Shown piece after piece: positions 1-34,119 of a stretch of DNA of 34,119 nucleotides. Origin of the DNA: Candidatus Dormiibacterota bacterium. Lineage in GTDB: Bacteria > Chloroflexota > Dormibacteria > Dormibacterales > Dormibacteraceae. Positions within the stretch are counted from its first letter, which is position 1, and each line of letters opens with the position of its first letter. The position numbers and the translations under genes are program-made. The notes under the pieces were generated by a model. That model saw only the letters and a list, made by a program, of their open reading frames with translations. It was not told the origin of the DNA and ran no database searches. The DNA lies in NCBI GenBank assembly GCA_003151935.1, contig PLYZ01000046.1, positions 1-34,119 of the forward strand, given 5' to 3'.

Positions 1-2
1 AG

Positions 3-338
3 GACGACCAGATCGTGGTCCTCGGGACGCTGCCCGAGCTCAAGGTCGGGTCGACGCCCGAAGAGAAGGAGGGCGCCGCGGCCGGCCGCATCGCGCGCTT
101 CCGGGAGGAGACCCGCGGAGAGCGGATCGGAATCGCCCAGGAGGCCGAGGAGCGCTTCCACAAGTACGTCACCTGGGGCGCGAAGCTTGGTGGCGTGACC
201 AAGCGATTCAACCCGGGCGGCGGCGGCGGCGGTTCGAGCGCCGACCGGCGGGTGATGATCGCGCGAATGTGGCGGCGCCGGCATGGGAAGCACGCCCGGC
301 AGGCGGAGTCGCAGCAGACGCAGTCGCAGGTTTTTTAG
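3..338 (+). CDS. Partial hypothetical protein, 3' end only
   Basis: The reading frame is open from the left edge, so the true start lies outside the window. The visible part is about 111 residues. It begins DDQIVVLGTLPE and contains a charged helical stretch (REETRGERIGIAQEAEERF), then a glycine run (about six Gly) and a very basic, Arg/Gln-rich tail. The VVLGT strand followed by an Arg/Glu helix resembles small uncharacterised proteins of high-GC Gram-positive bacteria; I cannot name a domain. The tail looks disordered or nucleic-acid binding, which is inference. It ends four bases into the convergent methyltransferase gene. A GTG at 15 is in frame but is unlikely to be the real start, because coding-like sequence continues upstream of it. 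Confidence 0.45.
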   Translation, partial: DDQIVVLGTLPELKVGSTPEEKEGAAAGRIARFREETRGERIGIAQEAEERFHKYVTWGAKLGGVTKRFNPGGGGGGSSADRRVMIARMWRRRHGKHARQAESQQTQSQVF

Positions 339-853
339 CGCTCGCTCACCGCGGAGTAGATGCTCCCAAGGTGGCGGCTCGGGATCGTTCGTAGGAGTCG
401 CGTCCCCACGAACCCCGCCTGAGCCGCCATCCTTTCCCACTTCGGGTACGAGAACGGATGCGGCACCCACGGGTTGCCCCGGTCGGTTCCATACTCGACG
501 ACGATCAGCTTTCCTCCCGGGCGAAGCATTTTTCGCACCAACTCCAGCACATGCGCCTTGTCCCGCACGAAATGAAGCGAGTTGGCCATCACGATGCCGT
601 TCAGGTTCGAAAGACCCAGCTCGCGTGTGAAGTCCCCCACCTTGGTCTCGACCACTAGACCGGGGAAACTCTCGCTCTCCAGATTCCGCAGTGCACCACC
701 GTCGCGATCGACCGCGGTGATGTGCGCACCAGGCCCGAGCAGGTCCGCCAGCGCGCGAGTGAACGCACCTTCGCCGGCGCCAAGATCGGCCCAACGTCCG
801 CCATGTTCGGTGACCCCGCCCTCGATGAGGCCAACCAGGTCGGCGTGATTCAC
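335..853 (-). CDS. Class I SAM-dependent methyltransferase
   Basis: A 172-residue protein with a Rossmann-type methyltransferase core. Motif I is WADLGAGEGAFT (about residues 21-32), the acidic loop after beta-2 is AVDRDGG (about 47-53), and the motif IV region is IVMANSLHFV, followed by LRPGGKLIVVEYG (motif post-II/III). This is the UbiE/methyltransf_11 type; the substrate cannot be read from the sequence. The start is GTG and overlaps the stop of the upstream LLM oxidoreductase by four bases (gtga), so the two are translationally coupled on one minus-strand transcript. Its 3' end overlaps the convergent partial gene by four bases. It is slightly short for the family but has all core motifs. 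Confidence 0.86.
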   Translation of the reverse strand: MNHADLVGLIEGGVTEHGGRWADLGAGEGAFTRALADLLGPGAHITAVDRDGGALRNLESESFPGLVVETKVGDFTRELGLSNLNGIVMANSLHFVRDKAHVLELVRKMLRPGGKLIVVEYGTDRGNPWVPHPFSYPKWERMAAQAGFVGTRLLRTIPSRHLGSIYSAVSER

Positions 854-1689
854 CTGGTTCTGGCGACCGCCTCGCGGACCGCCGGCACTATGTCGGACGC
901 GAACCAGCGAAGCGCTTCCGGGTCCTCGAGGCCACCGATGACAAAAGTGTCCATGCCGTTCTCAACCGTCAGGGAGGTGAGCTGCTCCGAAGAAATGTCG
1001 GCGCCGGCGTTGAGGACGCGGCGGATCGAGCGCGGATCGCGGCCGGCCGCGGCGGCCGCCTCATCGATGCGCCGGTTCCCCTCGAGCAGGTCCGCCGGTT
1101 GTACATATCCGAGCGACGGCACCCAGCCGTCCGCAGCCCGCCCCACCAGGGACAGCATCCGGGGCTTGTAAGCGCCGAGCCAGATTCCAATCGGATGCGC
1201 CGGCGCGGGACCGGTGTGGACGCCGGCCAGCTGGTAATACTTCCCTTCGAAGCGAACTCCTCGCTCGCCGCTCCACATGAGCCGGATGACCTGGATCGCC
1301 TCCTCGAGCGCCTCTACGGATTCGCCGCGCGTCCGCATCGGGCCGCCGATTGCCTTGATCGCGTCGAAGCTCCCGCCCGCGCCGAGCCCGAGCTCAACGC
1401 GACCACGGCTGAGCAGGTCGAGCGAAGCAGCGGCTTTGGCGAGGATCGCCGGCGGGCGGAGCGGGAGGTTGGCGACGTCAGGGAAGACCTGGATCCTGCT
1501 GGTCCGCATCGCCATCGCTGTGAGCAGCGTCCAGGTGTCCAGGAACCGGCTCTGGTAGGGATGGTCCTGTACGCCGACCAGGTCGAAACCCAGCTCGTCG
1601 GCCAGCTCCGCGAGCGCGAGGGAATGCTCGGGCCGTGTGGCGGCGGGCGTGACGAACACTCCGAACTTGACCGGGTGCCCGTAATCCAT
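850..1689 (-). CDS. LLM-class F420-type flavin-dependent oxidoreductase
   Basis: 279 residues of the bacterial luciferase-like monooxygenase TIM-barrel family. Visible family signatures are the N-terminal strand KFGVFVTPAA, ELGFDLVGVQDHPYQ near residues 33-47, SRGRVELGLGAGG near 93-105 and the C-terminal MDTFVIGG. Members of this length in high-GC Gram-positive bacteria usually use coenzyme F420 to oxidise or reduce alcohols, enones or similar substrates; F420 rather than FMN is inferred from family. The ATG start at 1689 follows AGAGGAC, an acceptable ribosome-binding site. It is the first gene of a two-gene unit with the methyltransferase. The substrate is unknown. Confidence 0.9.
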   Translation of the reverse strand: MDYGHPVKFGVFVTPAATRPEHSLALAELADELGFDLVGVQDHPYQSRFLDTWTLLTAMAMRTSRIQVFPDVANLPLRPPAILAKAAASLDLLSRGRVELGLGAGGSFDAIKAIGGPMRTRGESVEALEEAIQVIRLMWSGERGVRFEGKYYQLAGVHTGPAPAHPIGIWLGAYKPRMLSLVGRAADGWVPSLGYVQPADLLEGNRRIDEAAAAAGRDPRSIRRVLNAGADISSEQLTSLTVENGMDTFVIGGLEDPEALRWFASDIVPAVREAVARTR

Positions 1690-1717
1690 GTCCTCTAGAA
1701 AGGGAGAGCGGGCGGTG

Positions 1718-1975
1718 CTATTTCCCTTTGCGATGGAACAGCAGGCGCCAGATCAGCAGCAGGATCAGGGCGCCGGCGAACGCGATCACGATCTGGCCGA
1801 AGATGCCGAACCCAATCGAGATGTTGAGCAGGCCCGCCAGCCAGCCGCCGAAGATGGCGCCAAGGATGCCGATCACGATGTCCCAGAACCAACCACGACC
1901 CTTGCCGGTGACCACGCGGCTCGCCAGGAAGCCCGCGATCAATCCGACGAGGATGAAGATCAGGATGTTTCCCAC
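1718..1975 (-). CDS. GlsB/YeaQ/YmgE-family stress membrane protein
   Basis: An 85-residue, very hydrophobic protein with three predicted membrane helices (about residues 3-22, 30-50 and 55-78). It carries the family hallmark of Gly-rich helices: GLIAGFLASRVVTGKGRGWFWDIVIGILGA, split by a short basic loop with the GKGRG motif, and it ends in a basic tail HRKGK. Homologues (PF04226, transglycosylase-associated family) are small inner-membrane proteins induced by envelope or acid stress; the molecular role is unclear. The start is GTG, with an A/T-rich TTAAAT about 6 bases upstream on the minus strand, so the transcript may be leaderless. It is monocistronic and divergent from the ferritin-like gene. 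Confidence 0.9.
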   Translation of the reverse strand: MGNILIFILVGLIAGFLASRVVTGKGRGWFWDIVIGILGAIFGGWLAGLLNISIGFGIFGQIVIAFAGALILLLIWRLLFHRKGK

Positions 1976-2031
1976 TGGCCTATTTAATCCGACTTGCCAA
2001 GATTCCTTGCTTCAAAGCACAATGAGGTGAA

Positions 2032-2352
2032 ATGACAACCGAGCAGTACCACGAACCGCCGGACGAGCTGAGCCAGGAGAACAGGACCTTTGCGCGCGTC
2101 GTCGCATCTCTGCAGGAGGAGGCGGAGGCGATCGGTTGGTACGAACAGCGAATCTCGCTCGAGCGCGATGCCCAGGCCAAGGCGATCATGAGCGACGCGC
2201 AGCAGGAGGAGTTCAAGCACTTCGCCATGGCGCTGGAGTTCCTCTCCCGGCGCAAGCCGAAATGGCGCGCCGTGCTGAAGGAAGTGCTGTTTCAGGAAGG
2301 CGACATCGTCGAGCACGGAGAAGAAGGCGAAGAGGCCGAGAAGAAGGCTTAG
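2032..2352 (+). CDS. Encapsulated-ferritin-like (EncFtn) small protein
   Basis: 106 residues. The N-terminus EQYHEPPDELSQENR, the helix EEAEAIGWYEQRI and the second helix QEEFKHFAMALEFLSRR match the layout of EncFtn proteins: a half-ferritin of two antiparallel helices that dimerises to form a ferroxidase centre. The metal ligands expected from the family are a Glu in the first helix and the E-x-x-H pair of the second (EFKH); all are present. It ends KEVLFQEGD plus an acidic Glu-rich tail. EncFtn normally oxidises Fe(II) inside an encapsulin shell, but no shell gene is next to it and I see no typical cargo-loading peptide in the tail. A GAGGTGA ribosome site lies just before ATG. The next gene follows within 20 bp. 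Confidence 0.75.
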   Translation: MTTEQYHEPPDELSQENRTFARVVASLQEEAEAIGWYEQRISLERDAQAKAIMSDAQQEEFKHFAMALEFLSRRKPKWRAVLKEVLFQEGDIVEHGEEGEEAEKKA

Positions 2353-2371
2353 CGATCAAGGAGGAGCGGTG

Positions 2372-3229
2372 ATGCGGGTGGCAATCCTCGGGACCGGAAA
2401 GATGGGCGGCGCAATCGCGCAGAGACTCAACGCGGAGGGCCACAAGCTCACGCTCTGGAACCGGACGCGCAAGCGCGCCGAGGCCCTCGGCGTCGGTCAT
2501 ATCGCCGCCACGCCGGGCGAAGCGGTCGAGAACGCCGAGGTCGTGATCTCGATCCTCACCGACGCCGACGCGATTCGTGCTGCATACCTGGGACAAGGAG
2601 GCGCGGCGAGCGCGGCGCGGAACCAGGTGTTCGTCGAGATGAGCACCGCGGGCCCGGACGTGATCAAGGAGCTGCAGCCGGCGATCGAGCGGGTGGGCGC
2701 AAAGTTCGTGGAGTGCCCCGTGCTCGGGAGTATCTCGGCCGTGGAAACAGGTAAGGGGCTTCTGTTCGCTGCGGGCGATGATGCAGCCCTGGAGCGTGCT
2801 CGTCCGGTCCTGGAGGCGCTCGGCGAAGTTCGGCGGATACAGGACCCCGTGAGCGCGGCGAAGTTGAAGCTCATCGCCAACACGATTTTGATGGGTGTCA
2901 GCGCCCTCGCGGCGGAGGTGTTGGCGGCGAGCGCCGCGTTGGGAGTCGACACGGAGGACGTGTTCTGGGTGTTGACGCGATTCGCGCCCGCTCTTGGCGT
3001 GCGACGTGCCGGTTACGTCGAGCATCGGTACGAGCCGGTCACGTTCGCGCTGCGCGATGCCGCGAAGGACCTGCGTCTGGCAGCCGAGCTCTTCGAGCGA
3101 GCGGGAGCTGCCACGCCACTGACCGTAAAGACGAAAGAGCTGTTCGAGAAGGCGGCGGAAACCGCAGGCGAGCTGGACCTGTCGGCGATTTCGATGCTGT
3201 ACGAGAAAGGCTCCGCGAAACGCAGCTAG
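2372..3229 (+). CDS. NAD(P)-binding beta-hydroxyacid dehydrogenase family protein
   Basis: 285 residues from ATG 2372. A GTG at 2369 is also in frame but lies too close to the AAGGAGGA ribosome site (2358-2365). The N-terminus VAILGTGKMGGAIAQRL is the dinucleotide-binding loop, WNRTRKRAE the region that follows beta-2 (Arg suggests NADPH), EMSTAGPDV the substrate loop and CPVLGS the conserved glycine region. Lys in AAKLKLIANTILMG (about residue 167) is the catalytic lysine of 3-hydroxyisobutyrate dehydrogenase/GLYR-type reductases. Likely role: oxidation or reduction of a small hydroxyacid or succinic semialdehyde-like substrate; which one is not determinable. It is 16-19 bp downstream of the ferritin-like gene and overlaps the convergent esterase gene by 4 bp. 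Confidence 0.9.
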   Translation: MRVAILGTGKMGGAIAQRLNAEGHKLTLWNRTRKRAEALGVGHIAATPGEAVENAEVVISILTDADAIRAAYLGQGGAASAARNQVFVEMSTAGPDVIKELQPAIERVGAKFVECPVLGSISAVETGKGLLFAAGDDAALERARPVLEALGEVRRIQDPVSAAKLKLIANTILMGVSALAAEVLAASAALGVDTEDVFWVLTRFAPALGVRRAGYVEHRYEPVTFALRDAAKDLRLAAELFERAGAATPLTVKTKELFEKAAETAGELDLSAISMLYEKGSAKRS

Positions 3230-3855
3230 ACGGCCTCGACGATCTCCCGGACCGATTCGATCTCGTCCTGGCTCACCGTATGACCCATTCCAGGGTAGAG
3301 GCGCATGGTCACCTTCGCACCCATCCGCTTCAGGACCTCGGCGGCTTCGACGACGCGGTCCTTCCGAATGTGGGGATCCACATCACTGCAACCGAGGAAA
3401 GCCGGTGTGCCTTCGAAGTCACCCGGATAGTCCCGCGGCGTGCCGTCGGGTCCAATCAGGCCGCCGCTTAGGCCAACCACTCCACCGTACCGGCGGGCGT
3501 GGCGTGCGGCGAACTCCAGCGTGAGGCAGGCTCCCTGCGAGAAGCCGAGCAGGATCACGCGCTCCGCGGGAACCGTCTCCTCAACCCTCGCGAGCAGCGT
3601 TTCCAGGACCTCGAGCGCCGAGCTCAGGTATGGCTCGTTCGTCTCGATGGAAGCGGTGAATGGATTCGGGTACCAGGCATTGCCGGACGCTTGCGGTGCG
3701 AGGTATGCGAAGCCAGGGTGCATCACCTCTGCGGCGATGGTCATGATGTCCTGGGCGGTGGCGCCGCGGCCGTGAGCCAGGATCATCGCCGCACGTGCTT
3801 TGCCGAGCTTTTCGCCCGCCTCGAGCACAGGCATCGTCTTGTGTGGCGAGATCAC
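3226..3855 (-). CDS. Alpha/beta hydrolase, phospholipase/carboxylesterase type
   Basis: 209 residues, close to the usual 200-220 of the small carboxylesterase family. The nucleophile elbow is GFSQGACL (Ser near residue 104), the acid is in GCSDVDPHI and the histidine in YPGMGHT near the C-terminus, so the Ser-Asp-His triad is complete. The oxyanion-hole strand is MILAHGRGAT. It should hydrolyse soluble esters or thioesters in the cytoplasm; relatives include hydroquinone-cluster hydrolases, and a maleylacetate-reductase relative lies directly divergent. The start is GTG; TACTAA lies 7 bases upstream, compatible with a leaderless transcript. The 3' end overlaps the dehydrogenase gene by four bases. 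Confidence 0.88.
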   Translation of the reverse strand: MISPHKTMPVLEAGEKLGKARAAMILAHGRGATAQDIMTIAAEVMHPGFAYLAPQASGNAWYPNPFTASIETNEPYLSSALEVLETLLARVEETVPAERVILLGFSQGACLTLEFAARHARRYGGVVGLSGGLIGPDGTPRDYPGDFEGTPAFLGCSDVDPHIRKDRVVEAAEVLKRMGAKVTMRLYPGMGHTVSQDEIESVREIVEAV

Positions 3856-3862
3856 CTTATTC

Positions 3863-3872
3863 TTAGTATGAC
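3863..3872. promoter_or_regulatory. Overlapping divergent -10-like boxes
   Basis: Only 23 bp separate the divergent starts of the esterase and the alcohol dehydrogenase. On the minus strand TACTAA (3868-3863) lies 7 bases before the esterase GTG. On the plus strand TATGAC (3867-3872) lies 6 bases before the dehydrogenase GTG. The two boxes overlap by two bases, so both promoters could not be melted at once. Neither gene has a Shine-Dalgarno sequence there. The -35 regions would lie inside the opposite genes and are weak. This is a reading from sequence only. Confidence 0.35.
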
Positions 3873-3878
3873 CACGCC

Positions 3879-4934
3879 GTGAAAGGGCTCTTCACATACT
3901 CGAATCCGCGAGTCATCCACTGGGGCGCCGGATCTGTCTCAGCGCTGGGACCAGAGCTCGAACGCTTCAAGGCCCGCCGCATAGTCCTCATCACCACGCG
4001 ATCGCTGGTGGCTGAAGAGCGTCTCATCAGCGTCGTGCAGCGCGCGCTAGGAGATGCTCGTGTTGCGATGACGGCGGTCATCGGCCAGCACGCTCCCATG
4101 GCGCAGGTCGATGCCGCAATTCATCAAGCCGCGGAGGCGGAGGTCGACGGAGTGGTGAGCTTCGGAGGCGGCAGCCCGATCGATGGGGCCAAGATGCTCG
4201 CCGTCAAGCTCGCCGATCGCGACGGCCATGCCGCGCGCGGTCTCCCCCACATCGCCGTGCCGACGACCCTCTCGGCCGCCGAGCTCGCAGCCGGCGCCGG
4301 GTACACGGACGATGCAGGAAACAAAGCGGGCATGCGCGACGCGCGGCTCTTGCCCGACGCGGTCGTCTACGACGCCGACCTCACCCTCGCGACGCCGATT
4401 GATCTGTGGCTGTCGACCGGGATCAGGGCGCTGGACCATGCGGTGGAGGGATTCCTCGCCGAGGGCACCCACGCGTTCAACGACGTCATGGCCCTCGATG
4501 CGATTCGGCGCCTGTTCGACTCGCTACCCAGAGCGAAGGCAGCCCCGGGCGACATAAGCGTGCGGACCGAGAACCAGCTCGCGGCGTGGTTTTCCTTCAC
4601 GCTCCCGGCGCAGTCGGCGGGCGGCCTGAGCCACGTGATGGGAAAGCAGATCGGGGCGCGGTACGGAATCCCGCACGGAGTGACGTCATGCCTGCTGCTT
4701 CCTCATGTCATCCGCTATTTCCAGGGACGCATGCCTGACCGTATCGCGTTGCTGAGTGCAGCTACCGGACATGACCCGGCCGCACGGGTGCAAGGATTGA
4801 TCGAGTCGCTGGAATTGCCCCAGCACATCGCTGCGTTCGGCATCGGCGAGCCCGAGCTGCGCATAGCCGCGGGCGAGCTGGCGGGCAAGTACCCGGCCGG
4901 TGACCTGCTGGAGATCTACATGGCCGCACTGTAG
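3879..4934 (+). CDS. Iron-containing alcohol dehydrogenase / maleylacetate reductase relative
   Basis: 351 residues, the length of maleylacetate reductases. The N-terminus FTYSNPRVIHWGAGSVSALG is typical of the group. The NAD-binding GGGSPIDGAK lies near residues 92-101 and the PTTLSAAE loop near 122-129. The metal-site region includes ALDHAVEG (about 186-193), SHVMGKQIG (about 251-259) and GIPHGVTS (about 262-269), which hold the His ligands. The family reduces maleylacetate to 3-oxoadipate or oxidises alcohols with NAD(P)H and Fe or Zn. The ring-cleaving dioxygenase 3 kb away makes an aromatic-ring pathway possible, but this is inference. The start is GTG without a clear ribosome site and probably leaderless. 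It ends one base before the convergent DUF1304 pseudogene. Confidence 0.85.
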   Translation: MKGLFTYSNPRVIHWGAGSVSALGPELERFKARRIVLITTRSLVAEERLISVVQRALGDARVAMTAVIGQHAPMAQVDAAIHQAAEAEVDGVVSFGGGSPIDGAKMLAVKLADRDGHAARGLPHIAVPTTLSAAELAAGAGYTDDAGNKAGMRDARLLPDAVVYDADLTLATPIDLWLSTGIRALDHAVEGFLAEGTHAFNDVMALDAIRRLFDSLPRAKAAPGDISVRTENQLAAWFSFTLPAQSAGGLSHVMGKQIGARYGIPHGVTSCLLLPHVIRYFQGRMPDRIALLSAATGHDPAARVQGLIESLELPQHIAAFGIGEPELRIAAGELAGKYPAGDLLEIYMAAL

Positions 4935-4935
4935 G

Positions 4936-5297
4936 TCACGACAGCCAAACGAGGGCCAGCGCTACGGCCGCCGGGAGCGATTGGATAAGCGCGATCCGCC
5001 GGCTGACGGTCGCTGCTCCATACAGGCCGGCGATGATGACGCACGCCAGGAAAAATGTCAGTATGGCGCGGCCGGGAACGACTCCATAAGCGATCAGGCC
5101 CCAGAGGAGGCCGGCGCCAAGAACCCGTTGTACAGGCCCTGATTGGAAGCGAGCACCGCGGACGAATCCGCCGCCCCCTGCGTCATGTGGAAGGTGCGAA
5201 GCCCAAACGGTCGGCGCCACAAGAACATCTCGAGCACCAAGAAGCCGGCGTGCAGCGCCGCGACGATCACGACGAAGACGGCTGCAAGAACGGTCAT
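4936..5297 (-). pseudogene. DUF1304 membrane protein gene with a single-base frameshift
   Basis: Two overlapping minus-strand frames encode the two halves of one DUF1304-family membrane protein (about 120 residues in the family). The first frame (5297 downward) gives MTVLAAVFVVIVAALHAGFL, then LEMFLWRRPFG and SNQGLYNGFLA, the family hallmark. It then runs into a stop. The other frame continues with GLLWGLIAYGVVPGRAILT, two more helices and the C-terminus. The switch falls at about 5111-5118, in a G/C run; restoring one base there would give FLAAGLLWG, as expected. The start ATG has GAGGG upstream. It is 45 bp downstream of the GNAT gene on the same strand. It is either a genuine recent pseudogene or an assembly/sequencing indel. 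Confidence 0.8.
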
Positions 5298-5342
5298 CGC
5301 GCCCTCGATCTCACCACGTGGACGGTGGGGGATTTCGGCAGG

Positions 5343-5873
5343 TTAGTGGCGTTTCGGATGTGAAGTGCGGAGAAACCTGCCGTCAGGGACGCCAACGGCA
5401 AGGTGGGCGGCGTTTACGAGAGCCGGGTTGGTCCCCGCGGCCGGCCTAACCTCGATCCACCGGTAGCCGGCTATCACCTCGCTGGCGAAGACCAGGGCTG
5501 GTATGAAGCCGGACGGCCCGAAGGCCTTGTCGGCTGGGATCGCCACGCTGCCGATCCAGAGCCGGCTCAACCCCTCGTCGTGTGCGCGCTTCCTGATTCC
5601 CGCGAGGAGCGCAAGCAAGACTCCCCTACGCCGAAGATGGGCGAGCGTGAAGCAGTTCCAGACATAGCCCTCACCGTCGCGGGGCGTGATCACGAGCTCG
5701 AGCTCGCCGATCCACTCGGGTCGTGTCGACAGCCATCCGTATCCCGCGAGCTCATCACCAAGCCACGCCCCGAAGCACCGGCAGCCTCTCGCCATACGAG
5801 CGCCGACCAGATCCCCTTCCGCGCCCATGGCCTCGGCGATCAGGGGAGCTGTGGTCGAATCGACCTCTCTCAC
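5343..5873 (-). CDS. GNAT-family acetyltransferase
   Basis: From GTG 5873 the protein is 176 residues. An upstream GTG at 5921 would add 16 residues encoded by a repeat element (5900-5971), so I prefer the later start; neither has a good ribosome site. Strand beta-4 is GELELVITPRDGEGYVWNCF. Motif A is TLAHLRRRGVLLALLAGI, where RRRG plus Ala/Leu corresponds to the acetyl-CoA pyrophosphate loop. It is followed by LSRLWIGSVAIPADKAFGPSGF, the beta-5/motif B region with a Gly-Phe typical of GNAT proteins. It should transfer an acetyl group to an amine of unknown identity. A DUF1304 pseudogene lies 45 bp downstream on the same strand. Confidence 0.78.
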   Translation of the reverse strand: MREVDSTTAPLIAEAMGAEGDLVGARMARGCRCFGAWLGDELAGYGWLSTRPEWIGELELVITPRDGEGYVWNCFTLAHLRRRGVLLALLAGIRKRAHDEGLSRLWIGSVAIPADKAFGPSGFIPALVFASEVIAGYRWIEVRPAAGTNPALVNAAHLAVGVPDGRFLRTSHPKRH

Positions 5874-5899
5874 ATCGACGGCTGAGCCGGCCTGGGTCG

Positions 5900-5971
5900 C
5901 CCCACCGGCGCTTCGCGCCACCTCCCCCCCACCCGGCGCTGATGCGCCGGCCTCCCCGGCGGACGGAGAGG
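5900..5971. repeat. Two tandem copies of a GC-rich palindromic repeat
   Basis: Copy 1 (5900-5927) and copy 2 (5927-5957) share the plan CCCCACC, then a GGCGC...GCGCC hairpin, then CCTCCCC. Copy 2 is followed by GGAGAGG, which can pair with the CCTCCCC arm. The same plan recurs in the cheA linker (19706-19761). The element lies upstream of, or runs into, the 5' end of the GNAT gene. It resembles the REP-like intergenic palindromes scattered through many high-GC genomes. Confidence 0.6.
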
Positions 5972-6025
5972 TGAAAGGCGGCGGCCCCGATACGCCGAGG
6001 TCCGCCGCCCAGAGAGTGCTTCGGA

Positions 6026-6868
6026 TCAGATGGAGAAGTGCAGGTGGCGCACCTTCTCGATCACGTCCGGGTCGCCGGTAGCCGAGCCGCCCGGGTACCG
6101 GCCGAAGAACGTGAGGACAAGGTCCTGCGGCGAGTCGTAGTGGAACAGCGCGTCGCAGCCGTCGAAGTTGCCTGTCTCAGGCTCCGGCGTCCACTTGCCG
6201 TCCTTGACGGTCACGCGCCACTTGCCGCCCCACGGGCCGGCGACGTCAATCCCGTAAGTGGTGTCAACACCCGCCGCCGACTTGGGGTCGACCTGGTACT
6301 GCCAGAAGACGAATGCGAAGGGCAGGATCAGGCCCGCCGTCGCCTCGTCGATCGTCGCCAGCTTGTTACCGAGGCCGTACTCGATGTCGTATGGGTGAAC
6401 GCCGTAGTCCATGATCTGGAACGTCCCGTAGAAGCCCGCGGGCACCGGTCCCGAGTACGGGTGCGAGACCATGAAGCTCGTCCACTCTTCCGGCGTGAGC
6501 GCTTCCAGGATGGAGTCGAACTTCTCCGCGTCCTTCTTGAACCGGGCAAGCGCCTCCTCGCGTGACAGCTTGCGGAAGTCCTTCGCGTGGTCGTCGAGCG
6601 TCACGGCCATCACGTTCAGGCCCGCCGGGGTGGGTGTTCCACCCTTCTTGGCTGCGTCCCAGTTCGCCATATAGCCTTCGAGGACGTCGATCATGTGACC
6701 AACCAGGTCGCGCGTCTCCCACTCGGTGCATCGGGTCTGAACATTCCAGTTCTTCGGATCGGAAACCAAACGGATGAAGTTCGCGCGGTCTCTGCGCATG
6801 ACGCTCATGACCGTGTCCTTGCCCTCCGCCGACATCGGATTGACCGGTGCAATCACTGCCGTGCTCAT
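6026..6868 (-). CDS. Maleylpyruvate isomerase/DinB-fold family protein
   Basis: 280 residues. The N-terminal part carries the TIGR03083-type signature RCTEWETRDLVGHMIDVLEGY (the usual form is TPCPGWTVRDLVAHL), whose His is the first metal ligand of the DinB four-helix fold. MDYGVHPYDIEYGLG around residues 150-164 supplies the last His. The C-terminal 100 residues look like the SCP2-type domain common in this family. In Actinomycetota these proteins are mycothiol-dependent isomerases or S-transferases; that cofactor is inferred. GGGAGGGG lies 9 bases before the ATG. It is the last gene of the operon beginning at the CoA ligase, 54 bp after the dioxygenase, so a role in handling a ring-cleavage product is plausible. 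Confidence 0.8.
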   Translation of the reverse strand: MSTAVIAPVNPMSAEGKDTVMSVMRRDRANFIRLVSDPKNWNVQTRCTEWETRDLVGHMIDVLEGYMANWDAAKKGGTPTPAGLNVMAVTLDDHAKDFRKLSREEALARFKKDAEKFDSILEALTPEEWTSFMVSHPYSGPVPAGFYGTFQIMDYGVHPYDIEYGLGNKLATIDEATAGLILPFAFVFWQYQVDPKSAAGVDTTYGIDVAGPWGGKWRVTVKDGKWTPEPETGNFDGCDALFHYDSPQDLVLTFFGRYPGGSATGDPDVIEKVRHLHFSI

Positions 6869-6922
6869 CAGATCATTCCCCTCCCAGAGGCGAAATTGCG
6901 ACCACGCTCGGAACCTTGCTTG

Positions 6923-7891
6923 TCAGTGCCCCGCGCCAGTCGTCGCCGTGGTCGGTACGACGATGGGCGGTAGGGTTTCATCCAGGGTTTCGCGCCGCAC
7001 GTTGAACCAGGGCGGCAGGCTGAGCGTCGAACCCAGGGTCTCGAGAGGTTCGTCCACCGTGAAGCCGGGCCCATCGGTTGCGATCTCAAACAGCACTCCA
7101 CCCGGCTCCCGGAAGTAGATCGACTTGAAGTAGTAGCGCTCGATCACCGGCGTCACGTTACGCCCCGCCTTGACCAGCACCTCGCGCCATTGCGCTTGAT
7201 GGGCGGCGTCGGCGGCCCTCCATGCGACATGGTGCACCGTGCCGATCGACTCCTCGCCTTCGGGCCCCTCGGGTGCCTCGACCACGTCGAGGATCGAATG
7301 CTGCCCGCCCTGACCCGTCTCGAATCGGGTGCGGCGTCCCTCCTGGCCCGCCTTGCGAAAGCCCATCGTCTTGACCAGCAGATCGATCGTCGCGGCGGCC
7401 TCCGCCAACGTCACAGTCACCGAATGAAAGCCGCGAATCGCGTGCTCTCCATCCACCGGGCCATCCGGCCAGGGCACCGATTGAAAGCCCGGAGAAACGT
7501 CGCCGACCAGCTCCAGCTCGATACCGTCGGGGTCGGAGAGGACAAGCGCCTCGGTGCCGAACCGGCTCGTCGAGCTTGACTGCACACCGAGCTTGCGGAG
7601 GCGGCTGTTCCAGAATTCAAGCGAATCGCGCGGCACCGCGAACGAGACGGTGGTGACCTGCCCACCTCCCGCCCGGCGCTTGGGCCAAGCGGGCCAGCCG
7701 AAGAAGGTCGTCGCCGTGCCAGGAGAACCTTTGTAGTCGCCGAAATAGATGTGATAAGTGTCCGGAACGTCCTGGTTGATGCTCTTCTTGACGAAGCGCA
7801 GGCCGAGCACACTGACGTAGAAGTCGACGCATTTCTGAACGTCGCCGGTGATCGAGGTCACGTGGTGAATGCCGGGCAGGCTGGCAGGCAT
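6923..7891 (-). CDS. Ring-cleaving extradiol-type VOC dioxygenase (MhqO/LinE-like)
   Basis: 322 residues with two glyoxalase/VOC modules. Module 1 begins GIHHVTSITGDVQKCVDFY and continues LGLRFVKKSINQDVPDTYHIYFGD, a hallmark of the MhqO/YfiE group of hydroquinone or catechol dioxygenases. Module 2 contains GTVHHVAWRA and GGVLFEIATDGPGF. The metal triad expected in this group is His (GIHH), His (TVHH) and Glu (LFEI), and all are visible. It should open a dihydroxylated aromatic ring with O2 using Fe(II). It lies 12 bp after the citryl-CoA-lyase-like gene and 54 bp before the MPI-family gene on the same strand. Clusters with MPI-like enzymes fit quinone or aromatic detoxification. The exact substrate is not determinable. 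Confidence 0.88.
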   Translation of the reverse strand: MPASLPGIHHVTSITGDVQKCVDFYVSVLGLRFVKKSINQDVPDTYHIYFGDYKGSPGTATTFFGWPAWPKRRAGGGQVTTVSFAVPRDSLEFWNSRLRKLGVQSSSTSRFGTEALVLSDPDGIELELVGDVSPGFQSVPWPDGPVDGEHAIRGFHSVTVTLAEAAATIDLLVKTMGFRKAGQEGRRTRFETGQGGQHSILDVVEAPEGPEGEESIGTVHHVAWRAADAAHQAQWREVLVKAGRNVTPVIERYYFKSIYFREPGGVLFEIATDGPGFTVDEPLETLGSTLSLPPWFNVRRETLDETLPPIVVPTTATTGAGH

Positions 7892-7903
7892 CAGAGTTTG
7901 AGT

Positions 7904-8683
7904 TTAGTCCGTGCCAGGACGGAGATGACTCGAGGATTCGTCCTCGGTTCGCGCCCAGATCTCGGAAGCAAGAGGCTCCTCCGTCTCCTCCTGGATATGC
8001 GCCACCAGGCCAATGGCCCGCGCCATCACGGCGAGTCCTCGGCACACCCGCCAGGGGATCTCCAGCTCGCTTGCGATGGCGCCGATGGCGCCGGTCGCGT
8101 TGACGGGCAGCTCCCGGCCGTGGGTGCGTGTCGCCTCTTCCCCGACAAGCTTCATCAGCGCCACATACCGGCCCGACAGACCGTTCTCGGCCGCAAGCGC
8201 GAACAGCTTGGGCGTGCGAGGGTCGACGGGCTTGTGCACCGGGTGTCCGAGGCCGGCGATGGGCTGCTTCCTTTCTTTATGCGCCTTGACGATTCCGCCG
8301 GCGAGCGCACGTAGGTCAGCTTCTTGCCCGGCTTCACGCAGAGCGTCCTGCAGCATGCGGGCCGCGGCTTCAGCCGATCCACCGAATCGATCGCCCAGCC
8401 CCAACAATCCGGCGGCCACGGCGCCCTGCAAAGACTCGGGTGCGCCGAAATACGTGAGCCGCGCCACGATCGCGCTGGGGGTCATGCCGTGCTCCACCAG
8501 CGTCACCGTGATGGCGTTGAAGACGATCGACTCCTCCTTCGTGGGCAGGCGACCCTTCAGCTCCAGGAACGCGACGTCACCGAGGGAAGCCTTGCCCAGG
8601 AGCTCTTTGACGAGGTCGTGCCCGCGCACCACGATGCGGTCGGCCGTGCTCCATGCAATATCCGACTTGAGCCGTCTTGTCAT
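7904..8683 (-). CDS. Short citrate-synthase-fold protein, citryl-CoA-lyase-like
   Basis: 259 residues, much shorter than citrate synthase (about 370-430) and in the size range of citryl-CoA lyases. Recognisable parts are VEHGMTPSAIVAR (first catalytic His region, about residues 63-75), GLGHPVHKPVDPRTPKL (second His; GFGHRVY-DPR in citrate synthase) and LPVNATGAIGAIASELEIPW. In citrate synthases the last segment carries the catalytic Asp (NVD-F/G); here the aligned residue is Thr. The final part is IGLVAHIQEETEEPLA. It should cleave or condense a 3-hydroxy-acyl-CoA. It overlaps the upstream CoA ligase by 4 bp, so the ligase probably makes its substrate (inference). Confidence 0.8.
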   Translation of the reverse strand: MTRRLKSDIAWSTADRIVVRGHDLVKELLGKASLGDVAFLELKGRLPTKEESIVFNAITVTLVEHGMTPSAIVARLTYFGAPESLQGAVAAGLLGLGDRFGGSAEAAARMLQDALREAGQEADLRALAGGIVKAHKERKQPIAGLGHPVHKPVDPRTPKLFALAAENGLSGRYVALMKLVGEEATRTHGRELPVNATGAIGAIASELEIPWRVCRGLAVMARAIGLVAHIQEETEEPLASEIWARTEDESSSHLRPGTD

Positions 8684-10032
8684 GGGCGGCTGACGGTGAG
8701 CCTGGTCTTGTAGCCGCTCTCCCCGAACTCGGCCTCGGGCACCAGGGTGACACGGCTTCGAAACACCAGCCTGGTGTGGATCGCCTCGGTGATCTCGGCC
8801 ACCAGCTTTGGATCAGAGTCGCGGCCCTCGGGGACCTCGACCTCGATCGGAACCGGTGGCGTGACGCTGACCTCTCCCTTGTTGCGAACGACTCGTGCAC
8901 GGCCCGTAACGCGGGGCCGGTAGTCACCCACGACTGACAGGATCGCGGCCGGATACACGTTCACCCCTCGCACGATGAACATGTCGTCTCGGCGCCCGAG
9001 GACGCGCATTCGGAAAGTCGTCCGTTCGCATGCGCAGGAGGTTCCCTCGATCCGCACGATGTCAGCCCCCCGGAACCGCACCACCGGCATTGCTTCGCGC
9101 GTCAGGGCTGTGTAGACCAGCTCGCCGACCGCGCCGGTCTCGATCTCCATCGGCGCCAGCGTTTCTGGGTCGATCAGCTCAGGCCAGACATGTCCCATTC
9201 CGCAGAAGTGCATGCCCTGCTGGTGCGGGCACTCGCCGAAGAGCGACGGAGCGACGTCGCCGATGCCCATGACCTCGGTCACAGTGACCCCCAGCACCTT
9301 CTCGATGTGGTCCCGGATCGCGGGAATGCCGCCACCGGGCTCGCCGCCCGTGACGATGTGTGTCAGCGGCGTGGCGCTCGGCTGCTCCTCGGTCTTCTCC
9401 ATGCGATTGGCCAGGTACTGGGCGAAACTTGCGGTTGCCAGCAGGGTGTCGGCCACCCGGGCGCGAAGGGAGAACAGCACGCGGTCGGTGTCGCCCGGCG
9501 CCACGGGAATTGTTCGCGAGCCGATCCGCAAGAGGGCGAAGTGTGTGTGACCGGCGACGAAAGGCCCGGCTCCGAACGTGCTCAGAACGCTGCTGTGCTC
9601 GTGGATGCCGGTGGCGTAGTAAGTTCGAGTGCCCATCACGGTCCAGGTCTCCATGTCGGCGCGACTCAGAGCGAGGATGTTCGGCGTGCCGGTCGTGCCG
9701 CTCGTCTGATAGACACGCTTCACCAGGTTCGGTTCGACGCAGAGATTGCTTCCGAATGGAGGGTCTTCGTCCAGGGCGGTCTTGAACTCGTCCTTCGTCG
9801 TGAACGGCAGGTTCTTCAGGTCGCCCAGACCGACGAACGACGAGCCGAGCCCTGCTTCTCGGAACTTTCGCGCATAGAAAGGAGAGGATTCCCTCAGCCG
9901 GCGGAGCTGCCTCTCCCATGCGCTCGTGGCGAGCCGGAAGGAATCGTCCGCGGAGGCGGTCTCGATCTCGCGCTCCCAGATCCAGTCGCGGTCGCAGGCG
10001 TCCCCCGTGAGCCGGTTGCCCCTCGATTCCAT
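8680..10032 (-). CDS. Phenylacetate-CoA-ligase-like AMP-forming acyl-CoA synthetase
   Basis: 450 residues from ATG 10032; an upstream in-frame start at 10074 would overlap the divergent methionine synthase gene. Motifs of the PaaK branch of the ANL superfamily are YQTSGTTGTPN (P-loop), THIVTGGEPGGG, EVMGIGDVAPSLFGEC, RFRGADIV and LGRRDDMFIVRGVNVYP (hinge and C-terminal core), ending with a C-terminal GYKTRL that carries the adenylation lysine position. It should adenylate a carboxylic acid and load it onto CoA. The acid is unknown; aromatic acids are usual for PaaK, yet the partner is citryl-CoA-lyase-like. It is the first gene of a four-gene minus-strand operon and diverges from the methionine synthase across about 12 bp. 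Confidence 0.88.
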   Translation of the reverse strand: MESRGNRLTGDACDRDWIWEREIETASADDSFRLATSAWERQLRRLRESSPFYARKFREAGLGSSFVGLGDLKNLPFTTKDEFKTALDEDPPFGSNLCVEPNLVKRVYQTSGTTGTPNILALSRADMETWTVMGTRTYYATGIHEHSSVLSTFGAGPFVAGHTHFALLRIGSRTIPVAPGDTDRVLFSLRARVADTLLATASFAQYLANRMEKTEEQPSATPLTHIVTGGEPGGGIPAIRDHIEKVLGVTVTEVMGIGDVAPSLFGECPHQQGMHFCGMGHVWPELIDPETLAPMEIETGAVGELVYTALTREAMPVVRFRGADIVRIEGTSCACERTTFRMRVLGRRDDMFIVRGVNVYPAAILSVVGDYRPRVTGRARVVRNKGEVSVTPPVPIEVEVPEGRDSDPKLVAEITEAIHTRLVFRSRVTLVPEAEFGESGYKTRLTVSRP

Positions 10033-10044
10033 GCGGGAGACATG

Positions 10045-11106
10045 ATGCGGGATACCCTTGAGTTGATGACGCATCTATTGCCGACGACGGTGGTCGGCAG
10101 CTACCCACAGCCCGATTGGCTGGTCAACCGCGCCATGCTCGGGAGCCGGCTGCCGCCCCGCACTCGAGCGCTGGAGATCTGGCGAGTGCCGCCCGGCGTC
10201 CTGGAGCAGGCGCAGGACGATGCGACCGTGGTCGCGATCCGAGACATGGAGCGCGCTGGCATCGACATCATCACGGACGGCGAGGTGCGGCGAGAGAGCT
10301 ACTCCAACCGTTTCGCCACGGCGCTCGAAGGCATGGATCTGGACAACCCGGGCACTGCCCTGGACCGCACCGGACATCCGAACCCCGTGCCCCGAGTCGT
10401 CGGATCGATCCGTCGCATTCGCCCGGTCGAGGTGCGCGACGTGAAGTTCCTGCGCGCCAACACCGACCGGCCGATCAAGGCGACCCTGCCCGGTCCGTTC
10501 ACCATGTCGCAGCAGGCGCAGGACGACCACTACCACGACGAAGAGGCGTTCGCGATGGCGCTCGCTGAGGCGGTCAACGCGGAGGTGCGCGACCTGTTCG
10601 CCGCCGGCGCCGACGTGGTGCAGCTCGACGAGCCCTACCTGCAGGCGCGGTCGGAGAAGGCGGAGCGCTTCGCGATCAAGGCGATCAACCGCGCGCTCGA
10701 GGGAATCACTGGTACCACAGCGCTGCACACGTGCTTCGGGTATGCGCATATCGTTCACTCGCGGCCGAACGGCTATCCCTTCCTTGAACAGCTCGCGGAC
10801 GTTTCGGCGAAACAGATCTCCCTCGAGTCGGCGCAGCAGAAGGTCGACCTGTCCGTGCTGAGCTCGCTGCGCGACAAGACGCTGATCGTCGGGGTCATCG
10901 ACCTCGCAGACGAGAGCCCGGTCGAGGACGTCGAGATGGTCGCCGAGAGGATCCGCAAGGCCCTGGAGTTCGTCGACGCCGACCGCCTGATTCTGGCTCC
11001 GGACTGTGGCATGAAGTACCTGCCGCGCCAGAAAGCGTTTGAAAAGCTTGCGGTCCTAACGCGAGCGGCGGCGAAGGTCCGGGCGGAGGTTGGGGGAGGC
11101 AGATGA
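10045..11106 (+). CDS. Cobalamin-independent methionine synthase-like protein, catalytic domain only
   Basis: 353 residues, about half of classical MetE, corresponding to its C-terminal catalytic barrel. The N-terminus LLPTTVVGSYPQPDWLV is the typical start of short MetE homologues. ITDGEVRRESY, KATLPGPFTMS and DVVQLDEPYL follow. Zinc ligands are in ALHTCFG (His and Cys) and APDCGMKYLP (Cys), with the Glu of SLES between them. It should transfer a methyl group to homocysteine or a related thiol; single-domain forms often use a donor other than folate. Frame-compatible starts are 10042, 10045 and 10066; GGGAGA at 10035-10040 favours 10045. The long open frame upstream (from 9190) is antisense to the CoA ligase and not coding. 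The 3' end overlaps a small convergent gene. Confidence 0.88.
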   Translation: MRDTLELMTHLLPTTVVGSYPQPDWLVNRAMLGSRLPPRTRALEIWRVPPGVLEQAQDDATVVAIRDMERAGIDIITDGEVRRESYSNRFATALEGMDLDNPGTALDRTGHPNPVPRVVGSIRRIRPVEVRDVKFLRANTDRPIKATLPGPFTMSQQAQDDHYHDEEAFAMALAEAVNAEVRDLFAAGADVVQLDEPYLQARSEKAERFAIKAINRALEGITGTTALHTCFGYAHIVHSRPNGYPFLEQLADVSAKQISLESAQQKVDLSVLSSLRDKTLIVGVIDLADESPVEDVEMVAERIRKALEFVDADRLILAPDCGMKYLPRQKAFEKLAVLTRAAAKVRAEVGGGR

Positions 11107-11268
11107 CTTCTCGATCCGGCCGGCCAGAGACGCCAGCTCTTCGATCGCGAGCCGAGCAAGCCTGATCGCCCGCGTGTAGGCCGCCTTGCTGGGTTTCTTC
11201 GATCGACCCCGCAGAGACGCGTCGATGAACTTCCTCGCTTGCTCCGACGGATCCTCAGCCAACTTCAT
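11056..11268 (-). CDS. Small basic hypothetical protein
   Basis: 70 residues, strongly basic at the C-terminus (PNLRPDLRRRSR), with a helical middle (YTRAIRLARLAIEELASLAGRIEKS). I do not recognise a family. The ATG overlaps the stop of the 97-residue gene by four bases (atga), with GGAGG immediately before it, which supports a coupled, real gene. Its last 50 bp overlap the 3' end of the methionine synthase gene on the other strand. Amphipathic, positively charged helices could mean nucleic-acid or protein binding; this is only inference. Confidence 0.5.
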   Translation of the reverse strand: MKLAEDPSEQARKFIDASLRGRSKKPSKAAYTRAIRLARLAIEELASLAGRIEKSSASPNLRPDLRRRSR

Positions 11269-11558
11269 CCTCCATTCAATTCAGACCACAAGCGGTCGAC
11301 AATCAACTCAGCGAACCACTCCGACCAGTATTTCTGCTTCAGCTTCTTTCTTGCCAGGTAATTCCTGAACTCGGGCGTCACCTCGAGCTCCGCGACCAGC
11401 AGGGCCGTGACGTCGTCCGGGCGGATTTCCTTGATGTAGGCCCTGGTTGCAGTGTAGGCGTGCTTCGCTTTCGCTTTCCACGCGGGCAGATCGTCCTGGA
11501 GGAGACTCGTCAGGCTTGCGTCGTTGAGGTCCTGGAGCTTCTTCTGCGTCAGCGCCAA
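11265..11558 (-). CDS. Small charged hypothetical protein
   Basis: 97 residues with a TTG start one base after the stop of the upstream membrane-protein gene, and a four-base overlap with the following gene. The sequence is rich in Lys, Glu and Trp (LPAWKAKAKHAYTATRAYIK, KQKYWSEWFAELIVDRLW) and predicted helical throughout. No family is recognised. Tight packing between two other small genes (STAS-like, three-helix membrane protein, this, 70-residue protein) argues for a single four-gene operon of unknown function. A toxin-antitoxin reading of the last two genes was considered but nothing in the sequences supports it. Confidence 0.6.
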   Translation of the reverse strand: MALTQKKLQDLNDASLTSLLQDDLPAWKAKAKHAYTATRAYIKEIRPDDVTALLVAELEVTPEFRNYLARKKLKQKYWSEWFAELIVDRLWSELNGG

Positions 11559-11559
11559 G

Positions 11560-11892
11560 CTATTTCCACAAGACCATGCGCGTCGCCCACACGGCGGCTC
11601 CGAAAACGGCCGCGAGCTCCAGCACGAACAGGCCGACAGTCACGCCATAGGCCTCCTCCGGACCACCACCCACAAGCCAGATCAGACACACCAAGACAGC
11701 AAAGAGGCACAACCCGAACGTCCCCAGCAGGATGCCGCCACCAGTCCGGTACGGCCCAACGACCTGCTCCGGCACGCCGCCTGAGTACGACTGGTACGAG
11801 GCGATGATGACGCCGAGGAAGACGAGGACGAAACCGGCCAGCGCCGCCGAAGCGCCGAGCATGGCGAGCACAACGTCCCTGGGCTCGATCAC
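11560..11892 (-). CDS. Three-helix membrane protein of unknown function
   Basis: 110 residues from GTG 11892, which overlaps the stop codon of the STAS-like gene (gtga). Three hydrophobic helices are visible: about residues 8-32 (VVLAMLGASAALAGFVLVFL), about 50-76 (GGILLGTFGLCLFAVLVCLI) and about 80-107. The loop between the first two contains YQSYSGGVPEQVVGPYR. A much longer frame is open on this strand but its upstream part is a shadow of the STAS-like gene. I know no family. Coupling to a STAS-like protein suggests the two work together at the membrane (inference). Confidence 0.7.
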   Translation of the reverse strand: MIEPRDVVLAMLGASAALAGFVLVFLGVIIASYQSYSGGVPEQVVGPYRTGGGILLGTFGLCLFAVLVCLIWLVGGGPEEAYGVTVGLFVLELAAVFGAAVWATRMVLWK

Positions 11893-12302
11893 GCGTCTGT
11901 GAGCCAGTCTCGCGCTTCCTCGGTGGTCGCGAAATAAGCAATGTCGAGGGCGTCGGCGGGGACCTTGCCCAGGCTGTCCTTGATGTTCACCTCCGCCAGC
12001 ACGCTCGACGGGACCACGACAGCGAAGCGCTTCAGGCCCGCCGCCAGCGCCCGAGGCAGCCACTCCAGGTTGGCTCGATCCTGGTCCGCCGGGTTGAGCA
12101 CCTTCTGCCGCCGGCAGTCCGCCAGCACACGCGAGCATCGGTGCTTTCTCAGCGCCTGGATCTCGGCCTCGAGCAAAGCTGAGAACTCGCTCGAGTTTGC
12201 CCAGCCCTCCCACTCGGCCAGCACGAGCTGCCCCTCTTCGTCCCACCCGACCGAGGCGACGCCGGGCGTATGGAAGTACACGTCATCCTGGGAGGCGCTC
12301 AT
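11889..12302 (-). CDS. STAS/SpoIIAA-like protein
   Basis: 137 residues. The pattern GVASVGWDEEGQLVLAEWEGW, then an amphipathic helix, LRKHRCSRVLADCRRQKVLNPADQ, WLPRALAAGLKRFAVVVPSSVLAEV and AYFATTEEARDWL matches SpoIIAA-like/STAS-SEC14 folds: a strand-helix repeat in which ADCRR sits where anti-sigma-factor antagonists have their regulatory loop. No phosphorylatable Ser or Thr is obvious at the DS position (Asp-Cys here), so partner-switching control is uncertain. The ATG at 12302 has no clear ribosome site. It is the first gene of the four-gene minus-strand operon; the terminator just upstream belongs to the preceding secreted-protein gene. Confidence 0.75.
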   Translation of the reverse strand: MSASQDDVYFHTPGVASVGWDEEGQLVLAEWEGWANSSEFSALLEAEIQALRKHRCSRVLADCRRQKVLNPADQDRANLEWLPRALAAGLKRFAVVVPSSVLAEVNIKDSLGKVPADALDIAYFATTEEARDWLTDA

Positions 12303-12320
12303 CGGGGTGAGCCCAAGAAT

Positions 12321-12350
12321 AAGAGAGGCCCGTCCTGCCGGGCCTCTCTT
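12321..12350 (-). terminator. Rho-independent terminator
   Basis: A perfect 12-bp stem (AAGAGAGGCCCG with its complement) encloses a 6-base loop. On the minus strand an A-run precedes it and CTTATTCTT follows, 26 bp after the stop of the secreted-protein gene. On the plus strand TTTTGTTAT follows, so it may also work in that direction. It insulates the STAS operon from the gene upstream. Confidence 0.75.
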
Positions 12351-12375
12351 TTGTTATCGAAGTACTTTTTTAGGC

Positions 12376-13701
12376 TCAGCAGCCGGTGGCCGGCGCCTTG
12401 AAGCCTGGGAACGGGTTAAGTGAGCCCATCAGGGTGTAGCGACCGACGTTAGCCGAGGCGGTCTGAGTTGGTTCGGAAATCGTGTTCGGCGACGTTCGCA
12501 TGAACCACGGTAGGAAAGCCTCATCCTCTGGGTGGTAGTACCCGTCGGCGCTCTTGCTGCCGTCCGGGTTCGGGCCCTGCTCGAAGGAGTTGGTGCCCTT
12601 GGCGAAGCCGATCGCCACGACCGGGTCGCCGGTCTCGAGCAGGCTGGTGCACCCGTACTGAGGTGCTGTCGGCGTCACCCATGGCTCGACGGTGTTGTTG
12701 ACGAAGGGGTCGTCCGCCCACTCCGAGATCTCATGGGTGAGCGCGTGAATGTCCTGCAGCGCCCAGTCGGTACCGCCGTTCGGCCGGGAGTACACGCCCG
12801 GCTGGACCCACGAGGCCCACGCAAACGTCTGCACCTTGGCATTGCCGTTGCTGTTGTTGCTGCCACCCCCGAGTCCCGAGGCGCGTGTGCCGTGGAAGCC
12901 GATGACGCAGCAGTTGGTGATGCTCGAGCCGATGTGGAGCAGCACGTTGTCGGTCAGGTAGATCGGCAGGTGTGTAAGATCGGCGGTCGTCTCGAGGTTC
13001 TGGATCTGGGCGGCCCACCAGTTGATGCTGATGTCGGCGAAGATCACGCCTCGGCCGCTCTGAAGCAGCACGCCCTGATTGCTGGGAACGTTGATCGTCA
13101 CAGTAGGCAGAACGTTCGGGTGCAGGATCAGGTGGTAGCCGCTCGAACCGGTCTTGTTGAACTGCGCGCGCATGGTCGCGTCCTCGAGCTGCAGCTGCTT
13201 GCCCGCGTCACCCTGGGAAAGAGTGCCGCCCGCGCCCCGGATCAGGGCAGGAGCTGCTGGAAACGCCCCGGCCGCCGTCGCGGCGGGCGTCGTGGCGTAG
13301 TCGTTGTGGGCGAATTGCGGCGAAGCCAGCGTCGCCGCCAGCACGTGGTTGCCGCTGAAGGTGAGGCCGGCGACGTTCACGATCACGGGCGTGATGTCCG
13401 CTTCGATCGTCGTAGAGCACCTCGACCCGGTGCAGTTGTTCGGGTCGGACCCGACCATGTTGTAGCCATAGGTGACGCCGTTGTGCGGATCGAGCGTCGA
13501 GCCGGATCAGTGGGCGACGGTGCGATCGGTCGCCAGAGGCGTCGCTCTGCCGATCGTGGACGTCATCGCCTGAAGCTGCGAGTCGCTAATGACCTGGATC
13601 GAGGACGACGAGCCGGCGGCCACGCTGACCGAGGCCGCCACGAGCGCCCCGGCCGCCGCGGCCATGGCAACGACGCAAGACCGCATGGGACGAAACGACA
13701 T
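12376..13701 (-). pseudogene. Secreted metalloprotease-like protein split by an in-frame TGA
   Basis: One frame runs from ATG 13701 (GAGAGG nine bases upstream) to the stop at 12376, broken only by TGA at 13509-13507. The first part (64 residues) has a signal peptide: MSFRPMRSC, a hydrophobic stretch VVAMAAAAGALVAASVSVAA, then a mature N-terminus. After the TGA, coding-like SGSTLDPHNGVTYGYN runs straight into the 360-residue remainder, which has no signal peptide of its own. That part contains ALTHEISEWADDPF (His codon 12735-12733), a zinc-protease-like HExxE helix seen in uncharacterised secreted bacterial proteins, and a Cys-rich N-terminal segment. TGA probably replaced TGG (Trp). Alternatives are readthrough or an assembly error. 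A terminator follows. Confidence 0.75.
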
Positions 13702-14073
13702 AAGGCACACCCTCTCTTACACCCCAGTTGACTGCACCTCGCCCGTGCGGGCGCTTTCACAAATCCTAATCCGGACCCTGAAGCAACTGTTCAAATTAAG
13801 TTGAATTTTCCCGACGAAATCGGGCCGCCGCCTTTCTCAGATATCCCGGTTCAGAAGGCCGGCCCCGCCTGGAGTGCAGACGAAGCACCCTTCACCCGGT
13901 CTTTACCGTCTCCCTTAAAGACCCTGCTGAGCGGGGTCCAGCAGCGGTTGTGCGATCATTCCCGAGCTAAGAACGCCCCTTGAATAAACATTCGCTTTAC
14001 AGTTTCGGCAGAGTTATGCCAAACCCAGCCCATCTCGGATGTTGCCTCCTACAGTAGATAGTGGATAGCCAGG
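13702..14073. other. 372-bp gene-free stretch
   Basis: The left end should hold the promoter of the minus-strand secreted-protein gene (A/T-rich around 13765-13805). A small GC palindrome CGCCCG-TG-CGGGCG lies at about 13744-13757. The right half leads to the response regulator at 14074. I see TAGATA about 20 bases before its start but no convincing -35 box, and no ribosome site. A 60-codon plus-strand frame starting with TTG at 13801 has no coding character. No RNA gene is recognisable. Confidence 0.4.
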
Positions 14074-14769
14074 GTGCGTAATCCGGATCCGGCCGCCGTC
14101 GGCGAGCCAGCGACCCGCCTCCTCCAGGTCCTGATCGTCCAGGATCATCCGCTGCTGGCTTCAGCCCTCGCCAGGGTCCTCGAAGGCCAGCCCGACATGG
14201 CCGTGTCAGGCGTGTCCGGCTCGGGAGCCGCAGCCATGGAATCGGTGGCACAGAACAGGCCTGACGTCGTGCTGATGGACTTCCGGCTCCCCGACGTCAC
14301 CGGGCCGGCGGCGGCGCGCACCATCAAAAACGCGCACGCGGACGCGGCGATCGTCTTCCACAGCGCCGACGACTCGGAGACGGCGCTCCTGGACGCGATC
14401 GACGCCGGCGCCACGGCCTACCTGACAAAGGAAGCGACAGCGGACCAGATCATCGAAGCCGTTCGCAGAGCGTCGCAGGGTGAGGTGCTGATTCCCGTGG
14501 AGCTCTTCGCTCGGGCGATCGCGCGTCAGCGGGCGGTCGTGATCCAGAAGCGGGAGCGGGAGCAGCTCCTCGCCGAGTTCACGCCACGCGAGCTGGACAT
14601 ACTTCACCTGCTTGCCGAGGGACTCGATACGACATCGATGTCCCGGCGGCTCGGAATCGCCCCGCACACGGTCGAGTGGCACGTCCGCCACGTGATCGAA
14701 AAGCTCCAGGTTCACTCCAAGCTTCAAGCGGTCATCGCGGCGGCGCGCAAGGGCCTCATCGAGCTCTAA
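14074..14769 (+). CDS. NarL/FixJ-type response regulator
   Basis: 231 residues from GTG. The receiver domain (about 17-135) contains LIVQDHPLL (acidic pocket with one Gln in place of the usual Asp), the phospho-acceptor Asp in VVLMDFRLPD (about residue 69), HSADDS (Ser/Thr switch region) and AYLTKEAT (conserved Lys). A linker helix rich in Arg and Glu leads to a LuxR-type HTH (FTPRELDILHLLAEGLDTTS, then IAPHTVEWHVRHVIEKLQVHSK) near 170-231. It should be a DNA-binding regulator activated by phosphorylation. No cognate kinase is adjacent; the kinases at 24.7 and 26.2 kb are candidates. It may be the factor that binds the shared upstream element of this island, which is inference. Confidence 0.9.
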   Translation: MRNPDPAAVGEPATRLLQVLIVQDHPLLASALARVLEGQPDMAVSGVSGSGAAAMESVAQNRPDVVLMDFRLPDVTGPAAARTIKNAHADAAIVFHSADDSETALLDAIDAGATAYLTKEATADQIIEAVRRASQGEVLIPVELFARAIARQRAVVIQKREREQLLAEFTPRELDILHLLAEGLDTTSMSRRLGIAPHTVEWHVRHVIEKLQVHSKLQAVIAAARKGLIEL

Positions 14770-14784
14770 ACGGGTCCCGTTCGG

Positions 14785-14858
14785 CCATCCCCTTGTAGGG
14801 GTGTGCGGCCGTGCTGAAGCAGTGCGACAAAGAAGGCCCATCGCGTTAACAACACACG
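14785..14858 (+). promoter_or_regulatory. Shared 74-bp upstream element, copy A
   Basis: It ends at the GTG of the lipoprotein gene. It starts with the inverted repeat CCATCCCC...GGGGTG, has CAGTGCGAC at element positions 36-44 and CGTTAACAA at 60-68. By eye count 44 of 74 positions match copy B without gaps. GCGACA and TAACAA are spaced 17 bp like -35 and -10 boxes, which would make transcription start at or next to the start codon. Confidence 0.5.
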
Positions 14859-15329
14859 GTGACCCAACCGATCACCTCTCTCCGAGGCGCGCGTCAGCTG
14901 CTTCCGCTGATCGGAATCCTCGTCATCGCCGCGTGCGATGCGGGAGGCACTGCAACGGCTTCGCCCTCGCCCTCGCCGCAGATCGGCTTCGACATGGTGC
15001 CCCAGAACGGCAGCCACGTGGCCGGCGCCGGCCAGGTCGAAAAGGGCACCGGCTCCTTCATCGTTACGATCAGGCTGACCGGCCTGCCACCAGGCTCGAG
15101 CCACGTCTCTCACGTGCATGCCGGAACCTGCGCCGCACCCGGCGGCATCGCCTTTGCCCTGCAAGAGGTGATTGCCGACTCATCGGGAGCGGCCACCACG
15201 ACGAGCACCGTGTTGACCACCTACTCGGTCCCCACCTCGGGCTGGTACGTCAACGTCCACCACGGACCCGACTTCACCGAATCCGAATCTGCCCCAAGCG
15301 CCTCGTGTGGAGATCTGCCGGCAACGTAG
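14859..15329 (+). CDS. CHRD-like lipoprotein
   Basis: 156 residues with a lipoprotein signal: hydrophobic LLPLIGILVIAAC, where Cys (about residue 26) would be lipidated. A Thr/Ala/Ser/Pro linker follows, then a beta-rich domain with GTGSFIVTIRLTGLPPGSSH, VSHVHAGTCAAPGG and GWYVNVHHGPDF. The HVHAGTC and NVHHGP motifs are typical of CHRD-type domains and, distantly, Cu/Zn superoxide dismutase-like beta-sandwiches; His residues could bind metal. Function unknown; location outside the membrane. It starts with GTG, has no ribosome site and directly abuts the shared upstream element. It sits between the response regulator and the chemoreceptor operon in the same direction, so an accessory sensor role is possible (inference). 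Confidence 0.76.
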   Translation: MTQPITSLRGARQLLPLIGILVIAACDAGGTATASPSPSPQIGFDMVPQNGSHVAGAGQVEKGTGSFIVTIRLTGLPPGSSHVSHVHAGTCAAPGGIAFALQEVIADSSGAATTTSTVLTTYSVPTSGWYVNVHHGPDFTESESAPSASCGDLPAT

Positions 15330-15363
15330 ATCAGAGACCGTTTCGCCGCTGCGCGCTCCAAAG

Positions 15364-15437
15364 CCATCCTCTTAGAGGGGTGGCGCGCAATGCTCACCCA
15401 TGGCGACAAAAGAAGCCGTCCGGCGTACTAAAGGAGC
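15364..15437 (+). promoter_or_regulatory. Shared 74-bp upstream element, copy B
   Basis: It ends at the ATG of the first chemoreceptor. Left part: CCATCCTC-TTA-GAGGGGTGG, an inverted repeat. Middle: CATGGCGACA. Right: CGTACTAA, six bases before ATG. It matches copy A at about 44 and copy C at about 45 of 74 ungapped positions. GCGACA-17-TACTAA reads as a sigma-A-type promoter with start at the ATG. AAGGAG is one base from the ATG, too close for a normal ribosome site. Confidence 0.5.
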
Positions 15438-17393
15438 ATGCAGCTGAGGAGGGGGCCGCCGGGAGCCCGATTGCCGGTCGCCCACGTGCCGGCGCTTCGC
15501 CTGGTGAAACCCCCGGCGTCGCGCCTTCGCGCGCCCACGGGTTGGAGGGCCTGGACGCCTTTCAACAACTACACGCTGCGCGTCGTGGCGGGGATCATGC
15601 TGGTGTCGATTCCGCTGTCTATCATCCTCGGATTCGTGATCTCCAACTGGAGCTCGCAGACGAGCATCGACCAGACCAAGGCTCGCGCGGAAGCGACCGC
15701 GGAGAGCGCCTCCGTCCGGATCGAAGACTGGGTGTCTGAGCGCCAGGCCGAGCTCCGCACCCTCGCCCAGGACCAGGTCGGCAACCTTTCGTCACCTGGC
15801 CTCCAATCGCGCCTGGTTGCCGCGGTCGCATCGCATCCGGAGCTCGAAGCCATCCAGATCTTCGATGCGAAGGCAAACATGGTCGCGTCATCGCAGCAGG
15901 GCATCGTGATCTCGCCCACGCCGACGGGGGCCACCTTCGCCAACAGCCTCAGCGTCGAGACGCTTGGGCCAATCGGGATTGGCGGCAACGGAATCGACTG
16001 GCTCATGACCGCACCGATCCTCGGTCCGGACGAGCTTCCACAAGGCATGGTGGCCGCCGACCTGCGCGTGACGTCGCTCTCGAGGCTGTTGAATCCCTAC
16101 GGCCCGGACGCCGTTACGAGCCAGGACCAGGAAACTCACATCGTCAACGCCGATCACCTTCTCGTCTACAGCTCGGACTGGGGCGTGCTCCCCGACGATG
16201 ACGCCGCACTGGCAAAGGGATCGCTGAAAACTCGAGCCGAGGCCGCCGTCTACGACCACGCGATCGCAGTCGGCGCCGGCGCAGCTCAGATAGTCGACTA
16301 TCGCAACCACCAGGTCCTGGCCGGCTACGAACCTATTCCAACCCTTGGCTGGGTCATTGTCGCCTCGATCGAAACGTCGAGCGCGCTGGCGCCGGTGCAG
16401 CAGCAGGAGCTCCGGACGTCGCTGCTCCAGGGCTTGAGCACGCTGGTGCTCATCGCATTCGCCATCATCCTGGCCGTCTTGACGACTCGACCGATCGTCG
16501 CCCTCTCTCGTGCCGCGGCGAGGGTCGAGGCGGGAGATCTGTCCGCCCGCGTCAACCTGTCCGGTGGCGCGGAGGTCCGCCGACTGGGGGACACGTTCAA
16601 CGCCATGATCGAGCGCCTCAGCGCGGTCCTGCTGCGGCTCCGGGGCGAGGTCACCGAGTCCGCCACCAAGCTCTCGGCAGCCGCCGAACAGCTCGCCTCA
16701 GCGACCCTCGAGCAGACGACGGCAGCCACCGCAACGTCGGCGAGCATGGAAGAGGTGGCGCGTACCTCGACTTCGATCGCCGACACCGTTGACCGGGTCG
16801 CCATCCAGGCCGGTGAGGCGCAGACCAACCTCGAGCTCGCGCAAACCGATCTCAAAGCCTCGGGCGATCGGACCCTCGCGCTGGCCGGCCGCGTCAACGA
16901 GATCGAAGGCATCCTCGAGCTCATCAATGACATTGCCGACCAGACCAACCTGCTCGCCCTCAACGCCGCGATCGAGGCGGCGCGCGCCGGCGACGCGGGT
17001 CGCGGTTTCGCCGTGGTCGCCGATGAGGTGCGCAGGCTGGCCGAGCGGTCGAAGGCGGCCGCCGCACAGATCGCGAAGCTCGTGGAAGGTGCTCAGGCGC
17101 AGAGCGGCGAGACCGTCATGGCGCTGGAGAAGGGTGTCAAACAGATGGAGCGCGGCCTGAAGATGATGCAGGCGATGACCGAGGTCAGCGGCCAGGTGCA
17201 GGTCGCGAGCCAGCAGCAGCGCTCGTCCACCGAGCAGGTCGTGCTCGCCATCGAGCACATCGCCGAGGGCAGCCGGTCGGTGGCCGTCACGGCCCAGGAG
17301 ATCGCCTCGGCCGCGGCACGGCAGGGTGCTCTGGCCGCCGACCTCGCAGGCTCGGGCTGGGAAAGCCTGACCGAGGACGACGGTGGAGCTTAA
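15438..17393 (+). CDS. Methyl-accepting chemotaxis protein with extracytoplasmic sensor
   Basis: 651 residues. A Pro/Arg-rich cytoplasmic N-terminus (1-45) precedes TM1 (about 47-70). An extracytoplasmic domain of about 255 residues, dCache-like in length and pattern (ending [16 protein letters not shown]), is followed by TM2 (about 329-350) and HAMP (about 351-400, [22 protein letters not shown]). The signalling coiled coil has the hairpin tip [25 protein letters not shown] at about 494-518 and [22 protein letters not shown] after it. It should bind a ligand outside the cell and control CheA through CheW. It is first in the chemosensory operon, begins at the shared element and overlaps the next receptor by 11 bp. 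An alternative TTG start near 15470 has GGGAG in front of it. Confidence 0.95.
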
Positions 17394-18579
17394 GAAGCCG
17401 GGCCTTGTGCCGGTGGTCGTGAGCGCGCCCACCAACGTACGCGTGTTGAGAATCGCCGCCACTGATCCGGACGCTCCGCTCGGCGCCCTGCCCTACGAGA
17501 AGGTCTGGAACAGCTTCTTCGCGAGGATGCTGGTCAGCCTGCTGGCGGTCGCGCTGCCGTTCTTCATCATCGCCGGGCTGGTTCCCAACCTTCTCGCACG
17601 GTGGGGAGTCGGACCCGAGATCGTCGCCACCACCCTCCTGATCGGCATCACCGGGGTGGCCGCTCGTTTGATGATCCGCCCAGTGGTCGCGCTTTCGCGG
17701 GCCGCCGCCCAGGCCGAGTCAGGCGACTTCTCAGCGCGGGTCGTACCGGGCGGCAGCACGGAGATGCGGTTGCTGGGTCAAACGTTCAACGCCATGCTCG
17801 ACCGGCTCGCCGGCATGCGGTTCGGTCTCCGAACCGAGGTTGCCGAATCTGCCGCCAATCTTGCCGGAGTGGCGGAGCAGCTGGCCGCCGCCACCCTGGA
17901 GCAAACCAACGCAGCAAGTGAGACCTCGGCGAACATGGAGGAACTGGCGCGCAGCAGCGTCTCAATCGCTACGACGGCGGCCGCGGCCAGCAGCCAAGCG
18001 GACGACGTCCGAGCCCGGATCGTGGTGGCGCAGACGGAGCTGCAAGCCTCAGGTCAACGCGCGATGGCGATGGCGCGACAGGCGGGTGAGGTTGAGGGCA
18101 TCCTCGAGCTGATCAACGACATCGCCGACGAGACCAACCTGTTGGCGCTGAATGCAGCGATCGAAGCCGCTCGAGCCGGCGAGACAGGGCGTGGCTTCGC
18201 TGTCGTAGCGGACGAGGTGCGGCGCCTCGCCGAGCGCTCGAAGGCCGCTGCAGCGAAAATGGTCACGCTCGTTGGAGGGGCGCAAGGACAGAGCCGGGCG
18301 AGGGCTGCGGCGATCGAAGGTTGGACTCGCCAGATGGACGTCTGGGTGGCGATGATGAGGACGATGGCTGAAGCCAGCGGCCAGGTCCAGCTGGCCACCG
18401 AGCAGCAGCGTTCGGCGGTCGATCAGGCAGTGGTCGCCATCGAGCACATCGCCGTCAGCAGCCGGTCGGTGGCCGCAACCGCGCAATCGATTGCGCTCGC
18501 CGCCGCCCGCCAGGGCAACATTGCGGCCGAGCTCGCGGGCTCCACGAGCGAGATCGGGGAGGCGGTCGGTGGTGAATAG
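17383..18579 (+). CDS. Short chemoreceptor without an extracytoplasmic domain
   Basis: 398 residues. An N-terminal cytoplasmic segment with [14 protein letters not shown] precedes two closely spaced membrane helices (about 49-71 and 79-97) with only a few residues between them. Then come HAMP (about 99-145, [22 protein letters not shown]) and a signalling domain with [20 protein letters not shown] and [21 protein letters not shown]. The HAMP and signalling parts are very close to those of the preceding receptor, pointing to duplication with loss of the sensor. It may sense membrane or cytoplasmic state, or act as a spacer in mixed arrays (inference). GTG start with GAGGA upstream, overlapping the first receptor; its stop overlaps the start of the third-receptor remnant. 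Confidence 0.93.
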
Positions 18580-18825
18580 ACTGCCACCCGAAATCCGCAT
18601 CCCTTCTCAAGCGACCAACCTTCGCGTGTTGAAGCTCCCGGTTGCCGATCCGCGACCGGTTCGAGACGCCCTCCCGAGTCACAACCCTTGGGACAGCTTC
18701 TTCACCTGGATGCGGCCGCGGTGGCGACCGCCTCGAAGGAGCTCGCCGCAGCGGCGGGCGCCAGGATCGCGCTCTTCCAACAGAAAGACGTGCAGAAGGA
18801 CGTGCAAAAAGACGTGAGCGTATGA
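18569..18825 (+). pseudogene. Remnant of a third chemoreceptor (both ends kept, middle lost)
   Basis: A GTG at 18569 (GGGGAGG six bases upstream) opens a frame coding ATNLRVLKLPVADP and then NPWDSFFTWM. This corresponds to the N-terminus of the second receptor ([22 protein letters not shown]) up to the first membrane helix. At about 18700-18712 this character stops. A different frame then encodes DAAAVATASKELAAAAGARI ending QKDVQKDVQKDVSV and TGA at 18823. This resembles the final helix of chemoreceptors and overlaps the cheW start (atga), as an intact gene would. All of TM, HAMP and signalling domain are gone, so an internal deletion with frameshift is the simplest reading. The out-of-frame continuation ends at 18817 in a basic tail. 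Confidence 0.6.
18784..18819 (+). repeat. Three 12-bp tandem repeats
   Basis: Three near-identical 12-bp units based on AARGACGTGCAR (18784-18795, 18796-18807, 18808-18819) encode Lys-Asp-Val-Gln repeats at the end of the receptor remnant, directly before cheW. The last unit diverges in its final bases. Confidence 0.7.
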
Positions 18826-19232
18826 CCCGAGTGCTCGTCATTGCCGCCAACTCGGCTTACTTCGCCGTTCCCATGGGAAGCGTGCACCAGGTGCTGCGGC
18901 ACCCCTTGGTGACCCGCGTTCCCCTCTCACCCGCCGGCCTCATCGGTGTCGTCAACGTTCGCGGAGAGATCGTCCCCCTGCTAGACACGGCGGTGTTGAC
19001 CGGAACCGGCAAGCTCAGCGAACCGCCCTTCGCCGTGCTGGTGCGCAGTGGAGAGGACATGGTGGCCTTGAGTGCCGATGAGCTGCCGATCGCCGCCGAC
19101 TTCGAGGAGCCGGTCGGCGCAGGCGCACAACCCGGCGAGGTCGCCATCTACAGCAACGGCGGACGCCTGGTGGTGCTCGTCGACGTGGAGGAGCTGGTGA
19201 AAAACCGGCTGGACCTGAAACGGGCGAGCTAG
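18822..19232 (+). CDS. cheW: Chemotaxis coupling protein CheW
   Basis: 136 residues, slightly short for CheW. It begins VLVIAANSAYFAVPMGSVHQVLR (first beta-barrel) and has VTRVPLSPAGLIGVVNVRGEIVPLLDTAVL, where GVVNVRGEIVPLLD is the CheW signature; VVLVDVEELV closes the fold. It should bridge receptors to CheA in the array. The ATG overlaps the stop of the receptor remnant (atga), so the remnant still serves translational coupling. The longer open frame upstream (from 18642) reads the remnant out of frame and is not coding. The 3' end overlaps the presumed first codons of CheA. Confidence 0.93.
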   Translation: MTRVLVIAANSAYFAVPMGSVHQVLRHPLVTRVPLSPAGLIGVVNVRGEIVPLLDTAVLTGTGKLSEPPFAVLVRSGEDMVALSADELPIAADFEEPVGAGAQPGEVAIYSNGGRLVVLVDVEELVKNRLDLKRAS

Positions 19233-21433
19233 AGGACGAGTTCCGGCCGCTATTTGTCGAGGAGGCCAAGGGCCACCTCGAGCGGATTGCTTCGGGCCTG
19301 ATGGCGCTCGAAGCGGCACCCGACGATCAGGCCGCGATCGATGGGATCTTGCGCGAAGCGCACACCATGAAAGGAGCGGCCGGCATGGTCGGGATGATGC
19401 GGGTGAGCCGGCTCGCCCATCGACTCGAAGACCTCCTGGTCGAGCTCCGTTCGGGGACGCGGCGCTCGACTCCGGAGCTCACGGATTCGATGCTGATGGT
19501 CGTCGACGGTTTGGGCCGGCTCATCGCCAACCCGTCCAGCGGAGAACAGGACGCGAGCGACGAGGCGGCGATGGAACGTCTTCTGCCGACGCCGGCGGTT
19601 GCGGCGGCCGCCCCCCCTCCCGGCCTGTCCCCGGCGACGGTTGCGGTTGCGGTCTCCAACCCCCCGCCTGACCTTCTATCGCCATCGCCGGTTGCAATCT
19701 CCAACTCCCCACCCGGCGGTGCCCTGCGGGCAGCGCCGACCTCCCCACAGGGTGGGGAGGCCAGCAAGAAGGTGGAGGCTTCCACTCTCGAGGTGCCTGT
19801 GGCGCGAATCGACGAGCTCAACCGGCTGGTCGGAGAAGTCTCAGCCGCACAATTGAGAGTCGGACACGTGTTCGGAACCGAGCTGCACATGGACCCCGAT
19901 GCCAACACCGAGTACCGCGAGCTGACCAAGGTCATCAACCAGCTCCAGGAGGTCACCGAGCGAACCCGGATGGTGCCGGTCGGAACGCTCGGCGCGATCC
20001 TGCACCGAACGGTCCGGGACACCGCGCGCACCCTGGGCAAGAAGGTGCGCTGGGAGCTGATCGGCGAGGACATCGAGGTCGACCGAGGGGTGCTGGAGCA
20101 GCTCGTCTCACCTCTTCTCCACCTGGTCCGCAATTCGATCGGGCATGGCATCGAAACTCCCGAGGAGAGGCTGGCGGCCGGCAAGCCCGAGGAGGCCGTG
20201 GTCCGGCTGCACGCGACACAGGTCGGGTCCAAGGTCGTGATCGCGATCAGCGATGACGGCGCCGGCATCAACGTGGCCGCCGTCCGAGCGGCGGCGCTCA
20301 AGCGCGGCCTCCAGATCGACGGGCTCACGGAGGACGAGTCGCTGCACCTGATCTTCCACACCGGGGTCTCGACCGCGAAGACCCTCACCGAGACCTCGGG
20401 TCGAGGAGTCGGACTCGACGTCGTGCGCTCCGCCGTCGAAGCCATCCACGGCGAAGTGCAGATCGTCAACCACCCCGGTGCCGGGGCGGAGTTTCGGATC
20501 GTGGTGCCAATTACGCTGACTGTCGTCCCATGCCTCATCGTCTCGATCGCGGGCCAGTCGTTCGCCCTGCCTCTGCACCGGATCATCCGTATGCTGGAGG
20601 CGCAGAACGTCCAGGTCGTGAGCGGCAAGAGCCTCGCCGTCATCGATGGGCTGGCCGTTCCGGTTTCCGACCTCGCCTCGCTCCTGGGCCTACCGACCGT
20701 TGGTGCCGGACCCTGGGTTTTGCTCGGCACCGCGTCGAGCCCCCATGCATTCCAGGTCGAGACCGTGATGCAGAAACGCGACGTCGTCGTCCGCGGTTTG
20801 ACCGGCCGCCTGCGCGAACTGAAGGCGGTGAGTGGGGCCAGCATCGAACCGAACGGAAGCATCCTGCTGGTGCTTGACGTTTCGACCCTCATCGAACGCA
20901 GCCTCTCAACCGTTACCGCCGGATCCAACGCCGCCGACAAACCCGCCGGTCCGCCGCCACAGCTGTCGGTGGTGGTCGTGGACGACACCCTGATGGTGCG
21001 CGAACTCCAGCGCTCGATCCTCGAGCGTGGAGGCTATGCGGTGCGTACCGCGAGCGATGGAGCCGAGGCTTTTGCGATGCTGAGCGAAGTACCCGCGGAC
21101 CTGGTGGTGACCGACGTCGAGATGCCGAACCTGGACGGTCTGGACCTGATCACCAAGATGCGCTCACATCCGCGCCTGGCCAACGTTCCCGTGCTGATCG
21201 TGTCCACGCATGGGAGCGATGAGGATCGACAGCGCGGCCTCGACGCGGGTGCCGACGGCTACATCGTCAAGACGTCTTTTGACGAGGCTGGATTGCTAAG
21301 CGCGGTCTCGCGCCTGCTGGGCCGGACCCAAAGCGCCACGTCCCAAACGAGAAATGGGGCACGCGGCCCTGGATCCGCTCCAGGCTTGCCGGCCCCAACG
21401 GCCGAAACGGCCGCCACCGCGAGTCGCGCATGA
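19220..21433 (+). CDS. cheA: Hybrid chemotaxis histidine kinase CheA with C-terminal receiver
   Basis: No standard start codon exists in frame before ATG 19301, yet the frame upstream encodes ELEDEFRPLFVEEAKGHLER, the first helix of the HPt (P1) domain. The likely first codon is ACG at 19220, which would put the phospho-accepting His of REAHTMKGAAG at residue 48. A Pro/Ala-rich linker of about 60 residues, partly made by a repeat, replaces P2. Then come the dimerisation helices (VPVARIDELNRLVGE), ATPase (LLHLVRNSIGHGIETPEER, SDDGAGIN, GRGVGLDVV), CheW-like P5 and a receiver domain (VVVVDDTLMV, VVTDVEMPNLDG) near residues 580-700. It autophosphorylates and can pass phosphate to its own receiver. 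atga overlap with cheR. Confidence 0.93.
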   Translation, partial: TGELEDEFRPLFVEEAKGHLERIASGLMALEAAPDDQAAIDGILREAHTMKGAAGMVGMMRVSRLAHRLEDLLVELRSGTRRSTPELTDSMLMVVDGLGRLIANPSSGEQDASDEAAMERLLPTPAVAAAAPPPGLSPATVAVAVSNPPPDLLSPSPVAISNSPPGGALRAAPTSPQGGEASKKVEASTLEVPVARIDELNRLVGEVSAAQLRVGHVFGTELHMDPDANTEYRELTKVINQLQEVTERTRMVPVGTLGAILHRTVRDTARTLGKKVRWELIGEDIEVDRGVLEQLVSPLLHLVRNSIGHGIETPEERLAAGKPEEAVVRLHATQVGSKVVIAISDDGAGINVAAVRAAALKRGLQIDGLTEDESLHLIFHTGVSTAKTLTETSGRGVGLDVVRSAVEAIHGEVQIVNHPGAGAEFRIVVPITLTVVPCLIVSIAGQSFALPLHRIIRMLEAQNVQVVSGKSLAVIDGLAVPVSDLASLLGLPTVGAGPWVLLGTASSPHAFQVETVMQKRDVVVRGLTGRLRELKAVSGASIEPNGSILLVLDVSTLIERSLSTVTAGSNAADKPAGPPPQLSVVVVDDTLMVRELQRSILERGGYAVRTASDGAEAFAMLSEVPADLVVTDVEMPNLDGLDLITKMRSHPRLANVPVLIVSTHGSDEDRQRGLDAGADGYIVKTSFDEAGLLSAVSRLLGRTQSATSQTRNGARGPGSAPGLPAPTAETAATASRA
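19706..19761. repeat. Palindromic repeat inside the cheA linker
   Basis: It shows the same plan as 5900-5971: CCCCACCCGGCG, a variable hairpin loop, CGCCGACCTCCCC, then a perfect 9-bp inverted repeat CCTCCCCAC-AGG-GTGGGGAGG (19740-19760 region). It is translated in frame as NSPPGGALRAAPTSPQGGE. Insertion of a REP-like element into the flexible linker would be tolerated. Confidence 0.6.
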
Positions 21434-22557
21434 GTTCGCTCACCCATGCCTCGTCACTCCTGCGGTCACGCGCCGGCCTCAAAGCAGAGCCGGCGGCCCA
21501 GGCAAGGCTCGAGAGGTTACTTCAAGAGAGCGCGACCCTCGCGGGCATTCCTGTGGATGACTACGTGAGCATGGTGGACACGCAGCCTGCGGCCTTTGAC
21601 GATCTGCTGGACCGCGTCACCGTCCAGCACAGCGCCTTTTTCCGGGATCCTGCTCAGTTCGCAGCCCTCGACCATCTCGCTCGCCGAGCGGATCAGTCGC
21701 AGCACGTGGTCTGGAGCGCCGCGTGCGGCAACGGCCAGGAACCGTACAGCCTGGCGATGGCGCTCGATGAGACCGGCCGCGGCGACTGGCAGGTTGTGGC
21801 CACCGACGTCTCATTCCACGCGCTCGCTCGAGCCGAGAAGGCCCATTACACCGAGACCGAGGTCCAGGGTCTTTCCAACGAACGCCGGCATCGATATCTC
21901 ACGCCGAGCCAGGACGGATACGACGTCGTTCCGTCGATTCGACGTCGGGTGCGCATCGCCCATCACAATCTCGCGCTGGACGAAGCGACCTCGATCGTGC
22001 CTAAGCCGGCGATTGTTTTCTGCCGCAACGTCCTGATGTACTTCGGACGCGAAGAGTCAACGGCCTGCATTCAGCGCATCGCCTCCGCGATGGCTTCTGG
22101 CGGGCATCTCTTCCTCGGCCATTCGGATTCGCCAGGACCGATGACTCGATTCTTCGCAGAGGTCTGGGTGGCCGGCGTTCACTGCTACCAGCGGCTCGCG
22201 GCGGTGCCCGTCGCTTCAGTGGTTGGAAAGCAGTCGGCCGGCGCGCGGCCGCCTCGCGACCTGCCCGGCCTGCTCACCGAAGGAGATCGCGCGGCGGCAA
22301 GCGGCGACCTTCGAGCGGCCGTGCGCGCGTTCCGGCAGGCGACCTACCTCGATCCAAACGTCGCCATCGCCTACTTTCAGCTCGGGGCGGCGCTCGAGCT
22401 CGCGGGCGACGCACGCGAGGCGCGCCGCGCTTTTGGCGCGGCAGGTCTGGCAATGGTCAATGGAGACGGCTCAGAGGACATCTCCGGGCTCGGGGGCTAC
22501 ACGCGCCGCGACCTGGCCAGCGCCATCGCCTACAAGCTCACAGGCGCGGTCCGCTGA
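21430..22557 (+). CDS. cheR: CheR methyltransferase fused to a TPR segment
   Basis: 375 residues. The N-terminal helical CheR domain includes LLDRVTVQHSAFFRDPAQF, the conserved substrate-binding region. The SAM-binding core has VVWSAACGNGQEPYSLAM (about residues 93-110), ATDVSFHALARAEKAHYTE and IVFCRNVLMYFGRE (about 195-208), ending GGHLFLGHSDS. The C-terminus (about 280-345) has a TPR-type helical pair, AVRAFRQATYLDPNVAIAYF then LGAALELAGDAREARRAFGA. It should methylate Glu residues of the receptors; TPR fusions are common where CheR docks without a receptor pentapeptide. No CheB accompanies it here. It overlaps cheA (atga) and the REC-ParA gene (tgatg). Confidence 0.95.
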   Translation: MSSLTHASSLLRSRAGLKAEPAAQARLERLLQESATLAGIPVDDYVSMVDTQPAAFDDLLDRVTVQHSAFFRDPAQFAALDHLARRADQSQHVVWSAACGNGQEPYSLAMALDETGRGDWQVVATDVSFHALARAEKAHYTETEVQGLSNERRHRYLTPSQDGYDVVPSIRRRVRIAHHNLALDEATSIVPKPAIVFCRNVLMYFGREESTACIQRIASAMASGGHLFLGHSDSPGPMTRFFAEVWVAGVHCYQRLAAVPVASVVGKQSAGARPPRDLPGLLTEGDRAAASGDLRAAVRAFRQATYLDPNVAIAYFQLGAALELAGDAREARRAFGAAGLAMVNGDGSEDISGLGGYTRRDLASAIAYKLTGAVR

Positions 22558-23702
22558 TGGCGACAGAAGACATCGTCCTCGTCGACGACGACCGCGTGAT
22601 CCAGAAGATGGTCGGTGGCTTCCTGCAGCGGAGGGGCTACGCGGTGCGCACGGCGCATGACGGAATCGAGGCCCTGCAGTTCGTCCGCGACCGGATCCCC
22701 GACCTCGTCATAACCGACGTGCGCATGCCGGAGCTCAACGGCATCGAGCTGACCTCCCGTCTGCGCGCCCACCACAGGACCGCCGGCGTTCCGATTCTCA
22801 TGTTCTCGGAGCTGAGCGGGGCGCCCGATGCCCTGGCCGGATACGCGGCGGGCGCCGACGACTACCTGCCCAAGCCTTTTGAGCTCGAGATCCTCGAAGC
22901 CAAGGTCCAGTCCCTGTTGCGGCGTTCGGCAGGCGCCACGGCAAAGCGCAACCGCGGCAGGATGATCCTGTTTGCCCACGCGAAGGGCGGCGTCGGCACG
23001 ACTTGCCTGGCCGTCAACACGGCCGTGATGCTTGCGGCGCAATCCTCGAAGCCGGTCGGCCTGCTCGACCTCGATGTCGAGTTCGGCGATTCGGCGGTCT
23101 ACCTGAACCTCCATCCAAACCGAACCCTGGCCGACCTCAAAGCGCCTCCCGGCGCTCTGGTCGACGAGACGTCGTTCGAAGGTTTCGTGACCGAGTCCGG
23201 CAGCGTCCGGCTCGTGGTCGGGTCTGACTTCCCGGAACGAGCCGAGCTCGTCACGCTGCCGGCCATCCAGCTTGCCATCGACCGCCTGAGCGCCACCTGT
23301 CAGTACGTGCTTGTGGATTCACCTGCATCGTTCAGCGAACGCACCCTGACCGCCCTCGACACATGCGACCTGATCTGCCTTGTCACATCCGCATCGCTGC
23401 CCTCACTGAAGGCGACTCGCCGATGCCTCGTGCTCTTCGACACACTTGGCGTGTCACCACAGCGGGTGCGGCTGATCCTCAACCACAGCACGCCCCATGC
23501 GATGGACATTGGTGTCGCCGCCGCGGTGCTGGGACGCCATCCCGACTTCGTGATCCAGAACTCTGGGAGCCTCGAGCGGGCCGCGAGCACCGGCCGGCCA
23601 TTGGTCACAGCCGATCCAGCCGACCCGCTGGTCTCGGATCTTCGAAAGCTGGCGGATTCCATCGTCGCGAGTCTCCCTCTCTCGCTGGACGCGCCCGACT
23701 AG
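22557..23702 (+). CDS. Receiver-ParA/MinD ATPase fusion (CpaE/TadZ-like)
   Basis: 381 residues. The receiver domain (about 4-120) has VLVDDDRVIQ, phospho-acceptor Asp in LVITDVRMPELNG and DDYLPKPFE, all complete. A short linker leads to a ParA/MinD-type ATPase with deviant Walker A FAHAKGGVGTTCLAVN (about 139-154), LLDLDVEFGDSAVYLNL (Walker A' region) and YVLVDSPASFSERT (Walker B). The architecture is that of CpaE/TadZ, which localise pilus machinery, and of ParC/PpfA, which position chemoreceptor arrays. As last gene of the chemosensory operon it is a candidate for placing the array or linking it to type IV/Tad pili; this is inference. It is convergent with the next gene, 15 bp away. Confidence 0.88.
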   Translation: MATEDIVLVDDDRVIQKMVGGFLQRRGYAVRTAHDGIEALQFVRDRIPDLVITDVRMPELNGIELTSRLRAHHRTAGVPILMFSELSGAPDALAGYAAGADDYLPKPFELEILEAKVQSLLRRSAGATAKRNRGRMILFAHAKGGVGTTCLAVNTAVMLAAQSSKPVGLLDLDVEFGDSAVYLNLHPNRTLADLKAPPGALVDETSFEGFVTESGSVRLVVGSDFPERAELVTLPAIQLAIDRLSATCQYVLVDSPASFSERTLTALDTCDLICLVTSASLPSLKATRRCLVLFDTLGVSPQRVRLILNHSTPHAMDIGVAAAVLGRHPDFVIQNSGSLERAASTGRPLVTADPADPLVSDLRKLADSIVASLPLSLDAPD

Positions 23703-23717
23703 AGACCGCGCTCGCCG

Positions 23718-24293
23718 CTACTGCAGCACCAGCTCTTCCACGGGGTGCGCAATACGCCCGGCGACGTGCATCTGATATTCGTAGGCTCTCGCCATGCGCC
23801 GGAGGCCGGTGTCGGCACTCGAGCTGATGATCTTCCGCGCCAAGGTGGAGACCGCCATGCCCACGCCGAGGCGACTGACCTCTTCGTTCAAAACTCGGAG
23901 ATTGGCGTCGCGCCACAGGACATAAGACCGCGCCAGGACAGTGAGTGACAGGCCGTAACGCGCCGCGAAGATTCCAACCCGGCTGACGAAGTTGCGCTCC
24001 ACCTCCGTCGTGCCTTGGCCCGAGATCAGGAACCGCGCGATGGCCCGGCTCGTCAGAGCGTTCACATCGCGGATCTGCTTCGCAAAGCGCGGCGAGGTCA
24101 GTTCGGCCAGCCCTGTCGCCACGGCAGCCGCCGCGATCAGCCTCGTGGTCTCCGTCACTCGCGCAGCAAGCGCCTGGCCGAGGCGGACCTGGGCCGGATC
24201 GGCGGCGAGAAGCGGCAGGCGCGAGAACCCGAAGCCGCGACCCCGGCCGCTGGCCGCCGGCGTGACGGCTGTGCGGGCCCCGTTGTTGACCAT
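23718..24293 (-). CDS. Helical protein of unknown function in the signalling island
   Basis: 191 residues from ATG 24293, chosen because the shared upstream element ends exactly there. The open frame further upstream is intergenic or antisense. The protein is helical, with FAKQIRDVNALTSRAIARF, EVERNFVSRVGIFAARYGLS, LTVLARSYVLWRDANLRVLN and AVSTLARKIISSSADTGLRR. This looks like helical N-terminal sensor modules seen before kinase, cyclase or PucR-type output domains in high-GC bacteria, but here there is no output domain. I cannot assign a family with confidence. It is convergent with the REC-ParA gene and divergent from the kinase operon; both sides use the same element, so a regulatory partner role is likely (inference). 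Confidence 0.66.
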   Translation of the reverse strand: MVNNGARTAVTPAASGRGRGFGFSRLPLLAADPAQVRLGQALAARVTETTRLIAAAAVATGLAELTSPRFAKQIRDVNALTSRAIARFLISGQGTTEVERNFVSRVGIFAARYGLSLTVLARSYVLWRDANLRVLNEEVSRLGVGMAVSTLARKIISSSADTGLRRMARAYEYQMHVAGRIAHPVEELVLQ

Positions 24294-24367
24294 GCGCAAG
24301 TAATACGCGCGCTCGAACGTTATGTCTCCCTGCGAAATCTGGTCTTCCCCCCATGCATTTCGATGGG
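24294..24367 (-). promoter_or_regulatory. Shared upstream element, copy E (minus strand)
   Basis: Read on the minus strand it begins CCCAT...ATGGGG (inverted repeat) and has CAGGGAGAC at element positions 36-44. CGTATTAC lies at 61-68, followed by six bases and the ATG of the minus-strand gene. About 34 of 74 positions match copy B overall, but the core positions agree much better (7 of 9 at 36-44, CGTA identical). Confidence 0.45.
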
Positions 24368-24403
24368 CTTCGACCCTAAATCTGGTTGTGAGCCGGGCAG
24401 GTA

Positions 24404-24477
24404 CCCTGCGCATAGAGGGCAGGCGGGCAGTGTCTGCGCATGGCGACTTTTCGATCCCTCCCGCGTAGACCTGAACC
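24404..24477 (+). promoter_or_regulatory. Shared upstream element, copy C
   Basis: It ends at the ATG of the small membrane protein that opens the kinase operon. It contains AGAGGG at positions 11-16, CATGGCGAC at 36-44 and CGTAGACC at 61-68. About 45 of 74 positions match copy B without gaps. It lies back to back with copy E, 36 bp between their outer ends. Confidence 0.5.
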
Positions 24478-24660
24478 ATGGGATTCGCAGGCGTTGTCTT
24501 CGCCCTGGTCACGTTGGGATACATCCTTGGGGTCTGGACCGCATTGGCTGTCTTGAGGCAGCCGCAACAGTCGTATGAGGACGCTGTCCCCGCGTCTTTG
24601 TCCGACGCTCCAATCATCCTGTTGCGCGACACATCGCGCCTCGGGACGCGGCGGCCATGA
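24478..24660 (+). CDS. Small single-pass membrane protein
   Basis: 60 residues: one hydrophobic helix (about 4-26, VVFALVTLGYILGVWTALAV) and a polar cytoplasmic-looking tail rich in Asp, Ser and Arg. Its stop overlaps the kinase ATG (atga), and the shared element abuts its start, so it is the true first gene of the operon. The kinase that follows has no membrane helix of its own; this protein could tether it or report on the membrane, which is inference. No family is recognised. Confidence 0.58.
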   Translation: MGFAGVVFALVTLGYILGVWTALAVLRQPQQSYEDAVPASLSDAPIILLRDTSRLGTRRP

Positions 24661-25826
24661 GCCGCACGACCCCTACACCCAGACAGCTCAAGGTTCTGAG
24701 AATCCCGTCGGCGGTCGCCAATCACGACCGGCGCAGCCATGAGCGCCGAACGGAAGCCGAACCCCCCGAAGACCTGGTATCGCTCGGCAGCCACGAGCTT
24801 CGCAATGCCGTCTCGAGCATCGTGGGTTGCGCCGAGCTGATCGACTCCGGCGACCTGGCGGATGAGGCCCTACACCTGTACACGGGAATCCTGCTGCGGG
24901 AGGGCCGGCGCCTGAGTGCGTTCGTCAACAACGCGGTGGCGCTGCAGCGCCTCGAACACGGTCACAGAGAGCTGTACCTGGAACCGGTCGATGTGCGGTC
25001 GCTGATCAAGCGCGCGGTGCATGCAGCGGGAGATGACGACCTGAGGCCGATCGAGATCGACGTGCCCGAGGAGCTTCCACTGGTATCCGCCGAGGCCGAG
25101 GCGATCCTCGAGGTCCTGGGCAACTTCATCTCGAATGCCCGCAGGTTCTCGCCTGATGGCGGCTCGATCGGAATCGCGGCGCGCCAGCTCGGCGACATGG
25201 TCGAAGTCGACATCCGGGACCACGGCGTCGGTATCGAAGCCGAAGCGCTGCCCAAGCTCTTCCGGAAGTTCTACCGCGCCGACAGCGGGGTCGGCCGGCT
25301 CGCCCCCGGCGCCGGCCTTGGCCTGGCCATCAATCACAGGATCGTAGAAGCCCATGGCGGCAAGCTCGTCGCCAGCTCGAGGGGCGCGGGAAAGGGCGCA
25401 CAGTTTCAGTTCACGCTGCCGATCTCCCGACCTAGCGCAACCTCCGGAAAGATTCTCATCGTCGAAGACGACGGTGGATTCGCCAGCCTTTTGAAGGCGG
25501 AGTTCGCAGCGGAGGGGCTCAGCACCGTCCGCGCCGCCGACGCCGAGACCGCCGAGCGCCTGCTCGCGGACATGACGCCGCTGGCGATTGTCCTCGATCT
25601 GGCGCTGCCGGGCCTACAGGGCGAGGATTTTCTCGCTCGAATGTGGGCGGTTGGTGGCGCGCGTCTCCCCGTTGTCGTCCTGACGATGAAGAACCTCAGG
25701 CCCGATCAGATTTCAGCGCTCGAGCTCACGGGCGCCACGGCGGTCCTGCCGAAGGAGGCGGGTGCCCCCCAGGCTGCCGTAGCCTTGATCGCCAGGGCCC
25801 TGGCGGTCCAACCGCTCGCCGGATGA
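24657..25826 (+). CDS. Soluble hybrid sensor histidine kinase (HisKA-HATPase-REC)
   Basis: 389 residues without membrane helices or an obvious input domain. The N-terminal TPTPRQLKVLRIPSA precedes the H-box LGSHELRNAVSSIVGCAEL (His 46) and a dimerisation helix. HATPase N-box NFISNARRFSPDGG, D-box RDHGVGIEAEALPKLFRKFY and G-box GAGLGLAINHRIVEAHGGK follow. The receiver (about 265-385) has LIVEDDGGFASLL, Asp in IVLDLALPGL and Lys in VLPKEAG. It should autophosphorylate and transfer to its own receiver or to the single-domain regulator encoded next. atga overlaps on both sides. The receiver is closely related to that of the membrane kinase two genes downstream, so the pair arose by duplication. 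Confidence 0.93.
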   Translation: MSRTTPTPRQLKVLRIPSAVANHDRRSHERRTEAEPPEDLVSLGSHELRNAVSSIVGCAELIDSGDLADEALHLYTGILLREGRRLSAFVNNAVALQRLEHGHRELYLEPVDVRSLIKRAVHAAGDDDLRPIEIDVPEELPLVSAEAEAILEVLGNFISNARRFSPDGGSIGIAARQLGDMVEVDIRDHGVGIEAEALPKLFRKFYRADSGVGRLAPGAGLGLAINHRIVEAHGGKLVASSRGAGKGAQFQFTLPISRPSATSGKILIVEDDGGFASLLKAEFAAEGLSTVRAADAETAERLLADMTPLAIVLDLALPGLQGEDFLARMWAVGGARLPVVVLTMKNLRPDQISALELTGATAVLPKEAGAPQAAVALIARALAVQPLAG

Positions 25827-26227
25827 TCAGTCGCACCCCAACTCCAACCGAGCTGGAGCTCCTGCGCACCGTCCTGATCGCAGATGACGAGTCGAGCATC
25901 CGTCTCCTGGTTCACGCGACGATCGAGTCCGACGACTACAAGGTGGTCGAAGCCGCAGACGGAGCGCAGGCCTGGGCCATGGCCCAGGAGCTCAAGCCAT
26001 CACTGGTTCTGCTCGACGTGCAGATGCCGGGACCAAGCGGTCTCGAAGTGCTGCGCTCGATCAAGGCCGATCCGGATCTCAAGGCGACGCGCGTGATCCT
26101 GCTCACATCGAAGGCCCAGGAGCGAGACATCGAGGTCGGGCTGATCGCGGGCGCAGATTTCTACCTGACCAAGCCCTTCTCGCCGCTGGATCTCCTGACC
26201 CGGGTCGAAGAAGCACTCGAGCTCTGA
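25823..26227 (+). CDS. Single-domain (CheY-like) response regulator
   Basis: 134 residues from ATG 25823; the longer frame upstream is a shadow of the kinase gene. A short leader (ISRTPTPTELELLRT) precedes a complete receiver: VLIADDESS, Asp in SLVLLDVQMPGPSG (about 66), ILLTSKAQ (Thr/Ser switch) and FYLTKPFSPLDLL (Lys). There is no output domain. It probably shuttles phosphate between the two hybrid kinases or signals to another protein. The chemosensory operon has no stand-alone CheY, so this could also serve CheA (inference). It overlaps the kinase before it by four bases and the one after it by one base (tgatg). Confidence 0.93.
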   Translation: MISRTPTPTELELLRTVLIADDESSIRLLVHATIESDDYKVVEAADGAQAWAMAQELKPSLVLLDVQMPGPSGLEVLRSIKADPDLKATRVILLTSKAQERDIEVGLIAGADFYLTKPFSPLDLLTRVEEALEL

Positions 26228-28791
26228 TGGGCCAGCCCCAGCTTAGAGCCCGATCTCGCCGTCGAGGCTGGTCGGTAAGCCGGTACTTGGTCTTGTTCAC
26301 GATCGTCCTTATCGCTGTGGCCGCCGTAGCAGGTGTAGCGGTACGAGCCCTGGGCGAGCAGGACGCCCGGCAGTCGGCCACCGCGGACGCGAGCTTTGCG
26401 GCAAATGGGGCGGCGGATCAACTGGCAGGCGGCCTGCTCTTGCTGCGGCAGACCACTGCCAGGCTGGCGGCCGACCCGCAGGTGGCGGCTATTCTCGGTT
26501 CACCATCCGCACCGTGCAGCCTCATATTCGCGGGCGACGGTCCGTTTTCGATCGGCCATCTCGACATCATCGAGGCGGACGGATCGGTGAGATGCTCCTC
26601 CCAACCGGTTCACAACGGCCCGGTATATGCGCGGGCGGACTGGCTGCCCGCGTCAGTGCGCAGCCCGATCACGTTCGCGCCCTTCCTCGACCCGGTCACG
26701 AACCAGGTCTCGGCGGCGGTCGCCACCCCGGCCGCAGGCGCGCTGGGCATCGTGGCCGCGATTGTCGAGCTCGCACCTGTGGGACCCAACCTCGCGGCGA
26801 CGCTGGGCGGCCCGCGCCAGCTCGAGTTCCTGCTTACGACCACGGATGGCAACACAGTGCTGGCTCGCTCTCTGCAGCCGGCGCGCTGGGTCGGAAAGCC
26901 GCTGGCGGGCACGGACTTCGCGAGCGCCACCGGCCAGGTCGAACGCCTCGACCTCGATGGAAGAGCTCGCATCTACGCGAGCTCCACCGTCGGCTCAACC
27001 CACTGGCTGGTCTACTCCGGAGCTGACGAGGGAGCGGCGCTGGCGGCCGGTGACCTGTCGTCCAACCGCGTGCTCGCCATCATCTTCGGCGGCATGGGAA
27101 TCGTGCTCATCGCCATCTTCGCGGTCTACCGACGCATCGTGGACCCGATCCGGCAGCTCAACCTGGTCATACGCGGTGCGACGCCCGGGAGCGCAGTTGA
27201 CGCCGTCGACCTGACTGGGGCGAGGGAGGTCACCGGCCTCGCGGAGGACTTCGACAAGCTCATGGCAACGGTGAAGCGTGAGCTCGTCGAAAGGGTCAGC
27301 AGCGAGCAGGCCGCGATCGTCTCGGAGCGCAACTACCGAATGCTCTTCGAAGGCCATCCGGCGCCGATGTGGATCTACGACGTGGACACGTTTGCGTTTC
27401 TCGAAGTCAACGACAGCGCGGTGCAGGAGTACGGGTACTCGCGTGACGAGTTCCTGGCCATGACGATCAAGGACATCCGGCCCCCCGAGGACCTCCCGAA
27501 ATTTCTCGAGCTCCAGGCTCAGCCGCTGCCACACGCCGATCGATCCGGACCGTGGAGGCACGTCCTGAAGGATGGTTCGGCGGTCCAGGTGCTCGTCACG
27601 TCGCATTCCGTCACTTTCGGTGAGCACAACGCCCGCGTCGTCCTCGCCGAGGACCTGACCGAAAGTCAGCGGCTCGAGCTGGAGCTCGCCGAGTCGCACG
27701 CTCACGCCGAGAGCAGCGCCGAGCTCAGCCGGGCCAAGGATGAGATGGTCGCGATGGTGAGCCATGAGCTCGGCACGCCGCTCGCCAGCATCGTTGGCTT
27801 TACGGAGCTGCTGGCGACGCGCGAGGTGACGGCTGCTCAACGCAAGGACTATCTGGCGGTGATGCTCCAGGAAGGCCGCCGGCTGACAGCGCTCGTCAAC
27901 GACTTCCTCGATCTGCGCCGCCTCGAGGGCGGCCACCTTTCGATGCGCTTCGCGCCGGCGGACATCTCCGCGCTCATCACGCGCGCTGCCAAGCTCTTCA
28001 GCAACCCGGGAGGCCCACCGATCGAAACCCGCGTGCCCCACGACCTTCCGCTGGTTCGCGTGGACAGCGATTCCATGTTCCGCGTTCTGGCAAACCTGCT
28101 CTCGAACGCCCGCAAGTACTCTCCTCTCGGCGGCTCGATCGTCGTGGGCGCCAGTGTCGCGAATGGAATGGTCGAGGTCTATGTTCAAGACCGAGGCCTC
28201 GGGATTCCGGCCGAGGCCCTTTCCCTACTGTTCGGCAAGTTCTACCGCGTGGAATCGCCGGACCGCGACGCGATCGGTGGCACCGGACTTGGGCTTGCGA
28301 TCTGCAAGAACATCGTTGAGAGCCACGGGGGCAAGATCGGCGCGCGCTCGGAGGGAGTCGGGAAGGGCTCCCGCTTTTACTTCACCGTGCCGATGGTTCG
28401 AGAGCAGGCCCAGAGCGGCGATGTCCTCGTGGTGGAAGATGACTCAGGATTCGCCAACTTGCTCGAGGCGGAGCTGCACACAAGGGCTCTCAGCACGCTC
28501 TGGGCGCCAGACGCGGAGACGGCGAAGCGCCTGATGACCAAGGCGCGTGCGGTGGTGCTGGACCTGGTTCTGCCGGGTCTCCCGGGGGAGGATTTCTTGC
28601 GGGAGCTGCGAGCAAGTCGAGGAGCCGGAATCCCGGTCGTCGTCGTGACCTTGAAGGATCTTGATCCGGCAGCCAACCTCTCATTGCAGAAGGCGGGGGT
28701 CACAGCAGTGCTGCGCAAGGGGCCGGGTACTGCCGCCACGGCGGCAAACCTGATCGCCAGCCGCCTGGCTTCAGAGCTGGTGGCGATTTGA
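26227..28791 (+). CDS. Membrane hybrid sensor kinase (Cache-like, HAMP, PAS, HisKA, HATPase, REC)
   Basis: 854 residues. TM1 about 17-40. An extracytoplasmic domain of about 235 residues, dCache-like in length, has LDIIEADGSVRCSS and GSTHWLVYSGADEGAAL. TM2 about 280-300, HAMP about 300-350, PAS about 370-480 (YRMLFEGHPAPMWIYDVDTF, NDSAVQEYGYSRDEFL). H-box EMVAMVSHELGTPLASIVGF has His near 513. N-box LANLLSNARKYSPLGG, then YVQDRGLGIPAEAL and GGTGLGLAICKNIVESHGG. Receiver from about 728 (VLVVEDDSGFANLL, Asp in VVLDLVLPGL, Lys in VLRKGPG). It should sense an external ligand and pass phosphate to its own receiver or to the preceding regulator. Its stop overlaps the TTG start of the cyclase gene, linking phosphorelay and cyclic nucleotide output. 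Confidence 0.95.
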   Translation: MGQPQLRARSRRRGWSVSRYLVLFTIVLIAVAAVAGVAVRALGEQDARQSATADASFAANGAADQLAGGLLLLRQTTARLAADPQVAAILGSPSAPCSLIFAGDGPFSIGHLDIIEADGSVRCSSQPVHNGPVYARADWLPASVRSPITFAPFLDPVTNQVSAAVATPAAGALGIVAAIVELAPVGPNLAATLGGPRQLEFLLTTTDGNTVLARSLQPARWVGKPLAGTDFASATGQVERLDLDGRARIYASSTVGSTHWLVYSGADEGAALAAGDLSSNRVLAIIFGGMGIVLIAIFAVYRRIVDPIRQLNLVIRGATPGSAVDAVDLTGAREVTGLAEDFDKLMATVKRELVERVSSEQAAIVSERNYRMLFEGHPAPMWIYDVDTFAFLEVNDSAVQEYGYSRDEFLAMTIKDIRPPEDLPKFLELQAQPLPHADRSGPWRHVLKDGSAVQVLVTSHSVTFGEHNARVVLAEDLTESQRLELELAESHAHAESSAELSRAKDEMVAMVSHELGTPLASIVGFTELLATREVTAAQRKDYLAVMLQEGRRLTALVNDFLDLRRLEGGHLSMRFAPADISALITRAAKLFSNPGGPPIETRVPHDLPLVRVDSDSMFRVLANLLSNARKYSPLGGSIVVGASVANGMVEVYVQDRGLGIPAEALSLLFGKFYRVESPDRDAIGGTGLGLAICKNIVESHGGKIGARSEGVGKGSRFYFTVPMVREQAQSGDVLVVEDDSGFANLLEAELHTRALSTLWAPDAETAKRLMTKARAVVLDLVLPGLPGEDFLRELRASRGAGIPVVVVTLKDLDPAANLSLQKAGVTAVLRKGPGTAATAANLIASRLASELVAI

Positions 28792-29504
28792 TCATCACAC
28801 CCGACACACGCCAGGGAACGGCGGATCACGCCGACGACCTCGCAAGGATAGTTCGCCTTCGCCAGACATATCTGCGCATGGTCCCTGATCTCCAGGCCGT
28901 GCCCGACATCCCCACCCCGGTGGTGCGGACCGCGTCCATCATGTTCACGGACATCAGAGGCTTCAGCCGCTTGACCGAGCGTTTCGGGGACGACCCCGCC
29001 GGCCTGCTCGACGTGCTCAACGCGCATTTGAAGAAAGTCATCCGCTCCATCCTCATCTGCGGAGGTGTGATCGAGAAGTTCGTCGGTGATGGGGTGATGG
29101 CAACTTTCGGCGCGACCGACCACCAGCCCGACCACGTGCATCGCGCGATGGCCGCGGCGATCGGACTGGTCGGCGCCAACGAGGCATTGAACCGGCGATG
29201 CGCCGCGGGATGGGGATTTCGACTCGAGGTCGGCGTGGGCATCGCGTCAGGTCCGGTGGTCATCGGCGCCGTCGGGTCGGCCGAGCGATCGGAGCTCGGC
29301 GTGCTGGGCGATGCGGTCAACATCGCGGCCCGGCTGGTGACGCACGCCGGTCCCGGCGAGGTGCTCATGACGGGCACGGTCTTTCGCCAGGTGTCGGACA
29401 TGCTGCAGAGCGAGCTGACCAACCAATCGGCCGTTCGCGGGCGCACCGGCACGCTCGAGATCTACCGGATGTCATTGCTCGGAGGTCGCGGCGCCCTGGC
29501 CTGA
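28788..29504 (+). CDS. Class III adenylate/guanylate cyclase
   Basis: 238 residues from TTG 28788 (ttga overlap with the kinase stop). A short helical N-terminus (about 15-35) precedes the catalytic domain. Metal-binding Asp 55 is in IMFTDIRGFS and Asp 101 in EKFVGDGVMATFG; the purine-selecting Lys 97 is present. The transition-state Asn and Arg are in GDAVNIAARL. The second purine-selecting position, usually Asp or Thr four residues before the GD of GDAVN, is Gly here, so substrate choice is uncertain. It should make cAMP (or cGMP) as a homodimer in the cytoplasm. No receiver or membrane domain is fused, so control probably comes through partners from the same operon. Confidence 0.9.
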   Translation: MIITPDTRQGTADHADDLARIVRLRQTYLRMVPDLQAVPDIPTPVVRTASIMFTDIRGFSRLTERFGDDPAGLLDVLNAHLKKVIRSILICGGVIEKFVGDGVMATFGATDHQPDHVHRAMAAAIGLVGANEALNRRCAAGWGFRLEVGVGIASGPVVIGAVGSAERSELGVLGDAVNIAARLVTHAGPGEVLMTGTVFRQVSDMLQSELTNQSAVRGRTGTLEIYRMSLLGGRGALA

Positions 29505-29528
29505 TCCGGCGGCCCCACGTTCCGCTCG

Positions 29529-29900
29529 TCAAACGCGCGGTTTCACGTGTTGCCCGGCAGCCAGCGCCGCGTAGCGGTCGTACTGAATTCGAAAGAGCTC
29601 GATTACTCCGGCGGCGTCTTCCGGTCCGGCCATCCAGCAGCTGACCCATCCTGTCTGGGGCAGGACGTGGTGGGGCTGGGCGCGACCAGCTGCGATCATC
29701 TCGTCGCGAAGCTTGCGCGGCAAGGGCAGGTCGGCCAGGCGGTTGCCGTGAACGTGGCCCATCTCTTTGGGGCCATACCGGTATTCGGTGCCGCCGAAGC
29801 GGTGCGATACCGCTTCGACTCTCGGCCACGAGGTGACAGCCTCCCGGATCCGCTCACCAGCTCCCTTCATATCTACCAGTAAACTCCGGACCGCCATCAT
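29529..29900 (-). CDS. Luciferase-domain (DUF5519-like) protein
   Basis: 123 residues. The sequence SWPRVEAVSHRFGGTEYRYG, then EMGHVHGNRLADLPLPRKLR, GRAQPHHVLPQTGWVSCWM and GVIELFRIQYDRY follows the pattern of the luciferase-domain/DUF5519 family: small proteins with conserved GHLHG and HHVLP-x-SGW motifs, named from a fold shared with dinoflagellate luciferase. Function unknown; several conserved His could bind metal. Start ATG 29900 or 29897, no ribosome site. It is divergent from the methyltransferase with only 9 bp between starts and convergent with the cyclase. Confidence 0.76.
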   Translation of the reverse strand: MMAVRSLLVDMKGAGERIREAVTSWPRVEAVSHRFGGTEYRYGPKEMGHVHGNRLADLPLPRKLRDEMIAAGRAQPHHVLPQTGWVSCWMAGPEDAAGVIELFRIQYDRYAALAAGQHVKPRV

Positions 29901-29909
29901 TTAGGAGCG

Positions 29910-30632
29910 ATGAAGCTTTACGGAGAGCTGGCCGAGTGGTGGCCGATCTTCTCGACCCCGGAGGAGTACCGGAAAGAGGCTGCATTCTTCGCTCGAGCGC
30001 TCACCGCGTCGTGCGACCCCGCCCCGCGCAGCGTGCTCGAGCTCGGATCGGGCGGCGGAAACAACGCCTTCCACCTCAAGAAGAGTTTCGCGATGACGCT
30101 CGTCGATCTGTCCTCACACATGCTTGCCGTCAGCCGGTCGCTCAACCCGGAGTGCGAGCATCTGGAGGGCGACATACGCTCAATCCGGCTGGGCCGAACT
30201 TTCGACGCGGTCTTTGTGTACGACGCCATCTGTCACATGACCACGGAGGCGGACCTGCGCGCCGTGATGCAGACCGCGTTCGAACATTTGCGACCGGGTG
30301 GTGTGGCGCTGTTCGTTCCGGACTTCGTGCGCGAAACCTTTGTCGAGAACACGGACCATGGAGGCAACGACACGGAGCGAGGCAGCGTGCGCTATCTGCA
30401 ATGGACCACCGACCCCGATGCGAGCGACACGACCTACCTGGTCGACTTCGCGATCCTGATTCGCGATGTGCAAGGTCAGACGCGCCTCGCGCACGACCGC
30501 CACACCTATGGACTCTTTCCCCGCCCCACGTGGCGCCGCCTTGTGCGTGAGTCCGGGTTCGAGCTGAAGTCGGTCGACGTCGCGACGAACGGATTTGAGC
30601 GAGACCTCTTCGCAGGCAGGCGGAGGCGTTAA
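29910..30632 (+). CDS. Class I SAM-dependent methyltransferase
   Basis: 240 residues. Motif I is SVLELGSGGGNNAFHLKK (about 42-59), the post-I acidic residue is in TLVDLSSHMLAVSR, motif II FDAVFVYDAICHM and motif III LRPGGVALFVPDFV. The C-terminal half, with the Asp/Glu-rich DHGGNDTERGSVRYLQW and RHTYGLFPRPTWRRLVRESGF, resembles the methyltransf_25/11 group acting on small molecules; substrate unknown. AGGAG lies two bases before the ATG, a rather short spacing. It overlaps the convergent GrpB-family gene by 4 bp. Confidence 0.88.
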   Translation: MKLYGELAEWWPIFSTPEEYRKEAAFFARALTASCDPAPRSVLELGSGGGNNAFHLKKSFAMTLVDLSSHMLAVSRSLNPECEHLEGDIRSIRLGRTFDAVFVYDAICHMTTEADLRAVMQTAFEHLRPGGVALFVPDFVRETFVENTDHGGNDTERGSVRYLQWTTDPDASDTTYLVDFAILIRDVQGQTRLAHDRHTYGLFPRPTWRRLVRESGFELKSVDVATNGFERDLFAGRRRR

Positions 30633-31429
30633 GGCCGAGGCGGCGAAACCGACCAATGAGTTTGCCGAGCCCACGAATCAGCAGCAACCATCAGCTCGCG
30701 GATCTGATCGTCTTTTGCTTCGGTGTAGGCGACACGGTCATCAGTCCATCGTTTCGCCGCCAGCTTTTGGGCGGTCGCGTAGGCCTCTCTTGCCGCGGCG
30801 TCTGCGCGCAGATAGTCCCGGAAGAGCAGATGACGCTTCTCCCATTGCCCGTCAAGAGCGCAAACATGGATGTGCACCTCCCGTGGCAATCCGGAGAACG
30901 GCCGGAAAAAGCGGTGTTCCAGATCTCGGCTGCGCAGCTGAACGCCGAGGGCCTCGATCGAGGGAACGTAGCCGGACTCATCCTCCAGGTCGTCCACGCT
31001 GACCTGGATATCGATCAGCGGTTTGGCCGGCAGACCTGGGACTGCTGTCGAGCCGACGTGCTCGATCCGTCGGGCCGTGCTGCCCAGAACCTCGGCCACC
31101 CGCGTTCGCCAGCTTCCAAAGCGCTCTGGCCAGATCACGTCGTAAGAAACAATGTCGATGGGGTCTCGTTGGGCACGCCCGCTGCCAGCAACGAACTCGA
31201 AGCCATCACGCATGTGGGGTAGGGCGCGGCCCGCCAGCTGCTCGCGTTCGGCGACCGGCAGCTCATGCGCCTGGAGCCCACGGTTGTGAGCCACCAGAAC
31301 ATAGAGATCGGTCACATTCACCTCAGGACCGTAAGCCGCGCGCAAGCGGCTCCAGAGCTCAAATGGATCCGCATATCGCCGTGGGTCTGAGCCGATCGCA
31401 GAGATCCGGCCGCTCAGTGCTTGGTCCAC
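30629..31429 (-). CDS. GrpB/UPF0157-family protein with an N-terminal extension
   Basis: 266 residues from GTG. The C-terminal 175 residues are a typical GrpB domain: RIEHVGSTAVPGLPAKPLID (about 131-150) with the nucleotidyltransferase-like GST and D-x-D pattern, IQVSVDDL, REVHIHVCALDGQWEKRHLL and FRDYLRADAAAREAYATAQK. These are predicted nucleotidyltransferases of the Pol-beta fold without a firmly known substrate. The first about 90 residues (PFELWSRLRAAYGPEVNVTD, LPVAEREQLAGRALPHMRD) are extra and of unknown role. Overlaps the convergent methyltransferase by 4 bp. Confidence 0.85.
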   Translation of the reverse strand: MDQALSGRISAIGSDPRRYADPFELWSRLRAAYGPEVNVTDLYVLVAHNRGLQAHELPVAEREQLAGRALPHMRDGFEFVAGSGRAQRDPIDIVSYDVIWPERFGSWRTRVAEVLGSTARRIEHVGSTAVPGLPAKPLIDIQVSVDDLEDESGYVPSIEALGVQLRSRDLEHRFFRPFSGLPREVHIHVCALDGQWEKRHLLFRDYLRADAAAREAYATAQKLAAKRWTDDRVAYTEAKDDQIRELMVAADSWARQTHWSVSPPRP

Positions 31430-31478
31430 GCCTAGAGTCTATGAATCTCTGTGCACAGAGGCTCCGCTGAACGTGTGA

Positions 31479-32030
31479 TCAGTGACTTGGGGGCAGCGTT
31501 CCCGCCGGGAGGGCCGCAAGGCTGATGGTGCTGATGCCGGGTTGGCTGGGAGAACCCCACAGCAGCCTGAAGGTCCAGCAACCCGCCATGGGTACGTCCA
31601 CGATGCTCGGGCCGCCGTTCACGCTGACCACCGTTTGGGATCTACCCGGCGGCAAACCTTCCACGACGAAGTTGGACGGGTCGCCTTTGGCCACCCACAG
31701 GACCTTGTTGTTGGTGCCATCTATCCGTGGGCTGCTGCCCGCGACCAGCTGCGTCGCAAACAGGTACGCCACTGCATCGCCGCCCGTGCCCAAAGCCCAT
31801 GGCACAGTCCACGGACCTCCCTTTTCGACATTCCATCCGCCCTGCGCCCAGAGGGGTGGCTCGGCATCGGTCAGCACAGTGCCTGCGCAGCCGCCGGCAA
31901 ATGTATGAACTGTCGCTGTCGGGCTCGCGTGAACGTGCCCCGAAGCAGCCGGCGCCGGCGAGCAACCTCCGACGGCAAAGATCATGAGCGCGGCGAGAGC
32001 TGCGCCCCCCGATCTGGTTTCGCTTCTCAT
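31479..32030 (-). CDS. Putative lipoprotein of unknown function
   Basis: 183 residues from ATG 32030; the longer frame upstream is antisense or intergenic. The signal MRSETRSGGAALAALMIFAV is followed by GGC, so Cys 23 would be lipidated. A His/Thr/Pro-rich spacer precedes a beta-type domain with GGCAGTVLTDAEPPLWAQGG, WTVPWALGTGGDAVAYLFAT, KVLWVAKGDPSNFVVEGLPP and SIVDVPMAGCWTFRLLWGS. The last motif (GCW-x-FRLLWG) occurs in uncharacterised exported proteins of high-GC bacteria. Function unknown. No Shine-Dalgarno sequence is evident. It lies 49 bp beyond the GrpB gene start and downstream of the Ohr gene on the same strand. Confidence 0.62.
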   Translation of the reverse strand: MRSETRSGGAALAALMIFAVGGCSPAPAASGHVHASPTATVHTFAGGCAGTVLTDAEPPLWAQGGWNVEKGGPWTVPWALGTGGDAVAYLFATQLVAGSSPRIDGTNNKVLWVAKGDPSNFVVEGLPPGRSQTVVSVNGGPSIVDVPMAGCWTFRLLWGSPSQPGISTISLAALPAGTLPPSH

Positions 32031-32104
32031 TGTTCTAGTTACACCGGCGGGCCAATGATCGTTCCACCCCGTGAGGGTGACCGCGGACGGTTTGACGCTT
32101 GGGG

Positions 32105-32569
32105 TCAGCCTACGGTACGACCGTTGGCGGTCAGCGTGACCTCGATGTTGCCCCGTGTGGCATTCGAATACGGGCAGACCTGGTGTGCTGCGGCGACGAT
32201 CCGCACCGCCCGCTCTGGGTCCTGGACCTGGGGCAGCGTCACATGGAGCTCGACGGCAAGCTTGTAGGCGCGCTCCGCGGCGGGAAGGAGGCTCACGCGG
32301 CTGTCGATCGAGACGTCGCCCACCTCGGCGTGCTCGCGACGGCCCACCACGCCCAGAGCGCCGTCGAAGCACGCGGCGTAACCAACCGCGAAGAGCTGCT
32401 CGGGATTCGTGCCGCCCCCCTCCCCGCCCATCTCCCTCGGCCTTCGGAGCTGCACGTCGAGAGCTCCGTCAGTGGTCAGGCCGTGACCGTTGGCGCGACC
32501 ACCGGTGACAGTCGCTTCCGCCGTGTAGATCACTCGGGCTGTCTGGGACCCAGTGCCTGGTACTTGCAT
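32105..32569 (-). CDS. ohr: Organic hydroperoxide resistance protein (Ohr/OsmC family)
   Basis: 154 residues from ATG 32569, which has AAGGAGA at good spacing; an upstream in-frame start at 32626 lacks this. Catalytic Cys 67 in LFAVGYAACFDGAL and Cys 132 in AHQVCPYSNATRGN, together with Arg 25 (TGGRANG) and Glu 57 (NPEQLF), form the Ohr active site; the VCPYSNATRGNI motif separates Ohr from OsmC. It reduces organic hydroperoxides with a dithiol donor (lipoyl proteins in known cases). It lies 25 bp after the SPW membrane gene on the same strand, probably one transcript. No OhrR/MarR-type regulator is adjacent. Confidence 0.88.
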   Translation of the reverse strand: MQVPGTGSQTARVIYTAEATVTGGRANGHGLTTDGALDVQLRRPREMGGEGGGTNPEQLFAVGYAACFDGALGVVGRREHAEVGDVSIDSRVSLLPAAERAYKLAVELHVTLPQVQDPERAVRIVAAAHQVCPYSNATRGNIEVTLTANGRTVG

Positions 32570-32594
32570 GTCAATTCTCCTTGCAGCCTTCCAA

Positions 32595-32948
32595 TCAGGC
32601 GGTCTTCGATTCGCTCCGGTCGCCAAGTCGTAACGTGGCTGCGACCACCACGGTCAGGATGGCCAACACCCCTGCTGTCAAGGAAATCCCAGGTACCCAG
32701 AACCCGATGACCAATGCCGCGATAAGGGTGACAACAGCCACGAGACCCGGCGCATTGACAATGAGCGAACGACGGGGTTCACGCGTCGCAGCGGCGACGA
32801 TCCCGGACACGAACAGAAACACGCCCAATACGTAAGCGGCCGGTGAGGCCAGATGGTGCGATGTCTCGCCGAGGGCAAACGGCGAAATGAAGAGAAGAAC
32901 GCCGAACGCCATGGTGGCGTAATCCTGCCAGCGCCTCCAAGCAGTCAT
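32595..32948 (-). CDS. SPW-repeat membrane protein
   Basis: 117 residues, four predicted membrane helices (about 11-30, 37-55, 64-82 and 88-106). The start WRRWQDYATMAFGVLLFISP with F in SPFALG is the first SPW motif, and the second half repeats the pattern (LVIGFWVPGI). SPW proteins (PF03779) are small integral membrane proteins of unknown function, common in Actinomycetota and relatives. It is the first gene of a probable two-gene unit with ohr. The 180 bp upstream (32949-33128), shared with the end of ftsH, contain nothing I can identify. Confidence 0.82.
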   Translation of the reverse strand: MTAWRRWQDYATMAFGVLLFISPFALGETSHHLASPAAYVLGVFLFVSGIVAAATREPRRSLIVNAPGLVAVVTLIAALVIGFWVPGISLTAGVLAILTVVVAATLRLGDRSESKTA

Positions 32949-33128
32949 GACTGCTCACCTCCACGGGGAACGCCTCGGAAGACTGGTGGCCGGCGCCGGG
33001 CGCATCCCCACGGGCTCGACTCGGTCATCTCCCACCTTCCAAAGCCCCGGCTCGGTAGGGCAAGAGCCACCTAAATCAATGCAATGGACCGGCCGGCTAT
33101 TCCGGCCAGGCGGCCGGGATCGAGCTCG

Positions 33129-34119
33129 TCAGGCAGAGCCCACGCCGGTAGGCGCTGCGACCTCGTCTGCGGCTTGCGGCACGCGGTGCAGGCCGGTGAC
33201 CGACAGGATCTGCTCCTCGCCAAGCGAGTCCTCGGCCAGGAGGGCACTGGCAAGCGCGTCCAGCCTGTTGCGGTTCTCGGTGAGAAGCCTCACCGCTTCG
33301 GCAAAGCACTCGTCGGCGATCCGCTTGATCTCGATGTCGACCTCTCGGGCGGTGGCCTCGCTGTACGGACGCACCATCGAGAGCGAGCCGTTCTGGCCGT
33401 CTTCGGCAAAGGCAAGAGGGCCGATCTTGGCGCTCATCCCCCATCGAACGACCATCTCGCGCGCGATCATCGTCACCTGCTGGAGGTCGTTCGAGGCGCC
33501 GGTCGACACATCCGGGTAGATGAGCTGCTCGGCCGCTCGGCCGCCCAGCGCTCCGATGATGCGAGCCCGCAGGTAGTCCTCGCCGTAGTTGAATCGATCG
33601 TCGATAGGGCTCTGAACCGTGACTCCGAGCGAGCCACCGTGCGGGATGATCGTCACCTTCCGGACAGGGTCTGCGCCTGGCAGCAACAGTCCCAGCAGCG
33701 CGTGCCCCGACTCGTGATAGGCAATGCGCTCGCGATCAGCTTGCGAAAGCATGAGGTGGCGCTCCGTGCCGAGAAGGATCCGATCGATGGCCTCGTAGAA
33801 ATCGGTCGCGGTCACGACGCTCTCGCCTTTTCTCGCCGCACCCAGGGCAGCCTCGTTGACGAGGTTGCGTAGATCGGCTCCGACCAGGCCCGGGGTGCGG
33901 CCCGCGACCTCGTCGAGGTCGACGTCCGGACCCAGCGGAACGCCGGCGCTGTGGAGCTTCAGGATGGCGGCCCGGCCTCGCCGGTCTGGTGGCTGAAGCG
34001 TCACGCGACGATCGAACCGGCCCGGCCGCGTCAGGGCGGGATCGAGGATCTCACCCCTGTTGGTCGCGGAGAGGACGATCACTCCGACGCCGGCCTCGAA
34101 CCCGTCCATCTCGGTGAGG
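33129..34119 (-). CDS. ftsH: ATP-dependent zinc metalloprotease FtsH, C-terminal part
   Basis: The gene runs off the right edge; 330 residues are visible. AAA-domain parts are LTEMDGFEAG, VIVLSATNR (sensor 1 region) and PALTRPGRFDR (arginine fingers). The lid helices contain PGLVGADLRNLVNEAAL. The protease domain has the zinc motif YHESGHALLG (HESGH at 33702-33716) and, further on, STGASNDLQQVTMIAREMVV with the third ligand Asp. It degrades membrane and short-lived cytosolic proteins as a membrane-bound hexamer. The C-terminal tail after the protease domain is short and ends PTGVGSA. It is the only clear housekeeping gene here, last of its transcript. Confidence 0.95.
   Translation of the reverse strand, partial: LTEMDGFEAGVGVIVLSATNRGEILDPALTRPGRFDRRVTLQPPDRRGRAAILKLHSAGVPLGPDVDLDEVAGRTPGLVGADLRNLVNEAALGAARKGESVVTATDFYEAIDRILLGTERHLMLSQADRERIAYHESGHALLGLLLPGADPVRKVTIIPHGGSLGVTVQSPIDDRFNYGEDYLRARIIGALGGRAAEQLIYPDVSTGASNDLQQVTMIAREMVVRWGMSAKIGPLAFAEDGQNGSLSMVRPYSEATAREVDIEIKRIADECFAEAVRLLTENRNRLDALASALLAEDSLGEEQILSVTGLHRVPQAADEVAAPTGVGSA

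Follow-up and report, generated by a model that had tools for sequence, protein, structure and literature searches.

A candidate split two-component adenylate cyclase module in a Dormibacterota genome

Do two hybrid histidine kinases, a lone receiver and a nucleotide cyclase that are encoded end to end in one operon form a single signalling pathway, and which of these parts belong together? We addressed this in a stretch of 34,119 nucleotides (the window), which is the entire contig C1 of the 2.94-Mb, 97-contig draft genome G000 (listed completeness 99.6%, contamination 3.85%). The reading that we favour, and to which we give slightly better than an even chance, is a split two-component adenylate cyclase in which the kinases would act on the receiver (RR), and the receiver on a separate cyclase (AC) producing cAMP. 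Two-component control of cAMP is known from the fused protein CyaC and from the Pil-Chp system; a receiver and a cyclase that are separate yet evolutionarily tied offer a small genetic set for tests of direct contact between response regulator and cyclase, and would open a way into the cAMP signalling of soil Chloroflexota (Dormibacterota) that have not been cultured.

A five-gene operon, intact in four related genomes and eroded in a fifth

The operon and the predicted phospho-acceptor of its receiver are laid out as follows.

24478..24660, + strand: small ORF, 60-aa membrane protein, operon gene 1 (hydropathy; 6/6 operon copies)
24657..25826, + strand: HK1, soluble HisKA-HATPase_c-REC hybrid kinase (Pfam)
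25823..26227, + strand: RR, single-domain receiver (Pfam, Response_reg only)
26015..26017, + strand: codon of Asp65 of RR, predicted phospho-acceptor (invariant in 14/14 rows)
26227..28791, + strand: HK2, membrane kinase with extracytoplasmic region, PAS, HisKA, HATPase_c and REC (Pfam, hydropathy)
28788..29504, + strand: AC, free-standing class III nucleotide cyclase with a TTG start (Pfam Guanylate_cyc, 1.9e-20)

All four junctions overlap, by 4, 4, 1 and 4 nt, and the TTG start of AC overlaps the HK2 stop in 4/4 intact operons. The original prediction had described five genes overlapping end to end, and the ORF positions confirm both their order and their coordinates; the domain content is also as described, with the small protein giving no match in the Pfam search. 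By analogy with the receiver family, Asp65 is the predicted phospho-acceptor of RR. Hydropathy indicates one N-terminal hydrophobic segment in the small protein, two strong segments (21-39 and 282-300) with marginal peaks at 161-193 in HK2, only one marginal peak (1.65) in HK1, which falls within its receiver, and no hydrophobic segment in AC or RR. Purifying selection acts on all five genes, dN/dS between the window and G096 being 0.36 for the small gene, 0.10 for HK1, 0.10 for RR, 0.20 for HK2 and 0.14 for AC. The small ORF looks like a gene because it is present in every operon copy with its N-terminal membrane segment conserved and has a dN/dS of 0.16-0.47 over 15 pairs; its product is a possible anchor or partner of the soluble HK1.

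A cyclase search of 110 genomes of the class, G000 included, gave a match at E<=0.001 in 92 and a close cyclase in five (G000, G096, G098, G099 and G102). The AC proteins of the four relatives are 76-89% identical to that of the window and score at least 365 bits, the next best among the matches listed scoring 110 bits. The order small gene-HK1-RR-HK2-AC is identical in G096, G099 and G102, which argues that the five-gene arrangement is more than chance; a gene order scattered in relatives had been named at the outset as evidence against a functional unit, and the order is instead conserved in three of these four.

The remaining relative, G098, belongs to the same genus as G099, which has the full operon, and carries two eroded operon copies with different breakpoints and with both kinases eroded in each. 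Copy A (contig C22) consists of the small gene, a remnant of HK1 from its receiver, an intact RR, a 32-aa stub of HK2 and an intact AC. In copy B (contig C1) the small gene is kept only as its start, fused in frame to the C-terminal receiver remnant of HK1, followed by an intact RR, a 45-aa stub of the AC C-terminus and then a third kinase, HK3, with its own RR. The assembler has not made two copies out of a single sequence, since their RR genes differ by a dS of 0.83 (dN/dS 0.098). Measured against G099, dN/dS is 0.084 for RR of copy A, 0.140 for RR of copy B and 0.16 for AC of copy A. Both copies thus retain RR in the absence of HK1 and HK2, and copy A alone also retains AC; loci that have lost their kinases in nature hint at the parts that the module cannot do without.

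Chemosensory neighbours and the flow of phosphate

Upstream of the operon, and outside the scope of the original prediction, the window encodes a set of chemosensory and receiver proteins.

14074..14769, + strand: NarL-type DNA-binding response regulator (neighbourhood)
15438..22557, + strand: chemosensory cluster of MCP, MCP, CheW, CheA-REC and CheR-TPR (Pfam)
19244-19495, + strand: HPt match of CheA, the sole one in the genome (domain search)
22557..23702, + strand: REC-ParA ATPase (Pfam)
23718..24341, - strand: ~207-aa protein, N-terminal part of a histidine kinase of G098 and G099, with the core absent (comparison)

MCP, CheW, CheA, CheR and REC-ParA, the last of which we take to be CpaE/TadZ-like, were found in 5/5 close genomes. 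In G098 and G099 these genes lie on contigs other than that of the operon, and in G099 and G102 they are distributed over more than one contig. The NarL-type regulator is a neighbour in all five as well: in the window and G096 it precedes the che genes, and in G098 (copy A), G099 and G102 it comes directly before the small gene. In G098 and G099 REC-ParA is adjoined by the kinase to which the ~207-aa protein corresponds and by a response regulator of the RR subfamily (57% and 61%); the window, G096 and G102 lack the core of that kinase and have the operon downstream in its place.

G000 contains 30 matches to HisKA and 54 to receiver domains. HPt, by contrast, is matched once in G000 and once in each of its four relatives, and the match falls in the CheA of the che cluster in the window and in those relatives whose contig was examined. 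The domain search, which a divergent HPt could escape, found none in the operon, the CheA HPt lying 5 kb upstream. As CheA holds the sole HPt match, phosphate leaving a hybrid receiver could, barring a divergent HPt, reach RR by way of an HPt only via CheA; the four-step His-Asp-His-Asp phosphorelay, with an HPt between hybrid kinase and response regulator, is not the arrangement seen here. The receivers of the kinases bear on the same point: 4/4 HK1 receivers and 3/4 HK2 receivers have the phospho-acceptor Asp, and its replacement by Tyr in HK2 of G099 disfavours an obligatory relay through the hybrid receiver. Together, the lack of an HPt match in the operon and the G099 substitution suggest that phosphate is probably transferred directly from the kinase histidine to RR, a simpler scheme than a relay. 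The original prediction of a relay from kinases to regulator to cyclase is retained in so far as RR is tied to the cyclase by neighbourhood, and a strict relay is doubtful.

A different source of phosphate would make RR mainly a chemosensory receiver, for which CheA is phosphodonor or phosphate exchanger, the hybrid kinases tune the signal and the cyclase is one of several outputs. That would fit the single HPt match in each of the five genomes, a che cluster in which no free-standing CheY is found among the called genes of the window, and the presence of an RR-subfamily member within about 4 kb of REC-ParA in 5/5 close genomes; a precedent exists in Pil-Chp of Pseudomonas aeruginosa, where excerpts of PMC12632253 have PilG activating the cyclase CyaB. 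However, RR adjoins kinases of its own operon's clade in G397, G314, G121, G258, G167 (less sure) and G069, and a like kinase in G078, the examined stretches of these seven genomes showing no che genes, and in G098 and G099 the operon and the che cluster are on separate contigs. We consider this chemosensory reading unlikely.

Receiver, cyclase and kinases across the phylum

We surveyed 400 genomes of the phylum using cut-offs of E<=1e-33 for the cyclase and E<=1e-36 for RR, with the ten best RR candidates scored per genome; the AC and RR samples are taken to be the same, as their size, good genomes (283) and genera (224) agree. AC was found in 10/400 genomes and RR in 13/400, with RR present in all ten AC genomes, which span six families (Fisher p = 1e-17, relatedness ignored). 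RR and AC lie in one cluster at 10 of the 11 cyclase loci (the window, G096, G099, G102, G098 copy A, G397, G314, G143, G258, G272 and G121). The order is RR-HK2-AC at four loci, RR-32-aa stub-AC in G098, RR-AC in G397, G314 and G121, and AC-RR in G143 and G272. Among the six distant loci, RR adjoins the cyclase at five, the order being reversed in two, and the kinases differ: upstream stands one same-clade HK-REC in G397 and G314, two larger same-clade hybrids in G121 and a GAF-HK-REC of another kind in G272, with none called beside the RR-AC pair of G143. At the sixth, G258, the cyclase is on a different contig from the HK-RR pair. A cyclase scan of named genomes returned 18 loci, of which nine are subfamily members (49-88% identity) and the same records as nine of the survey loci; the remaining nine (28-41% identity) were left out.

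These comparisons indicate that RR and AC are the core of the module and the kinases its variable part, because the pairing persists through kinase loss, differing kinases and reversed order. The link between regulator and cyclase first proposed from the one locus holds up as a lasting partnership, and from gene neighbourhood alone we infer that the two proteins interact. RR also has jobs other than the cyclase, since three of the 13 RR genomes (G069, G078 and G167) have no AC at the cut-off, each with its RR beside an HK-REC kinase, and copy B of G098 keeps RR next to an AC remnant. The RR surroundings in G069 and G078 include transposase-like ORFs when inspected by eye. A receiver that by eye seemed fused to the G258 cyclase was considered as a Rosetta stone for the pairing and rejected, as it had no Pfam match and an hhalign probability of 8%.

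In the window HK2 stands between RR and AC, which counts against the split-cyclase reading, as do the RR genes that lack a complete cyclase, the separate position of the G258 cyclase and the drift of the HK1 H-box described below. The same interposition of HK2 fits a reading in which AC is co-transcribed but not controlled by RR, RR acting elsewhere (e.g. on REC-ParA or a kinase) and the coupling being by expression alone, and the occurrences of RR without cyclase in three genomes and in G098 copy B point the same way. This is nonetheless doubtful in our judgement, and a weaker contender than a CheA-fed receiver, given that RR and AC stay together after kinase loss in G098 copy A and in reversed order in G143 and G272, and that the co-occurrence is 10/10.

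The original prediction also derived HK1 and HK2 from one duplication. They share 47.3% identity over 351 aa, and kinase-core trees group them with HK3, a third paralog with its own RR at G000:C79, G098:C1 and in G069 (100/99), the nearest relatives being RR-adjoining kinases of other families. That the two are paralogs in a family-specific clade thus stands; a simple two-way event does not, as HK3 belongs to the same clade. Mean identities are 47% for HK1-HK2, 49% for HK1-HK3 and 58% for HK2-HK3. The best tree joins HK2 with HK3 (74/59), leaving HK1 and HK2 as sister duplicates unsupported, and with a p-AU of 0.27 their pairing is neither shown nor rejected by the sequences. A 15-row kinase group separates from outgroup kinases with 99/100 in the first tree (23 rows, without the intended outgroup G314:C101 and with a long-branch warning among the outgroups), and the matching 17-row fork has 68/99 in the second (20 rows, with 3 of 8 outgroup rows retained and G069 and G167 added); both trees leave out the kinases of G078 and G272, the latter of GAF type.

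HK1 and HK2 need not be equivalent, and HK1 may be no ordinary kinase. The HK1 H-box (His46) has drifted in 3/4 genomes, reading HELRNAV in the window and G096 and HDLSDAL in G102 as against the canonical HELRTPL in G099, whereas that of HK2 is HELRTPL or one change from it in 4/4 (HELGTPL in the window, HEMRTPL in G102), as are those of HK3 and the same-clade kinases of other families. This drift and the Tyr in the HK2 receiver of G099 slightly weaken the split-cyclase reading, and marginally that of co-transcription, and raise another, in which HK1 and the small protein antagonize the pathway by dephosphorylating RR, competing through the HK1 receiver or regulating HK2; the lack of a sensor domain in HK1 (Pfam) and its longer stem branch (0.45-0.49 vs 0.32-0.35) would fit, but HK1 retains His46 as well as its N, G1 and G2 boxes, HisKA and HATPase_c score above the Pfam cut-offs, the H-box is canonical in G099 and the activity of HK1 is itself a prediction from sequence, so that we judge this the least probable of the alternatives.

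For the split-cyclase reading we infer the phosphodonor, the contact, the sign of regulation, the product and the output in the following form. HK2 would sense an extracytoplasmic cue, possibly with a sensor of Cache type (its sensor region has no Pfam family, and the model of that region is of low confidence, with a mean pLDDT of 47), and HK1 a cytoplasmic cue or one relayed by the membrane protein. Both would act on RR, which at least HK2 would phosphorylate directly from its own histidine, with the receivers of the hybrid kinases serving as sinks or internal controls. Phosphorylated RR would bind the free-standing AC, perhaps at its N-terminal helix, altering cAMP output, and proteins encoded at other loci of the genome, namely CRP-type proteins and cNMP-binding ParA/CpaE-like ATPases, would respond to the cAMP. 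The adjoining chemosensory cluster with its REC-ParA would suggest surface or pilus behaviour as the outcome.

The cyclase, its likely product and comparable systems

Three features of AC bear on its substrate and on how it might be regulated.

28809..28877, + strand: N-terminal helix, residues 8-30, modest confidence (predicted structure)
29076..29078, + strand: Lys97, first substrate-specifying residue (invariant in 11/11 rows)
29298..29300, + strand: Gly171, second substrate-specifying position (Gly in 10/11 rows, Ala in 1/11, G314)

AC qualifies as a class III nucleotide cyclase, with Guanylate_cyc above cut-off and both metal Asp, the Asn and the Arg in place: Asp55, Asp101, Asn178 and Arg182, catalytic residues whose roles we presume from the family, are present in 11/11 subfamily rows of the alignment. 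Of the purine pair, Lys97 is canonical for ATP and Gly171 departs from the canonical Asp/Thr. The corresponding position in five other G000 cyclases holds Thr twice, Gly, Leu and Ala, the one with Ala also being without Lys97. Cya2, the Synechocystis guanylate cyclase (PDB 2w01), aligns with the same Gly at the second position and has Glu at the first, where AC has Lys, as in the E488K variant of Cya2. Excerpts of PMC5995499 describe adenylate cyclase activity for that variant (and a CHASE2 sensor in Cya2), which suggests that AC, with the same Lys/Gly pair, is likely an adenylate cyclase and cAMP its likely product.

The structural model of AC (mean pLDDT 80.5, with 42-60 in blocks of the first 40 residues) has a helix followed by the catalytic fold. 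Nothing but this helix precedes the catalytic domain, AC having no Response_reg match in Pfam, and in the model the helix is a candidate docking or transducer element. The best PDB match is CyaC (Foldseek E 6.8e-18, 30% identity), and Cya2 and P. aeruginosa CyaB are among the first 15 fold matches. CyaC of Arthrospira/Spirulina platensis (PDB 1wc0-1wc6) carries receiver, kinase and cyclase in one polypeptide; it resembles AC in its class III catalytic domain and the present module in that a kinase and a receiver feed into a cyclase. Unlike in CyaC, the receiver here is not covalently linked to the cyclase: the parts are separate genes, and RR and AC can remain together where the kinases have gone or are of another kind.

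In the Pil-Chp system, PilG is a single-domain response regulator and CyaB is membrane-bound. Likeness to the module lies in CyaB being among the nearest folds of AC and in the chemosensory genes near the operon, and excerpts of PMC12632253 and PMC10519157 report activation of the adenylate cyclase CyaB by PilG. Differences are that AC, unlike CyaB, has no hydrophobic segment, that the operon has one free-standing receiver and not a PilG/PilH pair, that CheA has one HPt match as against the six phosphotransfer domains given for ChpA in excerpts of PMC10519157, and that dedicated hybrid kinases are encoded inside the cyclase operon. A further likeness is to CheR-TPR clusters, which in excerpts of PMC3447774 mostly belong to chemosensory pathways with alternative functions: the window too groups multidomain receivers with a CheR that ends in TPR-like repeats, here followed by REC-ParA and the cyclase operon, and the output domains named in those excerpts include no class III cyclase. 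We regard the module as a variant of two-component cyclase control that is of neither the CyaC nor the PilG-CyaB type. What is unusual about it is that copies without kinases occur in nature and that HPt is matched once, the mechanism itself being expected given the pairing; no description of such a split module was found in the excerpts of open-licence PubMed Central literature that we consulted.

As for the output, the protein at 22557-23702 has the CpaE/TadZ composition (REC plus ParA-type ATPase) without Tad structural genes nearby, and the T2SSF matches of G000 are on C43, C86, C94 and C88 (the last below cut-off). Since the window contig C1 has no T2SSF match, a pilus output is only a suggestion, weakly tied to this locus. 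No Tad genes were seen by eye in the called flanks of G397, G121, G143 and G272 (Pfam was run on four proteins). A more speculative scheme, which we think improbable, makes RR an exchangeable hub, partnered as a separate gene with a kinase clade and a cyclase subfamily and able to lose all its kinases, as in G098; CheA with its chemoreceptors, HK1 and HK2 would converge on it to set cAMP, read by cNMP-binding CpaE-like ATPases that place Tad pili. If true, Chloroflexota would have assembled from different components an equivalent of the Pil-Chp/cAMP type of surface sensing. Possible readers do occur: G000 encodes a cNMP_binding-ParA protein on C18 and, in a Tad locus on C43, a weak cNMP-binding ParA match (below cut-off). 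The G314 module lies beside Tad genes, namely a CpaB-like SAF protein, a T2SSF protein and two cNMP-ParA proteins, and the HK-RR pair of G258 is flanked by TadE and Tad/TadG-like matches, one of the three being below cut-off. A gene for a CRP-type regulator stands upstream of copy A in G098.

Phosphotransfer domains and kinase erosion

The HPt domain of CheA is the sole HPt match of the G000 genome, to which the window belongs, as against 30 HisKA and 54 receiver matches, and a single HPt match per genome is also found in the four close relatives (G096, G098, G099 and G102). The H-box of the soluble hybrid kinase HK1 has drifted in the window, G096 and G102, and in the membrane hybrid kinase HK2 of G099 a Tyr replaces the phospho-acceptor Asp of the receiver. 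G098 carries two diverged copies of the operon; HK1 and HK2 are eroded in each, with breakpoints that differ between the copies, while the single receiver RR is intact in both and the predicted adenylate cyclase AC in one only.

Window 19244-19495, HPt of CheA
Window 24657-25826, HK1
L038:3128-5710, HK2 of G099
L040:1671-3391 and L133:6291-7143, operon copies of G098
L177 and L178, pair of HK3 (third kinase paralog) and RR in G069 and G078

The contigs that carry the HK3-RR pair in G069 and G078 are very similar, and by eye there are transposase-like ORFs close to it, a setting that hints that the pair may be mobile.

Genes flanking the operon

Window 14074-14769, NarL-type response regulator
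Window 23718-24341 (-), protein without a significant Pfam match
Window 29529-29900 (-), small protein with a match to PF17648 ('Luciferase' in Pfam)

The NarL-type regulator adjoins the operon or its chemosensory (che) cluster in all five close genomes. In G098 and G099 the counterpart of the protein at 23718-24341 is the N-terminal portion of a histidine kinase, whose core is absent from the window, G096 and G102. Directly downstream of the operon, the PF17648 protein is followed by a methyltransferase and a GrpB protein; all three proteins lack a tblastn match in the stretches examined around the operon in the four relatives.

Cyclic-nucleotide and Tad-linked proteins elsewhere

G000:C94 (L159:3-2882), 959-aa protein with cyclase and AAA_16 domains
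G000:C18 (L141:1438-2718), cNMP_binding domain fused to a ParA/CpaE-like ATPase
G000:C43 (L160:4396-5691), the same fusion inside a Tad locus, cNMP_binding a weak match only
L044:3902-6431, cNMP_binding domain fused to a ParA/CpaE-like ATPase

These fusion proteins are related, at 27-32% identity, to the ParA portion of the REC-ParA protein encoded in the window. The 959-aa protein immediately adjoins a Tad-type locus, recognized by two T2SSF matches and, by eye, TadE/G-like and CpaB-like proteins.
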